Assembly (NCBI GenBank): GCA_020852965.1
Contig: JADYZV010000075.1
Location: 1-64,000, forward strand
Length of the DNA stretch: 64,000 nucleotides
From: Pirellulaceae bacterium
GTDB taxonomy: Bacteria > Planctomycetota > Planctomycetia > Pirellulales > Pirellulaceae
Direction: 5' to 3'
This document shows positions 1-64,000 of the stretch, piece after piece (within the stretch, counting starts at the first letter, position 1; each line of letters begins with the position of its first letter). The notes beneath the pieces are model-generated. The model was not told the DNA's origin. It did no database searches and was given only the letters and a program-made list of their open reading frames with translations. The translations under genes were made by a program, and so were the position numbers.

Positions 1-347
1 CCTGACAAGCCGACTTTGAGCAGCGAAAAATGTTGCGCCAAATACCGCGCGGTAGCGAGCGGCGAGTCGCGCAGTTCCCCCACTGCCGCGCTACTTACGC
101 AACCTGCTGAATGGACAGGATTAGAAAAGTGGGCCAATTCCTTGGCGACAGCGACGCAAGTCAGCTCGTCCGCAGCCCCCAATGAACCACCGCCCGGATT
201 CTTCAAGTCGATCCAATCGACCCCTACCGACCGCGCCAGTCGGGCTTCATCGGCATTGCGAATACTTACCAACAGCCGCGGCTCTGCCGATGCAAGCTGT
301 TCCTTTCGTGGGTCAAGCACAGGAGCTAAGGGGACGGAAGTACTCAA
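1..347 (-). CDS. (5-formylfuran-3-yl)methyl phosphate synthase-like protein (MfnB/DUF556), N-terminal part, truncated by window edge; start codon uncertain (TTG/GTG)
   Basis: Reverse-strand reading not in the ORF track: ...APVLDPRKEQLASAEPRLLVSIRNADEARLARSVGVDWIDLKNPGGGSLGAADELTCVAVAKELAHF...; the LLVS-NAxEA-GVDWIDLKNPxxGSLGA pattern resembles MfnB. Confidence 0.7.
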   Translation of the reverse strand, partial: MSTSVPLAPVLDPRKEQLASAEPRLLVSIRNADEARLARSVGVDWIDLKNPGGGSLGAADELTCVAVAKELAHFSNPVHSAGCVSSAAVGELRDSPLATARYLAQHFSLLKVGLS

Positions 348-498
348 GTTTGTTTGTCCAATGCTCCGCAAGCCAACTTGGCAATGCGGCGTAGGGTGGT
401 TTTAATGGGGCCAACTGTTATGCCAACCCTCACGGGCACTCCATGACCCATCGGCTCATGGATCCAGTGCTCACGTTATAACCCATTGAAGACAACGC

Positions 499-1698
499 GT
501 GAATTATAGGCTTGTAAGCACTATCGACGACCTCCCGGAGCTCATCGCTGCCATTGAATCGGCTGACCTCGTAGGTATGGATACCGAGTTTGTCGCCGAG
601 GACTGCTACCGGCCCGACCTGTGCCTGTTGCAAGTTTCTACGCGCAGCGACGTATTCATTGTCGACCCCCGCACCATCGACGACCTGAGCGCAATCTGGC
701 AAATGTTCGTCGATGGCGAGCGAACCGTTATCGTACACGCTGGTCGCGAAGAGATTTTATTCGCCTACCGGAGTACCGGTCAGTCGATCTCAAGGCTTTT
801 TGACGTGCAGCTTGCCCTGGGCTTGCTGGGCGGTGAGTTTCCTGCATCGTATGGCAAACTGTTGCAACGTATACTGGGCGAGACCGTTGCCAAAGGGGAA
901 ACTCGTACCGATTGGCGCAGGCGACCCCTTTCTTCGGCACAGCTCGATTACGCCGCGCTCGATGTGCTCCATCTGCCGCAACTCTACGACGCACTATCAA
1001 GCGAGCTAGCCAAGCTCGGACGCCTGCAGTGGCTCGAAGACGAATTGCTTCGCCGCCAAGCTAGTCTAATCGAGACCCAAGTCCAAGAGGGCTGGCATCG
1101 CATGTCTGGGATCCAGTCGCTTTACGGCAAACAATTGGGAATCGTCCGCGAACTGTGGACCTGGCGCGATCAACGAGCCGAACAAAAGAATATGCCCGCG
1201 CGTCGAGTGCTACGCGATGACCTGATTATTGAATTGGCCAAACGCGGGTCATCCGACGCCAAAAAAATTGCACACATCCGCGGCTTACACCACCCTGGCT
1301 TCCAGCGATTCATTCCCGAAATTGCAGACTGCGTGGCCCGCGGCCTGCACTCCGACACCCCCGATCCCCCTTGGCAAGGACAAGGCAAGCGGCCACGGCC
1401 ACCCGCGATCTTGCAACAATTCTTAACCGCTGCCATGTCCTATCTTTGCCGAACACACAATATCTCTCCTACCATCGTCGGCACCTCTGACGATGTGGGC
1501 AAGCTGGCCTCATACTGGATGAGCGGCGAGGAATTGAAGTCGACCGATCCCGATTATCCCCACTTGTTGCGCGGTTGGCGAGGTGAATTGGTCGGTCATC
1601 CGTTGTACCATATCTATTCCGGAAAACGGGCGCTACGCGTAAAAGACCCTCAAGATGAAATGCCGCTGAGCCTGTGCGATGTCGAGTCTGAGTCTTAG
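499..1698 (+). CDS. rnd: ribonuclease D (DEDD exonuclease + HRDC)
   Basis: 399 aa; GMDTEFVAEDCYRPDLCLLQVST exonuclease motif, DYAALDVLHLPQLYDAL motif, C-terminal HRDC-like region; GTG start. Confidence 0.92.
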   Translation: MNYRLVSTIDDLPELIAAIESADLVGMDTEFVAEDCYRPDLCLLQVSTRSDVFIVDPRTIDDLSAIWQMFVDGERTVIVHAGREEILFAYRSTGQSISRLFDVQLALGLLGGEFPASYGKLLQRILGETVAKGETRTDWRRRPLSSAQLDYAALDVLHLPQLYDALSSELAKLGRLQWLEDELLRRQASLIETQVQEGWHRMSGIQSLYGKQLGIVRELWTWRDQRAEQKNMPARRVLRDDLIIELAKRGSSDAKKIAHIRGLHHPGFQRFIPEIADCVARGLHSDTPDPPWQGQGKRPRPPAILQQFLTAAMSYLCRTHNISPTIVGTSDDVGKLASYWMSGEELKSTDPDYPHLLRGWRGELVGHPLYHIYSGKRALRVKDPQDEMPLSLCDVESES

Positions 1699-1701
1699 TG
1701 G

Positions 1702-1785
1702 TTCTTGGTTCTTGGTTCTTGGTTCTTGGTTCTTGGTTCTTGGTTCTTGGTTTTTGGTTCTTGGTTCGTAGTTTTTGGTTTTTAG
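1702..1785. repeat. heptanucleotide tandem repeat (TTCTTGG)n, 12 contiguous units (7 exact, then mixed exact/degenerate)
   Basis: Read directly: seven exact TTCTTGG units 1702-1750, then TTTTTGG, TTCTTGG, TTCGTAG, TTTTTGG, TTTTTAG. Confidence 0.97.
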
Positions 1786-1795
1786 GAGTCGGTCC

Positions 1796-2845
1796 ATGAG
1801 CACAGGTTTCGGAATTATCGGTTGCGGCATGATCGCCAACTTTCATGCGCGAGCCATTGCGGATCTCGATAACGCAAAGCTAGTCGCCTGCCACAACCGG
1901 ACACTACCCAAGGCGGAAGCACTGGCCGCCGAATTCGGTGGCGATGTCTATACCGACCTGGAACAGATGCTCGCTCGGGACGACCTAGATATCGTCACTA
2001 TCTGTACCCCTAGCGGAGCTCATTGCGAACCGGCTGTCGCGGCGGCTCAAGCAGGTAAGCACGTCATCGTGGAAAAGCCGCTCGACGTCACGCGCGAACG
2101 CTGCCAAGCTATGATTGACGCCTGCGAAACAGCGGGCGTCAAACTAGCCACCATCTTCCCGTCGCGTTTCCATCGCTCCAGCCAGTTGATGAAACAAGCC
2201 GTAGAGCAGGGGCGCTTTGGTAAACTAGCCCTGGGGGACGCCTACGTGAAATGGTATCGCACCCAAGAATACTACGACAGCGGCGCATGGCGTGGTACCT
2301 GGGAGCTCGATGGCGGTGGCGCACTGATGAACCAAGCCATTCATAGCGTCGATTTACTGCTGTGGCTCATGGGCCCAGTGGTCGACGTCATGGCCCATAC
2401 CGCCACACTTGCCCACGAGCGAATCGAAGTCGAGGACGTGGCCACGGCCACGCTTCGCTTTGCCAACGGTGCACTGGGAACGATCGAAGCCACCACCGCT
2501 GGCTTTCCCGGCTCGCTTAAAAAAATAGAATTGACTGGCTCACGTGGTACCGCCATCTTGGAAGAAGAAGACATCATCAAGTGGGAGTTCGCCGATCCAA
2601 CCGAGGATGACGCTCGACTTCGCGCTGAAATGCAGGGGCGAACCAAAACGGGTGGCGGTGCAGGGGATCCAGCCGCCATCGGCCACCACGCTCACAGCTT
2701 GCTATTTCGAGATTTCCTGGAAGCCATCGAACAGGACCGACCACCCTGCATCGATGGCCGCGAAGGCATGCGCAGCGTCGAATTAATTCTCGCCATCTAC
2801 GAAAGCGCCAAAACCGGCCAACGCGTCGAGCTCGCACCGCAATAA
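1796..2845 (+). CDS. Gfo/Idh/MocA family oxidoreductase
   Basis: N-terminal Rossmann GIIGCGMIANFHARAI, VEKPLDVTRERCQAMIDAC, GGGALMNQAIHSVDLLLWLMG. Confidence 0.93.
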   Translation: MSTGFGIIGCGMIANFHARAIADLDNAKLVACHNRTLPKAEALAAEFGGDVYTDLEQMLARDDLDIVTICTPSGAHCEPAVAAAQAGKHVIVEKPLDVTRERCQAMIDACETAGVKLATIFPSRFHRSSQLMKQAVEQGRFGKLALGDAYVKWYRTQEYYDSGAWRGTWELDGGGALMNQAIHSVDLLLWLMGPVVDVMAHTATLAHERIEVEDVATATLRFANGALGTIEATTAGFPGSLKKIELTGSRGTAILEEEDIIKWEFADPTEDDARLRAEMQGRTKTGGGAGDPAAIGHHAHSLLFRDFLEAIEQDRPPCIDGREGMRSVELILAIYESAKTGQRVELAPQ

Positions 2846-2894
2846 GAATAAAAACTCCATTCGCGGATTTGCGAAATAGCCGCTGACCGCTGCC

Positions 2895-3479
2895 TTACAT
2901 AATCCATGGCACAATGCGTTTCGTCCGATTCATATACGCGTCGTACTGCGGGCCAAACGTTTCACGCATCATCGCTTCCTCTCGCGCCACACGGCCAAAA
3001 TAGAGCGCCGCAACGGAGACCAGCCCCGCAAAGCCCGCCAACCAATTGGGAAGGAGCATCGCCTGCGCAGTCGCCCACAGCCAGAACGAACTGTACATCG
3101 GATGGCGAATGTGCTTGAACAAACCTTCCGTCACTAAGGCATGGTCTTCGCGGATCTCCAGCGTGATCGACCAATTGCGACCAAGCTGCCGATGCACTGC
3201 CTGAAACAACCATAAAAACGCAACCATACAAACGGCTCCAAGCGTCGCTAGGACTGGATGGAATGTCGTATTGAGCGACTCGGGAAATCCAGTCAACAAC
3301 CACAGGGCCGGCACGATGACCAGCCCCATGGTGGCACCGCTCAGGAGCAAGCGTTCTTCAAGCGAGCGCTTGTGCGCGGAGATCCTGAACTTGCGCGCGC
3401 GACGTTGATACGGATAGCGTATCACGCACCAAGCCACGATTCCTGAAACCCATATCAAGCTAGCGACTGCTGAAGTCAT
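2895..3479 (-). CDS. isoprenylcysteine carboxyl methyltransferase (ICMT)-like membrane methyltransferase
   Basis: Several TM segments; LVTEGLFKHIRHPMYSSFWLWA and C-terminal REEAMMRETFGPQYDAYMNRTKRIVPWI, typical of the ICMT/PEMT superfamily. Confidence 0.85.
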   Translation of the reverse strand: MTSAVASLIWVSGIVAWCVIRYPYQRRARKFRISAHKRSLEERLLLSGATMGLVIVPALWLLTGFPESLNTTFHPVLATLGAVCMVAFLWLFQAVHRQLGRNWSITLEIREDHALVTEGLFKHIRHPMYSSFWLWATAQAMLLPNWLAGFAGLVSVAALYFGRVAREEAMMRETFGPQYDAYMNRTKRIVPWIM

Positions 3480-3577
3480 AAGTTTTACCTTTGTTAGGAT
3501 GCTACGGTCGCCAGATAGTAGAATCTACCGTCTGGCGAAGGTCGCTATGAAGAATTGAGAAAGTACCTAGCGATTCA

Positions 3578-4768
3578 TCAAGGGGATTCGGGGGCAGATC
3601 GGTAACGTAAACTGTCTCCCAGCATTTCCGCGAAAAGCCGCTCACCACAGCACATCATGAAGAAGTCGTATGCGTAGCGGCGCGTGTTGGCCATAATGAA
3701 TTGATAGTGGACGCGAAACAAATTGAACTTGAACCGCTTGTAGGCCTCCGGCTGCAGCATGTCGCGTACACGCACCACGTGAACTTGAGGGAATGCCTCA
3801 CTACGCTTCGATGGTAAATGCATAGCGGCCACGGGATCGGTCTTATAGAAATTGATCACGTCCGTATGCGCTTGACATTCGATCCACTGAATGGCCGGAG
3901 CATCCACTAGCGATTGCACGCGTTGCCTGAACGCATGAGCGGCTGGGTGCAAGCCGATCTTTAAGGCGGTCGAGCCTACCGTCAGCACGGTCACTGGCGG
4001 CCCCTGCTGCCCCAGTTTCGGCTCGAGCGCCAACGCACATGCGGCGATCTCTAGGATCAGAGCTCCGCCTGTACTATGGCCGACCAACACAATCTCGTCA
4101 TCTTCGCTGCGTCGTGATTGTTCCACAACCGCTTGAGCAAATCGATCGATGTGCTTTTCGGCGTCGGGACGCATCCCGCGCAGGTGCTCTCTGGAAAAGG
4201 ACCACAAGTCCATCAAGTGCATGACAAACCAGCGACGCCCCGACCAACGCAACAACCCATATAAGGCGGCTACGGCAGCGCCCGCACCACACCAGCCCGC
4301 ACCTGCAAAGCTCAAACGCGATACGAACAATCCCAATACGGACGCGATCAGACTGAAAATCGCGAACATGACTGCCGGGTATAGGAAGTATAGGGAGAAC
4401 CGCCAGGCTTGGCCAACTATACGAAAGAACGTACCGGTTAAGACGTAATCACAGAAGGTCACACCGTAGCGCGCCAAGCGAACCCACATGGGTCGCGCAA
4501 AGTCGGCTAGTACTATATCGTTCCAGACGAAGAAATTGAGCTTCGTGCCCACTCGCCTGCCGTGCATGTCGGCGTCGACCTGCACGGTCGCCAGCAAACC
4601 ATCGGAACTGAGCGTCTGTTCGCTCATGTGAGCGGCGACCTCCCAAGTATCGCAGAACCGCGCCAGCTCGCGCCGCGTTCGCTTAAAGAAGGCGTCCGAG
4701 CTCTTGGGCTCGTAGCCACCGATCAAAAATACGCTGCGACGCGCAACGGAGCGGGAAGAGTCGTCCAT
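3578..4768 (-). CDS. membrane-anchored alpha/beta hydrolase-like protein
   Basis: VLVGHSTGGALILEIAA nucleophile elbow (GHSTG); two central TM segments; start set at MDDSSRS. Confidence 0.7.
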   Translation of the reverse strand: MDDSSRSVARRSVFLIGGYEPKSSDAFFKRTRRELARFCDTWEVAAHMSEQTLSSDGLLATVQVDADMHGRRVGTKLNFFVWNDIVLADFARPMWVRLARYGVTFCDYVLTGTFFRIVGQAWRFSLYFLYPAVMFAIFSLIASVLGLFVSRLSFAGAGWCGAGAAVAALYGLLRWSGRRWFVMHLMDLWSFSREHLRGMRPDAEKHIDRFAQAVVEQSRRSEDDEIVLVGHSTGGALILEIAACALALEPKLGQQGPPVTVLTVGSTALKIGLHPAAHAFRQRVQSLVDAPAIQWIECQAHTDVINFYKTDPVAAMHLPSKRSEAFPQVHVVRVRDMLQPEAYKRFKFNLFRVHYQFIMANTRRYAYDFFMMCCGERLFAEMLGDSLRYRSAPESP

Positions 4769-5047
4769 GATTTGCCACCCAGCGAAAAATGATAACGCCG
4801 AAGTTAGATTGTACTCGCAGCGCTTAGTCAAACTCACAATAGCGAATTCCCCTACTGTAACTCAAGCCGGATTTGCCGGTGTTAGCATTCCTTAGGCTAC
4901 TATCCCCCCCCCTCAAGACCTCAGCGAAAAAAACTTTTGATCCCCATCAAATCCATCTAGGGCCGATTGCGGGGAACTGCTACCATCGGGCCACATAGGT
5001 GCACCCGCACTCAGTTCCACCCATGGTTACGCGTCAGGGAAGATGCA

Positions 5048-6124
5048 ATGCTAAGGTTTTTTCAAGTCTGTGGACTTACGCTGCTGATCCAACTAACTCC
5101 GCTTGTCAGCTTCGCGCAGCAGCAACAGCCGGGAGCAACTCCCCAGCAGCGGGCTACCGCTGCCGAGCAATACCAAAGGGCTCAACAACAGCAAGCCCAG
5201 TTGCCGCCGAAAGACGGGCAAGCCCCCATACTTGTGATGACCGCCGAACAGGCCATCGCTGCCGGTGCAGCCCAAGCCGCCAAGGCCCCGTTCGCACCAC
5301 TGTCCGACGGCGACGCAACTTACTTGGACCAAGTGCTCAACGTATGGGAAAAGAAAACCAGCGAGATCACTCAATACCAATGCAAACTTTCGCGCTGGCA
5401 GTACGACCCAACTACCGACCTCACTGCGCCAGCGGTTATCGACGAAGGAATCATACAATACGCCAAGCCCGACAAGGGACTGTTCCGCATCGACCAGCGC
5501 CAGGTGCTCACCCGAAAAAGCCCCAATCCCGAGTATCGCAAGAGCGAAAAGTATGGCGAGTACTGGGTCTGCGATGGCGAGTATGTTCACATTCGTGATC
5601 GCAATGAAATGAAAGCGTTAAAAATGCAGCTAGCACCCGAACAACGCCATCAGGGAATTCACAACAGCCCTTTGCCATTCCTGTTTGGTGTCAAAGCGGA
5701 AGAAATCAAACGGCGCTATTGGATTCGCCCCGTCCCTCCTCCCGCGGGTAGCAACGACGTTTGGCTAGAAGCTTGGCCCAAGCAAATGGACGATGCCGGC
5801 AACTACTCCCGAGTCCAAGTCGTGCTGGATAGGGTCGACGTGCTGCCCAAAGCGCTGATTGTCTTCCTGCCGAACTGGGAAGCCCAGTTTCCGCATCGCG
5901 AAGTCTATGAATTCAACGAGCGCAAGAAAGAATGGAACTTGCTCGATGCCATGAAACAGAAAATATTCATGAAAGAGTTCATCGAAACCAATCTTCCGGC
6001 GACTTGGCAAGTCATCGTAGAACCTTACATTGATCCGCAGGAAGCGGGTCAACCGGGGCAGGGAAGCCCCGCCACACAACCCCGAGTTGCCACTCCCCCC
6101 GCCGCGCAGCAACAGCTCCGCTAG
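5048..6124 (+). CDS. planctomycete TIGR03009-like secreted protein
   Basis: Signal peptide MLRFFQVCGLTLLIQLTPLVSFA; Gln-rich linker; domain with YQCKLSRWQYDP...GIIQYAKPDKGLFRID...GEYWVCDGEYVHIRD. Confidence 0.7.
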   Translation: MLRFFQVCGLTLLIQLTPLVSFAQQQQPGATPQQRATAAEQYQRAQQQQAQLPPKDGQAPILVMTAEQAIAAGAAQAAKAPFAPLSDGDATYLDQVLNVWEKKTSEITQYQCKLSRWQYDPTTDLTAPAVIDEGIIQYAKPDKGLFRIDQRQVLTRKSPNPEYRKSEKYGEYWVCDGEYVHIRDRNEMKALKMQLAPEQRHQGIHNSPLPFLFGVKAEEIKRRYWIRPVPPPAGSNDVWLEAWPKQMDDAGNYSRVQVVLDRVDVLPKALIVFLPNWEAQFPHREVYEFNERKKEWNLLDAMKQKIFMKEFIETNLPATWQVIVEPYIDPQEAGQPGQGSPATQPRVATPPAAQQQLR

Positions 6125-6138
6125 TGCATTCAAAGTAG

Positions 6139-6180
6139 CTCGGTGATCCCCCACCGAGACTCACGGTGGGGACCACCGTG
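6139..6180. terminator. two tandem hairpins between convergent genes, probable bidirectional terminator
   Basis: CTCGGTG(atcccc)CACCGAG at 6139-6158 followed by CACGGTGG(gga)CCACCGTG at 6162-6180. Confidence 0.6.
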
Positions 6181-6190
6181 CCACGGTACT

Positions 6191-6994
6191 TCACAATAGC
6201 CGAGTCAGATCGTGTAGCGCGATCGGCTCGCGACAATTAAATGGCTCACCAAAGCGTGTGCCGATCATCTTCCCCCAATAGGCCGCTTCGTCGCGCACGC
6301 GCTCCGCCAACGATGGCGAGACATGTTCGCGGCCGATCGAAAACTGACTGGCATAGCAGTCGATCGCTGCCGCCTTGCGCTCCCACTGCTCACTGATGTC
6401 CAACACGAAAGCGGGCTGGGCAACATGTTTTAAATGCACGCAGTAGTAGTGAAAGACGCGTTGCGGATAATAGGGATCACCCGCTAATTCACTCTTGGTG
6501 AGTTTGGCCCAAAACCGCGCCGCTTCAATCAACTCGGTTGCCGCAATGTGATCGGGATGCGCATCTTCCCAATAGGGGGCGAACAACCATTTCGGTCTTA
6601 CTCGGCGAATGACGTTAGCCAATTTCGCTCGGGCTTCCAACGTGGCTTCTAAAAAGCGGTTGGGGAGCCCCAAGTTTTCACGCCATGACAGTCCCAGCGT
6701 CTCACTTGCCGCCCGCGTTTCTGCAACCCTTGTCTCGAGGCTACCGTAAGGGGTCGGTTCACCGTTGGTCAGATCGAGCACTCCCACGCGCCAGCCCAAG
6801 TCAATCATCTTGGCAATCGCCCCGCCCATCCCGAGCTCGGCATCGTCTGGATGAGGTGCTACAACTAACATGTCCAACAGCTCGATCGTCTTGGTTTCCA
6901 TCAACTCTTTCGCACGCTCCCCAGATTGCTTGTCAGCCATTTTCTTATTCGTTCTCCGTTGAGCTTTTACTTGCTCGTAGTGGGAGCAGGACAC
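6191..6994 (-). CDS. bshB1: PIG-L family deacetylase, bacillithiol biosynthesis deacetylase BshB1-like
   Basis: LLVVAPHPDDAELGMGGAIAKM, PNRFLEATLEARAKLANVIRRVRPKWLFAPYWEDAHPDHIAA, CYASQF motifs. Confidence 0.85.
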   Translation of the reverse strand: MSCSHYEQVKAQRRTNKKMADKQSGERAKELMETKTIELLDMLVVAPHPDDAELGMGGAIAKMIDLGWRVGVLDLTNGEPTPYGSLETRVAETRAASETLGLSWRENLGLPNRFLEATLEARAKLANVIRRVRPKWLFAPYWEDAHPDHIAATELIEAARFWAKLTKSELAGDPYYPQRVFHYYCVHLKHVAQPAFVLDISEQWERKAAAIDCYASQFSIGREHVSPSLAERVRDEAAYWGKMIGTRFGEPFNCREPIALHDLTRLL

Positions 6995-8582
6995 AGGCCG
7001 CTTCCTCCGCGTTGCGCATCAACAAACGGCTGCCGGATAGTGCCGCAGTATTCCAGGTAACGTCGCCGATGACGGCTACCTTGTCGAGCTCCTCCATCCC
7101 TTGACGATCGGCTTGGACCAACACCAGCTCACCACTCTCGGCGGTAATCAACAGATACTCGCTGACCAGCAATAGTTGCCCTTGCCGATATCGCCCTTTC
7201 TTCCATTGCTTCTGGCCATCCTCTAACCGAACACACTCCAGGATGCCATCGCTCAATCCGTAGGCGTAGCCATCGCGGACGACACAATTTGTAAATTTGG
7301 TTTTCAAACTGGTGCGATTCGTCCACAGCACGTCGATCGTCCACGAGTCGTCTACATGCTCGACCTGAAGGTACTGACAGCCTTCGCCATACCCTTTGGA
7401 AAGCAATACGTGCGACGGATCGACGACAACCGGCTGAGAGACCGAAGCGCTGCCAGCGCTGCTTCCAGGCCAGGGCGTAGACCACAGTTGCGAGCCGGTG
7501 TCGATGTCGTAACCGGCCAAATGCTTTTCGCTCAGCAATAGGATCTGCCGTTGGTCCGAGAGCTCTACCAGTGCGGGCGAGGCGTAACTGATTTGGTCGG
7601 AACCACCGCGCCAGCGCTCTTCTCCGAGCAGGCGATCGAACGCAATCAAGGTATGTTTCTGGTCACCGACACCACCCAGCGGAATGACGACCAGATCGTC
7701 AACGATCAATGGCGACGCGCTGCGTCCCCAAGCCACCTCCTTCTCAAACTCAGCTTGGGTCACTCCGGCCAAGTCTAGCAGTTCTTGCGCCCAAAGCTCA
7801 CGCCCGGTAGCTAGCTCCAAACAGAGCAGGCGACTGACTGCCGAAGTCGCGTAGACGCGATTATCGGCTATCGTGGGAGTACTGCGCGGTCCAACTCCGC
7901 CCATCACGTTACTATGCTTGGATTCGATGATCGCATTCCACAACAAGCCGCCATCGAGCACGCTGTAGGCGGAGACCCACTCCTGCTCACCGCGCTGTTC
8001 CATCGTGACTGCCACGTCCCCTTGCACCGCAAAGCCCGACCAAGCCTCCCCCACGTCAACTTTCCAAGCGATGCGCGGTGGCGAGGCCTTCCAGTCGGGG
8101 TCGAGCGAGACTTGCGGAAGCGACGCGTCTCGATTCTTTCCCAGGTATTGCGGAAAATCACTCCAGCGCGGTGCGAGCAGCTCCGGCGCAATAGCCCGTT
8201 CGTCCGAGGTCACAGTCGAAGTCATAGAAGTGGAAGCACCAGCGTTACCCCAACGCCAGTTGAACTGCGGGCTCAACTCGCCATCGAAGCGTTGAAATTT
8301 GTAGGCAGACAAAAACAGGAGTAAGCAGCAGATTGGTGCCAATAGCACCACGCGCCACCACGCGCGGGGCAAACGAGACAGGGAGAGTGCCAGCGTCAAC
8401 ATCAACCATGACACCAGAATCAGCAACGCAGTCAACGCGTTGGCTATGGCAAAATCCGACGCGTGTGCTGTCGACCTGATGACAGCTATCGCCACCACGC
8501 ACCCCACCACCGCGAACCAAGGTATCCAGCTCAAAGCGCCCAGGGCAGCTCGTTTGGGCACAGGCGACTGCGTTTCCGACAT
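6945..8582 (-). CDS. membrane-anchored PQQ-like beta-propeller protein (BamB-like repeats)
   Basis: N-terminal TM segments; repeats such as LLCLELATGRELWAQELL, LIAFDRLLGEERWRG, LAGYDIDTGSQLWSTPW; start set at MSETQSP. Confidence 0.85.
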   Translation of the reverse strand: MSETQSPVPKRAALGALSWIPWFAVVGCVVAIAVIRSTAHASDFAIANALTALLILVSWLMLTLALSLSRLPRAWWRVVLLAPICCLLLFLSAYKFQRFDGELSPQFNWRWGNAGASTSMTSTVTSDERAIAPELLAPRWSDFPQYLGKNRDASLPQVSLDPDWKASPPRIAWKVDVGEAWSGFAVQGDVAVTMEQRGEQEWVSAYSVLDGGLLWNAIIESKHSNVMGGVGPRSTPTIADNRVYATSAVSRLLCLELATGRELWAQELLDLAGVTQAEFEKEVAWGRSASPLIVDDLVVIPLGGVGDQKHTLIAFDRLLGEERWRGGSDQISYASPALVELSDQRQILLLSEKHLAGYDIDTGSQLWSTPWPGSSAGSASVSQPVVVDPSHVLLSKGYGEGCQYLQVEHVDDSWTIDVLWTNRTSLKTKFTNCVVRDGYAYGLSDGILECVRLEDGQKQWKKGRYRQGQLLLVSEYLLITAESGELVLVQADRQGMEELDKVAVIGDVTWNTAALSGSRLLMRNAEEAACVLLPLRASKSSTENE

Positions 8583-8965
8583 CTCCGCCACCTTTTTCCC
8601 TTTTTCAGTCGTAAATAATTGACATCCAAGACACTCGGGCCACCGTAGCTCGGTGGTCTCCACCGAGAATCACCACGCATACCAGTTTGCCACAATCCCA
8701 TTTATTGGCTCGGCACAAAACACTGGTATCTTACGCCGCCCAATGAGTGTATAACCACGGGCGGTCGCGCACCATGCGACTAGTGCGTTGTCAATCTCAA
8801 AAACAGGAATTTGCTGTTTTGGCGCTATTTATTCAGCCGCAACCGCGGTTAGCGCTAAAACGGCCATGTCTGTCAACCGGGCATGGCACATTGGCAGAGC
8901 ACTACGTTTAAGACTATTTCTCTAACTTTTACTTTTACGCGAATCGCTAATTTCCCTGAGGAAAC

Positions 8966-9913
8966 ATGAGCTTAGAACAACAGAGCGCAGAGGATATTGC
9001 CAAGCTCCGAGCCAATATCGAGCTGGCGGTATTGGGCAAACCGGAGGTGGTTAAATTGGTGGTGACCGCCTTGTTGGCCGGCGAACATATTTTACTCGAA
9101 GATGTTCCTGGAGTGGGCAAGACGCTGATTGCGAAGGCGTTGGCAAAGAGTTTGAACGGACGCTTCTCGCGACTGCAATTCACTCCCGACTTGCTCCCCA
9201 GTGATATCACCGGCAGCAGCGTCTACAACTCATCCAATGGCCAGTTTAGTTTTAACCCCGGCCCTATTTTCGCCAATGTCGTCTTGGCAGACGAAGTCAA
9301 CCGCGCTCCGCCGCGTACTCAAAGCGCGCTTTTGGAAGCGATGGGCGAATCCCAGGTCAGTGTGGATGGAGAGACGCACAAGCTCCCCAGCCCGTTGCTG
9401 GTGATGGCAACGCAGAATCCGTTCGAATACGAAGGGACCTACCTCTTACCCGAAAGCCAGCTCGACCGCTTCTTGCTGCGCATTTCGGTCGGTTATCCGC
9501 AACGGGAACACGAACGCAATTTGCTCAAATCGCACCGCGTCGGCGAACCTGTCGACGAATTGCAGCCAGTCCTCTCGACCGAACGAGTACTGGCTTTGCA
9601 ACACGCAGCTCGTCAAGTGCGAATCGAGGAGTCGCTGGTCGAGTACTTGCTCGATATCGTCCATGCCACCCGCGACAGCGAGGCATTGCAGGTCGGCGTT
9701 AGCACGCGCGGTGCCCTGGCGTTTTATCACGCTTCCCAGGCATTGGCTCTAGTCGAGAACCGGGATCACGTCATTCCCGACGACATCAAAAGATTGGCAA
9801 TTCCGGTGTTGGCCCACCGAGTCGTGTCGCACGGCATGTTGCCGGGTGCCGAACGATCTGCCTCGGAAGACGTCATCCGCCGATTGTTGAGTACCATCGC
9901 GATACCTACCTAG
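8966..9913 (+). CDS. MoxR family AAA+ ATPase
   Basis: LLEDVPGVGKTLIAKALA Walker A, VVLADEVNRAPPRTQSALLEAMGE Walker B, VMATQNPFEYEGTYLLPESQLDRFLL. Confidence 0.97.
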   Translation: MSLEQQSAEDIAKLRANIELAVLGKPEVVKLVVTALLAGEHILLEDVPGVGKTLIAKALAKSLNGRFSRLQFTPDLLPSDITGSSVYNSSNGQFSFNPGPIFANVVLADEVNRAPPRTQSALLEAMGESQVSVDGETHKLPSPLLVMATQNPFEYEGTYLLPESQLDRFLLRISVGYPQREHERNLLKSHRVGEPVDELQPVLSTERVLALQHAARQVRIEESLVEYLLDIVHATRDSEALQVGVSTRGALAFYHASQALALVENRDHVIPDDIKRLAIPVLAHRVVSHGMLPGAERSASEDVIRRLLSTIAIPT

Positions 9914-9926
9914 AGAGGAGTCACCC

Positions 9927-11207
9927 TTGTTGGAATCGCCCCAGACAATTGTTGACAATCGATCGGCGAGCATATTCGGTAGGCTGTGGAACCGATGGCA
10001 CGACAAGCGGCGGCGCGATCGCGCACGGGCGCGGTCGCAAGTCCGATTTCGCTTGACGCGCGAAGGGGTGCATTACATCGGCATCCTACTATTTATTTTC
10101 CTGGGCGCTTTGCTGCGCGATGTCAATCTGCTGATCCTGCTCGCTGGGGCTATGATCGGCCTATTGCTGCTGCAGTGGCGATTCAATACACGCACCTTAA
10201 TCGGTCTGACCGCTCAGCGCTACCTGCCACGCAATTCGTTCGTCGGGGTGGAAACCAGCATCGAAATGCGAGTGGCCAACCCCAAAGTCTGGTTGGGGGC
10301 GTGGTTGATATTGGTCGAAGAACCTTTGCAAAAGCGGCGTCCGAATGTGGTCAAGCTGATCGAGAAGGGGACGACTGTGGTCGACGAAATCCCTCCCAAA
10401 GGGGCGCGATCCTCCAAGTACCAACTGACATTTCATCAACGCGGCGAGTACCTGATAGGTCCGACCACAATCTCGACACGTTTCCCACTCGCTCTCGGAC
10501 GTGGCTCACGAACACTCGACAATCAGACGAATATCACCATTTTCCCCAAACTTGGACAACTGTCGTCACTGGCAAATGGATTGTTCCAACAACAACAGCA
10601 AGGGGCCGCACAAGCCGCACGCTCCGTCGGGCTACACGAAGCAGATTTCTATGGCCTTCGCCCTTGGTCTACCGGCGATTCCAAACGCTGGATTCATTGG
10701 CGCACTACGGCTAGGTTAGGCGAGTTGTCGGTTCGGCAATTCGAACGCAGGCAAAGCCAACGCGTCTGCGTACTACTCGATTTGTACGGACCTCCACAAA
10801 GGAAGAACGGAAACAATGAACATGTCGAACGATGCATTTCCTTTCTATCCACGCTTGCCAACCACTCGGCTCGCCATGGTTCAGATCGTTTGGCTGTCGG
10901 TATTGCAGCCGCCGAGAACTTTGCCCTGCCTAGCGTGCAAGGTAATGTCTTGGTCGAGAACCTACTGAACCGTTTGGCCACGATCGACGCTAGCCCAAAA
11001 CCAGACTTGGTCGAGGCGCTACGGGGACTCACCATTCCGCTGCAGAACAATCCGCACCTATTGGTCATCAGCACTCGCAGCAATCAGACCCAGTGGCTGC
11101 GCGAGCAATTCCGTGGCCAAGCGACGGGCCGCTTGCTGGCCCGCCTGAAGGTCAAATGGCTCGACGCATCACAAGCTGAATTGGAGCCGTACTTCTCATG
11201 GAATTAG
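9927..11207 (+). CDS. DUF58 domain-containing protein
   Basis: Downstream of moxR; YGLRPWSTGDSKRWIHWRTTARLGELSVRQFE is the DUF58 signature; two N-terminal TM segments. Confidence 0.93.
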   Translation: MLESPQTIVDNRSASIFGRLWNRWHDKRRRDRARARSQVRFRLTREGVHYIGILLFIFLGALLRDVNLLILLAGAMIGLLLLQWRFNTRTLIGLTAQRYLPRNSFVGVETSIEMRVANPKVWLGAWLILVEEPLQKRRPNVVKLIEKGTTVVDEIPPKGARSSKYQLTFHQRGEYLIGPTTISTRFPLALGRGSRTLDNQTNITIFPKLGQLSSLANGLFQQQQQGAAQAARSVGLHEADFYGLRPWSTGDSKRWIHWRTTARLGELSVRQFERRQSQRVCVLLDLYGPPQRKNGNNEHVERCISFLSTLANHSARHGSDRLAVGIAAAENFALPSVQGNVLVENLLNRLATIDASPKPDLVEALRGLTIPLQNNPHLLVISTRSNQTQWLREQFRGQATGRLLARLKVKWLDASQAELEPYFSWN

Positions 11208-13627
11208 ATGTACTCAAGAGCTTGCGATGTTCGCTGACGTTGCACTTCGCGGTCATCGCTTGGTTGACGGCTACGTTGGTTGCTACCGGTAGCGGATCGT
11301 ATTTCCTACCTGTGCTTATCTTCTGTGTATCGATTACCGCCTATATATTTGTCGATCGATTGGAGTGGTTCGAACTGGGACGCGTCGGCAGCTACGTTGG
11401 GATGCTGGCCGCCACTGCCTTCTCGGTCGGAAGCTATCTCTACAGCGCTTTTTCGATCGAGTCCGAAAGTGGTCAGTTGGCGGCGATCGCCGGTCTGCTA
11501 GTCTATCCCGAAGCGGTATTGTTTTTACAACGCAAGAGTCTGCGTGTCTACGAGCAGTTGGCGGTCTTCCTGTTGCTGGAAATGATTGTAGCCGCCTTGG
11601 TCAACGATAATATATTGTTCGGTGTGCTGCTCGCACCCATCATGTTGATGTGGGTCTCGTCGTTGTTTCTATTCTCGCGATATGCAACGCTCGTACAGAT
11701 GGACCCCACGCTCGATGAGCCGATTCCGATCTTAGTAGAAATCCTCTACAGAATGTTCGTCAAGACCGTTATTGGCGAGAAGCTCAAGCCTAGCATCGTC
11801 ACAACCAATACGTCCCTGGCTAGCATTCAAGCCAGTCGCGGTCTGCGTAGAACCTTGCAGTCGATCCCGTTGGGCGTTGGGGCCATCGTCTTTGCAGGCT
11901 TCTTCTTCTACCTACTGCCGCGCACCGGGCCAGCACAATACGAACCTTCGCTGGGAGCTCAAGCCCGGATCGGATTGCCCACAACGCTGAGTATCGGAAC
12001 GGTGGGAAGGCTACTTTCCGACCCCACGCCTGTCATGCGCGTAACTCTAAAGGCACTCGCAACCGGCCAAAACTATGCAGTGAAAGAGTCGCCCTATATT
12101 CGAGCTCGGGTATTGGACGCGTATGGGGAATTCAGTAGCAACGATTGGGTGCAGCACGGAGAGTGGGTCTTCAGCGGCGTCCACGAATATCGACGCCTAC
12201 GTGGCCCTGAGTCGAGCGGTGTTGGACTCGATCGCAATCGTGATTTGGTAGAAGTCGAATTCGATATCAAGCAGCAATTTGCTTCGACACTTTTTACCCT
12301 TCCCCCCGCATTTGCAACTGCTAAGCCTCTGGCATTCCCTCTTGAGTTTGACAGATTCAATATGGTGCTCGACGACCTCAACCCATCCCGTTTGCCTCGC
12401 GGCAAGTCGCTGGTCTATTCACTTGGTTCGGCTGCATTCGCCAAAGGCGTACAGCTCCGACTCACACCCGCTCTGCTAGGCAGCGGCAGGCTCTCCGAAA
12501 CTCGCAATCTATTCCGATTAACGTCCAACTTTCACAGCTTTAAGTACTGCGATCAGTACCGTCAAAAGCTCTTACGCGACAGCAAGCTCGATGCGCGCAG
12601 AACGTACGAAGTGGCCAAACACTTTGAACATCATTTTACCAACAGCGATTTCACCTATACGCTCGACCTTCGGCCGCCCATCGACCCCGAGATGGACCCC
12701 ATCGAAGATTTTCTGATCAACCAACGTCGAGGACATTGCCAGTATTTTGCTTCGGCGATGGTAATGATGCTGCGCCAGAGTAACATCCCTTCTCGGATCG
12801 TGGTCGGTTACAAACCACGTGAGTTCAACAAGTTGGGTAAGTATTATTCGGTTAAACAGAATGATGCGCATGCCTGGGTCGAAGCGTTGATAACGCGGAG
12901 CGAGCTAGATGGGACCGAACTCGAACATTGGGCGACGGACTCAGAAAGCTATTGGGTCCGTTTTGATCCCACTCCCGAGAGTGCCGATGATGGGTCGATT
13001 TCACAACAGGGACAAGCCATCGATTATGCGGAGAAACTGTGGAAGGACTATGTGGTCGAAGGCCAAAAGCTGACTAGCGAAGACTCGCTCTACGCACCCG
13101 TAGCCGCCAATAGCGAAAATGCCTATGCCGCCGCAGTTGAAAAATTTAAGCAGTTACGTCAACGGGTCATTGCCGGCGAACTATTTACCGGTCTCGGTCG
13201 GATTGGTTTCGCTTGGCAGGCCGCCATTCTAATCACTGCCATCGGTGTTCTGGCCATTCTACTCTGGCAAGGCTCAAAGCTACTACAACGCTTCGCGCCA
13301 CGACTTGCCAGTCGAATCGGATTGAAACGCCCACCCAAAGCGATCAAACAGGCCTTCTTCGCGCGCTGCGTAGCACTGCTAGCCCGCCGTGGCCTTCGAC
13401 GCGAACTCCACGAGACTCCCGAGGAGTTTACCCACCGCGCCAGCCAGACCTTAACCGATAGCAGCGCAGCGACTGCCCCTGCGACTGCCCCTGCGGCCGG
13501 CGCTTTAGGCTTGCTCACCGCGCACTACTACCGTTTGCGATTTGGCCACAACCAGACGCTATCGACCGCCGAGCAGCAAGACATCGACCACGCACTCAAA
13601 CAAGTGCTTAACGCGATTCAAAAGTAG
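11198..13627 (+). CDS. TgpA-like transglutaminase (transmembrane N-terminus)
   Basis: Transglutaminase core RRGHCQYFASAMVMMLRQSNIPSRIVVGY...DAHAWVEALI; multiple N-terminal TM segments; overlaps the DUF58 gene by 10 bp. Confidence 0.93.
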   Translation: MELDVLKSLRCSLTLHFAVIAWLTATLVATGSGSYFLPVLIFCVSITAYIFVDRLEWFELGRVGSYVGMLAATAFSVGSYLYSAFSIESESGQLAAIAGLLVYPEAVLFLQRKSLRVYEQLAVFLLLEMIVAALVNDNILFGVLLAPIMLMWVSSLFLFSRYATLVQMDPTLDEPIPILVEILYRMFVKTVIGEKLKPSIVTTNTSLASIQASRGLRRTLQSIPLGVGAIVFAGFFFYLLPRTGPAQYEPSLGAQARIGLPTTLSIGTVGRLLSDPTPVMRVTLKALATGQNYAVKESPYIRARVLDAYGEFSSNDWVQHGEWVFSGVHEYRRLRGPESSGVGLDRNRDLVEVEFDIKQQFASTLFTLPPAFATAKPLAFPLEFDRFNMVLDDLNPSRLPRGKSLVYSLGSAAFAKGVQLRLTPALLGSGRLSETRNLFRLTSNFHSFKYCDQYRQKLLRDSKLDARRTYEVAKHFEHHFTNSDFTYTLDLRPPIDPEMDPIEDFLINQRRGHCQYFASAMVMMLRQSNIPSRIVVGYKPREFNKLGKYYSVKQNDAHAWVEALITRSELDGTELEHWATDSESYWVRFDPTPESADDGSISQQGQAIDYAEKLWKDYVVEGQKLTSEDSLYAPVAANSENAYAAAVEKFKQLRQRVIAGELFTGLGRIGFAWQAAILITAIGVLAILLWQGSKLLQRFAPRLASRIGLKRPPKAIKQAFFARCVALLARRGLRRELHETPEEFTHRASQTLTDSSAATAPATAPAAGALGLLTAHYYRLRFGHNQTLSTAEQQDIDHALKQVLNAIQK

Positions 13628-14471
13628 CCACGATGCGATGGAAGTGCAGCTTGACCTCGCGATCAACCACCCGGCGGACGCCTTCCACCAAGCAGCGCGG
13701 CTCGTTGACCTCTTGTCCCTCATGCACGATCTGCTCGATACGTGTTCCCGGAGCGACGCAAAAAGTCGATTGATGAATCGTCTGATTGCCAGCATCCAAC
13801 TCGGGAACGATAAAATGGCAGGTGGCTCCGTAAGCCAACATCCGCGCCGCAAAGGCATCGTGATAGGGGCGGAAACCAGGAAAACTGGGGAGCAGTCCAT
13901 GGTGCAGATTGATGATTCGCCCTCCGGCAAACTTCCAACATGTATCGGGGGGCAGAACGCGCATGTAACGCGCCAACACCACATAGTCGACAGCGTACTC
14001 GTCGAGCAGTTCGACAAATCGCTCGTCGTCTGCCGAGCCGTCGTCGCGACCGATATTGTGCCAGGGAACTCCGAATTCAATCGCCAGTTTCTCGCATTTC
14101 TTGCGATTGCCAATCATAACTGTCGCGTCGGCGCGAATGATACCATCGGCAACCGCCTGCAAGACAGCGCGCGGTGTGCTTTCCTGATAGGTAGCGCAAA
14201 TCGCCAAACGCGCGCGACGATTCGGCGGCGTGGGAGTCCACACCCTTACCGATAACCCCGTCTTGGAACCAATCGACTGCATTGCGGTCCGTATGCTCTC
14301 CCAGCGAGCCGAGTCGATGTTCACTCGACACAACATGGCGAATACCGCAGCTTCATCATGATCATACATCTGAATTTCGGCTATACTCGCCCCCTGCGTA
14401 GTCAGTTCGTGAATAATAGGGTCCGCCAATCCCACATTATCGGGACCTACGGCAGTGACTACAATTTCCAT
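13608..14471 (-). CDS. purU: formyltetrahydrofolate deformylase
   Basis: N-terminal ACT-like domain (MEIVVTAVGPDNVGLADPI) and formyltransferase domain (RYMRVLPPDTCWKFAGGRIINLHHGLLPSFPGFRPYHDAFAARMLAYGATCHFIVPELDAG). Confidence 0.9.
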   Translation of the reverse strand: MEIVVTAVGPDNVGLADPIIHELTTQGASIAEIQMYDHDEAAVFAMLCRVNIDSARWESIRTAMQSIGSKTGLSVRVWTPTPPNRRARLAICATYQESTPRAVLQAVADGIIRADATVMIGNRKKCEKLAIEFGVPWHNIGRDDGSADDERFVELLDEYAVDYVVLARYMRVLPPDTCWKFAGGRIINLHHGLLPSFPGFRPYHDAFAARMLAYGATCHFIVPELDAGNQTIHQSTFCVAPGTRIEQIVHEGQEVNEPRCLVEGVRRVVDREVKLHFHRIVATFESR

Positions 14472-14620
14472 CTTGGTTCCCCAGCGCGAAACGTTGCAAC
14501 TAACTTTTTCCATTGCCACCTTGGCGAGCGCTCCAAGGCAAGTCATAAAGTGTACTTGCTTCGGCCAAGTTGGGTGAGGTGTTCCGCGAAAACGTACCGT
14601 CAGAATAGGGTGAGGATCTT

Positions 14621-15067
14621 ATGAGCAGCCTTGCAACACCACGACTATTGAGAGAGAATCTACCCAAGGGAGAGAGCCTGTGCGACTATTGCAACGCCAA
14701 GTGCTGTCGCTATTTTGCGCTCCCCATCGACACGCCCGACTGCAGCAAAGACTTCGACTACATGCGTTGGTTCCTGCTGCATGGCCAGGCTAGCGTGTTT
14801 GTCGAAGACGACAGTTGGTATCTCTTGGTACATACCGTCTGCAAACACCTTCAATCCGACAATCGCTGCGGCATCTATTTGACTCGTCCCGAGATCTGCC
14901 GCGAGTATTCGACTGACAACTGCGAATACGACGAGGACACGACCTACGACAAGTACTTCGAGACGCCCGAGCAGGTCGCCGAGTACGTCGAAGCTACCTA
15001 TGGCCAAGCCGACTTCGGCTGCGTGCGCTCTCCCGAACCAGCGATATTGCCAATCCTCTCCGTATAG
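14621..15067 (+). CDS. YkgJ family cysteine cluster protein
   Basis: CDYCNAKCCRYF...CKHLQSDNRCGIYLTRPEICREYSTDNC cysteine pattern. Confidence 0.88.
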   Translation: MSSLATPRLLRENLPKGESLCDYCNAKCCRYFALPIDTPDCSKDFDYMRWFLLHGQASVFVEDDSWYLLVHTVCKHLQSDNRCGIYLTRPEICREYSTDNCEYDEDTTYDKYFETPEQVAEYVEATYGQADFGCVRSPEPAILPILSV

Positions 15068-15093
15068 TTTCAATATGGCTTTTCACGCTAGTC

Positions 15094-15119
15094 GGTCCCC
15101 TGCCAGCTCGTCTGGCAGG
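15094..15119 (+). repeat. interspersed palindromic element, copy 1 (GGTCCCNTGCCAGCTNGTCTGGC)
   Basis: CCTGCCAG(ctcgt)CTGGCAGG hairpin; close sequence match on the opposite strand at 27093-27124. Confidence 0.8.
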
Positions 15120-15213
15120 AGCCAGAGTTCTCCAACCAGAATCGGCCTGATAGACAACGCACCCAATCCCATTTCCTCACTCGACTCGATTGTGATAAGC
15201 TATCGCGCGGCAT

Positions 15214-15240
15214 AGCCCACTCGCAGTGCGGGCTTTTTCT
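15214..15240 (+). terminator. intrinsic-terminator-like hairpin upstream of hisS
   Basis: AGCCC-ACT-cgc-AGT-gc-GGGCT followed by a T run, ending about 35 bp before the hisS start. Confidence 0.55.
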
Positions 15241-15274
15241 ATTTTGCAACCCCAAACATCCGAACGATCTACTT

Positions 15275-16612
15275 GTGACAGAGCGCATCCAACCCCGAAC
15301 CCTCAAGGGCTTTCGCGACTTTTTGCCCGAAACGATGATTCCGCGTGAAGCGCTAATGGAGGTCGCCAGGCGAGTCTACCGCCGCTACGGCTTCAGCCCA
15401 ATCGACACCCCCGCGCTCGAACTGCTGGAAATCCTGACTGGCAAGGGAAGCGACGAGACCGATCGGCAACTCTATCGCTTTGAAGATCACGGTGGACGAC
15501 AGGTCGGCCTGCGCTTCGACCTGACCGTCCCCCTAGCGCGCTTTGCAGCCCAACATATCGGCACGCTTGGCACACCTTTCAAGCGCTACCACATCGCTCC
15601 CGTATGGCGCGGCGAGAATCCACAAGCTGGGCGGTTCCGTGAATTCGTCCAATGCGACTTCGATACCATCGGCACCGAGTCGGTCGTGGCTGACATCGAA
15701 ACGGGACTCGTCATTCACGAATTGCTCGTCGAACTGGGAATCAACGATTTCACCCTGAGCATCAACAATCGACAGGTGCTCAGCGGACTGCTCGATAAAC
15801 TCGAGCTCAAGGACAAGACCGTACCGCTGCTTCGCGCACTCGACAAGCTCGATAAGATTGGTCGCGAGCACGTGGCGGCTGAGATGATCGAAGCCGCTGG
15901 GATAACGCAACAGCAGGCCGACCAAGTGCTGAAGCTCGCCGAAATCTCCGGCTCGACCGAACAAGTCCTCTCGCAGCTCGACTCCTTGCTGCATGGCAAC
16001 GCGCTGGGCCAAGCCGGCGTGGATCGTCTGCGACAGATCACCAGCGCTCTCGAAGCGGCCGGTGTACCTTCCGAGCGATATCAACTCAACGTGGCCATCG
16101 CTCGGGGGCTCGACTACTATACCGGCGTCGTTTTCGAAACGACATTAAACCAACTGCCGAGCATCGGCAGCATTTGTTCAGGCGGGCGCTACGACAACCT
16201 CGCCGGGCTGTACACCAAGCAGCACTTGCCCGGAATCGGTGCCTCGCTAGGACTCGACCGCCTGTTGGCCGCCATGGAGAAGCTCGATATGCTCGAGCCC
16301 GTCGGCACGCCTGCACCGGTATTGGTCGCCTACTTTGATAGAGAGCGATTGCACGACTACCTAAAACTCGCTCAACAAGTGCGTGCACAGGGAATTGGCG
16401 TCGAACTCTACCCCGACCCCAAAAAGTTGGCCGCACAACTAAAATACGCAGACGCGCGAGGCTTTCGCGTTGCCTTGATCGCCGGTTCTCAAGAGCTCGA
16501 CTCAGACACATGCCAAGTCAAAGACCTAACGCGTAAGACCAGCCAAGAAGTAAGCGTGAGCGACGGAGGCAGCGACCTAGTCACCGCCATCCGCGCGATC
16601 CTCGAAAAATAA
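15275..16612 (+). CDS. hisS: histidyl-tRNA synthetase
   Basis: RTLKGFRDFLPE, LRFDLTVPLARF, FREFVQCDFDTIG, VARGLDYYTGVVFE-type motif; 445 aa. Confidence 0.97.
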   Translation: MTERIQPRTLKGFRDFLPETMIPREALMEVARRVYRRYGFSPIDTPALELLEILTGKGSDETDRQLYRFEDHGGRQVGLRFDLTVPLARFAAQHIGTLGTPFKRYHIAPVWRGENPQAGRFREFVQCDFDTIGTESVVADIETGLVIHELLVELGINDFTLSINNRQVLSGLLDKLELKDKTVPLLRALDKLDKIGREHVAAEMIEAAGITQQQADQVLKLAEISGSTEQVLSQLDSLLHGNALGQAGVDRLRQITSALEAAGVPSERYQLNVAIARGLDYYTGVVFETTLNQLPSIGSICSGGRYDNLAGLYTKQHLPGIGASLGLDRLLAAMEKLDMLEPVGTPAPVLVAYFDRERLHDYLKLAQQVRAQGIGVELYPDPKKLAAQLKYADARGFRVALIAGSQELDSDTCQVKDLTRKTSQEVSVSDGGSDLVTAIRAILEK

Positions 16613-16652
16613 CTTCGGGCCGCTCCCCCCTTTTCTCCCGCCCCCATCGCTG

Positions 16653-16787
16653 GCCGGGCTGGTGCGTAAGTTTTCTCAGTAGACCAGCTAACCGCGCAGC
16701 AACTCCCACGCTCCGCCCCCATCGCCCGCTTGCCGGGCTGGTGCGTAAGTTTTCTCAGTAGACCAGCTAACCGCGCAGCAACTCCCA
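16653..16787. repeat. 56-bp direct repeat, two copies (16653-16708 and 16732-16787)
   Basis: Both copies read GCCGGGCTGGTGCGTAAGTTTTCTCAGTAGACCAGCTAACCGCGCAGCAACTCCCA. Confidence 0.95.
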
Positions 16788-16817
16788 ATCCCGCTCACAA
16801 TCGGCCCGCGCGGATAC

Positions 16818-18203
16818 TTAGTCCGACTTCGAAAATCCCTTGTTGGAACCGACCAACTCCGCGTGAATGGACTCGCGTACCTCTTCACTCGCTCGACGGG
16901 TTGCTTCCACAAGCAATGGATAAGGCGTGCCGTCGTCCCGCAAAAGTCCAAGTTTGCTGGCCCCTCGGCGGGAAGAGTATCGATCGATGTATTGGCAGCG
17001 CATGTAGCCAATCACGTAGGGTCTACGGAATGCATCTATCATAAATCGATTCGTCGCCTCGGCAGCTTCTGCTTCGCTGGCCAATTGGTGGTAGGGCCAA
17101 ATCGATTTCGGATACCGCTCGGTTGCAAAGCTGATCTGGTGATCGCAAATCATGATGGGCTTGCCAGACGCCTCTCGCAATTCCGTAATTTCTTGGCTCG
17201 GAAAGCGATCCCCCGGTACGTAGATTGGCAGATAGCCATCGCCAGGCTGAATCGCGATGGCATCAACATGCTCTACCGCTGCGGATAACACTTGATCGGG
17301 CAGGTCGCCGAGCAAGTACTTTTCGCCAAAGATCATGTGCTCTGGGTCATGCTTTCGCATGGCTGTCGCGATCGTTGCGTAGTAGTGCTTCGCAATGACA
17401 CCCAAGAATGCTTGGTCATCGCGTTCGATTTCATAGCGAGAGAGATCTAGTTTCGAAAGATCAGCTCCGGCGATGCTCTCGAATGACTCAAGTCCTAGAT
17501 CGTAGGCTCGATTGAAGCGATCGATGGAGTCTTCATATTGCTGGCAAAGAAATTCTCCATACCGCTCGCGCCCAGCAGTTCCGGCAGGCAATCGCCGAAT
17601 CTCCGAGACCCAATCGGTTTGACGAAAACGCCTCGTCTTATGCAAATCCCATGTCGGCGTATCGGTCCAATAGTACGCAATCAGATTTTTATTCTGCACA
17701 TGCTTGGAGCAGAACTCTGCCACGAAATTCTCCAAGCGGCGCTGCACCGCGATGTCAAACACGTCCGGGAATTCGTAGGGGTTTGCTTCGCCGGGTTTCC
17801 CGTAGTACTTCGCTGTCTTTACGAAATTTGCTGCTGCAAAATAGGGCTTCGACTCGCATAGCAACGCGACGGTATTGTCGACAGCATTCAGTCCCCACTC
17901 GTCAAGATTTTCTAGCACATCGTCGGCATAGTTGCTCCAACTATTCTGGTAACGAGTTGCAAACAAATCAGGCTCACTTTCGCCATGCGACTTAATTGCC
18001 CCCAAATGGTTGATGCCGATCGCAAGAAAAGGATGGCCCTCTGGCGTGACCAGCAACTCGCGTCCGCCAATTTCTTCCATGCGAAACGCGCCGCTCGCCC
18101 TTAGTGGCACGTCCTTCCAACCGCCATAAGGGTCGAGCTCCTGTGACCTCGCGATAACCGGAGCTATAAGGGTGAACAGTAGGACAACTAGTCTACGGAC
18201 CAT
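16818..18203 (-). CDS. secreted glycoside-hydrolase-like protein (beta-agarase/beta-galactosidase-like TIM barrel)
   Basis: Signal peptide MVRRLVVLLFTLIAPVIA; LLVTPEGHPFLAIGINHLG...WGLNAVDN...LIAYYWTDTPTWD...EKYLLGD..., resembling agarase/GH42-50-86-like proteins. Confidence 0.65.
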   Translation of the reverse strand: MVRRLVVLLFTLIAPVIARSQELDPYGGWKDVPLRASGAFRMEEIGGRELLVTPEGHPFLAIGINHLGAIKSHGESEPDLFATRYQNSWSNYADDVLENLDEWGLNAVDNTVALLCESKPYFAAANFVKTAKYYGKPGEANPYEFPDVFDIAVQRRLENFVAEFCSKHVQNKNLIAYYWTDTPTWDLHKTRRFRQTDWVSEIRRLPAGTAGRERYGEFLCQQYEDSIDRFNRAYDLGLESFESIAGADLSKLDLSRYEIERDDQAFLGVIAKHYYATIATAMRKHDPEHMIFGEKYLLGDLPDQVLSAAVEHVDAIAIQPGDGYLPIYVPGDRFPSQEITELREASGKPIMICDHQISFATERYPKSIWPYHQLASEAEAAEATNRFMIDAFRRPYVIGYMRCQYIDRYSSRRGASKLGLLRDDGTPYPLLVEATRRASEEVRESIHAELVGSNKGFSKSD

Positions 18204-18412
18204 GCTTTTGTAGATCTCCCCAATTTTGCTGAGCCGTTGTGATGAACGAATTGTAGAGTATATTGCACCGATGCATTCGCCGCTCCCGCCAACGATTGCG
18301 TAGGCGATGGTTGAGTTGCAAAGCCATGCGTGCGATAGGGCGAGCGTCCGCAGTGCTGGGGTACAATATAATGGTAAGCAACGTGACATAGATTGACTTG
18401 GAGATGTGAGCG

Positions 18413-20095
18413 ATGAGTGGCCAGCGGCAGGAGCGTCAGTGCGATGGTAAGACGTCGATCGGGCAGTACCTGATCCATCGCTTGCAAGACTACGGTATTG
18501 GGGCTGTATTCGGCATTCCGGGCGATTACGTTCTGGCGTTCTACGGCATGCTCGAACACAGTCCGCTCGACGTGGTGGGCTGCACCCGCGAGGACTGTGC
18601 CGGTTTCGCAGCCGATGCCTACGCGCGACTCCGCGGCATGGGCGCACTGTGTGTCACCTATTGCGTAGGAGGGCTGAGCGTCTGCAACAGCGTGGCGGGA
18701 GCCTTTGCAGAGAAGTCGCCCATCGTCGTTATCAGCGGAGCCCCAGGGCTCGACGAACGGCGCAGCAATCCACTGCTGCATCACAAAGTCCGCGATTTCC
18801 GCACACAGATGGACGTCTTCGAGAAGTTGTGCATTGCCGCAACGGAATTGATCGATCCACTGACCGCCTTTTCCGAAATCGACCGCGTGCTTGATGCGGC
18901 CGACCGCTTCAAGCGGCCGGTCTATATCGAGCTGCCGCGTGATATGGTGCACGTGGTTCCGCCCACGGCGCACAGCTACCGTCGACCTGTGAGCGAAACG
19001 TCCCCCGATGCCTTGGCAGAATCGATTCGCGAAGCGACGGTGCGCATCAACGCAGCCCGCAAACCAATCATCATCGCTGGCGTCGAGATCCATCGCTTCG
19101 GCTTGCAGGAGACGGTGCTTCGCTTAGCCGAGCAGACACAAATTCCCATTGCAGCGACGCTGCTTGGTAAAAGCGTGGTACGCGAGACCCATCCGCTGTA
19201 CGTTGGCGTCTACGAAGGTGCCATGGGTCGAGCTGAGGTGACACAGTTTGTCGAAGAAAGCGACTGCGTGCTGCTTCTCGGGACCTTTATGACCGATATC
19301 AATCTGGGCATTTACACCGCCAACCTCGACGTGACCAAGTGTATTTATGCCACCAGCGAACAACTGCAGATTTCGCACCACTTCTACGATTCGCTCCCCT
19401 TGGAAATGTTCTTGCAAGGTCTCATTGCAAGCGGCCTGGAGCCGACGCGGCGTACCATCCCCGCTGAACTGAGCGTGCGTGCTCGTCCACCGTTTGTGGT
19501 CGATCCCGAACAACCGCTGCAAGTCAGTCGCATGATGCCTATTCTCAATGAATTGCTCGCCAAGGATAACATTGTCATCGCCGATATCGGCGATTCGCTG
19601 TTTGGCGCTACCGAGCTAGTGGTCCACGAGCAGACCGATTTCCTTAGTCCGGCCTACTACACATCGATGGGCTTTGCTGTGCCGGCTACGGTTGGTGCGT
19701 GCGTGGCCAAGCCAGACCAACGCGTCGTCACGATCTGCGGCGATGGTGCGTTTCAGATGACCGGTAGCGAACTGTCGACGATCGTGCGTCGCGGATTCGC
19801 TCCGATCATAATCATCCTCGATAATCACGGCTACGGCACCGAGCGTTTTCTGCACGCTGGCGAGTGGAAGTACAATGATATACTTCCCTGGAACTATCAC
19901 AAGTTGCCCGAGATCTACGGCGCTGGTCGCGGCTACCTCGTCCAAACCGAAGGAGAATTTGCCAACGCGCTTCAGTCGGCCTGGGAGGATCGGAGTTGCG
20001 TGCAGATCATCCAAGCCAAACTGGCCGAAGGGGATGCCAGCACCACTCTCCTGCGTCTGGCAGAGCGTATGAGCCACAGCGTGGAGCGAAAATAA
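18413..20095 (+). CDS. thiamine pyrophosphate-dependent 2-oxoacid decarboxylase (pyruvate/indolepyruvate decarboxylase family)
   Basis: FGIPGDYVLAFYGMLE, LLHHKVRD (HH motif), ICGDGAFQMTGSELSTIVRRGFAPIIIILDNHGYGTE (GDG...N TPP motif). Confidence 0.9.
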   Translation: MSGQRQERQCDGKTSIGQYLIHRLQDYGIGAVFGIPGDYVLAFYGMLEHSPLDVVGCTREDCAGFAADAYARLRGMGALCVTYCVGGLSVCNSVAGAFAEKSPIVVISGAPGLDERRSNPLLHHKVRDFRTQMDVFEKLCIAATELIDPLTAFSEIDRVLDAADRFKRPVYIELPRDMVHVVPPTAHSYRRPVSETSPDALAESIREATVRINAARKPIIIAGVEIHRFGLQETVLRLAEQTQIPIAATLLGKSVVRETHPLYVGVYEGAMGRAEVTQFVEESDCVLLLGTFMTDINLGIYTANLDVTKCIYATSEQLQISHHFYDSLPLEMFLQGLIASGLEPTRRTIPAELSVRARPPFVVDPEQPLQVSRMMPILNELLAKDNIVIADIGDSLFGATELVVHEQTDFLSPAYYTSMGFAVPATVGACVAKPDQRVVTICGDGAFQMTGSELSTIVRRGFAPIIIILDNHGYGTERFLHAGEWKYNDILPWNYHKLPEIYGAGRGYLVQTEGEFANALQSAWEDRSCVQIIQAKLAEGDASTTLLRLAERMSHSVERK

Positions 20096-20180
20096 CTACC
20101 GTGATTTTATAATGTTTATCTTTGAACAGCATTGCTCAATGACGCGTTGCTGCACCACCCAAAACCCCATAAGAGATTTT

Positions 20181-20206
20181 TTCGTGTCCTTCGTGTGTTT
20201 CGTGGT
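20181..20206. repeat. short degenerate tandem motif TTCGTGTCCTTCGTGTGTTTCGTGGT
   Basis: Three TTCGTG cores in 26 bp between two genes. Confidence 0.6.
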
Positions 20207-20258
20207 TATTACAACTCCCAACCCACCAATTTCGTGAACGATTACGTCTTACGGATGC

Positions 20259-21809
20259 CTATTCCTGTGGTCCATACTTCTGCTTGAAGATCTCGATCGG
20301 ATTCCAATCGGGACGCTGATAGAGCTTCTGTTGCCGCTCGACTTGAAGGTTCGGATAGTAGTCAAAAATATCGCCGCCGTCGAGCATTCGCGGATCACCT
20401 TGTTGGGTCAACTCCTGTTGTAGTTGATTCCACAAACGTGCCTTGATCACAGCATAGTTCGGGTCATCGGCCAAGTTCTTGACGCAGTCAGGGTCCTGCT
20501 CCATATCGAACAATTCTTCCACTGGCCGCTTACCAAATGCCAGCTCGTAAAATGGGTAGTCGGGGTTGGTCACGGACAAGCCGGTCAGGTATTGCTTGGT
20601 AGGCGAGTCATCGCAATTGAGTAGACCGAATTCGGGATCACCTCCAGGCCAACGATTCGGCTTGAAGTTGTGGACAAACAAGAATTGGTCGGTGCGTATT
20701 GCCCGAGCTGGATAGCCGACCGACAGTTGCTCTCCGTCGGTGCGCCCCACGTCGTGTCGCTCCTTGCCCAACAACGTATGGTCGCGATCTGGATCGATGC
20801 GGCCCGAATGCTCGGAGAGCAATTGCTTGGCGAAACTCTGGCCAGTCATCTGCGGATGGGATGGCACACCGGCGAGTTCCAGTAGAGTGGGTGCCAAGTC
20901 GGGAAAAGTGATGAAGTCGGTAACCGTTCTCCCAGGCTTGATTTTCGCTCCCCAACGAGCAGCGAATGGGACATGAAACCCATCATCATAAATCTGTCCT
21001 TTGACCCTAGGAAACGGCATACCATGATCGCTGGTGACGATAACTAGCGTATTTTCCAGCAGCCCGCGCTGTTCGAGACTCTCAACGGCCCGGCCAATGT
21101 GCAAATCATACCATTCGACTTCGATGGCATAGTCTGCTAGATCACCACGGATCGTTTCATTGTCGGGAAAATAGGCGGGGACAGAGACCTTGCTCAAATC
21201 TCGCCCTTGTTTTTTCCAACTATCTTTTTCATACGCGCGGTGCGGTTCCGTCGGCCCCAACCAAAAGCAAAACGGACGATCCTGCGGACGGCGCTCAAGA
21301 AAGTCATCGAAATTGGAAGCGTAGTCACGTTTGGAGATACCAGAAAACGGAGGGACCAGCAACCGCTTATTGTAGACGTATCCGGCTGGATTGGCTTCCT
21401 CAGGCGGCTTGCCGTTGATTGCTGGAAAACTCCCTGGTCCCCACCCCTTGCCGGTAAGTCCCACTGCATAACCAGCCTGCTCGAGCAGATACGGATAGAA
21501 TACCCATTTGTCCGACATAATGGGTTGGTGATTGCAGGACTCTTCGAGCTGCCATGAGTAGCGGCCAGTCAGCAAGCAGGCGCGGGCCGGGGCGCATTTG
21601 GGATTGCAGTTATAGGCTTGAGTGAACATCACTCCTTCGCGAGCTATGCGATCAAAATTGGGTGTCTCAACGTAGGTGCTCCCATAGATGCCCATGCTAT
21701 CGCGCGATGCATCGTCGGCAATAATAAACAAAATGTTCGGACGCTCGGCGGCAGCTACTAGCGACATGCTTGCACAGCACAGCAGCCACACGGCCAATAG
21801 TATTCTCAT
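20259..21809 (-). CDS. secreted sulfatase (type I, formylglycine-dependent)
   Basis: Signal peptide MRILLAVWLLCCASMSLVAA; RPNILFIIADDASRDSMG; KCAPARACLLTGRYSW (C-x-P-x-R). Confidence 0.95.
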   Translation of the reverse strand: MRILLAVWLLCCASMSLVAAAERPNILFIIADDASRDSMGIYGSTYVETPNFDRIAREGVMFTQAYNCNPKCAPARACLLTGRYSWQLEESCNHQPIMSDKWVFYPYLLEQAGYAVGLTGKGWGPGSFPAINGKPPEEANPAGYVYNKRLLVPPFSGISKRDYASNFDDFLERRPQDRPFCFWLGPTEPHRAYEKDSWKKQGRDLSKVSVPAYFPDNETIRGDLADYAIEVEWYDLHIGRAVESLEQRGLLENTLVIVTSDHGMPFPRVKGQIYDDGFHVPFAARWGAKIKPGRTVTDFITFPDLAPTLLELAGVPSHPQMTGQSFAKQLLSEHSGRIDPDRDHTLLGKERHDVGRTDGEQLSVGYPARAIRTDQFLFVHNFKPNRWPGGDPEFGLLNCDDSPTKQYLTGLSVTNPDYPFYELAFGKRPVEELFDMEQDPDCVKNLADDPNYAVIKARLWNQLQQELTQQGDPRMLDGGDIFDYYPNLQVERQQKLYQRPDWNPIEIFKQKYGPQE

Positions 21810-22001
21810 TTTCGTGTTTCCTTGGTATCGAGCGAGAAATAAGTCGGATCGGCTGCCAGCCTTTCGAGCCAGAATGACTGGCTGGAAGCCTATGCCACTC
21901 GTCGCAAATCTAGACCTTCCGTGCTCCGGTCTTGCCATCCGTGCTAAGAGAAAACCGGAATTCTAGCACGGATGGAGATGCGACTCCTTCTCACTTACAT
22001 T

Positions 22002-23435
22002 CTAGCTTAAAATCGATTCGATAACTTCGCCCGCTACATCGGTCAGACGATAGCTGCGGCCATTGTTCATATAGGTCAGTCGTTCGTGGTCGAGGCCAAG
22101 CAGGTGCAACAGCGTGGCATGAAAATCATTCACGCTGACACGATTCTCGACGGCCGCATAGCCGATTTCATCGGTTTCGCCGTAGCTCTGCCCGCCCCGG
22201 ATGCCCGCCCCCGCCATCCATTGCAAAAATCCGTTGGGATTGTGATCTCGACCGTCTCCCCCCTGCGACATGGGCATGCGTCCGAACTCGCCACCCCATA
22301 TAACCAACGTCGATTCCAGCAGCCCGCGCTGTTCTAAGTCTGTCAGCAAGCCGGCGATCGGAACATCGGTAGCCGCACAATGATCCATGTGGTTCTCTTT
22401 CAACTTGCTGTGCGCATCCCACTCACCGTCACTGTAAACTTGAACAAAACGCACGCCACTCTCGACCAACCGTCGCGCCATCAAGCACTTCGACCCGTAG
22501 GATTTCGATCGCGGATTGTCGATCCCGTACAGCGCGTGGGTCTGCTCGGACTCCTGAGCCAGATCGACCACATCTTTCGCTTCCGTTTGCATGCGAAACG
22601 CAAGCTCGAACGACTGCATGCGATCCGCAAACTGCACTTCGCCAGGATGTCGTTGCAGGTGCTCTTCGTTGAGCCGGGCCATCAAGTCGAGCTGGGCACG
22701 CTGGTCGTCCTGCGTGATCTCGAACGGCCGCTGCAGATTGAGAATGGGATTGCCTTGGGAACGAAACAAGGTGCCTTGATAGGTCGTCGGTAAAAAACCT
22801 GATCCCCAGTTATGTGGCCCCCCCTTGGCACCTTTCGTATTGCCCAGCACCACGTAGCCGGGCAGATTTTGATTCTCGCTTCCCAGCCCATAGTTGACCC
22901 AAGCTCCGGCTGCCGGAAATCCGGGGCGCGCTAGACCACTATTGATTTGGTAGATGGCGGGCACATGGTCGTTCGATTCACTATAGCACGATTTGATAAA
23001 GGCCAACTTATCGACATGCTGAGCAACGTGCGTGTATTGATCGCAAACCGCCTGTCCGCACTGGCCATATTGTTTGAACGAAAATGGCGACTTCATCAGT
23101 GGGCCGGGATTGCCAAAGAAAGCCTTGATGTCGGTTGCCTTTCCGTGATGCTTGGTTAACTCGGGCTTGGGATCGAATGTGTCCACCGCGCTCGGTGCGC
23201 CTTCCATAAACAGCCAGATGACCGACTTGGCTTTCGCTGGAAAGTGACCCGCGCGAGGCGCTAGCGGGCGGGATGGATCGGGCTCAGTTCCCAACAAATG
23301 TTGTTCATCCATCAGACTGGCTAGTGCGATCAATCCAGCCCCGCCTCCCGCTCGACTGAGCCATTGGCGACGACTCAGCGGAGTGGCTACACGACCACAG
23401 GGAAATCCATGTCGGAATCGTGGATGACTCGTCAT
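22002..23435 (-). CDS. DUF1501 domain-containing protein (Tat signal)
   Basis: Twin-arginine-like SRRQWLSRAGGGAGLIALASL; VIWLFMEGAPSAVDTFDPKPEL; GGEFGRMPMSQGGDGRDHNPNGF. Confidence 0.96.
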   Translation of the reverse strand: MTSHPRFRHGFPCGRVATPLSRRQWLSRAGGGAGLIALASLMDEQHLLGTEPDPSRPLAPRAGHFPAKAKSVIWLFMEGAPSAVDTFDPKPELTKHHGKATDIKAFFGNPGPLMKSPFSFKQYGQCGQAVCDQYTHVAQHVDKLAFIKSCYSESNDHVPAIYQINSGLARPGFPAAGAWVNYGLGSENQNLPGYVVLGNTKGAKGGPHNWGSGFLPTTYQGTLFRSQGNPILNLQRPFEITQDDQRAQLDLMARLNEEHLQRHPGEVQFADRMQSFELAFRMQTEAKDVVDLAQESEQTHALYGIDNPRSKSYGSKCLMARRLVESGVRFVQVYSDGEWDAHSKLKENHMDHCAATDVPIAGLLTDLEQRGLLESTLVIWGGEFGRMPMSQGGDGRDHNPNGFLQWMAGAGIRGGQSYGETDEIGYAAVENRVSVNDFHATLLHLLGLDHERLTYMNNGRSYRLTDVAGEVIESILS

Positions 23436-23593
23436 AGGTGTACCTTTCGTTCGACGTAGACCAATTCATTCTGCGCAATCTGGGAATACCGACGGCGGAG
23501 CGTCGGGCCACATTACTTTCAATCGACGCTAATAAATTCATATAGCGATAACTGACTGGGAATGCCGACGGCGGAGCGTCGGGCCACATTGCT
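23436..23593. repeat. degenerate tandem copies of the PSD1 gene 3' end with interleaved GC-rich hairpins
   Basis: GGGAATRCCGACGGCGGAGCGTCGGGCCACATT at 23482 and 23558 (76-bp spacing); reverse translation of flanking copies gives QLSLYEFISVD* and QIAQNELVYVE, similar to the gene terminus ...FALNEFIYVD*. Confidence 0.85.
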
Positions 23594-26500
23594 TCAATCG
23601 ACGTAAATAAATTCGTTCAGCGCAAACAGCGTTTGACAGTAGTCGCTAATCGCTTGCAATCGAACATTACTTTCGGCCTCGCTATTCTGCGCGCGGCGAC
23701 TCTGGCGAGCCTCGGATTGCGCGCGGATGAAAGCGGCTGCACTGCGGAGTTCGGATTCAGTTGGCTGGCGCGTAAAGGCCATCGAGAACGACAGCTTAAC
23801 CACTTGTTCATCGTCGCCGCAGGCTTCGAGCAATCGTTCGGCGAAACCTTTCGCGCAGGAGCGGACGAACTCATCATTTAGCAGCGCTAGCGCCTGAGGA
23901 GCCACGGTCGTGTCCTGCCGCCGCGAACAACTGACCAGCAGGTCGGGACGATCGAATGCTTGAAACAACGGGTAGGGTACGACGCGTTTGTGAAACATGT
24001 AGACGCTGCGGCGCCGAGTAGCCGCGTTGTCCTGAGCGTCCTTGGGATATCCATCTTTCAAATTGCGCGCTTGGTTGGCCTCGGCTGGGATCGCAGGCTT
24101 GAAGCCAGGACCATAAGGCTCTAAGTTGAGAGTACCGCTGAGCGACAGCATGGCATCGCGCAACACTTCAGCCTCCAATCGATGTGGCGTCATCTTCCAT
24201 AGCCAGCGGTTCTCCGGATCGACCTCGGTTGCCTGGACTAGTGCCTGCAACGGCTGAGCTGTATCACCAGTCGAGTCCATTTTACTCCCTTGTTGCCAAG
24301 TTCGACTGGATAGTATCTGCCTGTGCAAGCGTTTTATCTGCCAACCATGAGCGACAAAATCGCTGGCCAATGCCTCCAATAGTTCCGGATGGGTGGGAGC
24401 ATCGCCGCGCACACCAAAATCGCTTTCGGTTCGCACGATTCCGTATCCAAAGTGATGTTGCCAGATGCGATTGACGATGACGCGCGCCAACAACGCCCCC
24501 CCGCCGTGGACTTCATCGGTAATCCACTCAGCCAGCGCGCGGCGTTGCAGTGTGCTCTTGGGAGTGGCGACAACCGACTTGGCGTCTGACCAATAGTCTT
24601 CAACATCACGGCCGGCAGATAGAATCGCCGGAAAGCCGAGCTTAACTTCCAGCTCGCGGTCGTAAAAATCGCTGCGACGGAAGAGCCAAGTCGTCCGCAC
24701 TTGCGTATCGAAGTCGCGAAAGAAATAGCCATCTTCGCCGCTCGGCAGCTTTCCGGTCGTACGATCACCGCTATGAAAGGCGCTCAACATTCGATAGTAC
24801 TCGCGCGCCGAAAATGCGTCGTACTTGTGGTCATGACAGCGCGCGCAGCCAAAGGTCAACCCCAGCAGGCTGGTACCCAGCGTGCTCACCACGTCGTCGA
24901 GCTCGTTGTAGCGATTGAACAGGCGTTCCTCCTCCAAGAACTCGTCCCCGAGCTCCGAGTGTGTGCCGCCGACGAGGAAGCCTGTCGCGATGGTCGCCTG
25001 TGGATTATCCGGCTCGTATTCGTCACCAGCAACTTGCCAACGCACGAACTGATCGAACGGCATGTCGTCATTCAGCGCGTGAATAACGAAATCGCGATAG
25101 CGGTATGCGAAGGGACGGTCTTTGTCCGACTCCTGCCCATCGCTGTCGGCGTAACGCACGAGGTCCAACCAGTGTCGCCCCCAGCGTTCCCCATAATGTC
25201 GCGTGGCCAGCAGCTCGCCGATTTGATCGTGCATGGCTTGCTGCGGATCGACCCGAAAGCGAGCTTCAAAGTCGGCTGCCTGCTCGATCGAAGGTGGCAA
25301 GCCGATGAGGTCGAAGTAAAGCCGTCGAATCAACACACGAGCTTCTGCTACTTCCGAGGGTGCTAGTTGTTGCGCCTGCAAAGCCTGCGAAATGATCGCA
25401 TCGATCGGCACTTCGGTACGCCCTTCCATCGACTCGTTAGGATCGCCTGCCTCAAACTGATCTGTTTGCGAACGAAGGCGCTGGAACGCCCAGTGCTCGC
25501 GCGATTTCTCGAGCTTCGGGTCAAGCACATCGGCATCCAGCGGCCAGTTGGCTCCTTGATCGATCCAGGCACGCAGCAGTCCGATCTGCTCGGTTGTCAG
25601 CGGATCATGATCGTCAGGGGGCATCCAACGCTCTTCGTCTACGCCAGAGACCAAGTGAATCAATGGACTGGTAAGGCTATTTCCCACAACGAGAACGGCC
25701 CCATGTTCGCCCCCTTCGAAAACGCGTGATCTGCGCGACAGATTCAAGCCCCCTTCTTCATTCCCAGACGCGTGGCACTCGAAACAATGTTCGCGCAAGA
25801 TGGGTTGTACATCCGCCACAAAGTCCACAGTGCGTGCGGCCACCGGGGGCAACCTTTCAGCCAACTGCTTTCCTGCGACAGTACCCGCCGAAAAATTTTG
25901 CGAGACTTCTTTATCGCTAAGGGCACGGTCATATATTGCTATCAGGTGTAATGCGCCCAACCAGGCTCGGCCGCCGGTCGCTTCGTCTCCCACGATCAAG
26001 CGATACGAACTATCCCAATTCGACAATTCGCCGACATCATCCCGCGTCACAGCCAGGTCACCATTCAGGTATATTCGCAAAGTGCCTGCACCGTCCTTGG
26101 TGAACACGGCCTGCGTAAGCTCGCTCGTTAATGAGCCGGCATCCGTTGTTAGACTCGGTAACCCGTTTTCGCTGGTAGCCGAGCCGCGCAGACGCACTTC
26201 GAGCCGATCCCCTTCTTGTCCCACTGTAAAATTGCGATGGCTGGCGTCGGCCGATAGCGAGATAATGCGAGCGGGTCCAGTCTGTTGCAAATTGGCTGGC
26301 TCAAACCAAACCTCAACGCTCAACTCGTTCGCCTTGCTGATGGCTGAGGTCAATGCACTGGCAGGCTCGGCTGAGCTCAGCGAGTTCTCCGATACCAGCG
26401 ACACAACTCCATACGACCGATGCAATTTGTGCGGGGCAGAGATCACCAAGTCTAAACTATCTGTAGTGCCGCTCTCGTCAGCGGAAACCGCATGCTCCGC

Positions 26501-26662
26501 ACGATTGGTAATCGTATCTTCGCCAGCTTCGCACAGCGTGTAGAGCACTTGTAGATTGCGTTCGATGCGTTGCGCACTCGCTTGTCCAAACGATCGCTGG
26601 GGCATTCCAACTGCGAAAACCGAAAGCAAGATGATAGCGTTCAACGGCAAACTGGGACGCAT
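23594..26662 (-). CDS. PSD1 domain protein (cytochrome c-like Planctomycete domain, DUF1549, DUF1553) with LamG-like domain
   Basis: VDFVADVQPILREHCFECHASGNEEGGLNLSRR; LPPSIEQAADFEARF; RYADSDGQESDKDRPFAYRYRDFVI; RVIVNRIWQHHFGYGIVRTESDFGVRGDAPTHPELLEAL. Confidence 0.96.
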   Translation of the reverse strand: MRPSLPLNAIILLSVFAVGMPQRSFGQASAQRIERNLQVLYTLCEAGEDTITNRAEHAVSADESGTTDSLDLVISAPHKLHRSYGVVSLVSENSLSSAEPASALTSAISKANELSVEVWFEPANLQQTGPARIISLSADASHRNFTVGQEGDRLEVRLRGSATSENGLPSLTTDAGSLTSELTQAVFTKDGAGTLRIYLNGDLAVTRDDVGELSNWDSSYRLIVGDEATGGRAWLGALHLIAIYDRALSDKEVSQNFSAGTVAGKQLAERLPPVAARTVDFVADVQPILREHCFECHASGNEEGGLNLSRRSRVFEGGEHGAVLVVGNSLTSPLIHLVSGVDEERWMPPDDHDPLTTEQIGLLRAWIDQGANWPLDADVLDPKLEKSREHWAFQRLRSQTDQFEAGDPNESMEGRTEVPIDAIISQALQAQQLAPSEVAEARVLIRRLYFDLIGLPPSIEQAADFEARFRVDPQQAMHDQIGELLATRHYGERWGRHWLDLVRYADSDGQESDKDRPFAYRYRDFVIHALNDDMPFDQFVRWQVAGDEYEPDNPQATIATGFLVGGTHSELGDEFLEEERLFNRYNELDDVVSTLGTSLLGLTFGCARCHDHKYDAFSAREYYRMLSAFHSGDRTTGKLPSGEDGYFFRDFDTQVRTTWLFRRSDFYDRELEVKLGFPAILSAGRDVEDYWSDAKSVVATPKSTLQRRALAEWITDEVHGGGALLARVIVNRIWQHHFGYGIVRTESDFGVRGDAPTHPELLEALASDFVAHGWQIKRLHRQILSSRTWQQGSKMDSTGDTAQPLQALVQATEVDPENRWLWKMTPHRLEAEVLRDAMLSLSGTLNLEPYGPGFKPAIPAEANQARNLKDGYPKDAQDNAATRRRSVYMFHKRVVPYPLFQAFDRPDLLVSCSRRQDTTVAPQALALLNDEFVRSCAKGFAERLLEACGDDEQVVKLSFSMAFTRQPTESELRSAAAFIRAQSEARQSRRAQNSEAESNVRLQAISDYCQTLFALNEFIYVD

Positions 26663-26882
26663 GGAAAATAACCTCACACTAGTCTACGACGCGAAAGATG
26701 ACAGCCGGAAAGTCGACACCCAACGATCACTCCACAGCCCAGCCCCAACGGTCCAACGACTCAGATAGCATATCGGGTGCCGTGACGATATCATACACGA
26801 GACCGCGCGCAGCAGTCGGAACGTATTTGAGTTAGACCGGCTGGCACGGTTTAACCCAGACTATTCTTGAGCACCTAAATCA

Positions 26883-27125
26883 AGCTGCATCGTACCCTCC
26901 CGTGTGCGGGCTCGTTGTACCACATAACTTATTTTGGCCCCCTGTGAGCTAGTCTCACAGGTGAACGCGTTTTGAATAAAGATCGAGGTTATCACCAATA
27001 CCCCACTTTTCCACCCGCTCGCCGCCTGAGGTGGCGAGCCGGTGGAAAAGTGGCCGGGATGTGGTATTTTCGTCGTGTTCTATTGATAAAACCTGGCTCA
27101 CGCCAGACAAGCTGGCATGGGACCG
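26883..27125. repeat. cluster of intergenic palindromes
   Basis: TACCCTCCCGTGTGCGGG element near 26885; CCTGTGAG(ctagt)CTCACAGG at 26941-26961; CCACTTTTCCAC-cc-GCTCGCC...GGCGAGC-cg-GTGGAAAAGTGG at 27003-27053; inverted copy of the 15094 element at 27093-27124. Confidence 0.9.
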
Positions 27126-27151
27126 TTGCAAAATCGAGATGGGTGAGTCGT

Positions 27152-28285
27152 TTAAGCTTCACGCAAAGCATTGACTATCGGAACCGTAGCGGCTTGTATG
27201 GCAGGAGCCAATCCGGCGACAACTCCGACGAGAATCGAGGTGAAGATGCCAGAGAGGGCCAAGTCGAACGAAGGCCGAAACGCTATGGTGGCACCTTCGG
27301 CTCCGATGGCGAAGCCGCCAAGCCCCAGCGCCAACAGTGCCAGCGCCGTACCAAGCCAGCCCCCTACGAGACATAGGAGCGTACTTTCGGCTAGCACCAA
27401 ACGCAATGCTCGCAGTGGTCGTACACCGATCGTTTGCAAAACCGCGTATTCTTTGATGCGATCTTGCACGCTCATGACCGTCGTTGTCGCGACGAGCGAC
27501 AGTACCAGTCCCACGCATGCATATCCAAGCCAGTGAGCGAAGCCGATCAAATCGACAAGGTCCGACAGAGTGCTCGCTTGGAAGGCACCCTTTCTGCGCG
27601 TCTTGGTGGCTACGCTGCCGGCGCGTAGCGTTTCATCGATTTGGCTGGCAACGCGATCAGGATCGGCGTCCGAGCTAAGCAGAACTTCATGCTGAGTCAC
27701 CAACCCAGCCGCGTCGAGTCCGCGCGTATACTGAAGAAACTTCAAACTGGTGTAGATTAGATTTTCCTCAGAAGGAACCGTGGATTGAAATATGCCGGCC
27801 ACGTTGACTGAAATATCGCCGATCGAGAACTGGTCGCCGACCTTAAGGCCGCGACGCTGCGCCACGTTGCGTCCGACGATCGCGGCGTCGCGCTGCGATG
27901 TGAATTGTTGCCAGCTACCAGCCAGCAGCTTTAGCGGTCGAGTTTGTTGGATCTGATCAGGGTCTGCACCGTTGAAGACGACGATGTCTAAGCTAGCGCG
28001 ACAGTTGTTCGTCCAAACTTGAATGGGCATGACATCGCGGACACCGGGCAGCTCGCTAATCTTCCGCGCATAGTCCTCGGGCAAACGGCTAGTAGTGGGA
28101 CAAAAGCGATTTTCCTGAAAGACAATCAAACTACGCTCAGCATCCGCTCCGCTGGTCAACCGCTGCAAGCCCTCTTGCACCGAACCGACGAAACAAAATA
28201 CAAACATGGCCACCGCAGCCCCCGTGACCGTCAACAGTGTTCGAGTTCTATGCCGCCACAGAGTTTTAAGTACGTAGCGTGTCAT
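27152..28285 (-). CDS. ABC transporter permease (FtsX/MacB-like)
   Basis: N-terminal TM after [19 protein letters not shown], periplasmic domain, three C-terminal TM segments ([16 protein letters not shown]). Confidence 0.92.
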
Positions 28286-28977
28286 GACGTCTGTCCCGCC
28301 TCGGCCAACTCTAGAAACTTCCCTCGGTCGAGAACCAACTGACGCGACGCAATAGCGGCAACATCTCGGTCGTGGGTCACCATGAGCAGAGTAATGTTGA
28401 GTTCTTTATTCAAGCGTTGCAACAGCACTTGCACTTGCTCGCTCGTTTCCGCATCCAGGCTGCCGGTCGGTTCGTCGGCTACGACAACCTTAGGATGAGC
28501 AACGATCGCACGAGCAATACCGACACGTTGCTCTTGTCCGCCAGAGAGCTGTCGCGGGTAGTGTTCGGCGCGGTCGCTCAGGCCCACCGCTTCCATGGCT
28601 AGCTCGACGCGCTGCCGACGCTGGGAAGAAGACAATTTCAGCAACAGCGTCGGAAGTTCCACATTCTCATAGGCAGTCAACACAGGGATCAAATTATGCG
28701 TTTGAAAGATGTAGCCGAGGTTAGCCGCGCGCCAGTCGGCCAACTTGCTACGAGACAATTGGGTAACGTCCGTGCCCGCCACCATGATCGTTCCTGAGTC
28801 GGGTCGATCGATGCCGCTGACCAGATTCAACAGCGTGCTCTTGCCTGTGCCGCTCGGCCCCATCAACGACAAGAACTCTCCCGCTTCAATGTTCAAATCG
28901 ATGTTATCGAGTGGCGTAATCGTCTCGTCTCCTTTGCGGAAACTCTTGCTCACGCCGCGCAGTTCTACTAGCGCCAT
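28282..28977 (-). CDS. ABC transporter ATP-binding protein (LolD/MacB-type)
   Basis: [20 protein letters not shown] Walker [34 protein letters not shown] signature and Walker B. Confidence 0.96.
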
Positions 28978-30534
28978 CTAGTTGACCCCCATCGTTTGAT
29001 CGTCACCGGTAACATTCACGCGGCTGCCTGGCGACAAGCCTTCGAAACCGCTTACAATCAGTTTGTCCGTTGCTGTCAACCCGGAGCTGACCTCCAACAA
29101 TCCGTCCGAACTTGGATCGCCAACTTTGACTGAGCGTCGTTGGGCATCATCATTTTCATCGACGATCCACACGAACGATCCAGAATCGCCAGATTGAATC
29201 AGTTGACTTGGAACCAACATCCGCTCGGCCTCCGTCGCCTCGCTCTTCGTCTGCTCGTTTTCAGGTGCTAGGAACGATGCCGTGACCAGCATCTCGGGAC
29301 TAACCGTTGTCGGAGGATCGATGAGTTCGACTTTCACTTCCAAAGTATTCTTCTGGATATTTGCCGAGCTTGTCGATTGCAATACACGGCCACGAATTTT
29401 CTCCACAGCAGACGCTGTTTCAATCTCGACGGGCTGACCGCGAGAGACCATCGGCACATCTTCCAAACGTACGTCGGCTCGCACCTGCAAACGCCGCGGG
29501 TCATACATCTCCACGACCGTGCTACTACTCTGCCCTGCGGTCGTATCGAGCCCCATCACACGCGCTCCGGGCGCGGCGATCAGCCGCAAGATGCGCCCGT
29601 CCATGGGAGAACGCACTGTATTGCGCTCCAACGACAAATGGGCCTGTCGAAGTTGAAGCTTCGCTTCGTCGCGCAATGCGATTGCCGATTGCACTTTTGC
29701 GTCGGCTTCCTCCAATTGTCTCCGCTCCTCGATCAGCAGCGCATGTTGTTTGCGCAACGCCTCGACTTTACTTGACAATGCGTCGGCCTCGCGCTCTAAA
29801 TTAGGCTTTCGCTGCTGTAGTTCCTCCATCCCGGCTCGCGCGGCGGCATGATCGCTTTCCGCCTGTTGAACGATTCGTCGCGCGATCCCCTCTCCGGCAG
29901 CGCGCTTACCCTCCAAGCTACTGATCGCGAACTTGAGTTGCGCTTCGGAGGCCGCAATCAGAAAAGGAATTTTCGCTAATTCTGTTTTCGTTTTTGCAAG
30001 CATGCTTTGAGCGTCAGCTAGTGGAACGAGCAAATGCACTGGATTGTCAAAGCGGACTTGCGCCGCATCACGTTCGGCTCGAGCGCGATTCAGTTCACCT
30101 TCACGAATTGCAAGTGTCGCTTCGGCTTGCTCCACGCGAAGCTCCGCGTCGATGGAAATCAGCTTCGCAATGGGCTCACCCTTCGCGACCGATTGCCCTT
30201 CAACGACTAGCAATTCGTCGATCACGCCGGGTGCCAGCGCCGCCACGCTCACTGCCGTAGGACGCGGCTCAATCCAGCCTGGCGCTTGGAACAGAGTCAT
30301 TCCAGCCTGTTGGACGTCGCCGCGCTTGACGATCACTGGTACGACGGTCACCGGATGAGACGGCAGAAGTCGCCGGCCCGCAGCCACACCTAGCAAGGCT
30401 AGAAACCCCAGCAGGATGCCAATTGGCAATGCGTACCGAGTTATCCAACGTCGCGGGCGCGGCTTGCGCCCGGTCGATTCACCAAGTGGTGAACGATCGA
30501 GCGCAAGCTGACTGAGGTCGAGTGAATCGTTCAT
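28978..30534 (-). CDS. HlyD-family periplasmic adaptor
   Basis: One TM, biotinyl-lipoyl-like region (APGVIDELLVVEGQSVAKGEPIAKL), long coiled coil, LERNTVRSPMDGRILRLIAAPGARV. Confidence 0.92.
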   Translation of the reverse strand: MNDSLDLSQLALDRSPLGESTGRKPRPRRWITRYALPIGILLGFLALLGVAAGRRLLPSHPVTVVPVIVKRGDVQQAGMTLFQAPGWIEPRPTAVSVAALAPGVIDELLVVEGQSVAKGEPIAKLISIDAELRVEQAEATLAIREGELNRARAERDAAQVRFDNPVHLLVPLADAQSMLAKTKTELAKIPFLIAASEAQLKFAISSLEGKRAAGEGIARRIVQQAESDHAAARAGMEELQQRKPNLEREADALSSKVEALRKQHALLIEERRQLEEADAKVQSAIALRDEAKLQLRQAHLSLERNTVRSPMDGRILRLIAAPGARVMGLDTTAGQSSSTVVEMYDPRRLQVRADVRLEDVPMVSRGQPVEIETASAVEKIRGRVLQSTSSANIQKNTLEVKVELIDPPTTVSPEMLVTASFLAPENEQTKSEATEAERMLVPSQLIQSGDSGSFVWIVDENDDAQRRSVKVGDPSSDGLLEVSSGLTATDKLIVSGFEGLSPGSRVNVTGDDQTMGVN

Positions 30535-30535
30535 T

Positions 30536-31054
30536 TTAGTTCTGCCGTACAAAGACTTCGCTCGACGCGACGGTCAAATTGCCTAGGTCATCTCGCTTGG
30601 CTTTGCCTTTGACGACGACGGTCGAAAGTTCCTTTACATGGAGTAATTCACGAGCGTCAGCCGCAACAGGGGAGCCAGACTCGTCGACGATCTTGATCGT
30701 CGCAATATTGTCTTTCACTGCCTCCGATTCGCAGCAGTAGTCCCACGGCGTCGGGCAACCTTCATCGGCCGCGCAGTAGGGAACTTTGGCATCGACGATG
30801 GTAAATGCGGCCAAGCCATCGACAAACGGCTCGCTCGAACCACCGATAAGCCCCACCAGTGTCACGTCTTGACCATCCTCGATTGCCTGGCGCGCTTCGC
30901 CGACTGCGAGCGCACCGTCTGGCTCGGTATCGAGTACAAACTGGGAGCCTGGCGTTTCGGTTCCCACCTGCGATTCCGACGCGACTTCCGACGACTCGCA
31001 GCCAACACTCATCGCGCCTAGGCCAACCATCGCCAAACACAGCAACATTCTCAT
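30536..31054 (-). CDS. lipoprotein with predicted OB-fold-like domain and Cys cluster
   Basis: MRMLLCLAMVGLGAMSVGC lipobox; YCAADEGCPTPWDYCCES; located inside the ABC locus. Confidence 0.75.
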   Translation of the reverse strand: MRMLLCLAMVGLGAMSVGCESSEVASESQVGTETPGSQFVLDTEPDGALAVGEARQAIEDGQDVTLVGLIGGSSEPFVDGLAAFTIVDAKVPYCAADEGCPTPWDYCCESEAVKDNIATIKIVDESGSPVAADARELLHVKELSTVVVKGKAKRDDLGNLTVASSEVFVRQN

Positions 31055-31165
31055 TTCAATTCTCCAAAAGTAAAAGTTTTGAGTCGAGCGGACAGGCCAC
31101 CCGATTGTGACTGCCAACTTCCGACTCCCAATTCTCAACACTCCAACTCGAAAAAGGGCTTTGTA

Positions 31166-32320
31166 CTAAACAGCCCTCAAACTGGTTGCGACCTCAGCTC
31201 GCAACGCCTTCAGCGCCGGGGGCAACGCACCCACCACGCCTAAACACATGCCAACGCCACATCCAATCAGGATGGCAACGCTGTCAATTCTCAAGACAAA
31301 TGCCCCCATCGTAAAGCGCACCGCCAAGCCGTTGAGCATAGTGAGGGCCATCACTCCCGACAGTATCGATCCAGCCGCCGCCAATAGAACCCCTTCTTGA
31401 ATCAAGCTGAGCAGGATGGCACGTCGGCGGTAGCCGATTGCTTGGAGCGTCGCGATCTCACGTGTTCTCCCCGCCACCGCGCCATACATCATGTTCAACC
31501 CAGCAAATACTCCAGCCCCCGAAACCAACAAGACCACAAACCATGCCAATATTCGGACAGGCTTGTAGTGTTGTTGCAGCGAGCCATAGTAGTCGGTTTC
31601 GCGAATCGCGCGCAATTCCAAGTCAGTGCGCTCTTTGCAAAACAGTTCCACTTCGGCGGACAAGCGTCCCGGTGACAACAGCATCGCCACCAAGCTCAGG
31701 TCTTGCCGTTTCGTCTGAGTCTGCAGGTTTTCGAGCCTGCACCAAACCTCTGATTCGTATGCTGCTCCGCCAGCGGCAAAACGTCCACAAATATTCCATT
31801 CACGTCCCTCAAACTCTATGCGCTTGCCTACCGCCAACGCATCACCTGAGCTACCGAGCTTTGCAGCGGCCAAGCGGCCTACGATCACCTCGCCATCGCC
31901 AGGCCACCTCCCTTCTACCAATTTAACGGAGCGGCGAACCAGCGGTGCGGTCCGCTCTACTCCACGAACCAGCCCCAGCCCCTCTGTATCGCCTTCCGAC
32001 CTCACTCGCGTCCCGAGATACAACTCTGGCGAAACATGCGTAACACCAAAACGCTTCACCGTTCCATCCAGGCTGGCCGCCAACAACGAGGGGGTCCGCG
32101 CTGCAATGGACGAATTCTCTATATTCTCTTCAGAATTGACGGAATACACCAACACCACGTTCGCGTCTCCACTGACGGCCAGCGATCGTTCTAGTCCACG
32201 AATGAATCCGACGACGACGAACACCAGCATCACCACCGTCGCAATTGCCACGAGCGTCAATGCGGTTCGGGAGGGCCGCCGAGCCAAATTGCGAACACCG
32301 TACTCCCAAGGAAGCAACAT
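31166..32320 (-). CDS. ABC transporter permease (FtsX/MacB-like), second permease
   Basis: [23 protein letters not shown]-terminal [36 protein letters not shown]-terminal TM segments. Confidence 0.93.
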
Positions 32321-32451
32321 AAGGCAAAGTGCTTTGCTAAATGGTGAATGGTAAGACGCGCGTTTACGATGATCGCGGATCGCCCCGTCGATCGATACTT
32401 ATCGCGTCAAGTACGTCGTTAATATCTAGTCCAATGCCTAGCATGAAAGCG

Positions 32452-32471
32452 ACTGACCGGCGGAGCGGTCA
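32452..32471. terminator. hairpin CTGACC(GGCGGAGC)GGTCAG
   Basis: Inverted repeat between the ABC locus and the Cys-rich ORF; no clear T run. Confidence 0.4.
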
Positions 32472-32495
32472 GCGACTAAGGCAGGATCGGCAACT

Positions 32496-32933
32496 TTATA
32501 TCAGCCAAGATTGATGCGCAATGCGCGCATCGCGGCCGCAGAGAATCTGCCAAGGAGAGGCTAAAGAACAGCGCATTAAGAATTCGAGGTGTCGAGCTGC
32601 GTCGTGTCCCGCGATAGCGCGAGTGGCCATAATCGGTGCTGCCGAACCGAACATCGGCTTGGAATCCAAGCGTTGACTAAGCTGCTCTACTTCTGCTTCG
32701 ACAACAGCCCCTTCACAAATACAAGCTTGACAATGGCAGTCATCCTCACGGGGGGACGGAGCATCTGACGGGGGCAAGTCCGAGTTCGGTGAGTCTTCGC
32801 AATGCGAGCAACAAGAACAGGCTGGCGATGCGCTCACCTCACCATCGGCCACATTCGCACTACACGACAGGCATCGCAGCGGACACGTCAAGACGCTAGC
32901 GACCAACAGCAGGACTAGAAAGGGGCTTTTCAT
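32496..32933 (-). CDS. small secreted cysteine-rich protein
   Basis: Signal MKSPFLVLLLVASVLTCPLRCLSC; Cys clusters CSCCSHC and CHCQACIC. Confidence 0.65.
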   Translation of the reverse strand: MKSPFLVLLLVASVLTCPLRCLSCSANVADGEVSASPACSCCSHCEDSPNSDLPPSDAPSPREDDCHCQACICEGAVVEAEVEQLSQRLDSKPMFGSAAPIMATRAIAGHDAARHLEFLMRCSLASPWQILCGRDARIAHQSWLI

Positions 32934-33266
32934 AGCCAACATTATAGCGGATTCATGTTTCCCTGACAACATCGACGCGTTTTCCGGTTTGCATTGGGGT
33001 GCATGATTGCGGATATGGCTAGCAAACAGTGCGCATCACGGCAAACTGCCCGACAGGTACGCTTCCGGCTTTCATCGATCGAACTGCCAACGATCAAGAC
33101 AGAAAAACAGGGGCGAGGATATGGGCACCCCATTATTTTCTTAGTCCCCACCTTCTTGTCTGGAGCCTCTTGCACTTCGAGCTCCAATGGTATCGCCCTA
33201 CACTCCTGGTCATGGAGTACAATGCTGACTAACCAATGCTTCCCATTTCAGCGGACCTAGAATGCA

Positions 33267-34514
33267 ATGCCATCCTACATAAGATTCATCCTGTACCTGA
33301 TTGCCGCCACAAGTTGGGGGGCGAATGGTTTCGCAACAGACGACACGGCCAAGCAAGGAAATGAACGCTTCACTCAGGCGGACAATCGAACATTTAAGAG
33401 TTTCGATCCGCTGCGGGAGCAGACGTGGCAGCATCCCTACTTTTTTATGCAACTCGCCGACACGCAGTACGGGTTTTTCAATGAGAATAAGAGTTTCGAG
33501 CAGGAAGTGGCTCTGGTCGAAAAAGCGGTAGAGCACATCAATCGCCTTCATCCTCGCTTTGCGATTGTGTGTGGCGACCTGACCAATGCCACGCCAGAGC
33601 ATGCGCGCTACCGCGCTCAGGTCGCACAATACAAACATGATTTCTCCAAAGTGGATCCCGACATTCCGCTCGTGTGTGTCTGCGGCAATCACGACGTTGG
33701 AAATCGTCCTACCGCCAGTTCAATCGCCAGCTATCAGGAGAACTTTGGAGACGACTACTTTTCGTTTTGGACCGGTGGGGTATTCAATATCGTCCTGAAT
33801 TCCAGTGTGTTAAAAGATCCAAGCGGCGCTCCCGACGTTCTGGCTGCACAACAAGTCTGGCTTTCGAAGCAGCTCGGTGCTGCGAGAGACGTTGGGCCGA
33901 ACCATATCCTTCTTTTCCAGCATCATCCGCTGTTTCTTACGCAGGCAGATGAGCCGGATCAATACTTCAACATCCCGCTGGAGCGGAGAACTCCACTGCT
34001 GGATCAATTGAAACAGGCAGATGTCCGTGCAGTGTTCGCTGGACACTACCACCGCAATGCGTATGGCCTTGCGGGCGACATGGAAATGGTCACCACCGGC
34101 CCAGTCGGCCGGCCGCTAGGTGAGGATCGATCCGGTTTTCGCATTGTTAGCGTGTATGAAACCAAGATTGAACACAAGTATTGGGCGATGGACGAAGTAC
34201 CGGAGACAATTAACTTAGCATCTCAGGGTCAAGCCAACTCTACGCCCAATCAAAAACGGCCCAGCAGTGAAGTTAAACCAAAGCCGATCGCTAAATCCTC
34301 GCTTCAAAGAAATGTCTTCAATCGTGACGCCCCAGGAATTCCTATCATTTTTGAGGCAGGCATGGGGGACGATCTGTCAGTTTGGGACAACGTGATCGCT
34401 AGGTTGCCACCGAAGAATCGCGCTATGGTTTATTCCCGCCATGGCTACGGCGAAAGTCCTAGCTCGGACGAGCCCAGGGACGCAGAGCACATCATCAGCT
34501 CGATGCATCGCTAA
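33267..34514 (+). CDS. metallophosphoesterase (calcineurin-like, CPPED1-type) with truncated C-terminal alpha/beta hydrolase segment
   Basis: LADTQYGFF..., VCGDLTNATPEH, VCGNHDVGN, LFQHHPLFL, AVFAGHYHRNAYG; then GIPIIFEAGMGDDLSVWDNVIARLPPKNRAMVYSRHGYGES. Confidence 0.85.
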   Translation: MPSYIRFILYLIAATSWGANGFATDDTAKQGNERFTQADNRTFKSFDPLREQTWQHPYFFMQLADTQYGFFNENKSFEQEVALVEKAVEHINRLHPRFAIVCGDLTNATPEHARYRAQVAQYKHDFSKVDPDIPLVCVCGNHDVGNRPTASSIASYQENFGDDYFSFWTGGVFNIVLNSSVLKDPSGAPDVLAAQQVWLSKQLGAARDVGPNHILLFQHHPLFLTQADEPDQYFNIPLERRTPLLDQLKQADVRAVFAGHYHRNAYGLAGDMEMVTTGPVGRPLGEDRSGFRIVSVYETKIEHKYWAMDEVPETINLASQGQANSTPNQKRPSSEVKPKPIAKSSLQRNVFNRDAPGIPIIFEAGMGDDLSVWDNVIARLPPKNRAMVYSRHGYGESPSSDEPRDAEHIISSMHR

Positions 34515-34897
34515 CCGGTGAGAAAATTGCGCCCGAGTTGACAGCTTTCGCAAAACTCGTCTCTCCCAAGGCACTTCGAATGGAATATGATCTGCGCACC
34601 AGGAGTTATCAGCAAATGATCGCATTGCCGGCACTTCCCGATATCCCTCTGGCGGTGATTTACGGCGGAAAAACCATCGACGAAGCAACGGTCGATAAAC
34701 GGAATGCAATAGATGCCGAGTCTCTGGCAGACCTGAATATCCAATTTGCGCGTGGACAAGAAGAACTCGCTGAACAAGCCTCCGCTTCTCTGGTGTTAGT
34801 CTCGGAAATTCACGGCCATGACTTACATAAGAGCGACCCAGAAATAGTGGTCAAAGCGATAGACTTCGTACTTCAACGTCAAGCTCGCAAAAATTGA
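34515..34897 (+). pseudogene. frameshifted distal part of the alpha/beta hydrolase domain
   Basis: Frame continues as SLTGEKIAPELTAFAKLVSPKALRMEYDLRTRSYQQMIALPALPDIPLAVIYGGKT...VLVSEIHGHDLHKSDPEIVVKAIDFVL; the expected GxSxG segment is absent between the two halves. Confidence 0.65.
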
Positions 34898-34934
34898 GCG
34901 AAAGCACTGCTAGCTCGCTCACAACCGATATCAA

Positions 34935-35696
34935 CTATGAAGTTCGATTGCAATAGAAGTCATCGAGCAATTCAAAAACCTCGGGCCACTGATTCTCAAG
35001 TTCCGCCGGTTGTTCAAAGTAGCTTTCACTGGCGACCGCGAAGAACTCCGCCGGGTTGGTCGCGCCATAGCAATCGAGCACCGTGGGAATTCCCAAGTGG
35101 CATTTGTGAGTTAGCTCGTCAAAAGCTGCCGGCATAATGCGACTCCACTTGCGCGCGCTGTCTGCAGATTCGAGGGTGGGAAATCCATCCGCGTGGCTGC
35201 CATTGCGCATGTCGAGTTGATGCGCGAATTCATGGATCACGACATTTCTTTGAGGATAGTGATCACGTACGTTCTCAAACACTTCATTCCACGACAGGAT
35301 GACGGGGCCACGGTGCCAGGCTTCGCCAAGCCTACCAGAGTTTCCCTCGACAATGACACCACCGGCCAACTGCGTCTGCGATTTTGCCATATAGGCCGTG
35401 GGATAGATCAGTATGGACAGCACGGCATCGAAGTATTCTGCTTCGAAATGGGCTGTCATGCGAGCTATTTGCGCTGCGATGGTCACGCGATGTTCATCGG
35501 ACACCGACAAACCGCCACAGCCTTCCCAGTTCTTCTCTGCAACCAGTACCTGTATCGACCGACGAATTTTGGTCTGTTGTTGTTCGCTGAGCGACTCCAA
35601 GAACTTCGCATTGAACGCGAGGATATCCTCCCAATCCGAAGGAAAGGGTTTCGCTGCGAGCCGTCGCCGCTTACTTTTTCGAAGCCAACCGAACAC
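34935..35696 (-). CDS. mtfA: zinc-dependent peptidase, MtfA family (M90)
   Basis: VVIHEFAHQLDMRNGSHADG zinc site; NPAEFFAVASESYFEQP; 253 aa. Confidence 0.92.
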   Translation of the reverse strand: MFGWLRKSKRRRLAAKPFPSDWEDILAFNAKFLESLSEQQQTKIRRSIQVLVAEKNWEGCGGLSVSDEHRVTIAAQIARMTAHFEAEYFDAVLSILIYPTAYMAKSQTQLAGGVIVEGNSGRLGEAWHRGPVILSWNEVFENVRDHYPQRNVVIHEFAHQLDMRNGSHADGFPTLESADSARKWSRIMPAAFDELTHKCHLGIPTVLDCYGATNPAEFFAVASESYFEQPAELENQWPEVFELLDDFYCNRTS

Positions 35697-36010
35697 GATC
35701 TTGGATCTGCCTAACTCGAGTTATTCGACGGTAAAGAAAAAACCGACACTTGTTTTCGGACGCTATGGTTACGGCCGCGACAAAGCACTTTACCAAATGC
35801 CAGGCTATCGCAAAGTTGCAAGTAAGCCTAAGAACCGAAACTATTTCTTCCCCGATGCTTTGCCACTAAGGGGTGAGGTCACTTTTGGAGCAACCTTACG
35901 CTCTCGTCGCCCAGCGGATACCTTTTGGCTGGCGATTTGCGTTATTGTATAATCGCGAGTGTCAACCGTTTGCATACTCAGCTCATAAGACCCATAGGAC
36001 GACGATCGCC

Positions 36011-37351
36011 ATGACATCGATACTCAGAAATCTATTACTGCTCTTGCTGCTCGGTGCATCCATTGCGCCTAGTCTGGTCCACTCAGCGGATCGGCCCAAT
36101 GTGATCTTGATCATGGTCGATGACTTTGGATACGAGTGCGTTACGTCCAACGGTGGCCAGTCGTATCAGACTCCCAATATCGACCGACTGGCAGCCAGTG
36201 GGCTACGATTCGAAAACTGCCACGTGCAGCCACTGTGCACGCCCACCCGCGTTCAATTGATGACCGGCCGGTATAACATTAGCAATTACGTGCAGTTCGG
36301 CAACCTGCCGCGAACGGAGACAACCTTCGGGCACCTGTTTAAGAATTCAGGCTACGTCACGGGCATCTGCGGAAAATGGCAGCTCGGAAAGGAAGCCGAT
36401 GCGCCGCAACACTTTGGTTTTGATGAAGCACTATTGTGGCAACACACGCGCCGCCCTCCGCGGTATGCCAATCCTGGTCTGGAACACAACGCCGTCGAGA
36501 TAGACTACTCGATGGGAGAGTACGGCCCCACGCTCATCAACGACTTTGCGTTGCAATTCATAACCAAGAACAGAGCGCAGCCATTTCTCCTGTACTACCC
36601 AATGATCTTGACTCACTCACCATTCCAACCCACGCCTGATAGCTCAGACTGGGACCCAACGATCAGCAGCGAAAAGAAACAGAGAGCCATCGAACACTTC
36701 GCAGATATGACCGCTTACACCGATAAAATGGTCGGTCGCATCGTCGCCAAATTGGAAGAGCTTGGCATCCGCGACAACACGCTGTTGCTGTTCTTGGGAG
36801 ACAACGGAACTCAGCGAGATGTGACCAGCCGATTCCAAGGGGAGCAATACAAGGGAGGCAAAGGCTTGACCACTTCCCATGGCACCCACGTACCACTAAT
36901 TGCCAGCTGGCCTGCCGCCACAAAGGGGATCGATCGCGTATGCGCAGACCTAGTCAGTAGCACAGACTTCTTACCTACCATCTGTGAGGCCGCCGGAATA
37001 AAAATCCCCGACAATATTGACGGCGTTAGTTTTCTTCCGCAATTGCACGGTGAATTGGGCACACCTCGCCAGTGGCTTTACACCTGGTACTCGCCAAGGC
37101 AACGCATGGACTTGACGGTGAAGGAGTGCGCCTTCGACCAACAGTTCAAGCTCTATCGCACGGGTCAATTCTATGATCTCAGCCTCGATGCCGATGAAGA
37201 ACAGGATTTACAAGCGAAGGAACTCGACGAGGACACGCTAAAAGCAAAAACGAAATTGCAAGGAGTGTTAGAGCATTTCAAACATGCTCGGCCAGCCGCA
37301 CTGGATCGCCAATTTAAACAATCCAGAGAGGGCGAGGGGAGTGATTCATGA
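36011..37351 (+). CDS. secreted sulfatase (type I)
   Basis: Signal peptide; RPNVILIMVDDFGYE; PLCTPTRVQLMTGRYN (C-x-P-x-R). Confidence 0.94.
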   Translation: MTSILRNLLLLLLLGASIAPSLVHSADRPNVILIMVDDFGYECVTSNGGQSYQTPNIDRLAASGLRFENCHVQPLCTPTRVQLMTGRYNISNYVQFGNLPRTETTFGHLFKNSGYVTGICGKWQLGKEADAPQHFGFDEALLWQHTRRPPRYANPGLEHNAVEIDYSMGEYGPTLINDFALQFITKNRAQPFLLYYPMILTHSPFQPTPDSSDWDPTISSEKKQRAIEHFADMTAYTDKMVGRIVAKLEELGIRDNTLLLFLGDNGTQRDVTSRFQGEQYKGGKGLTTSHGTHVPLIASWPAATKGIDRVCADLVSSTDFLPTICEAAGIKIPDNIDGVSFLPQLHGELGTPRQWLYTWYSPRQRMDLTVKECAFDQQFKLYRTGQFYDLSLDADEEQDLQAKELDEDTLKAKTKLQGVLEHFKHARPAALDRQFKQSREGEGSDS

Positions 37352-37488
37352 ATAAGCCTTTCAAAAAAAGAAGCGGTTAAACTAACTCGGCGAAGCATGG
37401 TGCCGTCAGGCGGCCATGAGCATTTCTGCAAAATGAATCCGTAGGAATCTTGAGGAACTGGCTTTCCAAAGTATCCACTGAAATTTGC

Positions 37489-37512
37489 CAAGTTAGCAAG
37501 TTAGCAAGTTAG
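37489..37512. repeat. CAAGTTAG x3 tandem octamer
   Basis: Read directly. Confidence 0.85.
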
Positions 37513-37794
37513 AACTCGGGCCAACCGGCTATGCTTGTGCTAGATCAAGATCGTACTACAATCTTCCGATACCTTTCGATCATATCTAGTCTTTTCAATG
37601 ACATTATTTTCAATCTATATTAGCGTATTGTCAGCGTTGTTCAAATCGTGGTGAAGTTTGCCTCGAAACGCAATGGGAAGCCAGATGAGTCCGTCCGGAA
37701 TCCCAAGAACGGATTGGCTTGTCGTTTGGCCTGCGTGCAATAGTTGATGCGCCAGGTCACTGTCGGCCCAAACCACTGAGAAGGAATAATTCGT

Positions 37795-38880
37795 TTGAGC
37801 CACAAGAAGCCCTCTGTGTCCGCACCGAAGCAAGACGAACCGCCTCCAGACTTTGCGAAAGCGCTTGAGCTTGCCAAGCAAGCAATGAGCTACATCTCGA
37901 AGTTCCGTACCCCTCCGACCCCCGCAATTTACCAACTCTGGTATCGTTACACGGAGGGGCGAAATCTAAAACTACGCGATGAATTGTCTGGCATCGTCGA
38001 TGCCGACTCAGTGTCTCTTTCGCAGTTACAAGAAATCAGTCAGCGATACTTTCCCGAAGTAGACCAGCCGGAGGTACCGCAGCGTGCTGCTAGCGCGCTG
38101 ATCCATGAAATCGAAAAACTGCAACTGGTCGTTCAAGATCAAGGCGACGCGGGCCGCAAATTCGGCCAAAGTGTAAACGCCACGCAAGAAGAACTAAAGC
38201 GAATCCCCATCGACTCGCGGATATTGCAGCAGAGTATCGAACGAGTCCTAGCAAGCAATGCTCAGATGCAGGCTCGGCTGGCAGAGACCGACGCTCGATT
38301 GACCAGTTCACAACAGCAGATTCAATCGCTCCAACGCGACCTGCACGAAGCTCAGAAGGCAATGTTCGTAGACCCTCTCACCGGACTTGGCAACCGTCGA
38401 CTGTTCGACGTGACCATTGATCAAATTATAGAGAGCGCCACGCAGTCGCGGATCGAGGAAAAGTCGCATTGTGTCTTGAGCCTACTGGACATAGATGGCT
38501 TTAAGCGGGTCAATGATACCTTTGGCCATGCAGCGGCGGATCGGGTGCTCCAGTTCGTAGCGGAGAACATGCAGCGATTGGCGATGGAAGCATCGATCGC
38601 AAGACTTGGCGGAGACGAATTTGCCGTGTTGCATCGCGTCGAGTCTTTTGAGCAAGCCGACCGGCTCGCCCAAGAATTGCGTGATTTCTTTGACGGCACG
38701 GAACTGACATTGCAACCCAAAAACCTAGCGATAGGGCATCTGACTGCCTCGTTCGGCGTGGCCGTACTTCGTGGCGACGATGATCGCCAGAGTTGGTTTG
38801 ATCGAGCAGATAAACTCCTCTACGGTGCTAAACATGGAGGCCGCAATCAAGTGCTCTGCGAGCCCGCGCTTGGGCGATAA
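37795..38880 (+). CDS. GGDEF domain diguanylate cyclase
   Basis: DPLTGLGNRRLFD...LLDIDGFKRVNDTFGHAAADRVL...RLGGDEFAVLHRVES; N-terminal helical region. Confidence 0.95.
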   Translation: MSHKKPSVSAPKQDEPPPDFAKALELAKQAMSYISKFRTPPTPAIYQLWYRYTEGRNLKLRDELSGIVDADSVSLSQLQEISQRYFPEVDQPEVPQRAASALIHEIEKLQLVVQDQGDAGRKFGQSVNATQEELKRIPIDSRILQQSIERVLASNAQMQARLAETDARLTSSQQQIQSLQRDLHEAQKAMFVDPLTGLGNRRLFDVTIDQIIESATQSRIEEKSHCVLSLLDIDGFKRVNDTFGHAAADRVLQFVAENMQRLAMEASIARLGGDEFAVLHRVESFEQADRLAQELRDFFDGTELTLQPKNLAIGHLTASFGVAVLRGDDDRQSWFDRADKLLYGAKHGGRNQVLCEPALGR

Positions 38881-39031
38881 CCCGCCGAGGCGCTCGGAAC
38901 ATCACCACTCGCATCGCCCCACTCATCTAGTGGACAGCGGCTGGTCATCCTGGTCGGGCGAAGAGTCGGGCGATTCGCCGTGATGGCCGAGTCTTAGGCT
39001 AGCGAGAAGCAGCCCCAAGTGTTGTTAGTGG

Positions 39032-39053
39032 CCAGCGAGGCCGACGCTGGCTG
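39032..39053. repeat. hairpin GCCAGCG(aggccga)CGCTGGC
   Basis: Inverted repeat in the 38.9-39.1 kb intergenic region. Confidence 0.5.
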
Positions 39054-39108
39054 TCCTTCTGCGGCTGGCCCCCAACAGCTCGGGTGGCTATGATGATGAG
39101 GGAGGCAA

Positions 39109-39708
39109 ATGCGAATGATCGAGGTGAAGTACACGGGCGACGCCCTCTGGCAAAGGATTGAGAACGCAGTGGAAGTCGTCAGAGACAGAATGCGTAGAGT
39201 CGTCAAGGCACTCAACGAGGCCCAGATTCCCTACGCAATCATCGGCGGCAATGCTGTCCAGCACTGGGTGGCTCAAGTGGATGAGTCCGTGGTCCGAAAT
39301 ACGCGCGATGTGGATATCATCCTCAACGAGTCCGATCTAGCTGTAGCCACCGAAGCTCTGGCCAAAGTCGGATTCATCTACCGGCGAGCCGCGAGCGTGT
39401 CGATGTTCTTGGACGGACCTGGTGCGAAAGCGCGGGATGCTGTGCATGTGCTCTTCGCTGGCAAAAAGGTGCGCGAAGAGTATGCCGAACCGGTTCCTAA
39501 TATCGACGAGTACGCCCTAATCGATGACGCGCGGACGCTGCCCTTGGACAAGCTCGTCAAGATGAAGCTGACGTCATTTCGGAGAAAGGATCAGGTTCAC
39601 ATCTTGGACATGATCTCAATTGACCTGATCGACGAAAGTTGGTTGTCGAAGTACGACGACCCCATCCGTTCGAGATTGAAAGAATTGCTCGACGACCCTA
39701 ACGGGTAA
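39109..39708 (+). CDS. nucleotidyltransferase-fold protein (possible AbiEii/MNT-like)
   Basis: YAIIGGNAVQHWVAQVDESVVRNTRDVDIILNESDL (GG...DVDI nucleotidyltransferase motif); LPLDKLVKMKLTSFRRKDQVHILDM. Confidence 0.75.
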   Translation: MRMIEVKYTGDALWQRIENAVEVVRDRMRRVVKALNEAQIPYAIIGGNAVQHWVAQVDESVVRNTRDVDIILNESDLAVATEALAKVGFIYRRAASVSMFLDGPGAKARDAVHVLFAGKKVREEYAEPVPNIDEYALIDDARTLPLDKLVKMKLTSFRRKDQVHILDMISIDLIDESWLSKYDDPIRSRLKELLDDPNG

Positions 39709-39745
39709 CATCAACTGATTGAAAACTAATGTTCTCTGAGTCCCC

Positions 39746-40639
39746 ATGGAGTCGCAAGACAATCTGATCAAACTTCAAGAGGAATACTATTTAGTTGGTA
39801 GCCTGCGCGAGGATGCGAAGATCCGCTATTGGCATACCAGTAGCTTGGACCAGCCGTGGCGGAACTACTATGACAACGTCTTGCTTCCTCAGGGTAATTA
39901 TGCAGGACGTATTTGCCGAGATGATTCAGGATTCTTGCTGTGGAATTTCTTCACTGAAAAAGTTGCTGACCGAACGTCAAACAATCTCATGCCCCCCCCC
40001 AAGCGTCTGCACGTCGATGGTGACGGGCAACTTCGGGCGGCTACCTATGAACAGTTCGACCAACGCGTGATCGGTTTGCTGAATTGTCGCTGCCTGCGCC
40101 CGCTAAAGGACAATCGATCTGAATCGCAGCAATTCTGCCAGACCGACCGTAGTACGCTGCGGATTGCCAGCGAAGCGGGCTTTCAGGCATACGTGTTCGA
40201 GGAAGACATCGACAGTTTTTGCATGACGGCCAAGTTGTCCATGGCAGGAGTTGGCAAATGCGGTTTGATTTGCCGCGTCGATGGTGAGAGCCACGATGGC
40301 TACTATTTCTCATTGGATTTGCTTAAAGGGTTAGTTCAATTGCGAGCGTGGGGGACTGGACCGCTGCGTTCGGGCGAGCACATGATGCAGTTCAAGTCGT
40401 TACAGACGGGCAATTGGTACGACTCGGGGCCTCGCGAATTGCGCATCAAGCTGTTGGCCTTTGGCAGCTACATCGAGCTAAGCATCAATGGGAATGTGAT
40501 TCTTTCGCTAGCCAATGACAGCTTCACTCGCGGGCTGCTCGGATTCTACGTCGAGACAGCCGAATTGCTTGTCGAAGACTTGCAAGTTCAACGACTCGCA
40601 CCGCCTACTCAAACCGACGAACATTTGGCGACGGGTTAG
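39746..40639 (+). CDS. beta-sandwich / glycoside-hydrolase-like protein, probably N-terminally truncated relative to GH32-type proteins
   Basis: First residues resemble a terminal propeller blade (EYYLVGSLREDAKIRYWHTSSLDQPWRNYYDNVLLPQGNYAGRICRDDSGFLLWNFF), followed by a LamG/3-keto-disaccharide-hydrolase-like sandwich; no signal peptide. Confidence 0.5.
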   Translation: MESQDNLIKLQEEYYLVGSLREDAKIRYWHTSSLDQPWRNYYDNVLLPQGNYAGRICRDDSGFLLWNFFTEKVADRTSNNLMPPPKRLHVDGDGQLRAATYEQFDQRVIGLLNCRCLRPLKDNRSESQQFCQTDRSTLRIASEAGFQAYVFEEDIDSFCMTAKLSMAGVGKCGLICRVDGESHDGYYFSLDLLKGLVQLRAWGTGPLRSGEHMMQFKSLQTGNWYDSGPRELRIKLLAFGSYIELSINGNVILSLANDSFTRGLLGFYVETAELLVEDLQVQRLAPPTQTDEHLATG

Positions 40640-40723
40640 CTAGCCTAGAAATCGGGAAAGTTATGGAACGCTTCACGTCGTTTGATTTGGTGTACGCTTG
40701 ACGTTGACCACGCATCACATAAA

Positions 40724-40890
40724 TGATGCGAGTAAATGACGCGAGCGGGGAGGGCTTAATCCCAGATTATTTTATTCATGAGTGACTAATACGATGTGTG
40801 TCGTACCCTCCCGAATGCGGGAGCGTCGCGAGTAATGCGAGCGGGGAGGGTCAACTTTACCATACTTCTCCCCTCCGCTCGCCGACCAAC
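40724..40890. repeat. REP-like palindromic region with repeated GCGAGCGGGGAGGG motifs and a TACCCTCCCG element
   Basis: GCGAGCGGGGAGGG appears near 40740 and 40837, with a near-inverted CTCCCCTCCGCTCGCC near 40875; TCGTACCCTCCCGAATGCGGGAG near 40802. Confidence 0.8.
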
Positions 40891-41219
40891 TACGCCGGTG
40901 CCCGCCGCGACTCCCTCAAAGGGATTACATGATTAATCTAAGTCTACCGCAAGCACCTTCCCGCGACGCTTGGACGTCGCGGTCGGCGCATCCGTTGCGG
41001 GTCGGTTAACCTGCGAGGATTGATCGGCCGAGCGCTCGATGCGGCCAATGGCGCAATTCTGGCGTAACCCATTCCCATCCGAGCCGATACCGAGCGAACA
41101 CGCACCGTGTTGTTCATCATAGAAGTCGACGTGTTGACGCGACGAGCCTTTAGCGACGCGCTTCGTCTCCGCGTCGCCCCGGTTGGTGCAGTCATAGGGT
41201 TGCTAACTCGAATTCAAGT

Positions 41220-41393
41220 TTAAGCAACGGAACGGCCGCGCACTGCATTGGCGATCATGCTGACCACAAACAGTACCAAGAACAGGAAGAACAGTATCTT
41301 CGCTATAGAGGCTGCTCCCGCTGCGATACCACCGAAGCCAAATACTGCTGCGATAATTGCCAATACAAAAAAGGTTAGTGCCCAAGACAACAT
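41220..41393 (-). CDS. DUF1328 family small membrane protein (57 aa)
   Basis: Not in the supplied ORF track: [57 protein letters not shown]. Confidence 0.9.
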
Positions 41394-41638
41394 GATTTAT
41401 CTCCCTATCAACGAGTGTAGTTTGGCATCGGAACACACGGTGTGAACGACGTCCGCTTTCAATTGAAGGAAATAGGGTTGCAATGCGCGTACCAAATGTC
41501 ATTCTCGTTGGAAAGTCGAGAGAATGCGTTTGAAGCCAACGCTTGTTGAGGGCTATTCTTTCAGATTGCATGCTCAGCAACCGCTCAGCAATGACTGGCG
41601 AGACTACGACTAGCGGGACTACGCTGTGATGAACGGGG

Positions 41639-42034
41639 CTACGAGTCGAGCCGCCGCGCGAGCTCGCGTTCTAGCAAAGCGACATTGCGCATGTTCGACT
41701 TGAACGCCGCATCGAAAAGATCGCCGATCAGCGGGATTGCCCCAATGGTTACATCGGCACCAAGATTGGCCAACATCCGCGCAAGCACACGCTTGCGCAC
41801 TCCTAATCGCATTGCATAGCCGACAATGGAAGCGGAAGCTATTCCCGTAGTGACATCCCCCACGCCAGGAATCAATCCAATTATATTGTCCCAACCGATG
41901 CGAAAGTTGGTTCCTGGTACTCGGAAGGCATTGTCCAGGAGAGTGGCCAGTGCGCGTATTCGCTGCAGGTGTAAGCGCAGGCTTTCAGTATTGATCGGGG
42001 CTTTTTCGTGGTCATTCATGGCATTGGAAGTCAT
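41639..42034 (-). CDS. DUF4112 domain-containing protein
   Basis: LATLLDNAFRVPGTNFRIGWDNIIGLIPGVGDVTTGIASASIVGYAMRLG...IPLIGDLFDAAFKSNMRN; exact start uncertain. Confidence 0.88.
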   Translation of the reverse strand: MTSNAMNDHEKAPINTESLRLHLQRIRALATLLDNAFRVPGTNFRIGWDNIIGLIPGVGDVTTGIASASIVGYAMRLGVRKRVLARMLANLGADVTIGAIPLIGDLFDAAFKSNMRNVALLERELARRLDS

Positions 42035-42972
42035 TAGCGGGTGACGCTTAGAGACTCTTGATGCGCTTGTGCAGCCCAAAATGCATCGCCAACAAACATG
42101 GATATGGCCCCAGGTACGACCTCGAACTCGACGGGCTCCTCTTCGATCACTTCACCGTCAATGGTAAATCGCATGCTCGGTTCGGAATGCAGCAGCAGTC
42201 GTCGCACTTGGCGATAGATCACCTGCTCGCACTCGAGGTAACTCCCCAGCAGTGCCTGGGAAACAATATCGACGATGTCTAAGATGGTGCCATCGCGTAT
42301 GATGATCACATCCAATAGCCCATCATTGGGTGCAGCTTTCGGGGCGACGGCAATTCGCCCAGCATTGGTTTTCCCGTTAGCGACCAGAATCGCCCAACAG
42401 TCTATGGCGGAGAATTGTTCCGAGTCGCACTGTGCGTTGATGTGAAAAGTTTGCAGGTCTGCCAGTACAGGCAAGCCCCCACGCAAGTAACAGAAAGCTC
42501 CCCAACGCGTCTTCATGTCATCCGTCAACTCCTCGGAGACTCGCACGCTGTTGCCACCCGCGGCGATATTTGCAAAGTAGCGTTGGAAATTGTGAGCGTG
42601 AATCTTGACCACATCCATTGGCAAGAACTGATTGGTATAGCTCAGCTCTAATGCTCGACCAGCGTCATCGGGTAGTGTCAATGTTGCAGCAAAATCGTTG
42701 GCGGTCCCCAGCGGCAAGATTGCAAGACGTGGACGACGCGCTGTCTCAATATGCATGAGCGCGTTGACAACTGCGTTGACTGTCCCATCTCCACCTGCGG
42801 CCAAGACGACTTCGCAGCCATCCTCAACGGCTTTTGCAATCCGAGCCTTCAAGTCGCCATCGCGCGTCAACTCATAAAGTTGAGTCGAGTCGCAGATTCG
42901 GTCGTGGTCGAGCAACCGCTGGAAGGCGACTGCCTTTCCCGAGCCGCCATTCCAGATCATCAGTCGCCGCAT
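42034..42972 (-). CDS. diacylglycerol kinase-family lipid kinase (YegS/DgkB-like)
   Basis: MRRLMIWNGGSGKA..., VVLAAGGDGTVNAVVNAL, LAILPLGTANDFAATL. Confidence 0.92.
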   Translation of the reverse strand: MRRLMIWNGGSGKAVAFQRLLDHDRICDSTQLYELTRDGDLKARIAKAVEDGCEVVLAAGGDGTVNAVVNALMHIETARRPRLAILPLGTANDFAATLTLPDDAGRALELSYTNQFLPMDVVKIHAHNFQRYFANIAAGGNSVRVSEELTDDMKTRWGAFCYLRGGLPVLADLQTFHINAQCDSEQFSAIDCWAILVANGKTNAGRIAVAPKAAPNDGLLDVIIIRDGTILDIVDIVSQALLGSYLECEQVIYRQVRRLLLHSEPSMRFTIDGEVIEEEPVEFEVVPGAISMFVGDAFWAAQAHQESLSVTR

Positions 42973-42988
42973 GGTATTGAATCCACTC

Positions 42989-43306
42989 TTAGTTATCCGC
43001 CTTTTCGAGTTGATCGGCTTTACGCTCACCGGCCTCTTCGACAGCATCCGCTTTCGCTTCTCCAGCATTCTCGATGGCGTCGGCAACGTTTTCTCCAGCC
43101 TCGGTTTCTGCAGACCCCGTAATGGTCTTGCCGTCAGCCGTACGGACATCGTCAGCGGCTTGGTTGGCTTCTTCTCGAATATTGTCTGCACTTTGCTCAG
43201 TAGCGTCCCGCACAGCATCGGCTTTTTTGTCCATCATACTCTCATCACAGCCAACTGCAGACAGAATGGCAACCAATCCCAGCAGGGGTAGATAGCTCTT
43301 CATCAT
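42989..43306 (-). CDS. small lipoprotein with low-complexity Ala/Glu/Asp-rich helical region
   Basis: Lipobox LSAVGC; MMDKKADAVRDATEQSADNIREEANQAADDV...AIENAGEAKADAVEEAGERKADQLEKADN. Confidence 0.75.
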   Translation of the reverse strand: MMKSYLPLLGLVAILSAVGCDESMMDKKADAVRDATEQSADNIREEANQAADDVRTADGKTITGSAETEAGENVADAIENAGEAKADAVEEAGERKADQLEKADN

Positions 43307-43549
43307 TTCGTTCCTTTTTCCAAACAGATTCTAGCGTTCAATGCTGAGCACACTGCCACAGCTTGTAAGACAACCATACGACATGGCAAACGTAGTGCCA
43401 AAAGAGGACACCGACGTTGGTTGTCCTGAGATCAATCAGCTAGTAGAGTCGCCATGCTTGAGAGTGATAGTTTTTCAATCATCGTGCATGGTCACCGTTC
43501 AGCTCGAAATTTGACCGCTCGCAATTCCCGCTACCTTAGATTCCGCTTG

Positions 43550-45070
43550 TTACTCTGCTAACAGATTGGCGCCCACCTCCGGCTTGCGTGCCTCGCGGGC
43601 TTGTTCTTCCAGGGCAGCCTGTTCGCTTCCTAATCCGTCCTCAGCAGTCGTCGATTGTGAACGATCCTCAGCATGTTTACCGGCCCGCGGCTCGATGACG
43701 CGAAGTGCCTGATCCACCTCTACCGATTCGTCGATCATTCTCACTGGTACTCCCTTGGGGAAGATCACTTCACGCGATTCGTCAGGCATCGTCATACCCG
43801 CGTCTTCAATGGCCAGTTTTGTCAATCTTATAATAGAAGAACGCACTTTTAACTTGCTGTGCACATGAGCGTTGATCCAAAAATAGACTCGCAAGTTGAC
43901 GGTGGACGCTCCAAGCTCTTCGACCAGTACCATCGGCTCGGGCGTCTTCAATACCGCTTCATGTTCATGCAAGACGTTCAATATCGTCTCCTGGGCCTTA
44001 ATGGTGGGGTCGGCATAGTCAATCCCAACCGCAAAGTCACAGCGCATGTTCGGATTCGCCGTGAGATTGAGAATTATGTTTTTGTAGATCGATGAATTGG
44101 GGATCTGAACGTGATTACCCTCGGGTGTCATCAACAGAGTGCCGCGAGCGGTTACGCTTTGCACTATCCCCACGTTCTCCTCGACTTCAATCAAATCGCC
44201 CAGGGCAAACGGCCGTTGGATACTGATGAGAATGCTCGCCAGAAAATTCTCGGCAATGTCGCGAAAAGCGATTCCGAGAAACAGTCCGATCAAGCCAGTT
44301 CCTCCCAATACCGTAGCGGCCATCTGCGTCAAACCGGAGACACGCAGCGCCAAGTACAAACCGAGCAAGAAAACCGGAATAGCGACTGCCCGCGAGAACA
44401 CTCCGATCAGCAGACTGTTTTTCACGCGACGCCTGAGCAGACTCCGCGCCAGCCAAGTTGACCAGCCAGCAGCAAACCACGTCGCAATTAGCAGCACCAC
44501 GGCCAGCCCCAGCAATGGGAGCATCTGAATCGCTTCGCGGCCCAGCTTCCGGATCTCGCTCCAGGCAGGCGTCATGTCCCACATCGAACGCTCAGTGACT
44601 TCGATCCGATTGACCACAGCCACCACGTCTTGAGTGTTTCGCGCCAGGTCTCCTGCCCAAGTGCGGTAGTCGGATTGATGCGTCAAACCGCGCAGAAATA
44701 CGACCCCTTGGTCGACGCGCACCACCGGATTTTCAAACCAAGTGGTCGCCTCAAGAATATCAGTCAAGCGCCGAGCGATCTGATCATCTTCCGCGATGGG
44801 TTCAATCTCGACCTTGGGCGCGCTGGCACTCTGCGTGTCTTCCTTGGCCGTTCCTTCATCTATCGTTGCAGGGTCAGACCTGCTTGACGACTCGGGCTGT
44901 TCAGCATTAGCGCTGGGAGGGCTCGGTTTTGCCGGCGGTTGACCACCCTCTTGACCGTCAACCCAAAGTGATCCAAGCGTCATCACAACAACCCATGCAA
45001 CGGTAATTGTTGGCAGTGAAAACGGGAGTCGGGCGCGGCAAAGGTGATCAAGCATAGTGATTTGTACCAT
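43550..45070 (-). CDS. MscS-family mechanosensitive channel with N-terminal BON-like domain
   Basis: VFLRGLTHQSDYRTWAGDLARNTQDVVAVVNRIEV (BON-like); GLIGLFLGIAFRDIAENFLASILISIQRPFALGDLIEVEENVGIVQSVTARGTLLMTPEGNHVQIPNS (MscS core). Confidence 0.93.
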   Translation of the reverse strand: MVQITMLDHLCRARLPFSLPTITVAWVVVMTLGSLWVDGQEGGQPPAKPSPPSANAEQPESSSRSDPATIDEGTAKEDTQSASAPKVEIEPIAEDDQIARRLTDILEATTWFENPVVRVDQGVVFLRGLTHQSDYRTWAGDLARNTQDVVAVVNRIEVTERSMWDMTPAWSEIRKLGREAIQMLPLLGLAVVLLIATWFAAGWSTWLARSLLRRRVKNSLLIGVFSRAVAIPVFLLGLYLALRVSGLTQMAATVLGGTGLIGLFLGIAFRDIAENFLASILISIQRPFALGDLIEVEENVGIVQSVTARGTLLMTPEGNHVQIPNSSIYKNIILNLTANPNMRCDFAVGIDYADPTIKAQETILNVLHEHEAVLKTPEPMVLVEELGASTVNLRVYFWINAHVHSKLKVRSSIIRLTKLAIEDAGMTMPDESREVIFPKGVPVRMIDESVEVDQALRVIEPRAGKHAEDRSQSTTAEDGLGSEQAALEEQAREARKPEVGANLLAE

Positions 45071-45343
45071 TCAACTCTCCATAGTGGTCGGTACACTTCG
45101 TGTGACCGTGCCCAGTGAAACCCAGGATGTCGTGCTCCGGCGGAGGGCACAAACGACTGTGCCTACTACTTTGCAAACTAGCGCAATGAGCCATGTCCCG
45201 TCGTACCAGCAAACGGCGCACCTAGTTGGCACCTAATTTGCAGCTTTTTGTCATTCGCCCCTTGCGATCAAATTTCGTTGTGCGCGATGGTTCGCCTCAC
45301 TTTGATAGCAATTAGAAAAACTCGTGAACCAAGGAACGAGACA

Positions 45344-46111
45344 ATGATTCGCTTGCAGTGTCTTTTTATGCTCATGTCGCTAGCACTTCTAGGCTGCACC
45401 CAACCAGGTGCAGAAGTGTCTTTGACAGGTTCGACTGATCAGGAAGTTGCCCCGGCGGCTACAAGTTCCACGACCGACGCCACGTTAACAGAGAATGCCG
45501 CCAGGAAATCGACTATTCAACACGCTCAAGATATCGTTGAAGGAAATGCAACGGATGTCGCCGAGCGCGACCAAGCAATCGAGTTGCAGTCCCCCCGCGT
45601 GGTACAGAAGCCCGTGATGACGCATGCGGAAGAAGATGCCCACCAAGTCATGCATGCCGTGTGTGTTTTGCAACCGGTCGGTAACAGTAAGGTTTCAGGA
45701 ACGATTCGCTTTGATCGCCAAGGGGAGCAACTTCATGTAACGGGGACCGTCAAAGGACTTAGTCCAGGCAAACACGGATTTCACGTTCACGAGTTCGGTG
45801 ACCTGCGCGATATCGAAACCGGAAAATCTGCCGGCGGACACTTCAATCCGACAGGAGCACCCCACGGTCATCAAAAGGGTGACAACAAGGAACGCCACGC
45901 TGGAGATTTTGGCAATATCGAAGCCGGAGCTGACGGAGTCGCCAAGATCGATTTCTCCGATAGCGTCGCTTCGATCCAGGGCGATCACTCCATTATTGGA
46001 CACGGCATAGTCGTTCATGCCGATGAAGACAAATTCACTCAACCCAGCGGAGACGCAGGCCCGCGCGTCGCCTTCGGCGTCATCGGAGTTGCCAACCCCG
46101 AAGAAAAGTAG
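45344..46111 (+). CDS. sodC: Cu/Zn superoxide dismutase family lipoprotein
   Basis: Lipobox LALLGC; GFHVHEFGD, AGGHFNPTGAPHG, HAGDFGNIEAG, GHGIVVHADEDKFTQPSGDAGPRVAFGVI. Confidence 0.92.
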   Translation: MIRLQCLFMLMSLALLGCTQPGAEVSLTGSTDQEVAPAATSSTTDATLTENAARKSTIQHAQDIVEGNATDVAERDQAIELQSPRVVQKPVMTHAEEDAHQVMHAVCVLQPVGNSKVSGTIRFDRQGEQLHVTGTVKGLSPGKHGFHVHEFGDLRDIETGKSAGGHFNPTGAPHGHQKGDNKERHAGDFGNIEAGADGVAKIDFSDSVASIQGDHSIIGHGIVVHADEDKFTQPSGDAGPRVAFGVIGVANPEEK

Positions 46112-46186
46112 GGAAAATCCCCCAAGTCCGCCCTGTGTGGGCTCAGTGCCTCTGTGTGTTGATCGTCACGCTGTAAGGAAATTCCA

Positions 46187-46363
46187 ATGAATGCCATTTG
46201 TACTTGTCCGGAATGTGGAATCGAAGTCATCGAGGATGTGGCGATTTGCCCGCATTGCAATGCCGTAATTGGCCCAGCCACAAAGGCAGAGATCGCCGAG
46301 CATCGCGTTCCCGAGCTAGATGAAAACAGTGGGCGAGACGTCGAACAGTCCATCGAAGGCTGA
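46187..46363 (+). CDS. small zinc-ribbon protein (58 aa)
   Basis: Not in the ORF track: MNAICTCPECGIEVIEDVAICPHCNAVIGPATKAEIAEHRVPELDENSGRDVEQSIEG; CPEC...CPHC. Confidence 0.7.
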   Translation: MNAICTCPECGIEVIEDVAICPHCNAVIGPATKAEIAEHRVPELDENSGRDVEQSIEG

Positions 46364-49300
46364 TCACTCCACTAGCAAAGCGAGAATTGTCTGGGCATAA
46401 AGGCGGTGGCCATAATCGTTGGGATGATTGAGGCCATTGCCAGTTAAATCAAGGTCATGCTTGCGCCGCAGAAGCTCTTGCCAGACTGCACCGACGTCGG
46501 CCAGCGCAACGCCTGGCTCCACAAACTCTCTTAGCTGATCGCGATATGCAGCAAACATGTCGCGCGGGGTGTGTATCCATTCGATATTGCCCAGCATGGG
46601 TGTCACCATCAGTATTTCAATGGTCGAGTCGAACTCATGGACACGCCGGATAAAATCTTGCATGCGATCGTGGAACCACTGAGGATCGCGCCTGCCGACG
46701 TCGTTCATTCCATATGCGACGATGATGAAGTGAGGCTTCTCGGCTAATAATGCGTTTAGATCGTCCAGCCCATTTTGAATGCTCCAGCCGCCGACGGCTC
46801 GATTCTTGAGCTCAACAGGCGCATCGTAGCGAAACCGCAATTGTTGCTCGACCAACTGTGGAAAGGCTGGTTGCAGTGGTTCGACGTTATTGAGTCCCGA
46901 AGCGTCTCCACCAGCAGCGATACTGTCACCACTACATCCGATAATTAACGGTTGCTTCGTTCGCAGGCGTTCGAGAGTGCGCGGCAAGAGACTTTTGTCG
47001 AAGTGCGGTATTGGTTGCTGCCAGTCCGCCTTGCCGCGCCGATAGGTAACTTCGATTTGATGATCATGAAACCAACGATGTGGTCCATAAAGCAGCGCCT
47101 GTTCCGGATGCCCGACGCGATGTTTGTAGCTATTGGGGGAATCGACGGGCGGGTATAACTGGTCCATGCCTATACGCGGTGCGCGGCTGTCACCCGGCAA
47201 TGTGAATGCTCCCGTTTCCTTGTCGACCTGCAAGCCGGTAGAATCGGTTAAAGCTACTTCGCGGTTGGAACTGACGATCGATATGATCTCTTCAACAGGG
47301 AATGCCAAACGACCCGCGAGTGGTCCATCCGACTCGGCTTGGAGAAGCGTTACGCTTTCACCGTAGATTGTTTGGCTCGTCCAAGGTGGAGCCAGCAAGT
47401 GCCAGCGTCCAACTCCATCGGGATCGGGGCGTTCAGTAGCCGCTGCCGCATTCGACGTTGGCGGCGCGGTCGATTGTAGAAATGCGATCAAATCGCGGCG
47501 ATCGGTGGGATTCAAGATGTCGAGTATCCCTTCAGGCATCATCGACACTTCCGACCCGCGTCGCTCTTCGATACGATCGTGCGGGATCGTCACCTCGTCG
47601 GTGGCCGTTTTCAATCGGATACTCTGCGGATTCTCTTCCGCTATGATCCCATTGAGGATGCGTCCATCATCGAGCAACAGCATGACCATGCGGTAATCGC
47701 CGGGGACGATGGCATTGGGATCGATGATGTTGTCTAACAAGTAATCGAGGTTGTGACGTTGTCCTCCGGTCAACTCGGGACCGATACTTCCACCTTGCCC
47801 AAACAATTTGTGACACGCACCGCACGTTTTCTGGTAGACGACCTGTCCAGCCCGCGCGTCGGCGGAGGCCAACAAGTCGGGCGCAAATTCGAGTCGATAC
47901 TGCGCGATCTGCCCAGCTTTTGTTTCCGATACCGGGCGGACCTTGCCCCACACCGTCTCCAATCGCTGACTGAGAGCCTGATCGCCGAGCGTTTGTAGTT
48001 GTCGAATGACCAACGACGAAACATCGCCGCGCGGTAGTTCGCCACTTTCAATGGCGTCCAAAAGCTTGTTGGCATAGGGCAAACGCGTCGTCAGTGCGTA
48101 GACAATCTCCTGCTTCTCTTCGACGTTACTCTCGGAGTACACCAACAACAAGCGCGTCGCAATGTCGTCCCCGCCTACGGCAGCAAGCGTTCGAATGGTA
48201 GCCCTGCGGAAATCGGTATCCAGACTTGGATCCCCCAGAAGCTCGACTAGCTGCGGCTCCATCGAGTCTGCTTGCCGTGCTTCGAGCAATCGTAACGCAT
48301 CCATTCGCTGTTGCGTGCTGGCCGAGCGATCGACTAGCAGTGTGCGATATTCGGCCAAGGCCTGATTGTCTCCAAACAACGTGCTAAGCTGTCGCGACAA
48401 TTCTCGCACGACGGCGTTAGGATTCCCCTTCAGTCGAGGATACGTGTCGCTCCAATCTTTGGGAGCCGGAAGGCTGAGCACGCCCAGCTTGGCTGCTAAC
48501 ACACCAGCCAAGCTGGCAGCAATCCAATCGCCTTGTGGGTCCGTATTCCATGCCCGAGTCAATTGTTCGAGGCCACCGTCAAGCGACACCAAGCGACGAG
48601 CGATCAAACGCTGCACCAACGGCGACTTGATACTAGTAAGCTGCTTTAGCACCCACTCGGTGTGCGAGACTACCAGCGGTTCAACCGCATACCACTTCAG
48701 AGTTGCCAGCAATTTCGCATCGGCCGATTCATGATCAGCCTGAGGAGCATGATCGCTCTCGTGCGCGTCGGCGGCTAGTTGCAGAAGTCGAGCTAGAATG
48801 GGCTGGACATCGTCGGCAAACCCTAAACGGATCCGGCGTTGACATGTCGATGCTAGCGAGCGCTCGATTAAGGGAGTGAGATGGTCAAGTTGCCCAGCAA
48901 TCGACTCGCGCAGCTCAGCAGGCCAGCCAACGGCTTCATCTGCCGCAAATTGGATCGTCCAGAAACGGACCCACTCGGGCGCATCGATGTGATCCAATTG
49001 GGCAGCACGGATCGCGTCCATGCCACCGACCGCGTAAATCGCCCACAGCTTTCGTACCGCCTGCCGGTCATTCTCGGGGCGCAAGTCATTGAGCAGTGTT
49101 AGTACCTCGTGTGCGGTCGCCGACAGTACTGCAGAATCGGTGGCTTGAGTTTTCGGATCGCCCGTTTCGAAGCCGGCTATTCGACTTTCCGCGCATCGTT
49201 CTTGCAATTGTCGTCGCGCTTGGCGACTGAGCCACTCATTGCGCGAGAACTGCATATCGGCCAATTCAGCCAACGACGCTTGCGACACGTCGGCGACTGG

Positions 49301-50536
49301 TGCAGGGGACTCGCCATAGGCGATGCGAAAGACACGGCCGTTGGACGCATCGACCACTTCGTAGTTGTGGCACTCGCCGGTGTCGGTCCAATCGGTGACG
49401 AACAGGCTGCCATCGGGAGCCGATTTGACGGCGATACCTCGAAACCAAGGGTCATTGGCATGTACAAAGTCTGCTGTGTGCTGGCCTTGATAGCTAGCAC
49501 CGTCGAGCTGGAGGCGATCCCGATTGAGCCGATTGCCATGAATGTTGCTCATGAATACGCTGTTTCGATACTCGGCGGGGAATTGATCGGCCAAGTAAAT
49601 CGCGCAACCCGAGTGAGCATGGCCGCCGCCCGCGTCATCGTGCGCAGTGCCACCTCGAGCCGTGGTCCAGTGACCTCCGCCCCAGTGAATATGATCGGCG
49701 CAGCTCGGGAGCAATTCATACGCATACGGATTGAGATCTTGTCCAAACATGCGATCGTAGTGGGCTCCAGGTATAATATGAAACAAATGCTTGATGACGC
49801 AGTTGGTGATGAAGGCCTGGCCGAATTCGTCAAAGTCTAAACCCCAAGGGTTGGTCGAACCGCTGGCCACCACATCGAAAATCTGACGTTGTGGATGGTA
49901 GCGCCACACTCCACAATCCATCGGTGTCCGCTGGGCGTCTGGCGTTCCTGGGCGACCAACGCGTGAATGCGACAGGATGCCATTGCAACCATACAACCAA
50001 CCATCGGGTCCCCAGATAAGACTGTTGAAGACGTTGTGCCTGGCGGTCACATCCCAACCATCGAGGACGACTTCCGGTAAGCCGTCGGGAACATCATCCG
50101 AGTTGCGATCAGGAACGAACAACAGATTGGGAGTCGCGGCCAGCCACACGCCGCCAAATCCCAATTCAATCCCGGATAGGTTGACTCCATTATCTAAAAA
50201 CACCGTTCGCTTGTCGTGCTGCCCGTCGTGGTTGGTATCTTCCAAAATAACCACGCGATCATGCCCCACTCCCTCGGTCGACCAACGCGGGTAGGACAGA
50301 CACTCGACGACCCACAGCCTACCACGCGAGTCAAAGGTCATCGCGATGGGCTGCACCACATCGGGTTCGCCGGCAAATAAACTGACCTGGAAGCCTGGCG
50401 GAGCTGTCATCCGACCAGCAGCCAGCCCCGCAGGAATGGGCCCATCATCTTGTTGCGCGTTGATTGGCTGGATTGCGAGGATTGTGCTGAAAAGTGGAGT
50501 CGTATACAGCAAGGCGAGTAGGAAGACATTCTTCAT
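46364..50536 (-). CDS. PVC-type membrane-bound dehydrogenase / HEAT-like / c-type cytochrome with C-terminal SGNH/GDSL hydrolase
   Basis: PGFQVSLFAGEPDVVQPIAMTFDSRGRLWVVECLSYPRW; CGACHKLFGQGGSIGPELTGGQRHNLDYLLDNIIDPNAIVPGDYRMV; C-terminus IIGCSGDSIAAGGDASG...VAYGMNDVGRRDPQ. Confidence 0.93.
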   Translation of the reverse strand: MKNVFLLALLYTTPLFSTILAIQPINAQQDDGPIPAGLAAGRMTAPPGFQVSLFAGEPDVVQPIAMTFDSRGRLWVVECLSYPRWSTEGVGHDRVVILEDTNHDGQHDKRTVFLDNGVNLSGIELGFGGVWLAATPNLLFVPDRNSDDVPDGLPEVVLDGWDVTARHNVFNSLIWGPDGWLYGCNGILSHSRVGRPGTPDAQRTPMDCGVWRYHPQRQIFDVVASGSTNPWGLDFDEFGQAFITNCVIKHLFHIIPGAHYDRMFGQDLNPYAYELLPSCADHIHWGGGHWTTARGGTAHDDAGGGHAHSGCAIYLADQFPAEYRNSVFMSNIHGNRLNRDRLQLDGASYQGQHTADFVHANDPWFRGIAVKSAPDGSLFVTDWTDTGECHNYEVVDASNGRVFRIAYGESPAPVADVSQASLAELADMQFSRNEWLSRQARRQLQERCAESRIAGFETGDPKTQATDSAVLSATAHEVLTLLNDLRPENDRQAVRKLWAIYAVGGMDAIRAAQLDHIDAPEWVRFWTIQFAADEAVGWPAELRESIAGQLDHLTPLIERSLASTCQRRIRLGFADDVQPILARLLQLAADAHESDHAPQADHESADAKLLATLKWYAVEPLVVSHTEWVLKQLTSIKSPLVQRLIARRLVSLDGGLEQLTRAWNTDPQGDWIAASLAGVLAAKLGVLSLPAPKDWSDTYPRLKGNPNAVVRELSRQLSTLFGDNQALAEYRTLLVDRSASTQQRMDALRLLEARQADSMEPQLVELLGDPSLDTDFRRATIRTLAAVGGDDIATRLLLVYSESNVEEKQEIVYALTTRLPYANKLLDAIESGELPRGDVSSLVIRQLQTLGDQALSQRLETVWGKVRPVSETKAGQIAQYRLEFAPDLLASADARAGQVVYQKTCGACHKLFGQGGSIGPELTGGQRHNLDYLLDNIIDPNAIVPGDYRMVMLLLDDGRILNGIIAEENPQSIRLKTATDEVTIPHDRIEERRGSEVSMMPEGILDILNPTDRRDLIAFLQSTAPPTSNAAAATERPDPDGVGRWHLLAPPWTSQTIYGESVTLLQAESDGPLAGRLAFPVEEIISIVSSNREVALTDSTGLQVDKETGAFTLPGDSRAPRIGMDQLYPPVDSPNSYKHRVGHPEQALLYGPHRWFHDHQIEVTYRRGKADWQQPIPHFDKSLLPRTLERLRTKQPLIIGCSGDSIAAGGDASGLNNVEPLQPAFPQLVEQQLRFRYDAPVELKNRAVGGWSIQNGLDDLNALLAEKPHFIIVAYGMNDVGRRDPQWFHDRMQDFIRRVHEFDSTIEILMVTPMLGNIEWIHTPRDMFAAYRDQLREFVEPGVALADVGAVWQELLRRKHDLDLTGNGLNHPNDYGHRLYAQTILALLVE

Positions 50537-50814
50537 GGTGGGAAGAAACCTATTTGCATGGATTAAAGTAGGCGGGGGCAGAGGGGAGGGCGGTATGTCG
50601 CGTACCAGTATAGCCTGGATCGAGCTGGCAGTTATTAGCGGCAGGGTCATTATAATCGGCAGACTCAAAATGGTTTAACTGTAGTAATGCCGCAAACCAA
50701 TTCGTGGATGGTGCGAGAATCAGGGTATAGTTCGACTACGCGAACGAGTCGTCTTGCGCGACCAAGAGGGCTCGTTTTGCGTTTCTCATCTAACCGTGCA
50801 CTTCGAGCCACCGC

Positions 50815-52023
50815 ATGCCAGAATCGCAGCCAGCCAGATCCTCCTCGCTATGGCAGCCCCAGGTACACATTCCGCAGCTTGACGGTGTTCGTGGTCTGGC
50901 GATCCTCGTCGTGACCCTCTATCGCTTTTCGAAGGAGTTGCCGACGGATAGTTGGCTGGGGCAGTCGCTGAGCTCATTTTTTGCCCTGGGAGATCGTGGT
51001 GTCGATCTGTTCTTTGTACTAAGCGGGTTTTTGATCACCGGCATTTTGATCGATGCCAAAGGGAGTAGAAACTATTTCACCAGCTTCCTAGCTCGGCGAA
51101 GCCTAAGGATTTTCCCGCTATACTTCGCGGCTCTATTCATCTTCCTTGTGGCTAGTCAGTGGGTGCCTGCCTTCCGAGGAATGTTTGCACTGGCTGATGA
51201 AAATCAGTTCTATCTGTGGACCTACTTGACCAATATCAAAATGAGCCTCGATGGCGCATGGAATTTCGGCTACCTCGATCACTTCTGGTCGCTGGCCGTC
51301 GAAGAGCATTTCTACTTGGTTTGGCCGCTAGCGCTCTTCCTGTGCAGTCGCAATACGGCAATCAAGCTAGCTTGTATACTGGCGGCCAGTAGCGCGGTAG
51401 CTCGCATCGGATTCGCTGCTTTCAGCGACAATGGGCTGGCACCAGCCGTGCTGACTTTGTTCCGTTGTGACGCACTTCTCATCGGCGCGATGTTGGCCTT
51501 GCAGATCCGCAGCCCACGTGGACTAGCTCCGATCCAGTGGTGGGCGCTGGCGGTCTTCCCTGTCTGCCTGGCAATCGGTGTGGCTGCGTCGGTTTACGAT
51601 AAGCGTCTGTTCACCTTGCCCAACACGCTCTGGCCGCTCATGTGGGCGTGCGTCCTAGTATGGTTGCTGCAAGGCCGTGAGACACGACTACTGGCGAGGT
51701 TCTTCAACCTCTCGATACTACGTAAGCTCGGCAAGTTCAGCTATGCCATGTACGTCTTCCAAAGTCCGCTTATCCCAATTGTCGGCGTCGTTTGCTCGGT
51801 CCCTATCCTGACCAGTCTCACTGGGAATGCGGTCGTCGGAAACTTGCTCTACATGGGCGCAATGTTCGGGCTAACCTACGGAGCCGCTCTGTTGAGTTGG
51901 CATTTGCTAGAGAAGCACTGCTTGAAGCTCAAGGATTGGTTCCCTACGCACAAGCCTGCGGTCGAGCGATCCGCACACACAGCTAGACAGTCTTCTGGAC
52001 GATCACTGCCCGAGCTTGCCTAG
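50815..52023 (+). CDS. acyltransferase 3 family membrane protein (OafA/YrhL-like)
   Basis: HIPQLDGVRGLAILVVTLYRF, GDRGVDLFFVLSGFLITGIL, FWSLAVEEHFYLVWPLALFL; many TM segments. Confidence 0.95.
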   Translation: MPESQPARSSSLWQPQVHIPQLDGVRGLAILVVTLYRFSKELPTDSWLGQSLSSFFALGDRGVDLFFVLSGFLITGILIDAKGSRNYFTSFLARRSLRIFPLYFAALFIFLVASQWVPAFRGMFALADENQFYLWTYLTNIKMSLDGAWNFGYLDHFWSLAVEEHFYLVWPLALFLCSRNTAIKLACILAASSAVARIGFAAFSDNGLAPAVLTLFRCDALLIGAMLALQIRSPRGLAPIQWWALAVFPVCLAIGVAASVYDKRLFTLPNTLWPLMWACVLVWLLQGRETRLLARFFNLSILRKLGKFSYAMYVFQSPLIPIVGVVCSVPILTSLTGNAVVGNLLYMGAMFGLTYGAALLSWHLLEKHCLKLKDWFPTHKPAVERSAHTARQSSGRSLPELA

Positions 52024-52250
52024 AATAGTGCTTGCTTGGTTACGCGGAATTCCTTGGAGTGCTTCGAGTTCTCGAAGCTTTGGCCTGGAGTTCAGCCGAC
52101 AGCGCATAGCAACGAAACGCTAAAAACCAACTCGGCAGCGCTCGAGGCGATTGCTGCTGGGTGGAGTCCGATCAGCGCTGGTCGTTCTTGCATCGATCCA
52201 CAGTACTGACCCTAAATTTCCGGCTGATATGAACTTAGGGGAAGACCAAA

Positions 52251-52268
52251 GCGGGGATGAATCCCCGC
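52251..52268. terminator. hairpin GCGGGGA(tgaa)TCCCCGC between convergent genes
   Basis: Perfect 7-bp stem downstream of both the acyltransferase and the AAA+ gene. Confidence 0.55.
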
Positions 52269-52295
52269 ACTCCAAGGTTTCGGCCAAAGCCAGAA

Positions 52296-55200
52296 CTACT
52301 CTGATTTTTCAATCTCGGCTTGCAGTTCACGATACTGCTTGAGGCAGTCGTCGACCGAGGCACGGAGATTCTGAAGTTGCGTCGAGTTGACGGCGGATGC
52401 TTCGAGCACTGGGCGCAAGCCATCATATAACAGCTGAAACTGACTGCGAACAAGATCGGTCATGACGCGCGGTACGGAGTGTTGTACCAGCACCTTTTGT
52501 TCCGGCAGCGGTAGCTCTGCGTTCTGCTTGGCGCTGTCTTCCAGACGCCGCGAGCCGCTGTGGATCGCCTCGCTGATTTGTCCAGATAAACCGCTCATAG
52601 CCGAACTGAGATGGGCCAAGCCGTCCTGCAGAGCTGCGACCTGCTGGCCGCTGTGATCGCTGGCAAGGGCTTGCGCCATCGTGCGGCGAATCGACTCGAG
52701 GCCGTCGCGTAGGCCAGCCAAGGTGCGCAGGACTTTGGCTGCGTTATCCTCTCCTTCGATGCCTTGCATGCGGACACTTTCCACAAACGCGTACTTGATG
52801 TTGTCCCAGCGCTCGCTCTCGGCAGCTGTCAACGTCCCCATAAGCTCCTTGAATTTCAGTAGATTCGATTCGCCATCGCGCGTCAGCGTCTGGGCGTCCT
52901 GCTCATAGTTGGACACAATTAGGCTCTGCAATTCGGCATGGTTCATGACCGGCACGACGCGCTCGGCGATACGGTTCATGTTGCGATAGCTCCCCTGTAG
53001 TTTGAAGGGTGGCTCGGTGCGGTAGGCGTCGACCTGGGCAGCGCTGCGAATGTAACTGCGATTGACGCGAAGCACAATGTCGCGAACCTTCAGTAGTTTG
53101 GCGATGACGGCCAAGCACTCGGAGACTTGATCGGGAGACATATTGATCTCGAGCTCAAGCGTTTCGAGCGAACCCGTTTCAGCGGCGCGGATCAGTGCGC
53201 GCTGATCGTGGCTTGAGGCACGTGCCAGTGGCTGTAGATACTGATTGCTGGTCAAGCAGTTTTCAATATAACTTAGCTCAAACGCTTCAGCTGATTCGCC
53301 GATGATTTCACCCAAATTGTAAACGTCGGCACGATTCGAGAGCATATCTGGGATCTGGAAGCGATCACCACTTTCGGTGTACGGGTTGCCTGCCATGACC
53401 ACCACGACCTTACGACCACGCAGGTCGTATGTCTTAGGTTTTGCTTCCCACACACCTTCAATCCTCCGAGTTGCATCGCATAGCGGAATGAACTTTTGCA
53501 ACAGCTCGGAGTTGCAATGCTGAATGTCGTCTAGGTAGAGCATTACGTTGTCTCCCATCTCGAGAGCCATATTGATGCGTCCGACTTCTTCGCGGGCCGA
53601 TGCGTTGGTCGCCTCGGAGGGATCGAGAGAAGTGACTTGATGCCCCAGCGCCGGACCGTTGACTTTCACAAACACCAGCCCCAATCGATTGGCCACATAC
53701 TCCATGAGCGTCGTCTTGCCGTAGCCTGGAGGACTGACCAGCAATAACAGGCCCATGCGGTCGGAACGCTTACCATCTCCAGCAGCACCCATTTGCTTGG
53801 CTAAGTTATCGCCGATCAGTGGCAGATAGACTTCATCGATCAGCTTGTTTCGTACAAAGCTGGTGAGCACTTTTGGTTTGAATTCGGAGATTCTTAACTT
53901 CTGCTCAGCTTGTTCCAATAGGCAGCGTTTGGACTGTCGCAAGGCATCATAGCGTGGCAAAACATGGCTCTGATACTCGCTCGTCCTCTGCATGAACTCG
54001 TGATAATGGAAGGGCAAGCTCTTGTCGGCAATGCGAGGATGGTCGCCGGCCATACCTTGCAGTCGCGCGGCTACCTGCACTTCCGCACCGAGCTGAATCG
54101 GTTCATCACCACAAAGGAGCAAGGCGGCGATTTCTTGACGGTAGCCGCTGAGTGGATCGAGCTCCGTCTTCTCATCGGATCGTACAGATCGCAAGTAGCC
54201 GTCGACCGCATCTTGAGCCAACGTCCAAGCGGCGCGAGGCCGGGGAAGATTATCCTGCAATGCCTGCTGTAGCTTTTGCCAATGATCAGTCGACAGACGC
54301 TCCTGCATTCGCCTGAGCGTTTGGCTAGCAGTCGAGCTGGCCGTGAACTGCTCACCCTGCAGCAGCTGCTCGAACAAGTAGTTCGCCAAGTCGTACGCGG
54401 TCGAATCGTCGCTGGCCCGAAGGAGCCCCTTGCCATACCTTACGAGCAATCTGCGCAAGCGTTGAACATACGCCTCACTTGCCGTGGTGTTGGGCAATAG
54501 ATCAGCGACAACTCGATACCCGCTGACCCAGCGCAGTAATGCTTCCCGACTTGCGTGCGGTACCAGACGTTGCCAGACAAACCACGCTAGCCCGCGCACA
54601 CTGGGCGCATAACGCAGCAATCCAAGCTGTTGATCTAGCTCCACGAGTTTGCTGAGAATCAACGCGGCATCGCGATCGTGAACGCCTCGTGAGTAGCCTT
54701 CGTCGTGTCGTGGCTGCATCGCCGAGCGAACGAAGTCGATTCGTCCTTCGTGATCAAGTTTCAAAAAGGGCTGGCTATTTTTCCGAAGACCATCGTACAG
54801 CGTGCGCGCTAGAAACTCTGCGCGATAAATCTCGGGCGATTCGCTGGGCAGAATCTGTTGCCACAGATCTTGCGACTGATCGAGCGCTGGATCGTGGAGT
54901 GGCTGGTAGAATTGCGTCCCCGTCAGATGCAGTTGCAGTGCCCCATCGCGAGCCACACAGGTCAGTTCGACCGATTGACGATTGACGCTAAAATAGTGGC
55001 GACCGAGCTTGATCTGTCCTTCGCCACCCGTGAACAGCTCGTTACGATCGCGGAGTTGTCGCAGTGAATCGTCGGCGACCGACTTCAGTTTGCTGAGTAC
55101 ATCGTCCATGCGGACTGTATCACCCAACGTTTGCAATTGATCGGCGATCTGCCGCACCTTGTCGACCATCGGGTCGGAAGCGAAATAGGCGCGCATCGCT

Positions 55201-57536
55201 TCGGCATCAGCTAGCCGCGATGCCCGCGAGTTGACCCCTTCCAGGATGCGTACGGCCGCTGCCGCCAACGATTCTGCACGTCGTGACCGTGCTTCGACCA
55301 AGTGTTGGCGGCGAGCTTCAAAGGCTTCGTAGAGCGACTCGCGCTTCTCCGTCAAGCGCAGCAGCAGCTCGTCGAACTCGGCGAAGCGGCCCTCGAGCTC
55401 CTCCAACTGCAACATCAAACGCGTCAGCGATTCGTCGACTCTCTCGGGAGTGTCGGCCGTGTCGAGCGCACCGGCGGCGGCTTGGTCGAGCAGTTTGGTC
55501 TGCGAAGCGAATTCGGCTTCCATTTCCCCCGAGAGCAGATCGCGCACCCGTGCCTTGAGCCCCGAACGAACGCGATTGAGTTCAGCCAGCAGGTCGCCTG
55601 TATGATCGACGATAGCCGTGCGTTGAGTCAAATCCTCGATCTTGAGCTGCGAGACGGTCTCGATGAGCAGCTCCAAATCGACGCCAATTTGATCGAGGTT
55701 TTCCTGCTGTTTTCGACCATCGGCGGCGGTGGCCACGTTGGGAACATTGGCCTCGGCCGCCACAATGCGCTGCCGATAAGGGTCGAGTGATTGGGGATTC
55801 AACAGGAATTGAACGCAGCGATGCCCCACTCGCTCAGCCGCCTCACTCAGACCGGTTTCCAATTCCCCCACGGCCGCTTCATCGATATAACGCAACTCGC
55901 GCAGTCCGATGCTCCGCCCACGTTGCTGACGAATAGCGGCCAACTTGCTGACGAAGTCTTCGACAGAATTGAAAGCAAAGCGACCAATCGAATTGAGGAC
56001 TTCACTACTCGACTGCTGAGTCTCGCGAAGTTGCTTTTCAGTCTCGCGACGAACCCGAACTACCTTATCAAACTCTTCAACGGCAGCAGTGGCTGTGTCG
56101 CGTATCTTTTCCAGCGGCTCAGATAGCTTTTGCGTTTCCTCGCGATCGATCCAAAAATAACTGTCGAGCACATCCGAGGAACGCTTCACGAGATCAAGAT
56201 AGAGCTCGGCATACGAGTCATCTTTGTCGATCAACTGCAATAGCTCTTGGCACTCCGCCATGCCTCGCACGAGCTCTCGATTGCCAATCTTGTAGAGCAT
56301 CGAATCGGTGGCGACAGGTATTTGAAAGTCGGCACTTACAAAGGGGGTCTGCCACAGTTGCAACGCATGATGTTTTTGAGCGTGCTCATTACCGCGAAAG
56401 GTAACCATTTGTCCATCGTCGAACAACGCCTGGCCGTGACAGACTAGCGGTGTGTCAACTTCCTGACGGATCAAGTTGTAGCGCAGATGCAGGTAGCTAC
56501 CACTCTCGGGATCGGTGAACAGATACAAATAGTCTTCGCCATTGGGTGAGGCGATCGTCTGCTCGTACAACAGATTGTGCAGCCCATGATCGAACTGCTT
56601 GTGCGCGCCCGTCTGCAAAACCACTCCACCTGGAAAGATAATCCCTTGATCATCTGGGAGCAGCACACACGACTGTGCGATCGCATCGAATCGCAAAACA
56701 CGCTGCTGTTTGGTGCTAAACACCAGATAACGAAAGTCTTTCTCCTTGTAGGGACGGATCTTGAGTAGAATCAAGTTGCCGATGACGCAATAGTAGACCT
56801 CCGCATCATCGAGTGTTTGGTCGGGATTGTCGACCGACTCAGCATAGATCCCGCTTCCGTCTTCCGTATTGTCTTCGACCTTGATCGTCAGGTCACCGCC
56901 GACGCATTCGACAAATACCGTATCGTTGATCGAGATGTGTGGATGTAGCCCCGCACGATGTTGTTCTCGCGTGGCTCGGGACCAGTGAAAAGCGTGCTGC
57001 GCCGGATAGCGAACATCGGCATCGCTGCGCGCATCAATGTAGCGCAGAGTGTCCCCTTCAATGGCCCATTTGAAGGCTTTGATATCACTCGCCGACTGGC
57101 CAACCCGGAAGACAAAGTAGACCAGCGGCCCCTGCCGAAAGAAGCGCAAAAACGAAGTGCTTTTATAGTAGCGGTAGAGCTCTTGAAAGTCGCGGTGGAA
57201 TGCGTCGCCTGCCAATTCGTCGAGCGACTGAGGCAGGGCAACCTCACCCTCCAAGCGGTACATGCTGAAGACATCTTCGCATTGAATTCCGGTCTTCAAT
57301 CCGAACTGTACATTGTACCCTAGCAACAGCCGTTTCCCGATCGAAAGCATGTCGCGCGGGATGCAATTGTGGTCGGTGGTGACATGCGCAGTTCCACGCA
57401 GCGCCGTGGCGATGTTGCCGAAGACTTCTGCACGATCGCAGTTCAGCCGTTCGAAACGCTTACGTAAATCTCCGGCGGCTTCGCGCAGTCGATTGCGCAA
57501 GACTTCGTACGTTCCAGTTGCCAGCGGTTCAGTCAT
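52296..57536 (-). CDS. giant AAA+ ATPase, annotated in relatives as 'DNA repair ATPase' (DUF3686-like N-terminal region)
   Basis: 1746 aa; LLLLVSPPGYGKTTLMEYVANRLGL (Walker A), NVMLYLDDIQHCNSELLQKFIP (Walker B), VVVVMAGNPYTESGDRFQIPDMLSNRADV (sensor 1 region); long coiled-coil centre. Confidence 0.88.
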   Translation of the reverse strand: MTEPLATGTYEVLRNRLREAAGDLRKRFERLNCDRAEVFGNIATALRGTAHVTTDHNCIPRDMLSIGKRLLLGYNVQFGLKTGIQCEDVFSMYRLEGEVALPQSLDELAGDAFHRDFQELYRYYKSTSFLRFFRQGPLVYFVFRVGQSASDIKAFKWAIEGDTLRYIDARSDADVRYPAQHAFHWSRATREQHRAGLHPHISINDTVFVECVGGDLTIKVEDNTEDGSGIYAESVDNPDQTLDDAEVYYCVIGNLILLKIRPYKEKDFRYLVFSTKQQRVLRFDAIAQSCVLLPDDQGIIFPGGVVLQTGAHKQFDHGLHNLLYEQTIASPNGEDYLYLFTDPESGSYLHLRYNLIRQEVDTPLVCHGQALFDDGQMVTFRGNEHAQKHHALQLWQTPFVSADFQIPVATDSMLYKIGNRELVRGMAECQELLQLIDKDDSYAELYLDLVKRSSDVLDSYFWIDREETQKLSEPLEKIRDTATAAVEEFDKVVRVRRETEKQLRETQQSSSEVLNSIGRFAFNSVEDFVSKLAAIRQQRGRSIGLRELRYIDEAAVGELETGLSEAAERVGHRCVQFLLNPQSLDPYRQRIVAAEANVPNVATAADGRKQQENLDQIGVDLELLIETVSQLKIEDLTQRTAIVDHTGDLLAELNRVRSGLKARVRDLLSGEMEAEFASQTKLLDQAAAGALDTADTPERVDESLTRLMLQLEELEGRFAEFDELLLRLTEKRESLYEAFEARRQHLVEARSRRAESLAAAAVRILEGVNSRASRLADAEAMRAYFASDPMVDKVRQIADQLQTLGDTVRMDDVLSKLKSVADDSLRQLRDRNELFTGGEGQIKLGRHYFSVNRQSVELTCVARDGALQLHLTGTQFYQPLHDPALDQSQDLWQQILPSESPEIYRAEFLARTLYDGLRKNSQPFLKLDHEGRIDFVRSAMQPRHDEGYSRGVHDRDAALILSKLVELDQQLGLLRYAPSVRGLAWFVWQRLVPHASREALLRWVSGYRVVADLLPNTTASEAYVQRLRRLLVRYGKGLLRASDDSTAYDLANYLFEQLLQGEQFTASSTASQTLRRMQERLSTDHWQKLQQALQDNLPRPRAAWTLAQDAVDGYLRSVRSDEKTELDPLSGYRQEIAALLLCGDEPIQLGAEVQVAARLQGMAGDHPRIADKSLPFHYHEFMQRTSEYQSHVLPRYDALRQSKRCLLEQAEQKLRISEFKPKVLTSFVRNKLIDEVYLPLIGDNLAKQMGAAGDGKRSDRMGLLLLVSPPGYGKTTLMEYVANRLGLVFVKVNGPALGHQVTSLDPSEATNASAREEVGRINMALEMGDNVMLYLDDIQHCNSELLQKFIPLCDATRRIEGVWEAKPKTYDLRGRKVVVVMAGNPYTESGDRFQIPDMLSNRADVYNLGEIIGESAEAFELSYIENCLTSNQYLQPLARASSHDQRALIRAAETGSLETLELEINMSPDQVSECLAVIAKLLKVRDIVLRVNRSYIRSAAQVDAYRTEPPFKLQGSYRNMNRIAERVVPVMNHAELQSLIVSNYEQDAQTLTRDGESNLLKFKELMGTLTAAESERWDNIKYAFVESVRMQGIEGEDNAAKVLRTLAGLRDGLESIRRTMAQALASDHSGQQVAALQDGLAHLSSAMSGLSGQISEAIHSGSRRLEDSAKQNAELPLPEQKVLVQHSVPRVMTDLVRSQFQLLYDGLRPVLEASAVNSTQLQNLRASVDDCLKQYRELQAEIEKSE

Positions 57537-57621
57537 GAGGGTAGGGCATATCTAGTGAATAGCAATGGTTACTGTTATCAAACTCTGATGATTGATTAGC
57601 GACTAAAACGTAGTTTGCTGT

Positions 57622-57643
57622 ACCCTCCCGCGCGCGGGAGGGT
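57622..57643. repeat. perfect 22-bp palindrome ACCCTCCCGCG|CGCGGGAGGGT (REP-like element)
   Basis: Self-complementary by inspection; shares TGTACCCTCCCG with elements near 26885 and 40802. Confidence 0.95.
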
Positions 57644-57748
57644 GGGGCTATCAGGCTCGAGGAGGGTTAACCTCACATGAATTTCCAGTTCGAACCTCCC
57701 AGCGGCAAGTTCCTGAACAATCCATAATCTGGCTTAAACGATGCAGCC

Positions 57749-59797
57749 TCAAGCCTTCCCCTTGCCGTTGGATGCTTTTGCATCGACCAATCGCCCGACA
57801 GGTTTGTCAGCCAGGTTGAGAGTGCCGGCCATGCCCAATAAGCTGACCAACTGCCCACGAATGGCATCGGTGCCCCCCATCGACAGCATTTGAGCGATCA
57901 GGGCTGCAACGCTTAGATCTTTGATTTCGCCACTACTCAAGTTGAATTGGTCGACGAGCTTGGACAGACCCTCTTTGAACTGGTCGGGAGTACCACTGAA
58001 GAATGTGTTCTTGACATCCGAAAGCACTTGCGAATTATTGACGAAGCGATCGATGGCTTTTCCTCCTTTGACCGCGTCGGAGATTTGATTGAAGAACGTT
58101 CCGTCGCCACCGACGATATCGATCTTGGCTGCACGGAGCGCAGCCCCGAGCACAGCGGCTTGTTCGCCAGCGATCGACTTCTGAGCGTCAATGGCCGCGA
58201 TCTCGATGGCCTTGTCCTTTTCCAGTCGCAGCTTGAACTCTTCGTGCTCTTTGCCAACGCCGTCGAGCTCCTTCATGGCAGTAGCCTTCTCGGTGATACC
58301 TTGAGCCTCGCTCATGTACTTCTCTTTGAGTACGCGGGCTTCGGCCATTCCCTGTTTCTCGCTGGCAGCAGCCTTGGCTGTTTGCACGTTGGCATCGGCA
58401 AGGCCCTCGGCGGCATGCTCGGCAGTCATGGCTTCGGCAAGCATTTTGGTAGCGGCCGATTTCTTCTCTGCGCGATCGCGGTCCGCTTCGGCTTCAATCG
58501 CCACTTGCTCCGCTCGCATCTCGGCCGCTTTTCGCGAGCCCTCGGCGGCTTTGACCTCTTTGACCATCGCTTGTTCGGCGATCATTTCGGCCGCAGTGAT
58601 TTCGACCTTCTTCTTTCGATCGGCTGTGGCGAATTCTTCCGTATCCAAAATGCGTTGTTTTTCTTCGACAACCGCCCGTTCGACCACTACGCGTTCACGG
58701 ATGACTTCCTGAATGTTGCGGCGCTCGATCTCGATCGCTTTCTCTTTTTCCACTTCGGCCACACCGACAACCCGTTGGCGTTCGACCGCTTCCAAGTTGC
58801 GGTCGCGTTCGAGCCGTTCGAGCTCGACGGCGTCGGTCCGCTCTTTGTTGCGCTGAGCGACCAAGATGGTTCGCATACGATTCTCTTCGGCAATCCCCAA
58901 CTCCTCGTCGGTCGATATGCGGGCGCGTTCACCTGCTAAGCGTTGTTCCTCGGTTACTTTCCTGCCGGCAGCTCGTTCGCGAGCTTCGATTTCGGCGATC
59001 TCGCGGTGTTGTTTCTCTGTAGCCGATACGCGTTGGCGCTCGAGTTCCAGTATGGCTTCTTGCGCTTCGACGTCTTGCTTTTTGAGCGTTTTCTCACGTT
59101 CACGGGTAAAGAAATTCTCTTTAATCTTCTCGATCGACGTCAACTCGGTAATCTTTTTGATACCGTCAGCGTCGAGGATATTGTTGGGATTGAGCAGCTC
59201 GAGCTTGGTCTGCTCGAGGTAGTCGATCGCCGCATCGTCGAGCCGATAGCCGTTGAGGTCTGTACCGATGACTTTGAGAATTTCCTCTTTGAACTTTTCG
59301 CGTTTGTCGTACAGTTCGATAAATTCGAACTGCTTTCCGACGGTCTTCAGTGCTTCGGAGAATTTGGAATCAAACAGTTCGCGAAGCGTTTCTAGCTGAC
59401 TCGCCCGCTTGCAACCGATCGACTGAGCAACTTCCGCCATCTCCTCCTGCGTCTTGTCGATGCGAATGAAGAAAGCCACTTTAATATCTGCGCGGATGTT
59501 GTCCTTGCAGATCAGCCCCTCAGCCCCTTCCCGGGCGATCTCGAAACTCTTGAGGGTCAGGTCCATCTTTTCGTAGTGGTGTACCACCGGGGCAACAAAG
59601 ATGCCGTTAGCGGTGACGACTTGCATACCACCCCAACCCGTACGCACGATGGCTTCGTCCGGCCCAACTTTCTGATAAAACTTGCTGGCCACGGCCAGCA
59701 AACCCGTGAAAAGAATAATCACGGCCACCAGAGCAACGAGCGCTATGATCGCAACCCCTGAGAGATCAGATTGGGCGAGCAGCAGGATAGAGTTCAT
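57749..59797 (-). CDS. flotillin / SPFH family protein (YqiK-like, long coiled coil)
   Basis: N-terminal TM, YQKVGPDEAIVRTGWGGMQVVTANGIFVAPVVHHYEKMDLTLKSFEIAREGAEGLICKDNIRADIKVAFFIRI; Glu/Ala/Arg-rich flotillin coiled coil. Confidence 0.95.
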   Translation of the reverse strand: MNSILLLAQSDLSGVAIIALVALVAVIILFTGLLAVASKFYQKVGPDEAIVRTGWGGMQVVTANGIFVAPVVHHYEKMDLTLKSFEIAREGAEGLICKDNIRADIKVAFFIRIDKTQEEMAEVAQSIGCKRASQLETLRELFDSKFSEALKTVGKQFEFIELYDKREKFKEEILKVIGTDLNGYRLDDAAIDYLEQTKLELLNPNNILDADGIKKITELTSIEKIKENFFTREREKTLKKQDVEAQEAILELERQRVSATEKQHREIAEIEARERAAGRKVTEEQRLAGERARISTDEELGIAEENRMRTILVAQRNKERTDAVELERLERDRNLEAVERQRVVGVAEVEKEKAIEIERRNIQEVIRERVVVERAVVEEKQRILDTEEFATADRKKKVEITAAEMIAEQAMVKEVKAAEGSRKAAEMRAEQVAIEAEADRDRAEKKSAATKMLAEAMTAEHAAEGLADANVQTAKAAASEKQGMAEARVLKEKYMSEAQGITEKATAMKELDGVGKEHEEFKLRLEKDKAIEIAAIDAQKSIAGEQAAVLGAALRAAKIDIVGGDGTFFNQISDAVKGGKAIDRFVNNSQVLSDVKNTFFSGTPDQFKEGLSKLVDQFNLSSGEIKDLSVAALIAQMLSMGGTDAIRGQLVSLLGMAGTLNLADKPVGRLVDAKASNGKGKA

Positions 59798-59834
59798 AAA
59801 GTGGTTCCTTAGCGGATGAAAAATGTGTAGTCTG

Positions 59835-60566
59835 TTAGTCTTTGTTTTGCGAACTTGCCTGGTCCGGCGCACTGACGGCAGTGGTCGGTGATACGATGTA
59901 GAGCCTACGCTTGGCGTCGTAGTGTGTGATCCACACTGGAGTCCCCTGGGCTAAGCTCGGTCCATCGGTGCGCACGTTGAGTAGTAACGGCGAGCCTTCG
60001 GTTTTGAATTTGACTTGGCCGAATTCCGGCGATGCGACGCTTGAACTAATCTTGCATTCTTGGCCGATCAAGCTGTGGGCGCTAATGCGTTCAGTAGTAA
60101 ACCATCCACGCATGGGGCGCGTTGCCAGTTTGGTCAGTGGTACTGCAATCACCAAATTCCTAGCCACCAATATGCTCGACCACAACCAACCAGGCTCCGT
60201 CAAAAAGCGACGGTCAACGACGGTCCAGAGCATGGCGGAGATAAACCACCAGGTGACCGCTAATATCCCCATCCACAACACCAGCGGCACCTCTTTGAGA
60301 TTGAGCCACTTCATCATGAACACGGCCAACCCATCACTGGCTCCACTGCCGATCCCGCCGCTCGATGAATCTAAGTGAGCGTCCGCATGAGTGGGTACAT
60401 CGGCGTGGACGTGAGCATCGGTCGGTAGATGAAGATCGATGTCGCCATGCGGCATGTGCAAATCGACGGTGCCGAGCACAGCCAGCAGGTTCCACAGCAA
60501 TAGCAAGCCTAAGAACATCGTTGCCGGCAGCACGGGGCCGATAAAAAGCGTGTTAATGAATTCCAT
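59835..60566 (-). CDS. YqiJ/OB-fold-like inner membrane protein with His/Asp-rich segment
   Basis: MEFINTLFIGPVLPATMFLGLLLLWNLLAVLGTVDLHMPHGDIDLHLPTDAHVHADVPTHADAHLD...; two further TM segments; C-terminal OB-fold-like domain (LIGQECKISSSVASPEFGQVKF). Confidence 0.82.
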   Translation of the reverse strand: MEFINTLFIGPVLPATMFLGLLLLWNLLAVLGTVDLHMPHGDIDLHLPTDAHVHADVPTHADAHLDSSSGGIGSGASDGLAVFMMKWLNLKEVPLVLWMGILAVTWWFISAMLWTVVDRRFLTEPGWLWSSILVARNLVIAVPLTKLATRPMRGWFTTERISAHSLIGQECKISSSVASPEFGQVKFKTEGSPLLLNVRTDGPSLAQGTPVWITHYDAKRRLYIVSPTTAVSAPDQASSQNKD

Positions 60567-60992
60567 GCCAGGACTTTCCGAATGGAAACAAATTGAGGCG
60601 AAGCCACCCCCTCGCTGGCGGGCGGTCGCCAGAAGAAAAGGCACAAGTAGGGCAACCAGTAGGCGCAAAATCACTCTGGAAGGCGGCGTTTTGTCGCCTC
60701 GTTCGCATTTTAATCAATGCAAGGGCATTATGCTGCAATCTACCCAATTTACGTTCGTCCCCCGAAACATAGCATTCGTTTAGTTCTGCGGACAGAATTT
60801 TTTCGGATTGCCGTTTTCAGCCGCCTGCCGCGAACGAATTTACGGGATGTTGCCACAAACGCCTCCGAGCGATAACCTTTGGGGGTCCATTGCAGGTGGT
60901 GACCAGTTGGCCCGATGGCAGCCGACCAGGGATGTTCGCTTGCTGCCTGCTTTGGAGTCTGCCTCATTCGTTCGCTTGTTGACAGGAGTAGT

Positions 60993-61745
60993 GTGGTGTA
61001 CGTTGCCGTTTCGACCGATTGCTTGCCCGATCTTCAGATGCCTGAAGTTGTCGATGCTTGTGCCGATTTGGAGTTTACGACGGTCGAAATCGCCCTGCGC
61101 GAAAATGGCTCGGTGCTCAGCCCCAGTCGCATTGACGCAGAATTCGATAAAGCCGTTCACTTGGCCAGGCGCAGCCATCGCCTCGAAGTCTGCAGCTACG
61201 ACGTGCATATCGACGCCAAAGGCGACGAGTACTTCCAGCACTTCGAAGCGGTCTGCCGCCTGGGCAAAGCCACCAAAGTCGTCACCCTGACCGTCCCGTC
61301 AGGTGAACTTGGGGTGCCATTCAACGAAGAAGTCGAGCGGCTCCAGCGATTGGTCGATGTGGCCGAGGGGGAAGGCGTGCGGGTCTCCATGAAAACGCAA
61401 ATCGGCCGTCTGAGCGAAGATCCCGACACGGTAAAGGTCCTGTGCGACAATGTCAAAGGCTTGGGAATTACGCTCGACCCCAGCCACTTTCACTGCGGCC
61501 CGAGCTCGACCAAGAACCTCGACAAGATCATGGAGTATGTCTTCCACGTTCACTTGCGCGACTCGAAAAAGAATCAACTGCAAGTCCGCGTGGGGCAAGG
61601 GGAAATCGAGTACGGAAAAATTGTCTCGCAACTATCCAAAGTGGGTTACTCGCATGCGCTGAGCATTCAAATGGCCCCTATGCCCGAGTTCGACCAACGC
61701 AGCGAATTGCGCAAGCTGCGTTTGCTGCTGGAAACATTGCTGTAG
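60993..61745 (+). CDS. sugar phosphate isomerase/epimerase family (AP-endonuclease-2-like TIM barrel)
   Basis: VAVSTDCLPDLQMPEVVDACADLEFTTVEIAL..., ITLDPSHFHCGPSS, VFHVHLRDSKKNQLQVRVGQGEIEYGKIV; GTG start assumed. Confidence 0.85.
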   Translation: MVYVAVSTDCLPDLQMPEVVDACADLEFTTVEIALRENGSVLSPSRIDAEFDKAVHLARRSHRLEVCSYDVHIDAKGDEYFQHFEAVCRLGKATKVVTLTVPSGELGVPFNEEVERLQRLVDVAEGEGVRVSMKTQIGRLSEDPDTVKVLCDNVKGLGITLDPSHFHCGPSSTKNLDKIMEYVFHVHLRDSKKNQLQVRVGQGEIEYGKIVSQLSKVGYSHALSIQMAPMPEFDQRSELRKLRLLLETLL

Positions 61746-61842
61746 TTTTATGGTAGTGGACGAGATTACGAGCCCGTTTGAATCGCCAATCGTTGGGAAC
61801 TCATAACCTCGCCCACTACTTAAAGGTACTACTCAACCAAAG

Positions 61843-62727
61843 ATGAATCGCAGCCACACGCCGAGCAGTTCGACCCTCCCACAGACTTCGCCGCGCGCGG
61901 AGATTTCCGACTATTACGACGACACGCTGCTCGACTACGATATGTGGAGCCCCGAAGGCTATTTGCATTTCGGCTATTGGCGTCCCTACCTAAATCCCTT
62001 CGTGCGGCGCCCCATGCTCGAAGAGATGAATCGATTCATCTTTCAGCACTTGGGATTGGCTGACTGGCACGAAGGGGCCGTCGCCGACTTGGGATGTGGT
62101 GTGGGAGCCGTGTCGCGCTTTGGCAGTCAGCTCTATCCGCAGCTCGAGTTCCATGCCATGTCGATCTCACCTGGCCAAATCGCCTCGGCAATGCAGCGCC
62201 ATTCGGCACAACGAGTAACCTACCATTGTGGTGACTATCACACTCTCCCGTTCGAAGACGAGTCGATCTCAGGTGTATTTTACCTAGAGAGCCTGTGTCA
62301 TAGCACGCAGCCCGAGCAAGCCCTGAACGAAGCAGCCCGAGTCCTCAAACCAGGCGGACGCATCGTCATGACAGACGGCTACTTGCGTCGACCTCTACAG
62401 CAGACCTCGCCGCTGTTTCGCACTATCGTCAAGGGAGTCGCCCACAATTGGGCCGTTCCCATGTTCCATGAATTGGAACTTGCGCGGCGATGGACTGGCG
62501 ACGGTCGCCTCCGTTTGGTGAAAGACATCGAGTGTGGTTGGCGGTTGGGACCATCAGCGCTGCATGCTGCACATCTAACCACTCTTCATTTTCTCAAGCT
62601 GGCACTCAAACGCGGTGTTACCTCTTGGCAATGGAGACACCTAACCGCCTCGGCCTACACCATCGCCTTAGGATTGTACCGACGCCACTTTCACTACCAT
62701 TTACTAGCGTTTGAAAAGGGTTCTTAG
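61843..62727 (+). CDS. class I SAM-dependent methyltransferase
   Basis: GAVADLGCGVGAVSRFGSQLYP (motif I), LNEAARVLKPGGRIVMTDGYLR; overall similar to sterol/tocopherol-type methyltransferases. Confidence 0.92.
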   Translation: MNRSHTPSSSTLPQTSPRAEISDYYDDTLLDYDMWSPEGYLHFGYWRPYLNPFVRRPMLEEMNRFIFQHLGLADWHEGAVADLGCGVGAVSRFGSQLYPQLEFHAMSISPGQIASAMQRHSAQRVTYHCGDYHTLPFEDESISGVFYLESLCHSTQPEQALNEAARVLKPGGRIVMTDGYLRRPLQQTSPLFRTIVKGVAHNWAVPMFHELELARRWTGDGRLRLVKDIECGWRLGPSALHAAHLTTLHFLKLALKRGVTSWQWRHLTASAYTIALGLYRRHFHYHLLAFEKGS

Positions 62728-62797
62728 TTCTTGGTTCTTGGTTCTTGGTTCTTGGTTCTTGGTTCTTGGTTCTTGGTTCTTGGTTCTTGGTTCTTAG
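62721..62797. repeat. heptanucleotide tandem repeat: TTCTTAG-(TTCTTGG)9-TTCTTAG
   Basis: 11 contiguous heptamers; the first contains the TAG stop of the methyltransferase gene. Confidence 0.97.
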
Positions 62798-62855
62798 CTA
62801 CGAGGCTCTCATGTTGCGATTGGCCATTCAGGCGTGCCCCGAATGGCATGAGAAG

Positions 62856-64000
62856 CTACTCCGCCATCAGGTACGCAATTAAATCGGCGATAGCCTGCTT
62901 ATCGAGCGTTTCCTCAAGACCTTGGGGCATTAGCGACAGACCTGTGTTTTTGATCTGATCGATATCCACCCGCAAGACGGTTTCCGTGACACCTTCGTCT
63001 TTCTTCAACGTGATGCTCGTCGCTCCTTCATCGACGATCATTCCAGAGATCACACGGCCTTCGAGCGTTACGACAAGGTAGTTGACATACTGAGGATTGA
63101 CCTCGCTATTGGGGTCTAGAATAGATGCCAACAATGTCTCAGCACCACGAGACTTGATCGCCATCAAACTGGGACCCAGCTCATGTCCGACTCCTTGCAC
63201 GCGATGGCACGCGCTGCAAGATTTCTTAAACACCTCACGGCCTCGATCAATATCGGCTGGCATGGAAAGTGACACACGATACTGGGCAATAATTTTCTCG
63301 CGAAGAGCTGCTTGCTCTGCCGTTCGTGGACTGGTAGGTGGCGAGATTGTGTGAGTCGACCCGGCATCCCGTGGCGCGTCCTTGGCTCGTTGGCGGGCAG
63401 CGACCTGTTCGGCAATCTGCTTTGAAAACTCTGGATCATCCACAACCTCATTCAAATGCTCAACGTCCTCGCCGATCGAGCTCATCACGGCCGCGCGCAT
63501 CCATCGATCTGCTGGGTCGCGAGCTAGCACTCGCAAGAGTCGTTCGGTTCGTTGCGGTGCCGGCCCATCGCCGAGGGCGAACGCTAACTGGTAGCGTACC
63601 TCCATCGATTCGTCATCCACCAAATCCCCCAACGCGGCGGAAAGTTCAGGCGTCCACTCCATCGGTCCCGCCAATCGAACCGCGTGACGGCGAACTTGTG
63701 CGTGGGTGTCCGCCAGAGCAACGAGGATGGTGGCTTCGTCCAGTTTCCTCAAACCGCTCAGCGCATATAACGCGTGCATCCGCCCCAGCGCTGATGAACT
63801 GTTGCGAACAAGTTGCTTCAGTGGTTCGATCGCAGCTGGATCCTGCCGCTCGTATAGCAATCGCGCTGCCGTTTCGCGGTGCCAAGCGTTCTCATGGGCC
63901 AGCAGGGCAACCAGCTCGAGCGTGCTGCGCCCGCTCAAATCAATTGGACCCGAAGACCGAAATCCACTCGGTACGACTTGGTATATGCGTCCCGCATCGC
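62856..64000 (-). CDS. PVC-type c-type cytochrome / HEAT-repeat dehydrogenase, C-terminal part, truncated by window edge
   Basis: CSACHRVQGVGHELGPSLMAIKSRGAETLLASILDPNSEVNPQYVNYLVVT; HEAT-like repeats; frame stays open to the edge as GRIYQVVPSGFRSSGPIDLSGRSTLEL. Confidence 0.92.
   Translation of the reverse strand, partial: DAGRIYQVVPSGFRSSGPIDLSGRSTLELVALLAHENAWHRETAARLLYERQDPAAIEPLKQLVRNSSSALGRMHALYALSGLRKLDEATILVALADTHAQVRRHAVRLAGPMEWTPELSAALGDLVDDESMEVRYQLAFALGDGPAPQRTERLLRVLARDPADRWMRAAVMSSIGEDVEHLNEVVDDPEFSKQIAEQVAARQRAKDAPRDAGSTHTISPPTSPRTAEQAALREKIIAQYRVSLSMPADIDRGREVFKKSCSACHRVQGVGHELGPSLMAIKSRGAETLLASILDPNSEVNPQYVNYLVVTLEGRVISGMIVDEGATSITLKKDEGVTETVLRVDIDQIKNTGLSLMPQGLEETLDKQAIADLIAYLMAE

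Follow-up and report, generated by a model that had tools for sequence, protein, structure and literature searches.

The window, i.e., the whole stretch of 64,000 nucleotides analysed here (contig JADYZV010000075.1 of the Pirellulaceae assembly GCA_020852965.1), carries two tandem arrays of the heptanucleotide TTCTTGG. The second adjoins a gene on the plus strand (61843 to 62727), whose product of 294 amino acids is, judged by its match to the Pfam family Methyltransf_11 (E-value 9e-21), a genuine class I methyltransferase. The ORF ends with FEK (K encoded by AAG) and GGT-TCT-TAG, and these final two codons and the stop are array sequence. The array itself extends from 62719 to 62797 (plus strand), its left end lying within the methyltransferase C-terminus, and is composed of GG, one TTCTTAG, nine TTCTTGG and a final TTCTTAG. 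Positions 62721 to 62797 read as 11 in-phase heptamers with constant unit length throughout, the GG at 62719 to 62720, just upstream of the first TTCTTAG, is also in register, and Tandem Repeats Finder reported 62719 to 62795 with period 7, 11.0 copies, 97% matches and a score of 147. The first-pass annotation had described 11 perfect heptamers with TTCTTAG as first and last unit and the methyltransferase stop inside the first of them; both points were confirmed, the TAG being located at 62725 to 62727. Between the distal end of the array and the stop of a convergent gene, 58 bp of intergenic DNA are left over (62798 to 62855), in which a simple scan detected no terminator- or promoter-like sites. 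Searches for Rfam families, promoters and terminators in the surroundings of the array at 62721 to 62797 likewise gave no matches. The convergent gene (62856 to 63998, minus strand, stop at 62856) is open towards the end of the window and codes for a protein with a CxxCH haem-binding motif.

Methyltransferase orthologues from other species have the C-terminus FE(K/R)Q-TGA or a different one, and in none of them is the ending GS-TAG or TTCTTAG found, which here follows directly on FEK. Since the orthologues never finish in TTCTTAG, the comparison indicates that the array replaced the stop of the methyltransferase together with the codon before it, and did not grow out of a pre-existing TTCTTAG. 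The first array of the window (1699 to 1785, plus strand) starts 0 bp beyond the TAG stop of its upstream gene (577 to 1698, plus strand) and includes the degenerate distal units TTTTTGG and TTCGTAG. The orthologue of this upstream gene in the sister species G060 has the C-terminus CDAH-TAG.

Within the home genome (8.37 Mb, 199 contigs) 326 exact overlapping matches to (TTCTTGG)3 were counted (219 + 107). The 59 other genomes of the family together contain two overlapping matches, which represent one array in one genome, so that the abundance in the home genome is not due to chance. At the level of the phylum any match was present in nine of 292 genomes, the home genome being counted among the nine, and 13 of 14 congeners lack arrays of the TTCTTGG unit, G067 being the only exception. 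The orthologous regions of G060 and G066 are array-free; arrays are not kept between the same genes across related species. Eighty arrays, gathered by pattern and region, were located and read, and several contigs were additionally picked regardless of arrays as a less biased sample. Contigs amounting to 0.86 Mb, read nearly end to end, contained about 11 arrays, from which a total of roughly 100 arrays in the home genome can be extrapolated. The arrays are composed of the unit variants TTCTTGG, TTCTTAG, TGCTTGG and TGCTTAG and have lengths of 21 to 274 bp (up to about 39 units). Across the 859 kb of contigs covered almost completely, period 7 accounted for 21 arrays, period 6 for two and period 8 for four.

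Contigs of the home genome terminate within TTCTTGG/TGCTTGG arrays in 11 cases (C9, C36, C41, C65, C78, C79, C98, C107, C117, C170, and C195); array lengths are therefore underestimated and the assembly is fragmented. At one locus (L081, 9180 to 9659) a TTCTTGG array is fused to a 316-bp array of the heptamer ATGACGG with 45 copies. Exact (TTCTTGG)4 was also found in 68 stretches of viral contigs (L182 to L249).

For the analysis of array placement each array was oriented to read TTCTTGG, with its 5' end as left and its distal end as right end, and an end not more than 20 bp from a start or stop codon was regarded as lying at a coding edge. The strict test, based on a purpose-written codon-usage gene caller, placed 57 of 76 left ends and six of 72 right ends at an edge. 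Random placement in the same regions gave an expectation of 11.8 out of 67 with a maximum of 22 over 20,000 simulations, and 50 were observed. About nine of the other 19 arrays adjoin genes which the caller had overlooked or misjudged, such as those for a cytidine deaminase, a Zn-ribbon protein and an NAD-binding dehydrogenase (with Pfam support). As this gene rescue covered left ends only, the test was rerun with one relaxed criterion applied symmetrically, which yielded 65/76 left ends and 9/73 right ends at edges, compared to 47 of 400 random intergenic points. Right ends are at random level, left ends are not, and it is a fixed end of the array that lies near the ORF edge whatever the orientation of the ORF. 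The G/T-rich strand thus begins at the coding edge, and the distal end falls at any point of the intergenic DNA. No tRNA genes were found beside the arrays distant from an edge, and the single tRNA gene detected is located far from the array.

The 66 arrays abutting an edge comprise two kinds: 37 are located at the stop of a gene on the same strand and 29 at the start of a gene on the opposite strand. The arrays are genuinely associated with gene ends, though not with stop codons as such. That the array-abutting start codons are genuine follows from the comparison with G060, in which the alignment begins at residue 1 for SucD, CysD, TrpA, SufS and KsgA and at residue 3 or 4 for PurB, IlvD, PduL and HisC. 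Shine-Dalgarno statistics were left out, because the gene caller relied on this motif when choosing starts. Overlaps of more than 3 nt into the gene occurred in 15 of 37 stop-type arrays vs. two of 29 start-type arrays (p = 0.002). Stop-type arrays furnish the TAG of the gene and cover as many as 17 nt of its end; for some start-type arrays one base of the ATG comes from the array. Where the array overlaps the stop (half of the stop-type arrays), this is always a TAG in the unit register, whereas TAG, TAA and TGA are all present among stops that are not overlapped. Between divergent genes five of 60 array regions were found, vs. 76 of 471 array-free regions (p = 0.06).

The arrays are also graded internally. 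TAG-type units gather at the coding end, and the proportion of TGC-type units is 0.17 at the coding end vs. 0.45 at the distal end (nine vs. 29 arrays, p = 0.0017). Arrays off the edge, of which there are 10, have a median length of 50 bp vs. 103 bp for those at an edge (p = 0.012; p = 0.0013 with the G067 arrays added), and this dependence on length fits a left end that moves. Left junctions revealed no clear phase or microhomology preference and left flanks no common sequence; for the distal ends a phase preference was computed from the counts (chi-square about 27 on 6 d.f.). In RNA folding the C/A strand gave 0 kcal/mol and the G/U strand -10.9 kcal/mol, a weak fold. As DNA neither array strand folds into a hairpin alone, so that a structural stall on the G/T template is unsupported here.

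The sister species G067 shows the same polarity, with six of nine left ends and none of nine right ends of its own arrays at edges. Distal array ends of this species pass into other heptamers with the period of seven kept, and at L160 (5120 to 5263, minus-strand coordinates), L155 (4745 to 4836) and L157 (2788 to 2861) the unit changes stepwise (TTCTTAG, TTCTTGG, TGCTTGA, TTCCTGG up to TCCTTAC) at exact period seven. Further heptamers in the home genome (GGGAGTT, GCTTGAG, AGTTGCT, ATTTGAG, and CTGGGAG), oriented by their G/T-rich strand, tend to follow the edge rule as well (left 10/25, right 3/25). In five genomes of distant planctomycetes that carry heptamer arrays, 14/72 left and 9/72 right ends lay at edges. 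The edge rule is therefore strong in the home genus, weak or absent in the five distant planctomycetes, and not universal. One of these five genomes contains 33 arrays of period 7 vs. two of period 6. The distant planctomycetes G197 and G082 (L313 to L320, L324 to L327) harbor dozens of heptamer arrays (AGTTCTT, GATGGAC, CGGTACT, and others), with period 7 far above periods 6 and 8.

Two further repeats occur in the home genome. A GTAG-tagged palindrome (GTAGTGGACGAGG...CCTCGTCCACTAC, also given as GTAGTGGACGAGGTTACGAGTCC...CCTCGTCCACTAC) is abundant: about 1 Mb yielded 91 strand-counted matches to its 11-base core, and sites occur throughout L031 to L087 (e.g., L040:77, L052:9642, L066, L079, L084). 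About seven TTCTTGG arrays have it directly at their distal end. The palindrome resembles the GTAG-tagged REP palindromes (PMC3733652); the TTCTTGG arrays, which differ from that element in having neither a palindrome nor terminal repeats, mostly occur apart from it. The second is a degenerate inverted-repeat element (GGGAATGCAAAATGAGAATTGA...TGCATTTTGCATT) with arms that are themselves AT-rich repeats of period 7. Its copies are mostly located in array-bearing intergenic regions (L034, L036, L049, L053, L067, L082), that at L031:11119 being array-free. We also considered the arrays as the terminus of a larger mobile element, to which repeats shared among the right flanks (such as a GGGAATGCAAA element and hairpins) had seemed to point, and rejected this, as array-free intergenic regions are about equally repeat-rich: varied repeats were present in 42 of about 70 right flanks and in 166 of 318 array-free intergenic regions, which is little difference.

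Taken together, the TTCTTGG arrays can be regarded as one family of intrinsically polar heptanucleotide satellites, dispersed over the whole genome, for which we tentatively favor polar growth, or loss of spacer, towards the coding sequence until selection halts it (probability roughly 0.4). Arrays would arise and lengthen via replication slippage in steps of seven bases, and growth or spacer loss would proceed one way, towards the 5' end of the G/T-rich strand, up to the coding sequence, where purifying selection would halt the advance. Selection would set this boundary, because we know of no DNA signal that would mark, with a precision of a few bases, stop codons on one strand as well as start codons on the opposite one. 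The C-terminus would be a soft limit, at which a few codons can be consumed because a TTCTTAG unit brings a new stop, and the start codon a hard limit that cannot be passed. Several observations weaken this reading: the edge rule is weak in the five distant planctomycetes, growth at the distal end would equally fit the gradient of units, the length comparison comprises only the 10 off-edge arrays, and the comparison of intergenic lengths gave no direct sight of spacer loss. After subtraction of the array, the log2 ratio of intergenic length to that of sister species had a median of -0.06 and a mean of -0.62 (n = 11), vs. a median of 0.00 for controls (n = 53), which fits insertion without loss and overwriting alike. 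The remaining lengths are similar to those of array-free regions within the home genome, and both models predict similar distributions. Intergenic DNA of the home genome and the sister species is not alignable.

A precise addition at coding edges without any loss, by recombination, break repair or a mobile-element-like insertion or priming that leaves the old intergenic region intact past the distal end, appears rather unlikely to us. It would account for a remaining intergenic length equal to that of array-free and sister regions, for the same unit variants in about 80 dispersed copies, for the phase preference of the distal ends, and for a unit that is missing in the close sister G060 and occurs in G067, the more distant of the two by most of the proteins compared. 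Against it stand the missing common sequence in the left flanks and the left junction without clear phase, the greater frequency of longer arrays at edges, and the lack of a known DNA signal common to both kinds of edges. Hallmarks of mobile elements (conserved termini, inverted repeats, target duplication at both ends) are not displayed by the arrays. Reverse transcriptase as the agent was rejected, as the gene counts do not follow the arrays: two genes are present in the home genome, two in G067 and 10 in the array-free G060.

It is less probable still that the arrays are kept for a function, in which unstructured leaders (CCAAGAA before starts) or 3' trailers (UUCUUGG after stops) would modulate translation or mRNA stability, by analogy to the proposal for TAACTGA repeats in Beggiatoaceae (PMC4679880). 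The transcribed orientation is consistent, with the unstructured C/A strand before starts and the folding G/U strand after stops, and the highly conserved genes sucD, cysD, trpA, ksgA and ilvD bear arrays at their start codon. But the unit is absent as an array from nearly all congeners (13 of 14), the neighboring genes are functionally mixed, the opposite orientations are at random level and not purged, and array length spreads from 21 to 274 bp. The arrays are probably neutral or selfish elements rather than regulators, and the unstructured C/A-rich leader may explain why they are tolerated upstream of starts.

The first-pass annotation had concluded that the two arrays of the window are no coincidence, and had proposed targeted seeding or expansion from genes which by chance end in TTCTTAG or GTCTTAG. 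The former is borne out by the genome-wide association with gene ends in a fixed orientation, which holds for the other arrays of the genome too (65/76 left vs. 9/73 right ends). Seeding as a rule is very improbable: half of the stop-type arrays do overlap a stop that is then a TAG in unit register, but the 29 of 66 edge arrays at start codons refute it as a general rule, and the array itself supplies the TAG. Nor is the suspected preference for TAG stops preceded by CT found, given these opposite-strand starts and the occurrence of TAG, TAA and TGA alike at non-overlapped stops, and the methyltransferase orthologues end otherwise. At one ThiF-like gene (L032), whose ending Leu-Gly-Ser-stop is shared by the sister species, a match that was already there may have played a part. 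A placement dependent on G-quadruplexes, as considered for the GGGAATC/GGGGATT repeats of Xanthomonas and Nostoc with the same polar placement of the G-containing strand (PMC4692102), is hardly credible, since TTCTTGG has at most two consecutive G and hence no GGG run or canonical motif, yet obeys the edge rule closely.

Dispersed heptamers with a polar placement have been described before. According to Rehm et al. (2015; PMC4692102) GGGAATC in Xanthomonas and GGGGA(C/T)T in Nostoc/Anabaena are mostly intergenic and almost exclusively nearer to the 5' neighboring ORF irrespective of its orientation, with averages of 28 nt to the 5' ORF and 160 nt to the 3' ORF for the Xanthomonas repeat. For these heptamers, overlaps with stop codons and a deficit between divergent genes were reported as well; no function was found (PMC4692102). 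The TTCTTGG arrays share with them the dispersal, the polar placement and the stop overlap, but lack the G-runs of quadruplexes, reach up to about 39 units where four are preferred in Xanthomonas and Nostoc, have graded unit types along the array, and come within a few bases of the edge. MacGregor (2015; PMC4679880) reported TAACTGA heptamers from Beggiatoaceae, Cyanobacteria and Bacteroidetes, which are patchy across phyla, most often end 1 nt before starts in a Beggiatoaceae genome and in some cases overlap upstream stops. Apart from the different unit, these repeats are short (two to six copies) and in their main genome mostly at starts, whereas stops and starts are about equally represented here. 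With units of exactly 7 bp and copy numbers above chance, the TTCTTGG arrays belong to the heptamer class of the long simple sequence repeats of prokaryotes, in which period 7 dominates and for which polymerase slippage was suggested (Mrazek et al., 2007, as cited in PMC4679880). With these and the cyanobacterial STRRs they have the period of seven in common; a polar placement rule is not among the features described for either in the accounts used here.

Judging from the units, we would take the strand whose 5' end lies at the gene to be the more G/T-rich one in the repeats of Xanthomonas, Nostoc and Beggiatoaceae too. A general, sequence-independent and strand-polar process, in which heptamer arrays of Planctomycetota and these three groups, with the G/T-rich strand beginning at a coding edge, would grow or lose spacer one way until coding selection stops them, is a doubtful extension of the polar reading; if it were true, array ends would mark the true limits of selected sequence. 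The novelty of our findings is modest: this kind of repeat is extended to another phylum and to a unit that has no potential for quadruplexes. What makes them interesting is that the boundary is sharper, that edges of two kinds (stop and start) are involved and that the quadruplex explanation is removed in the case of TTCTTGG. Heptamer arrays are common in bacteria, and the question why they expand in steps of seven bases and hug gene edges is now testable as polar growth limited by selection. In the organism studied here the arrays remodel gene ends, where they introduce other C-terminal residues and another stop codon, and they fragment assemblies.
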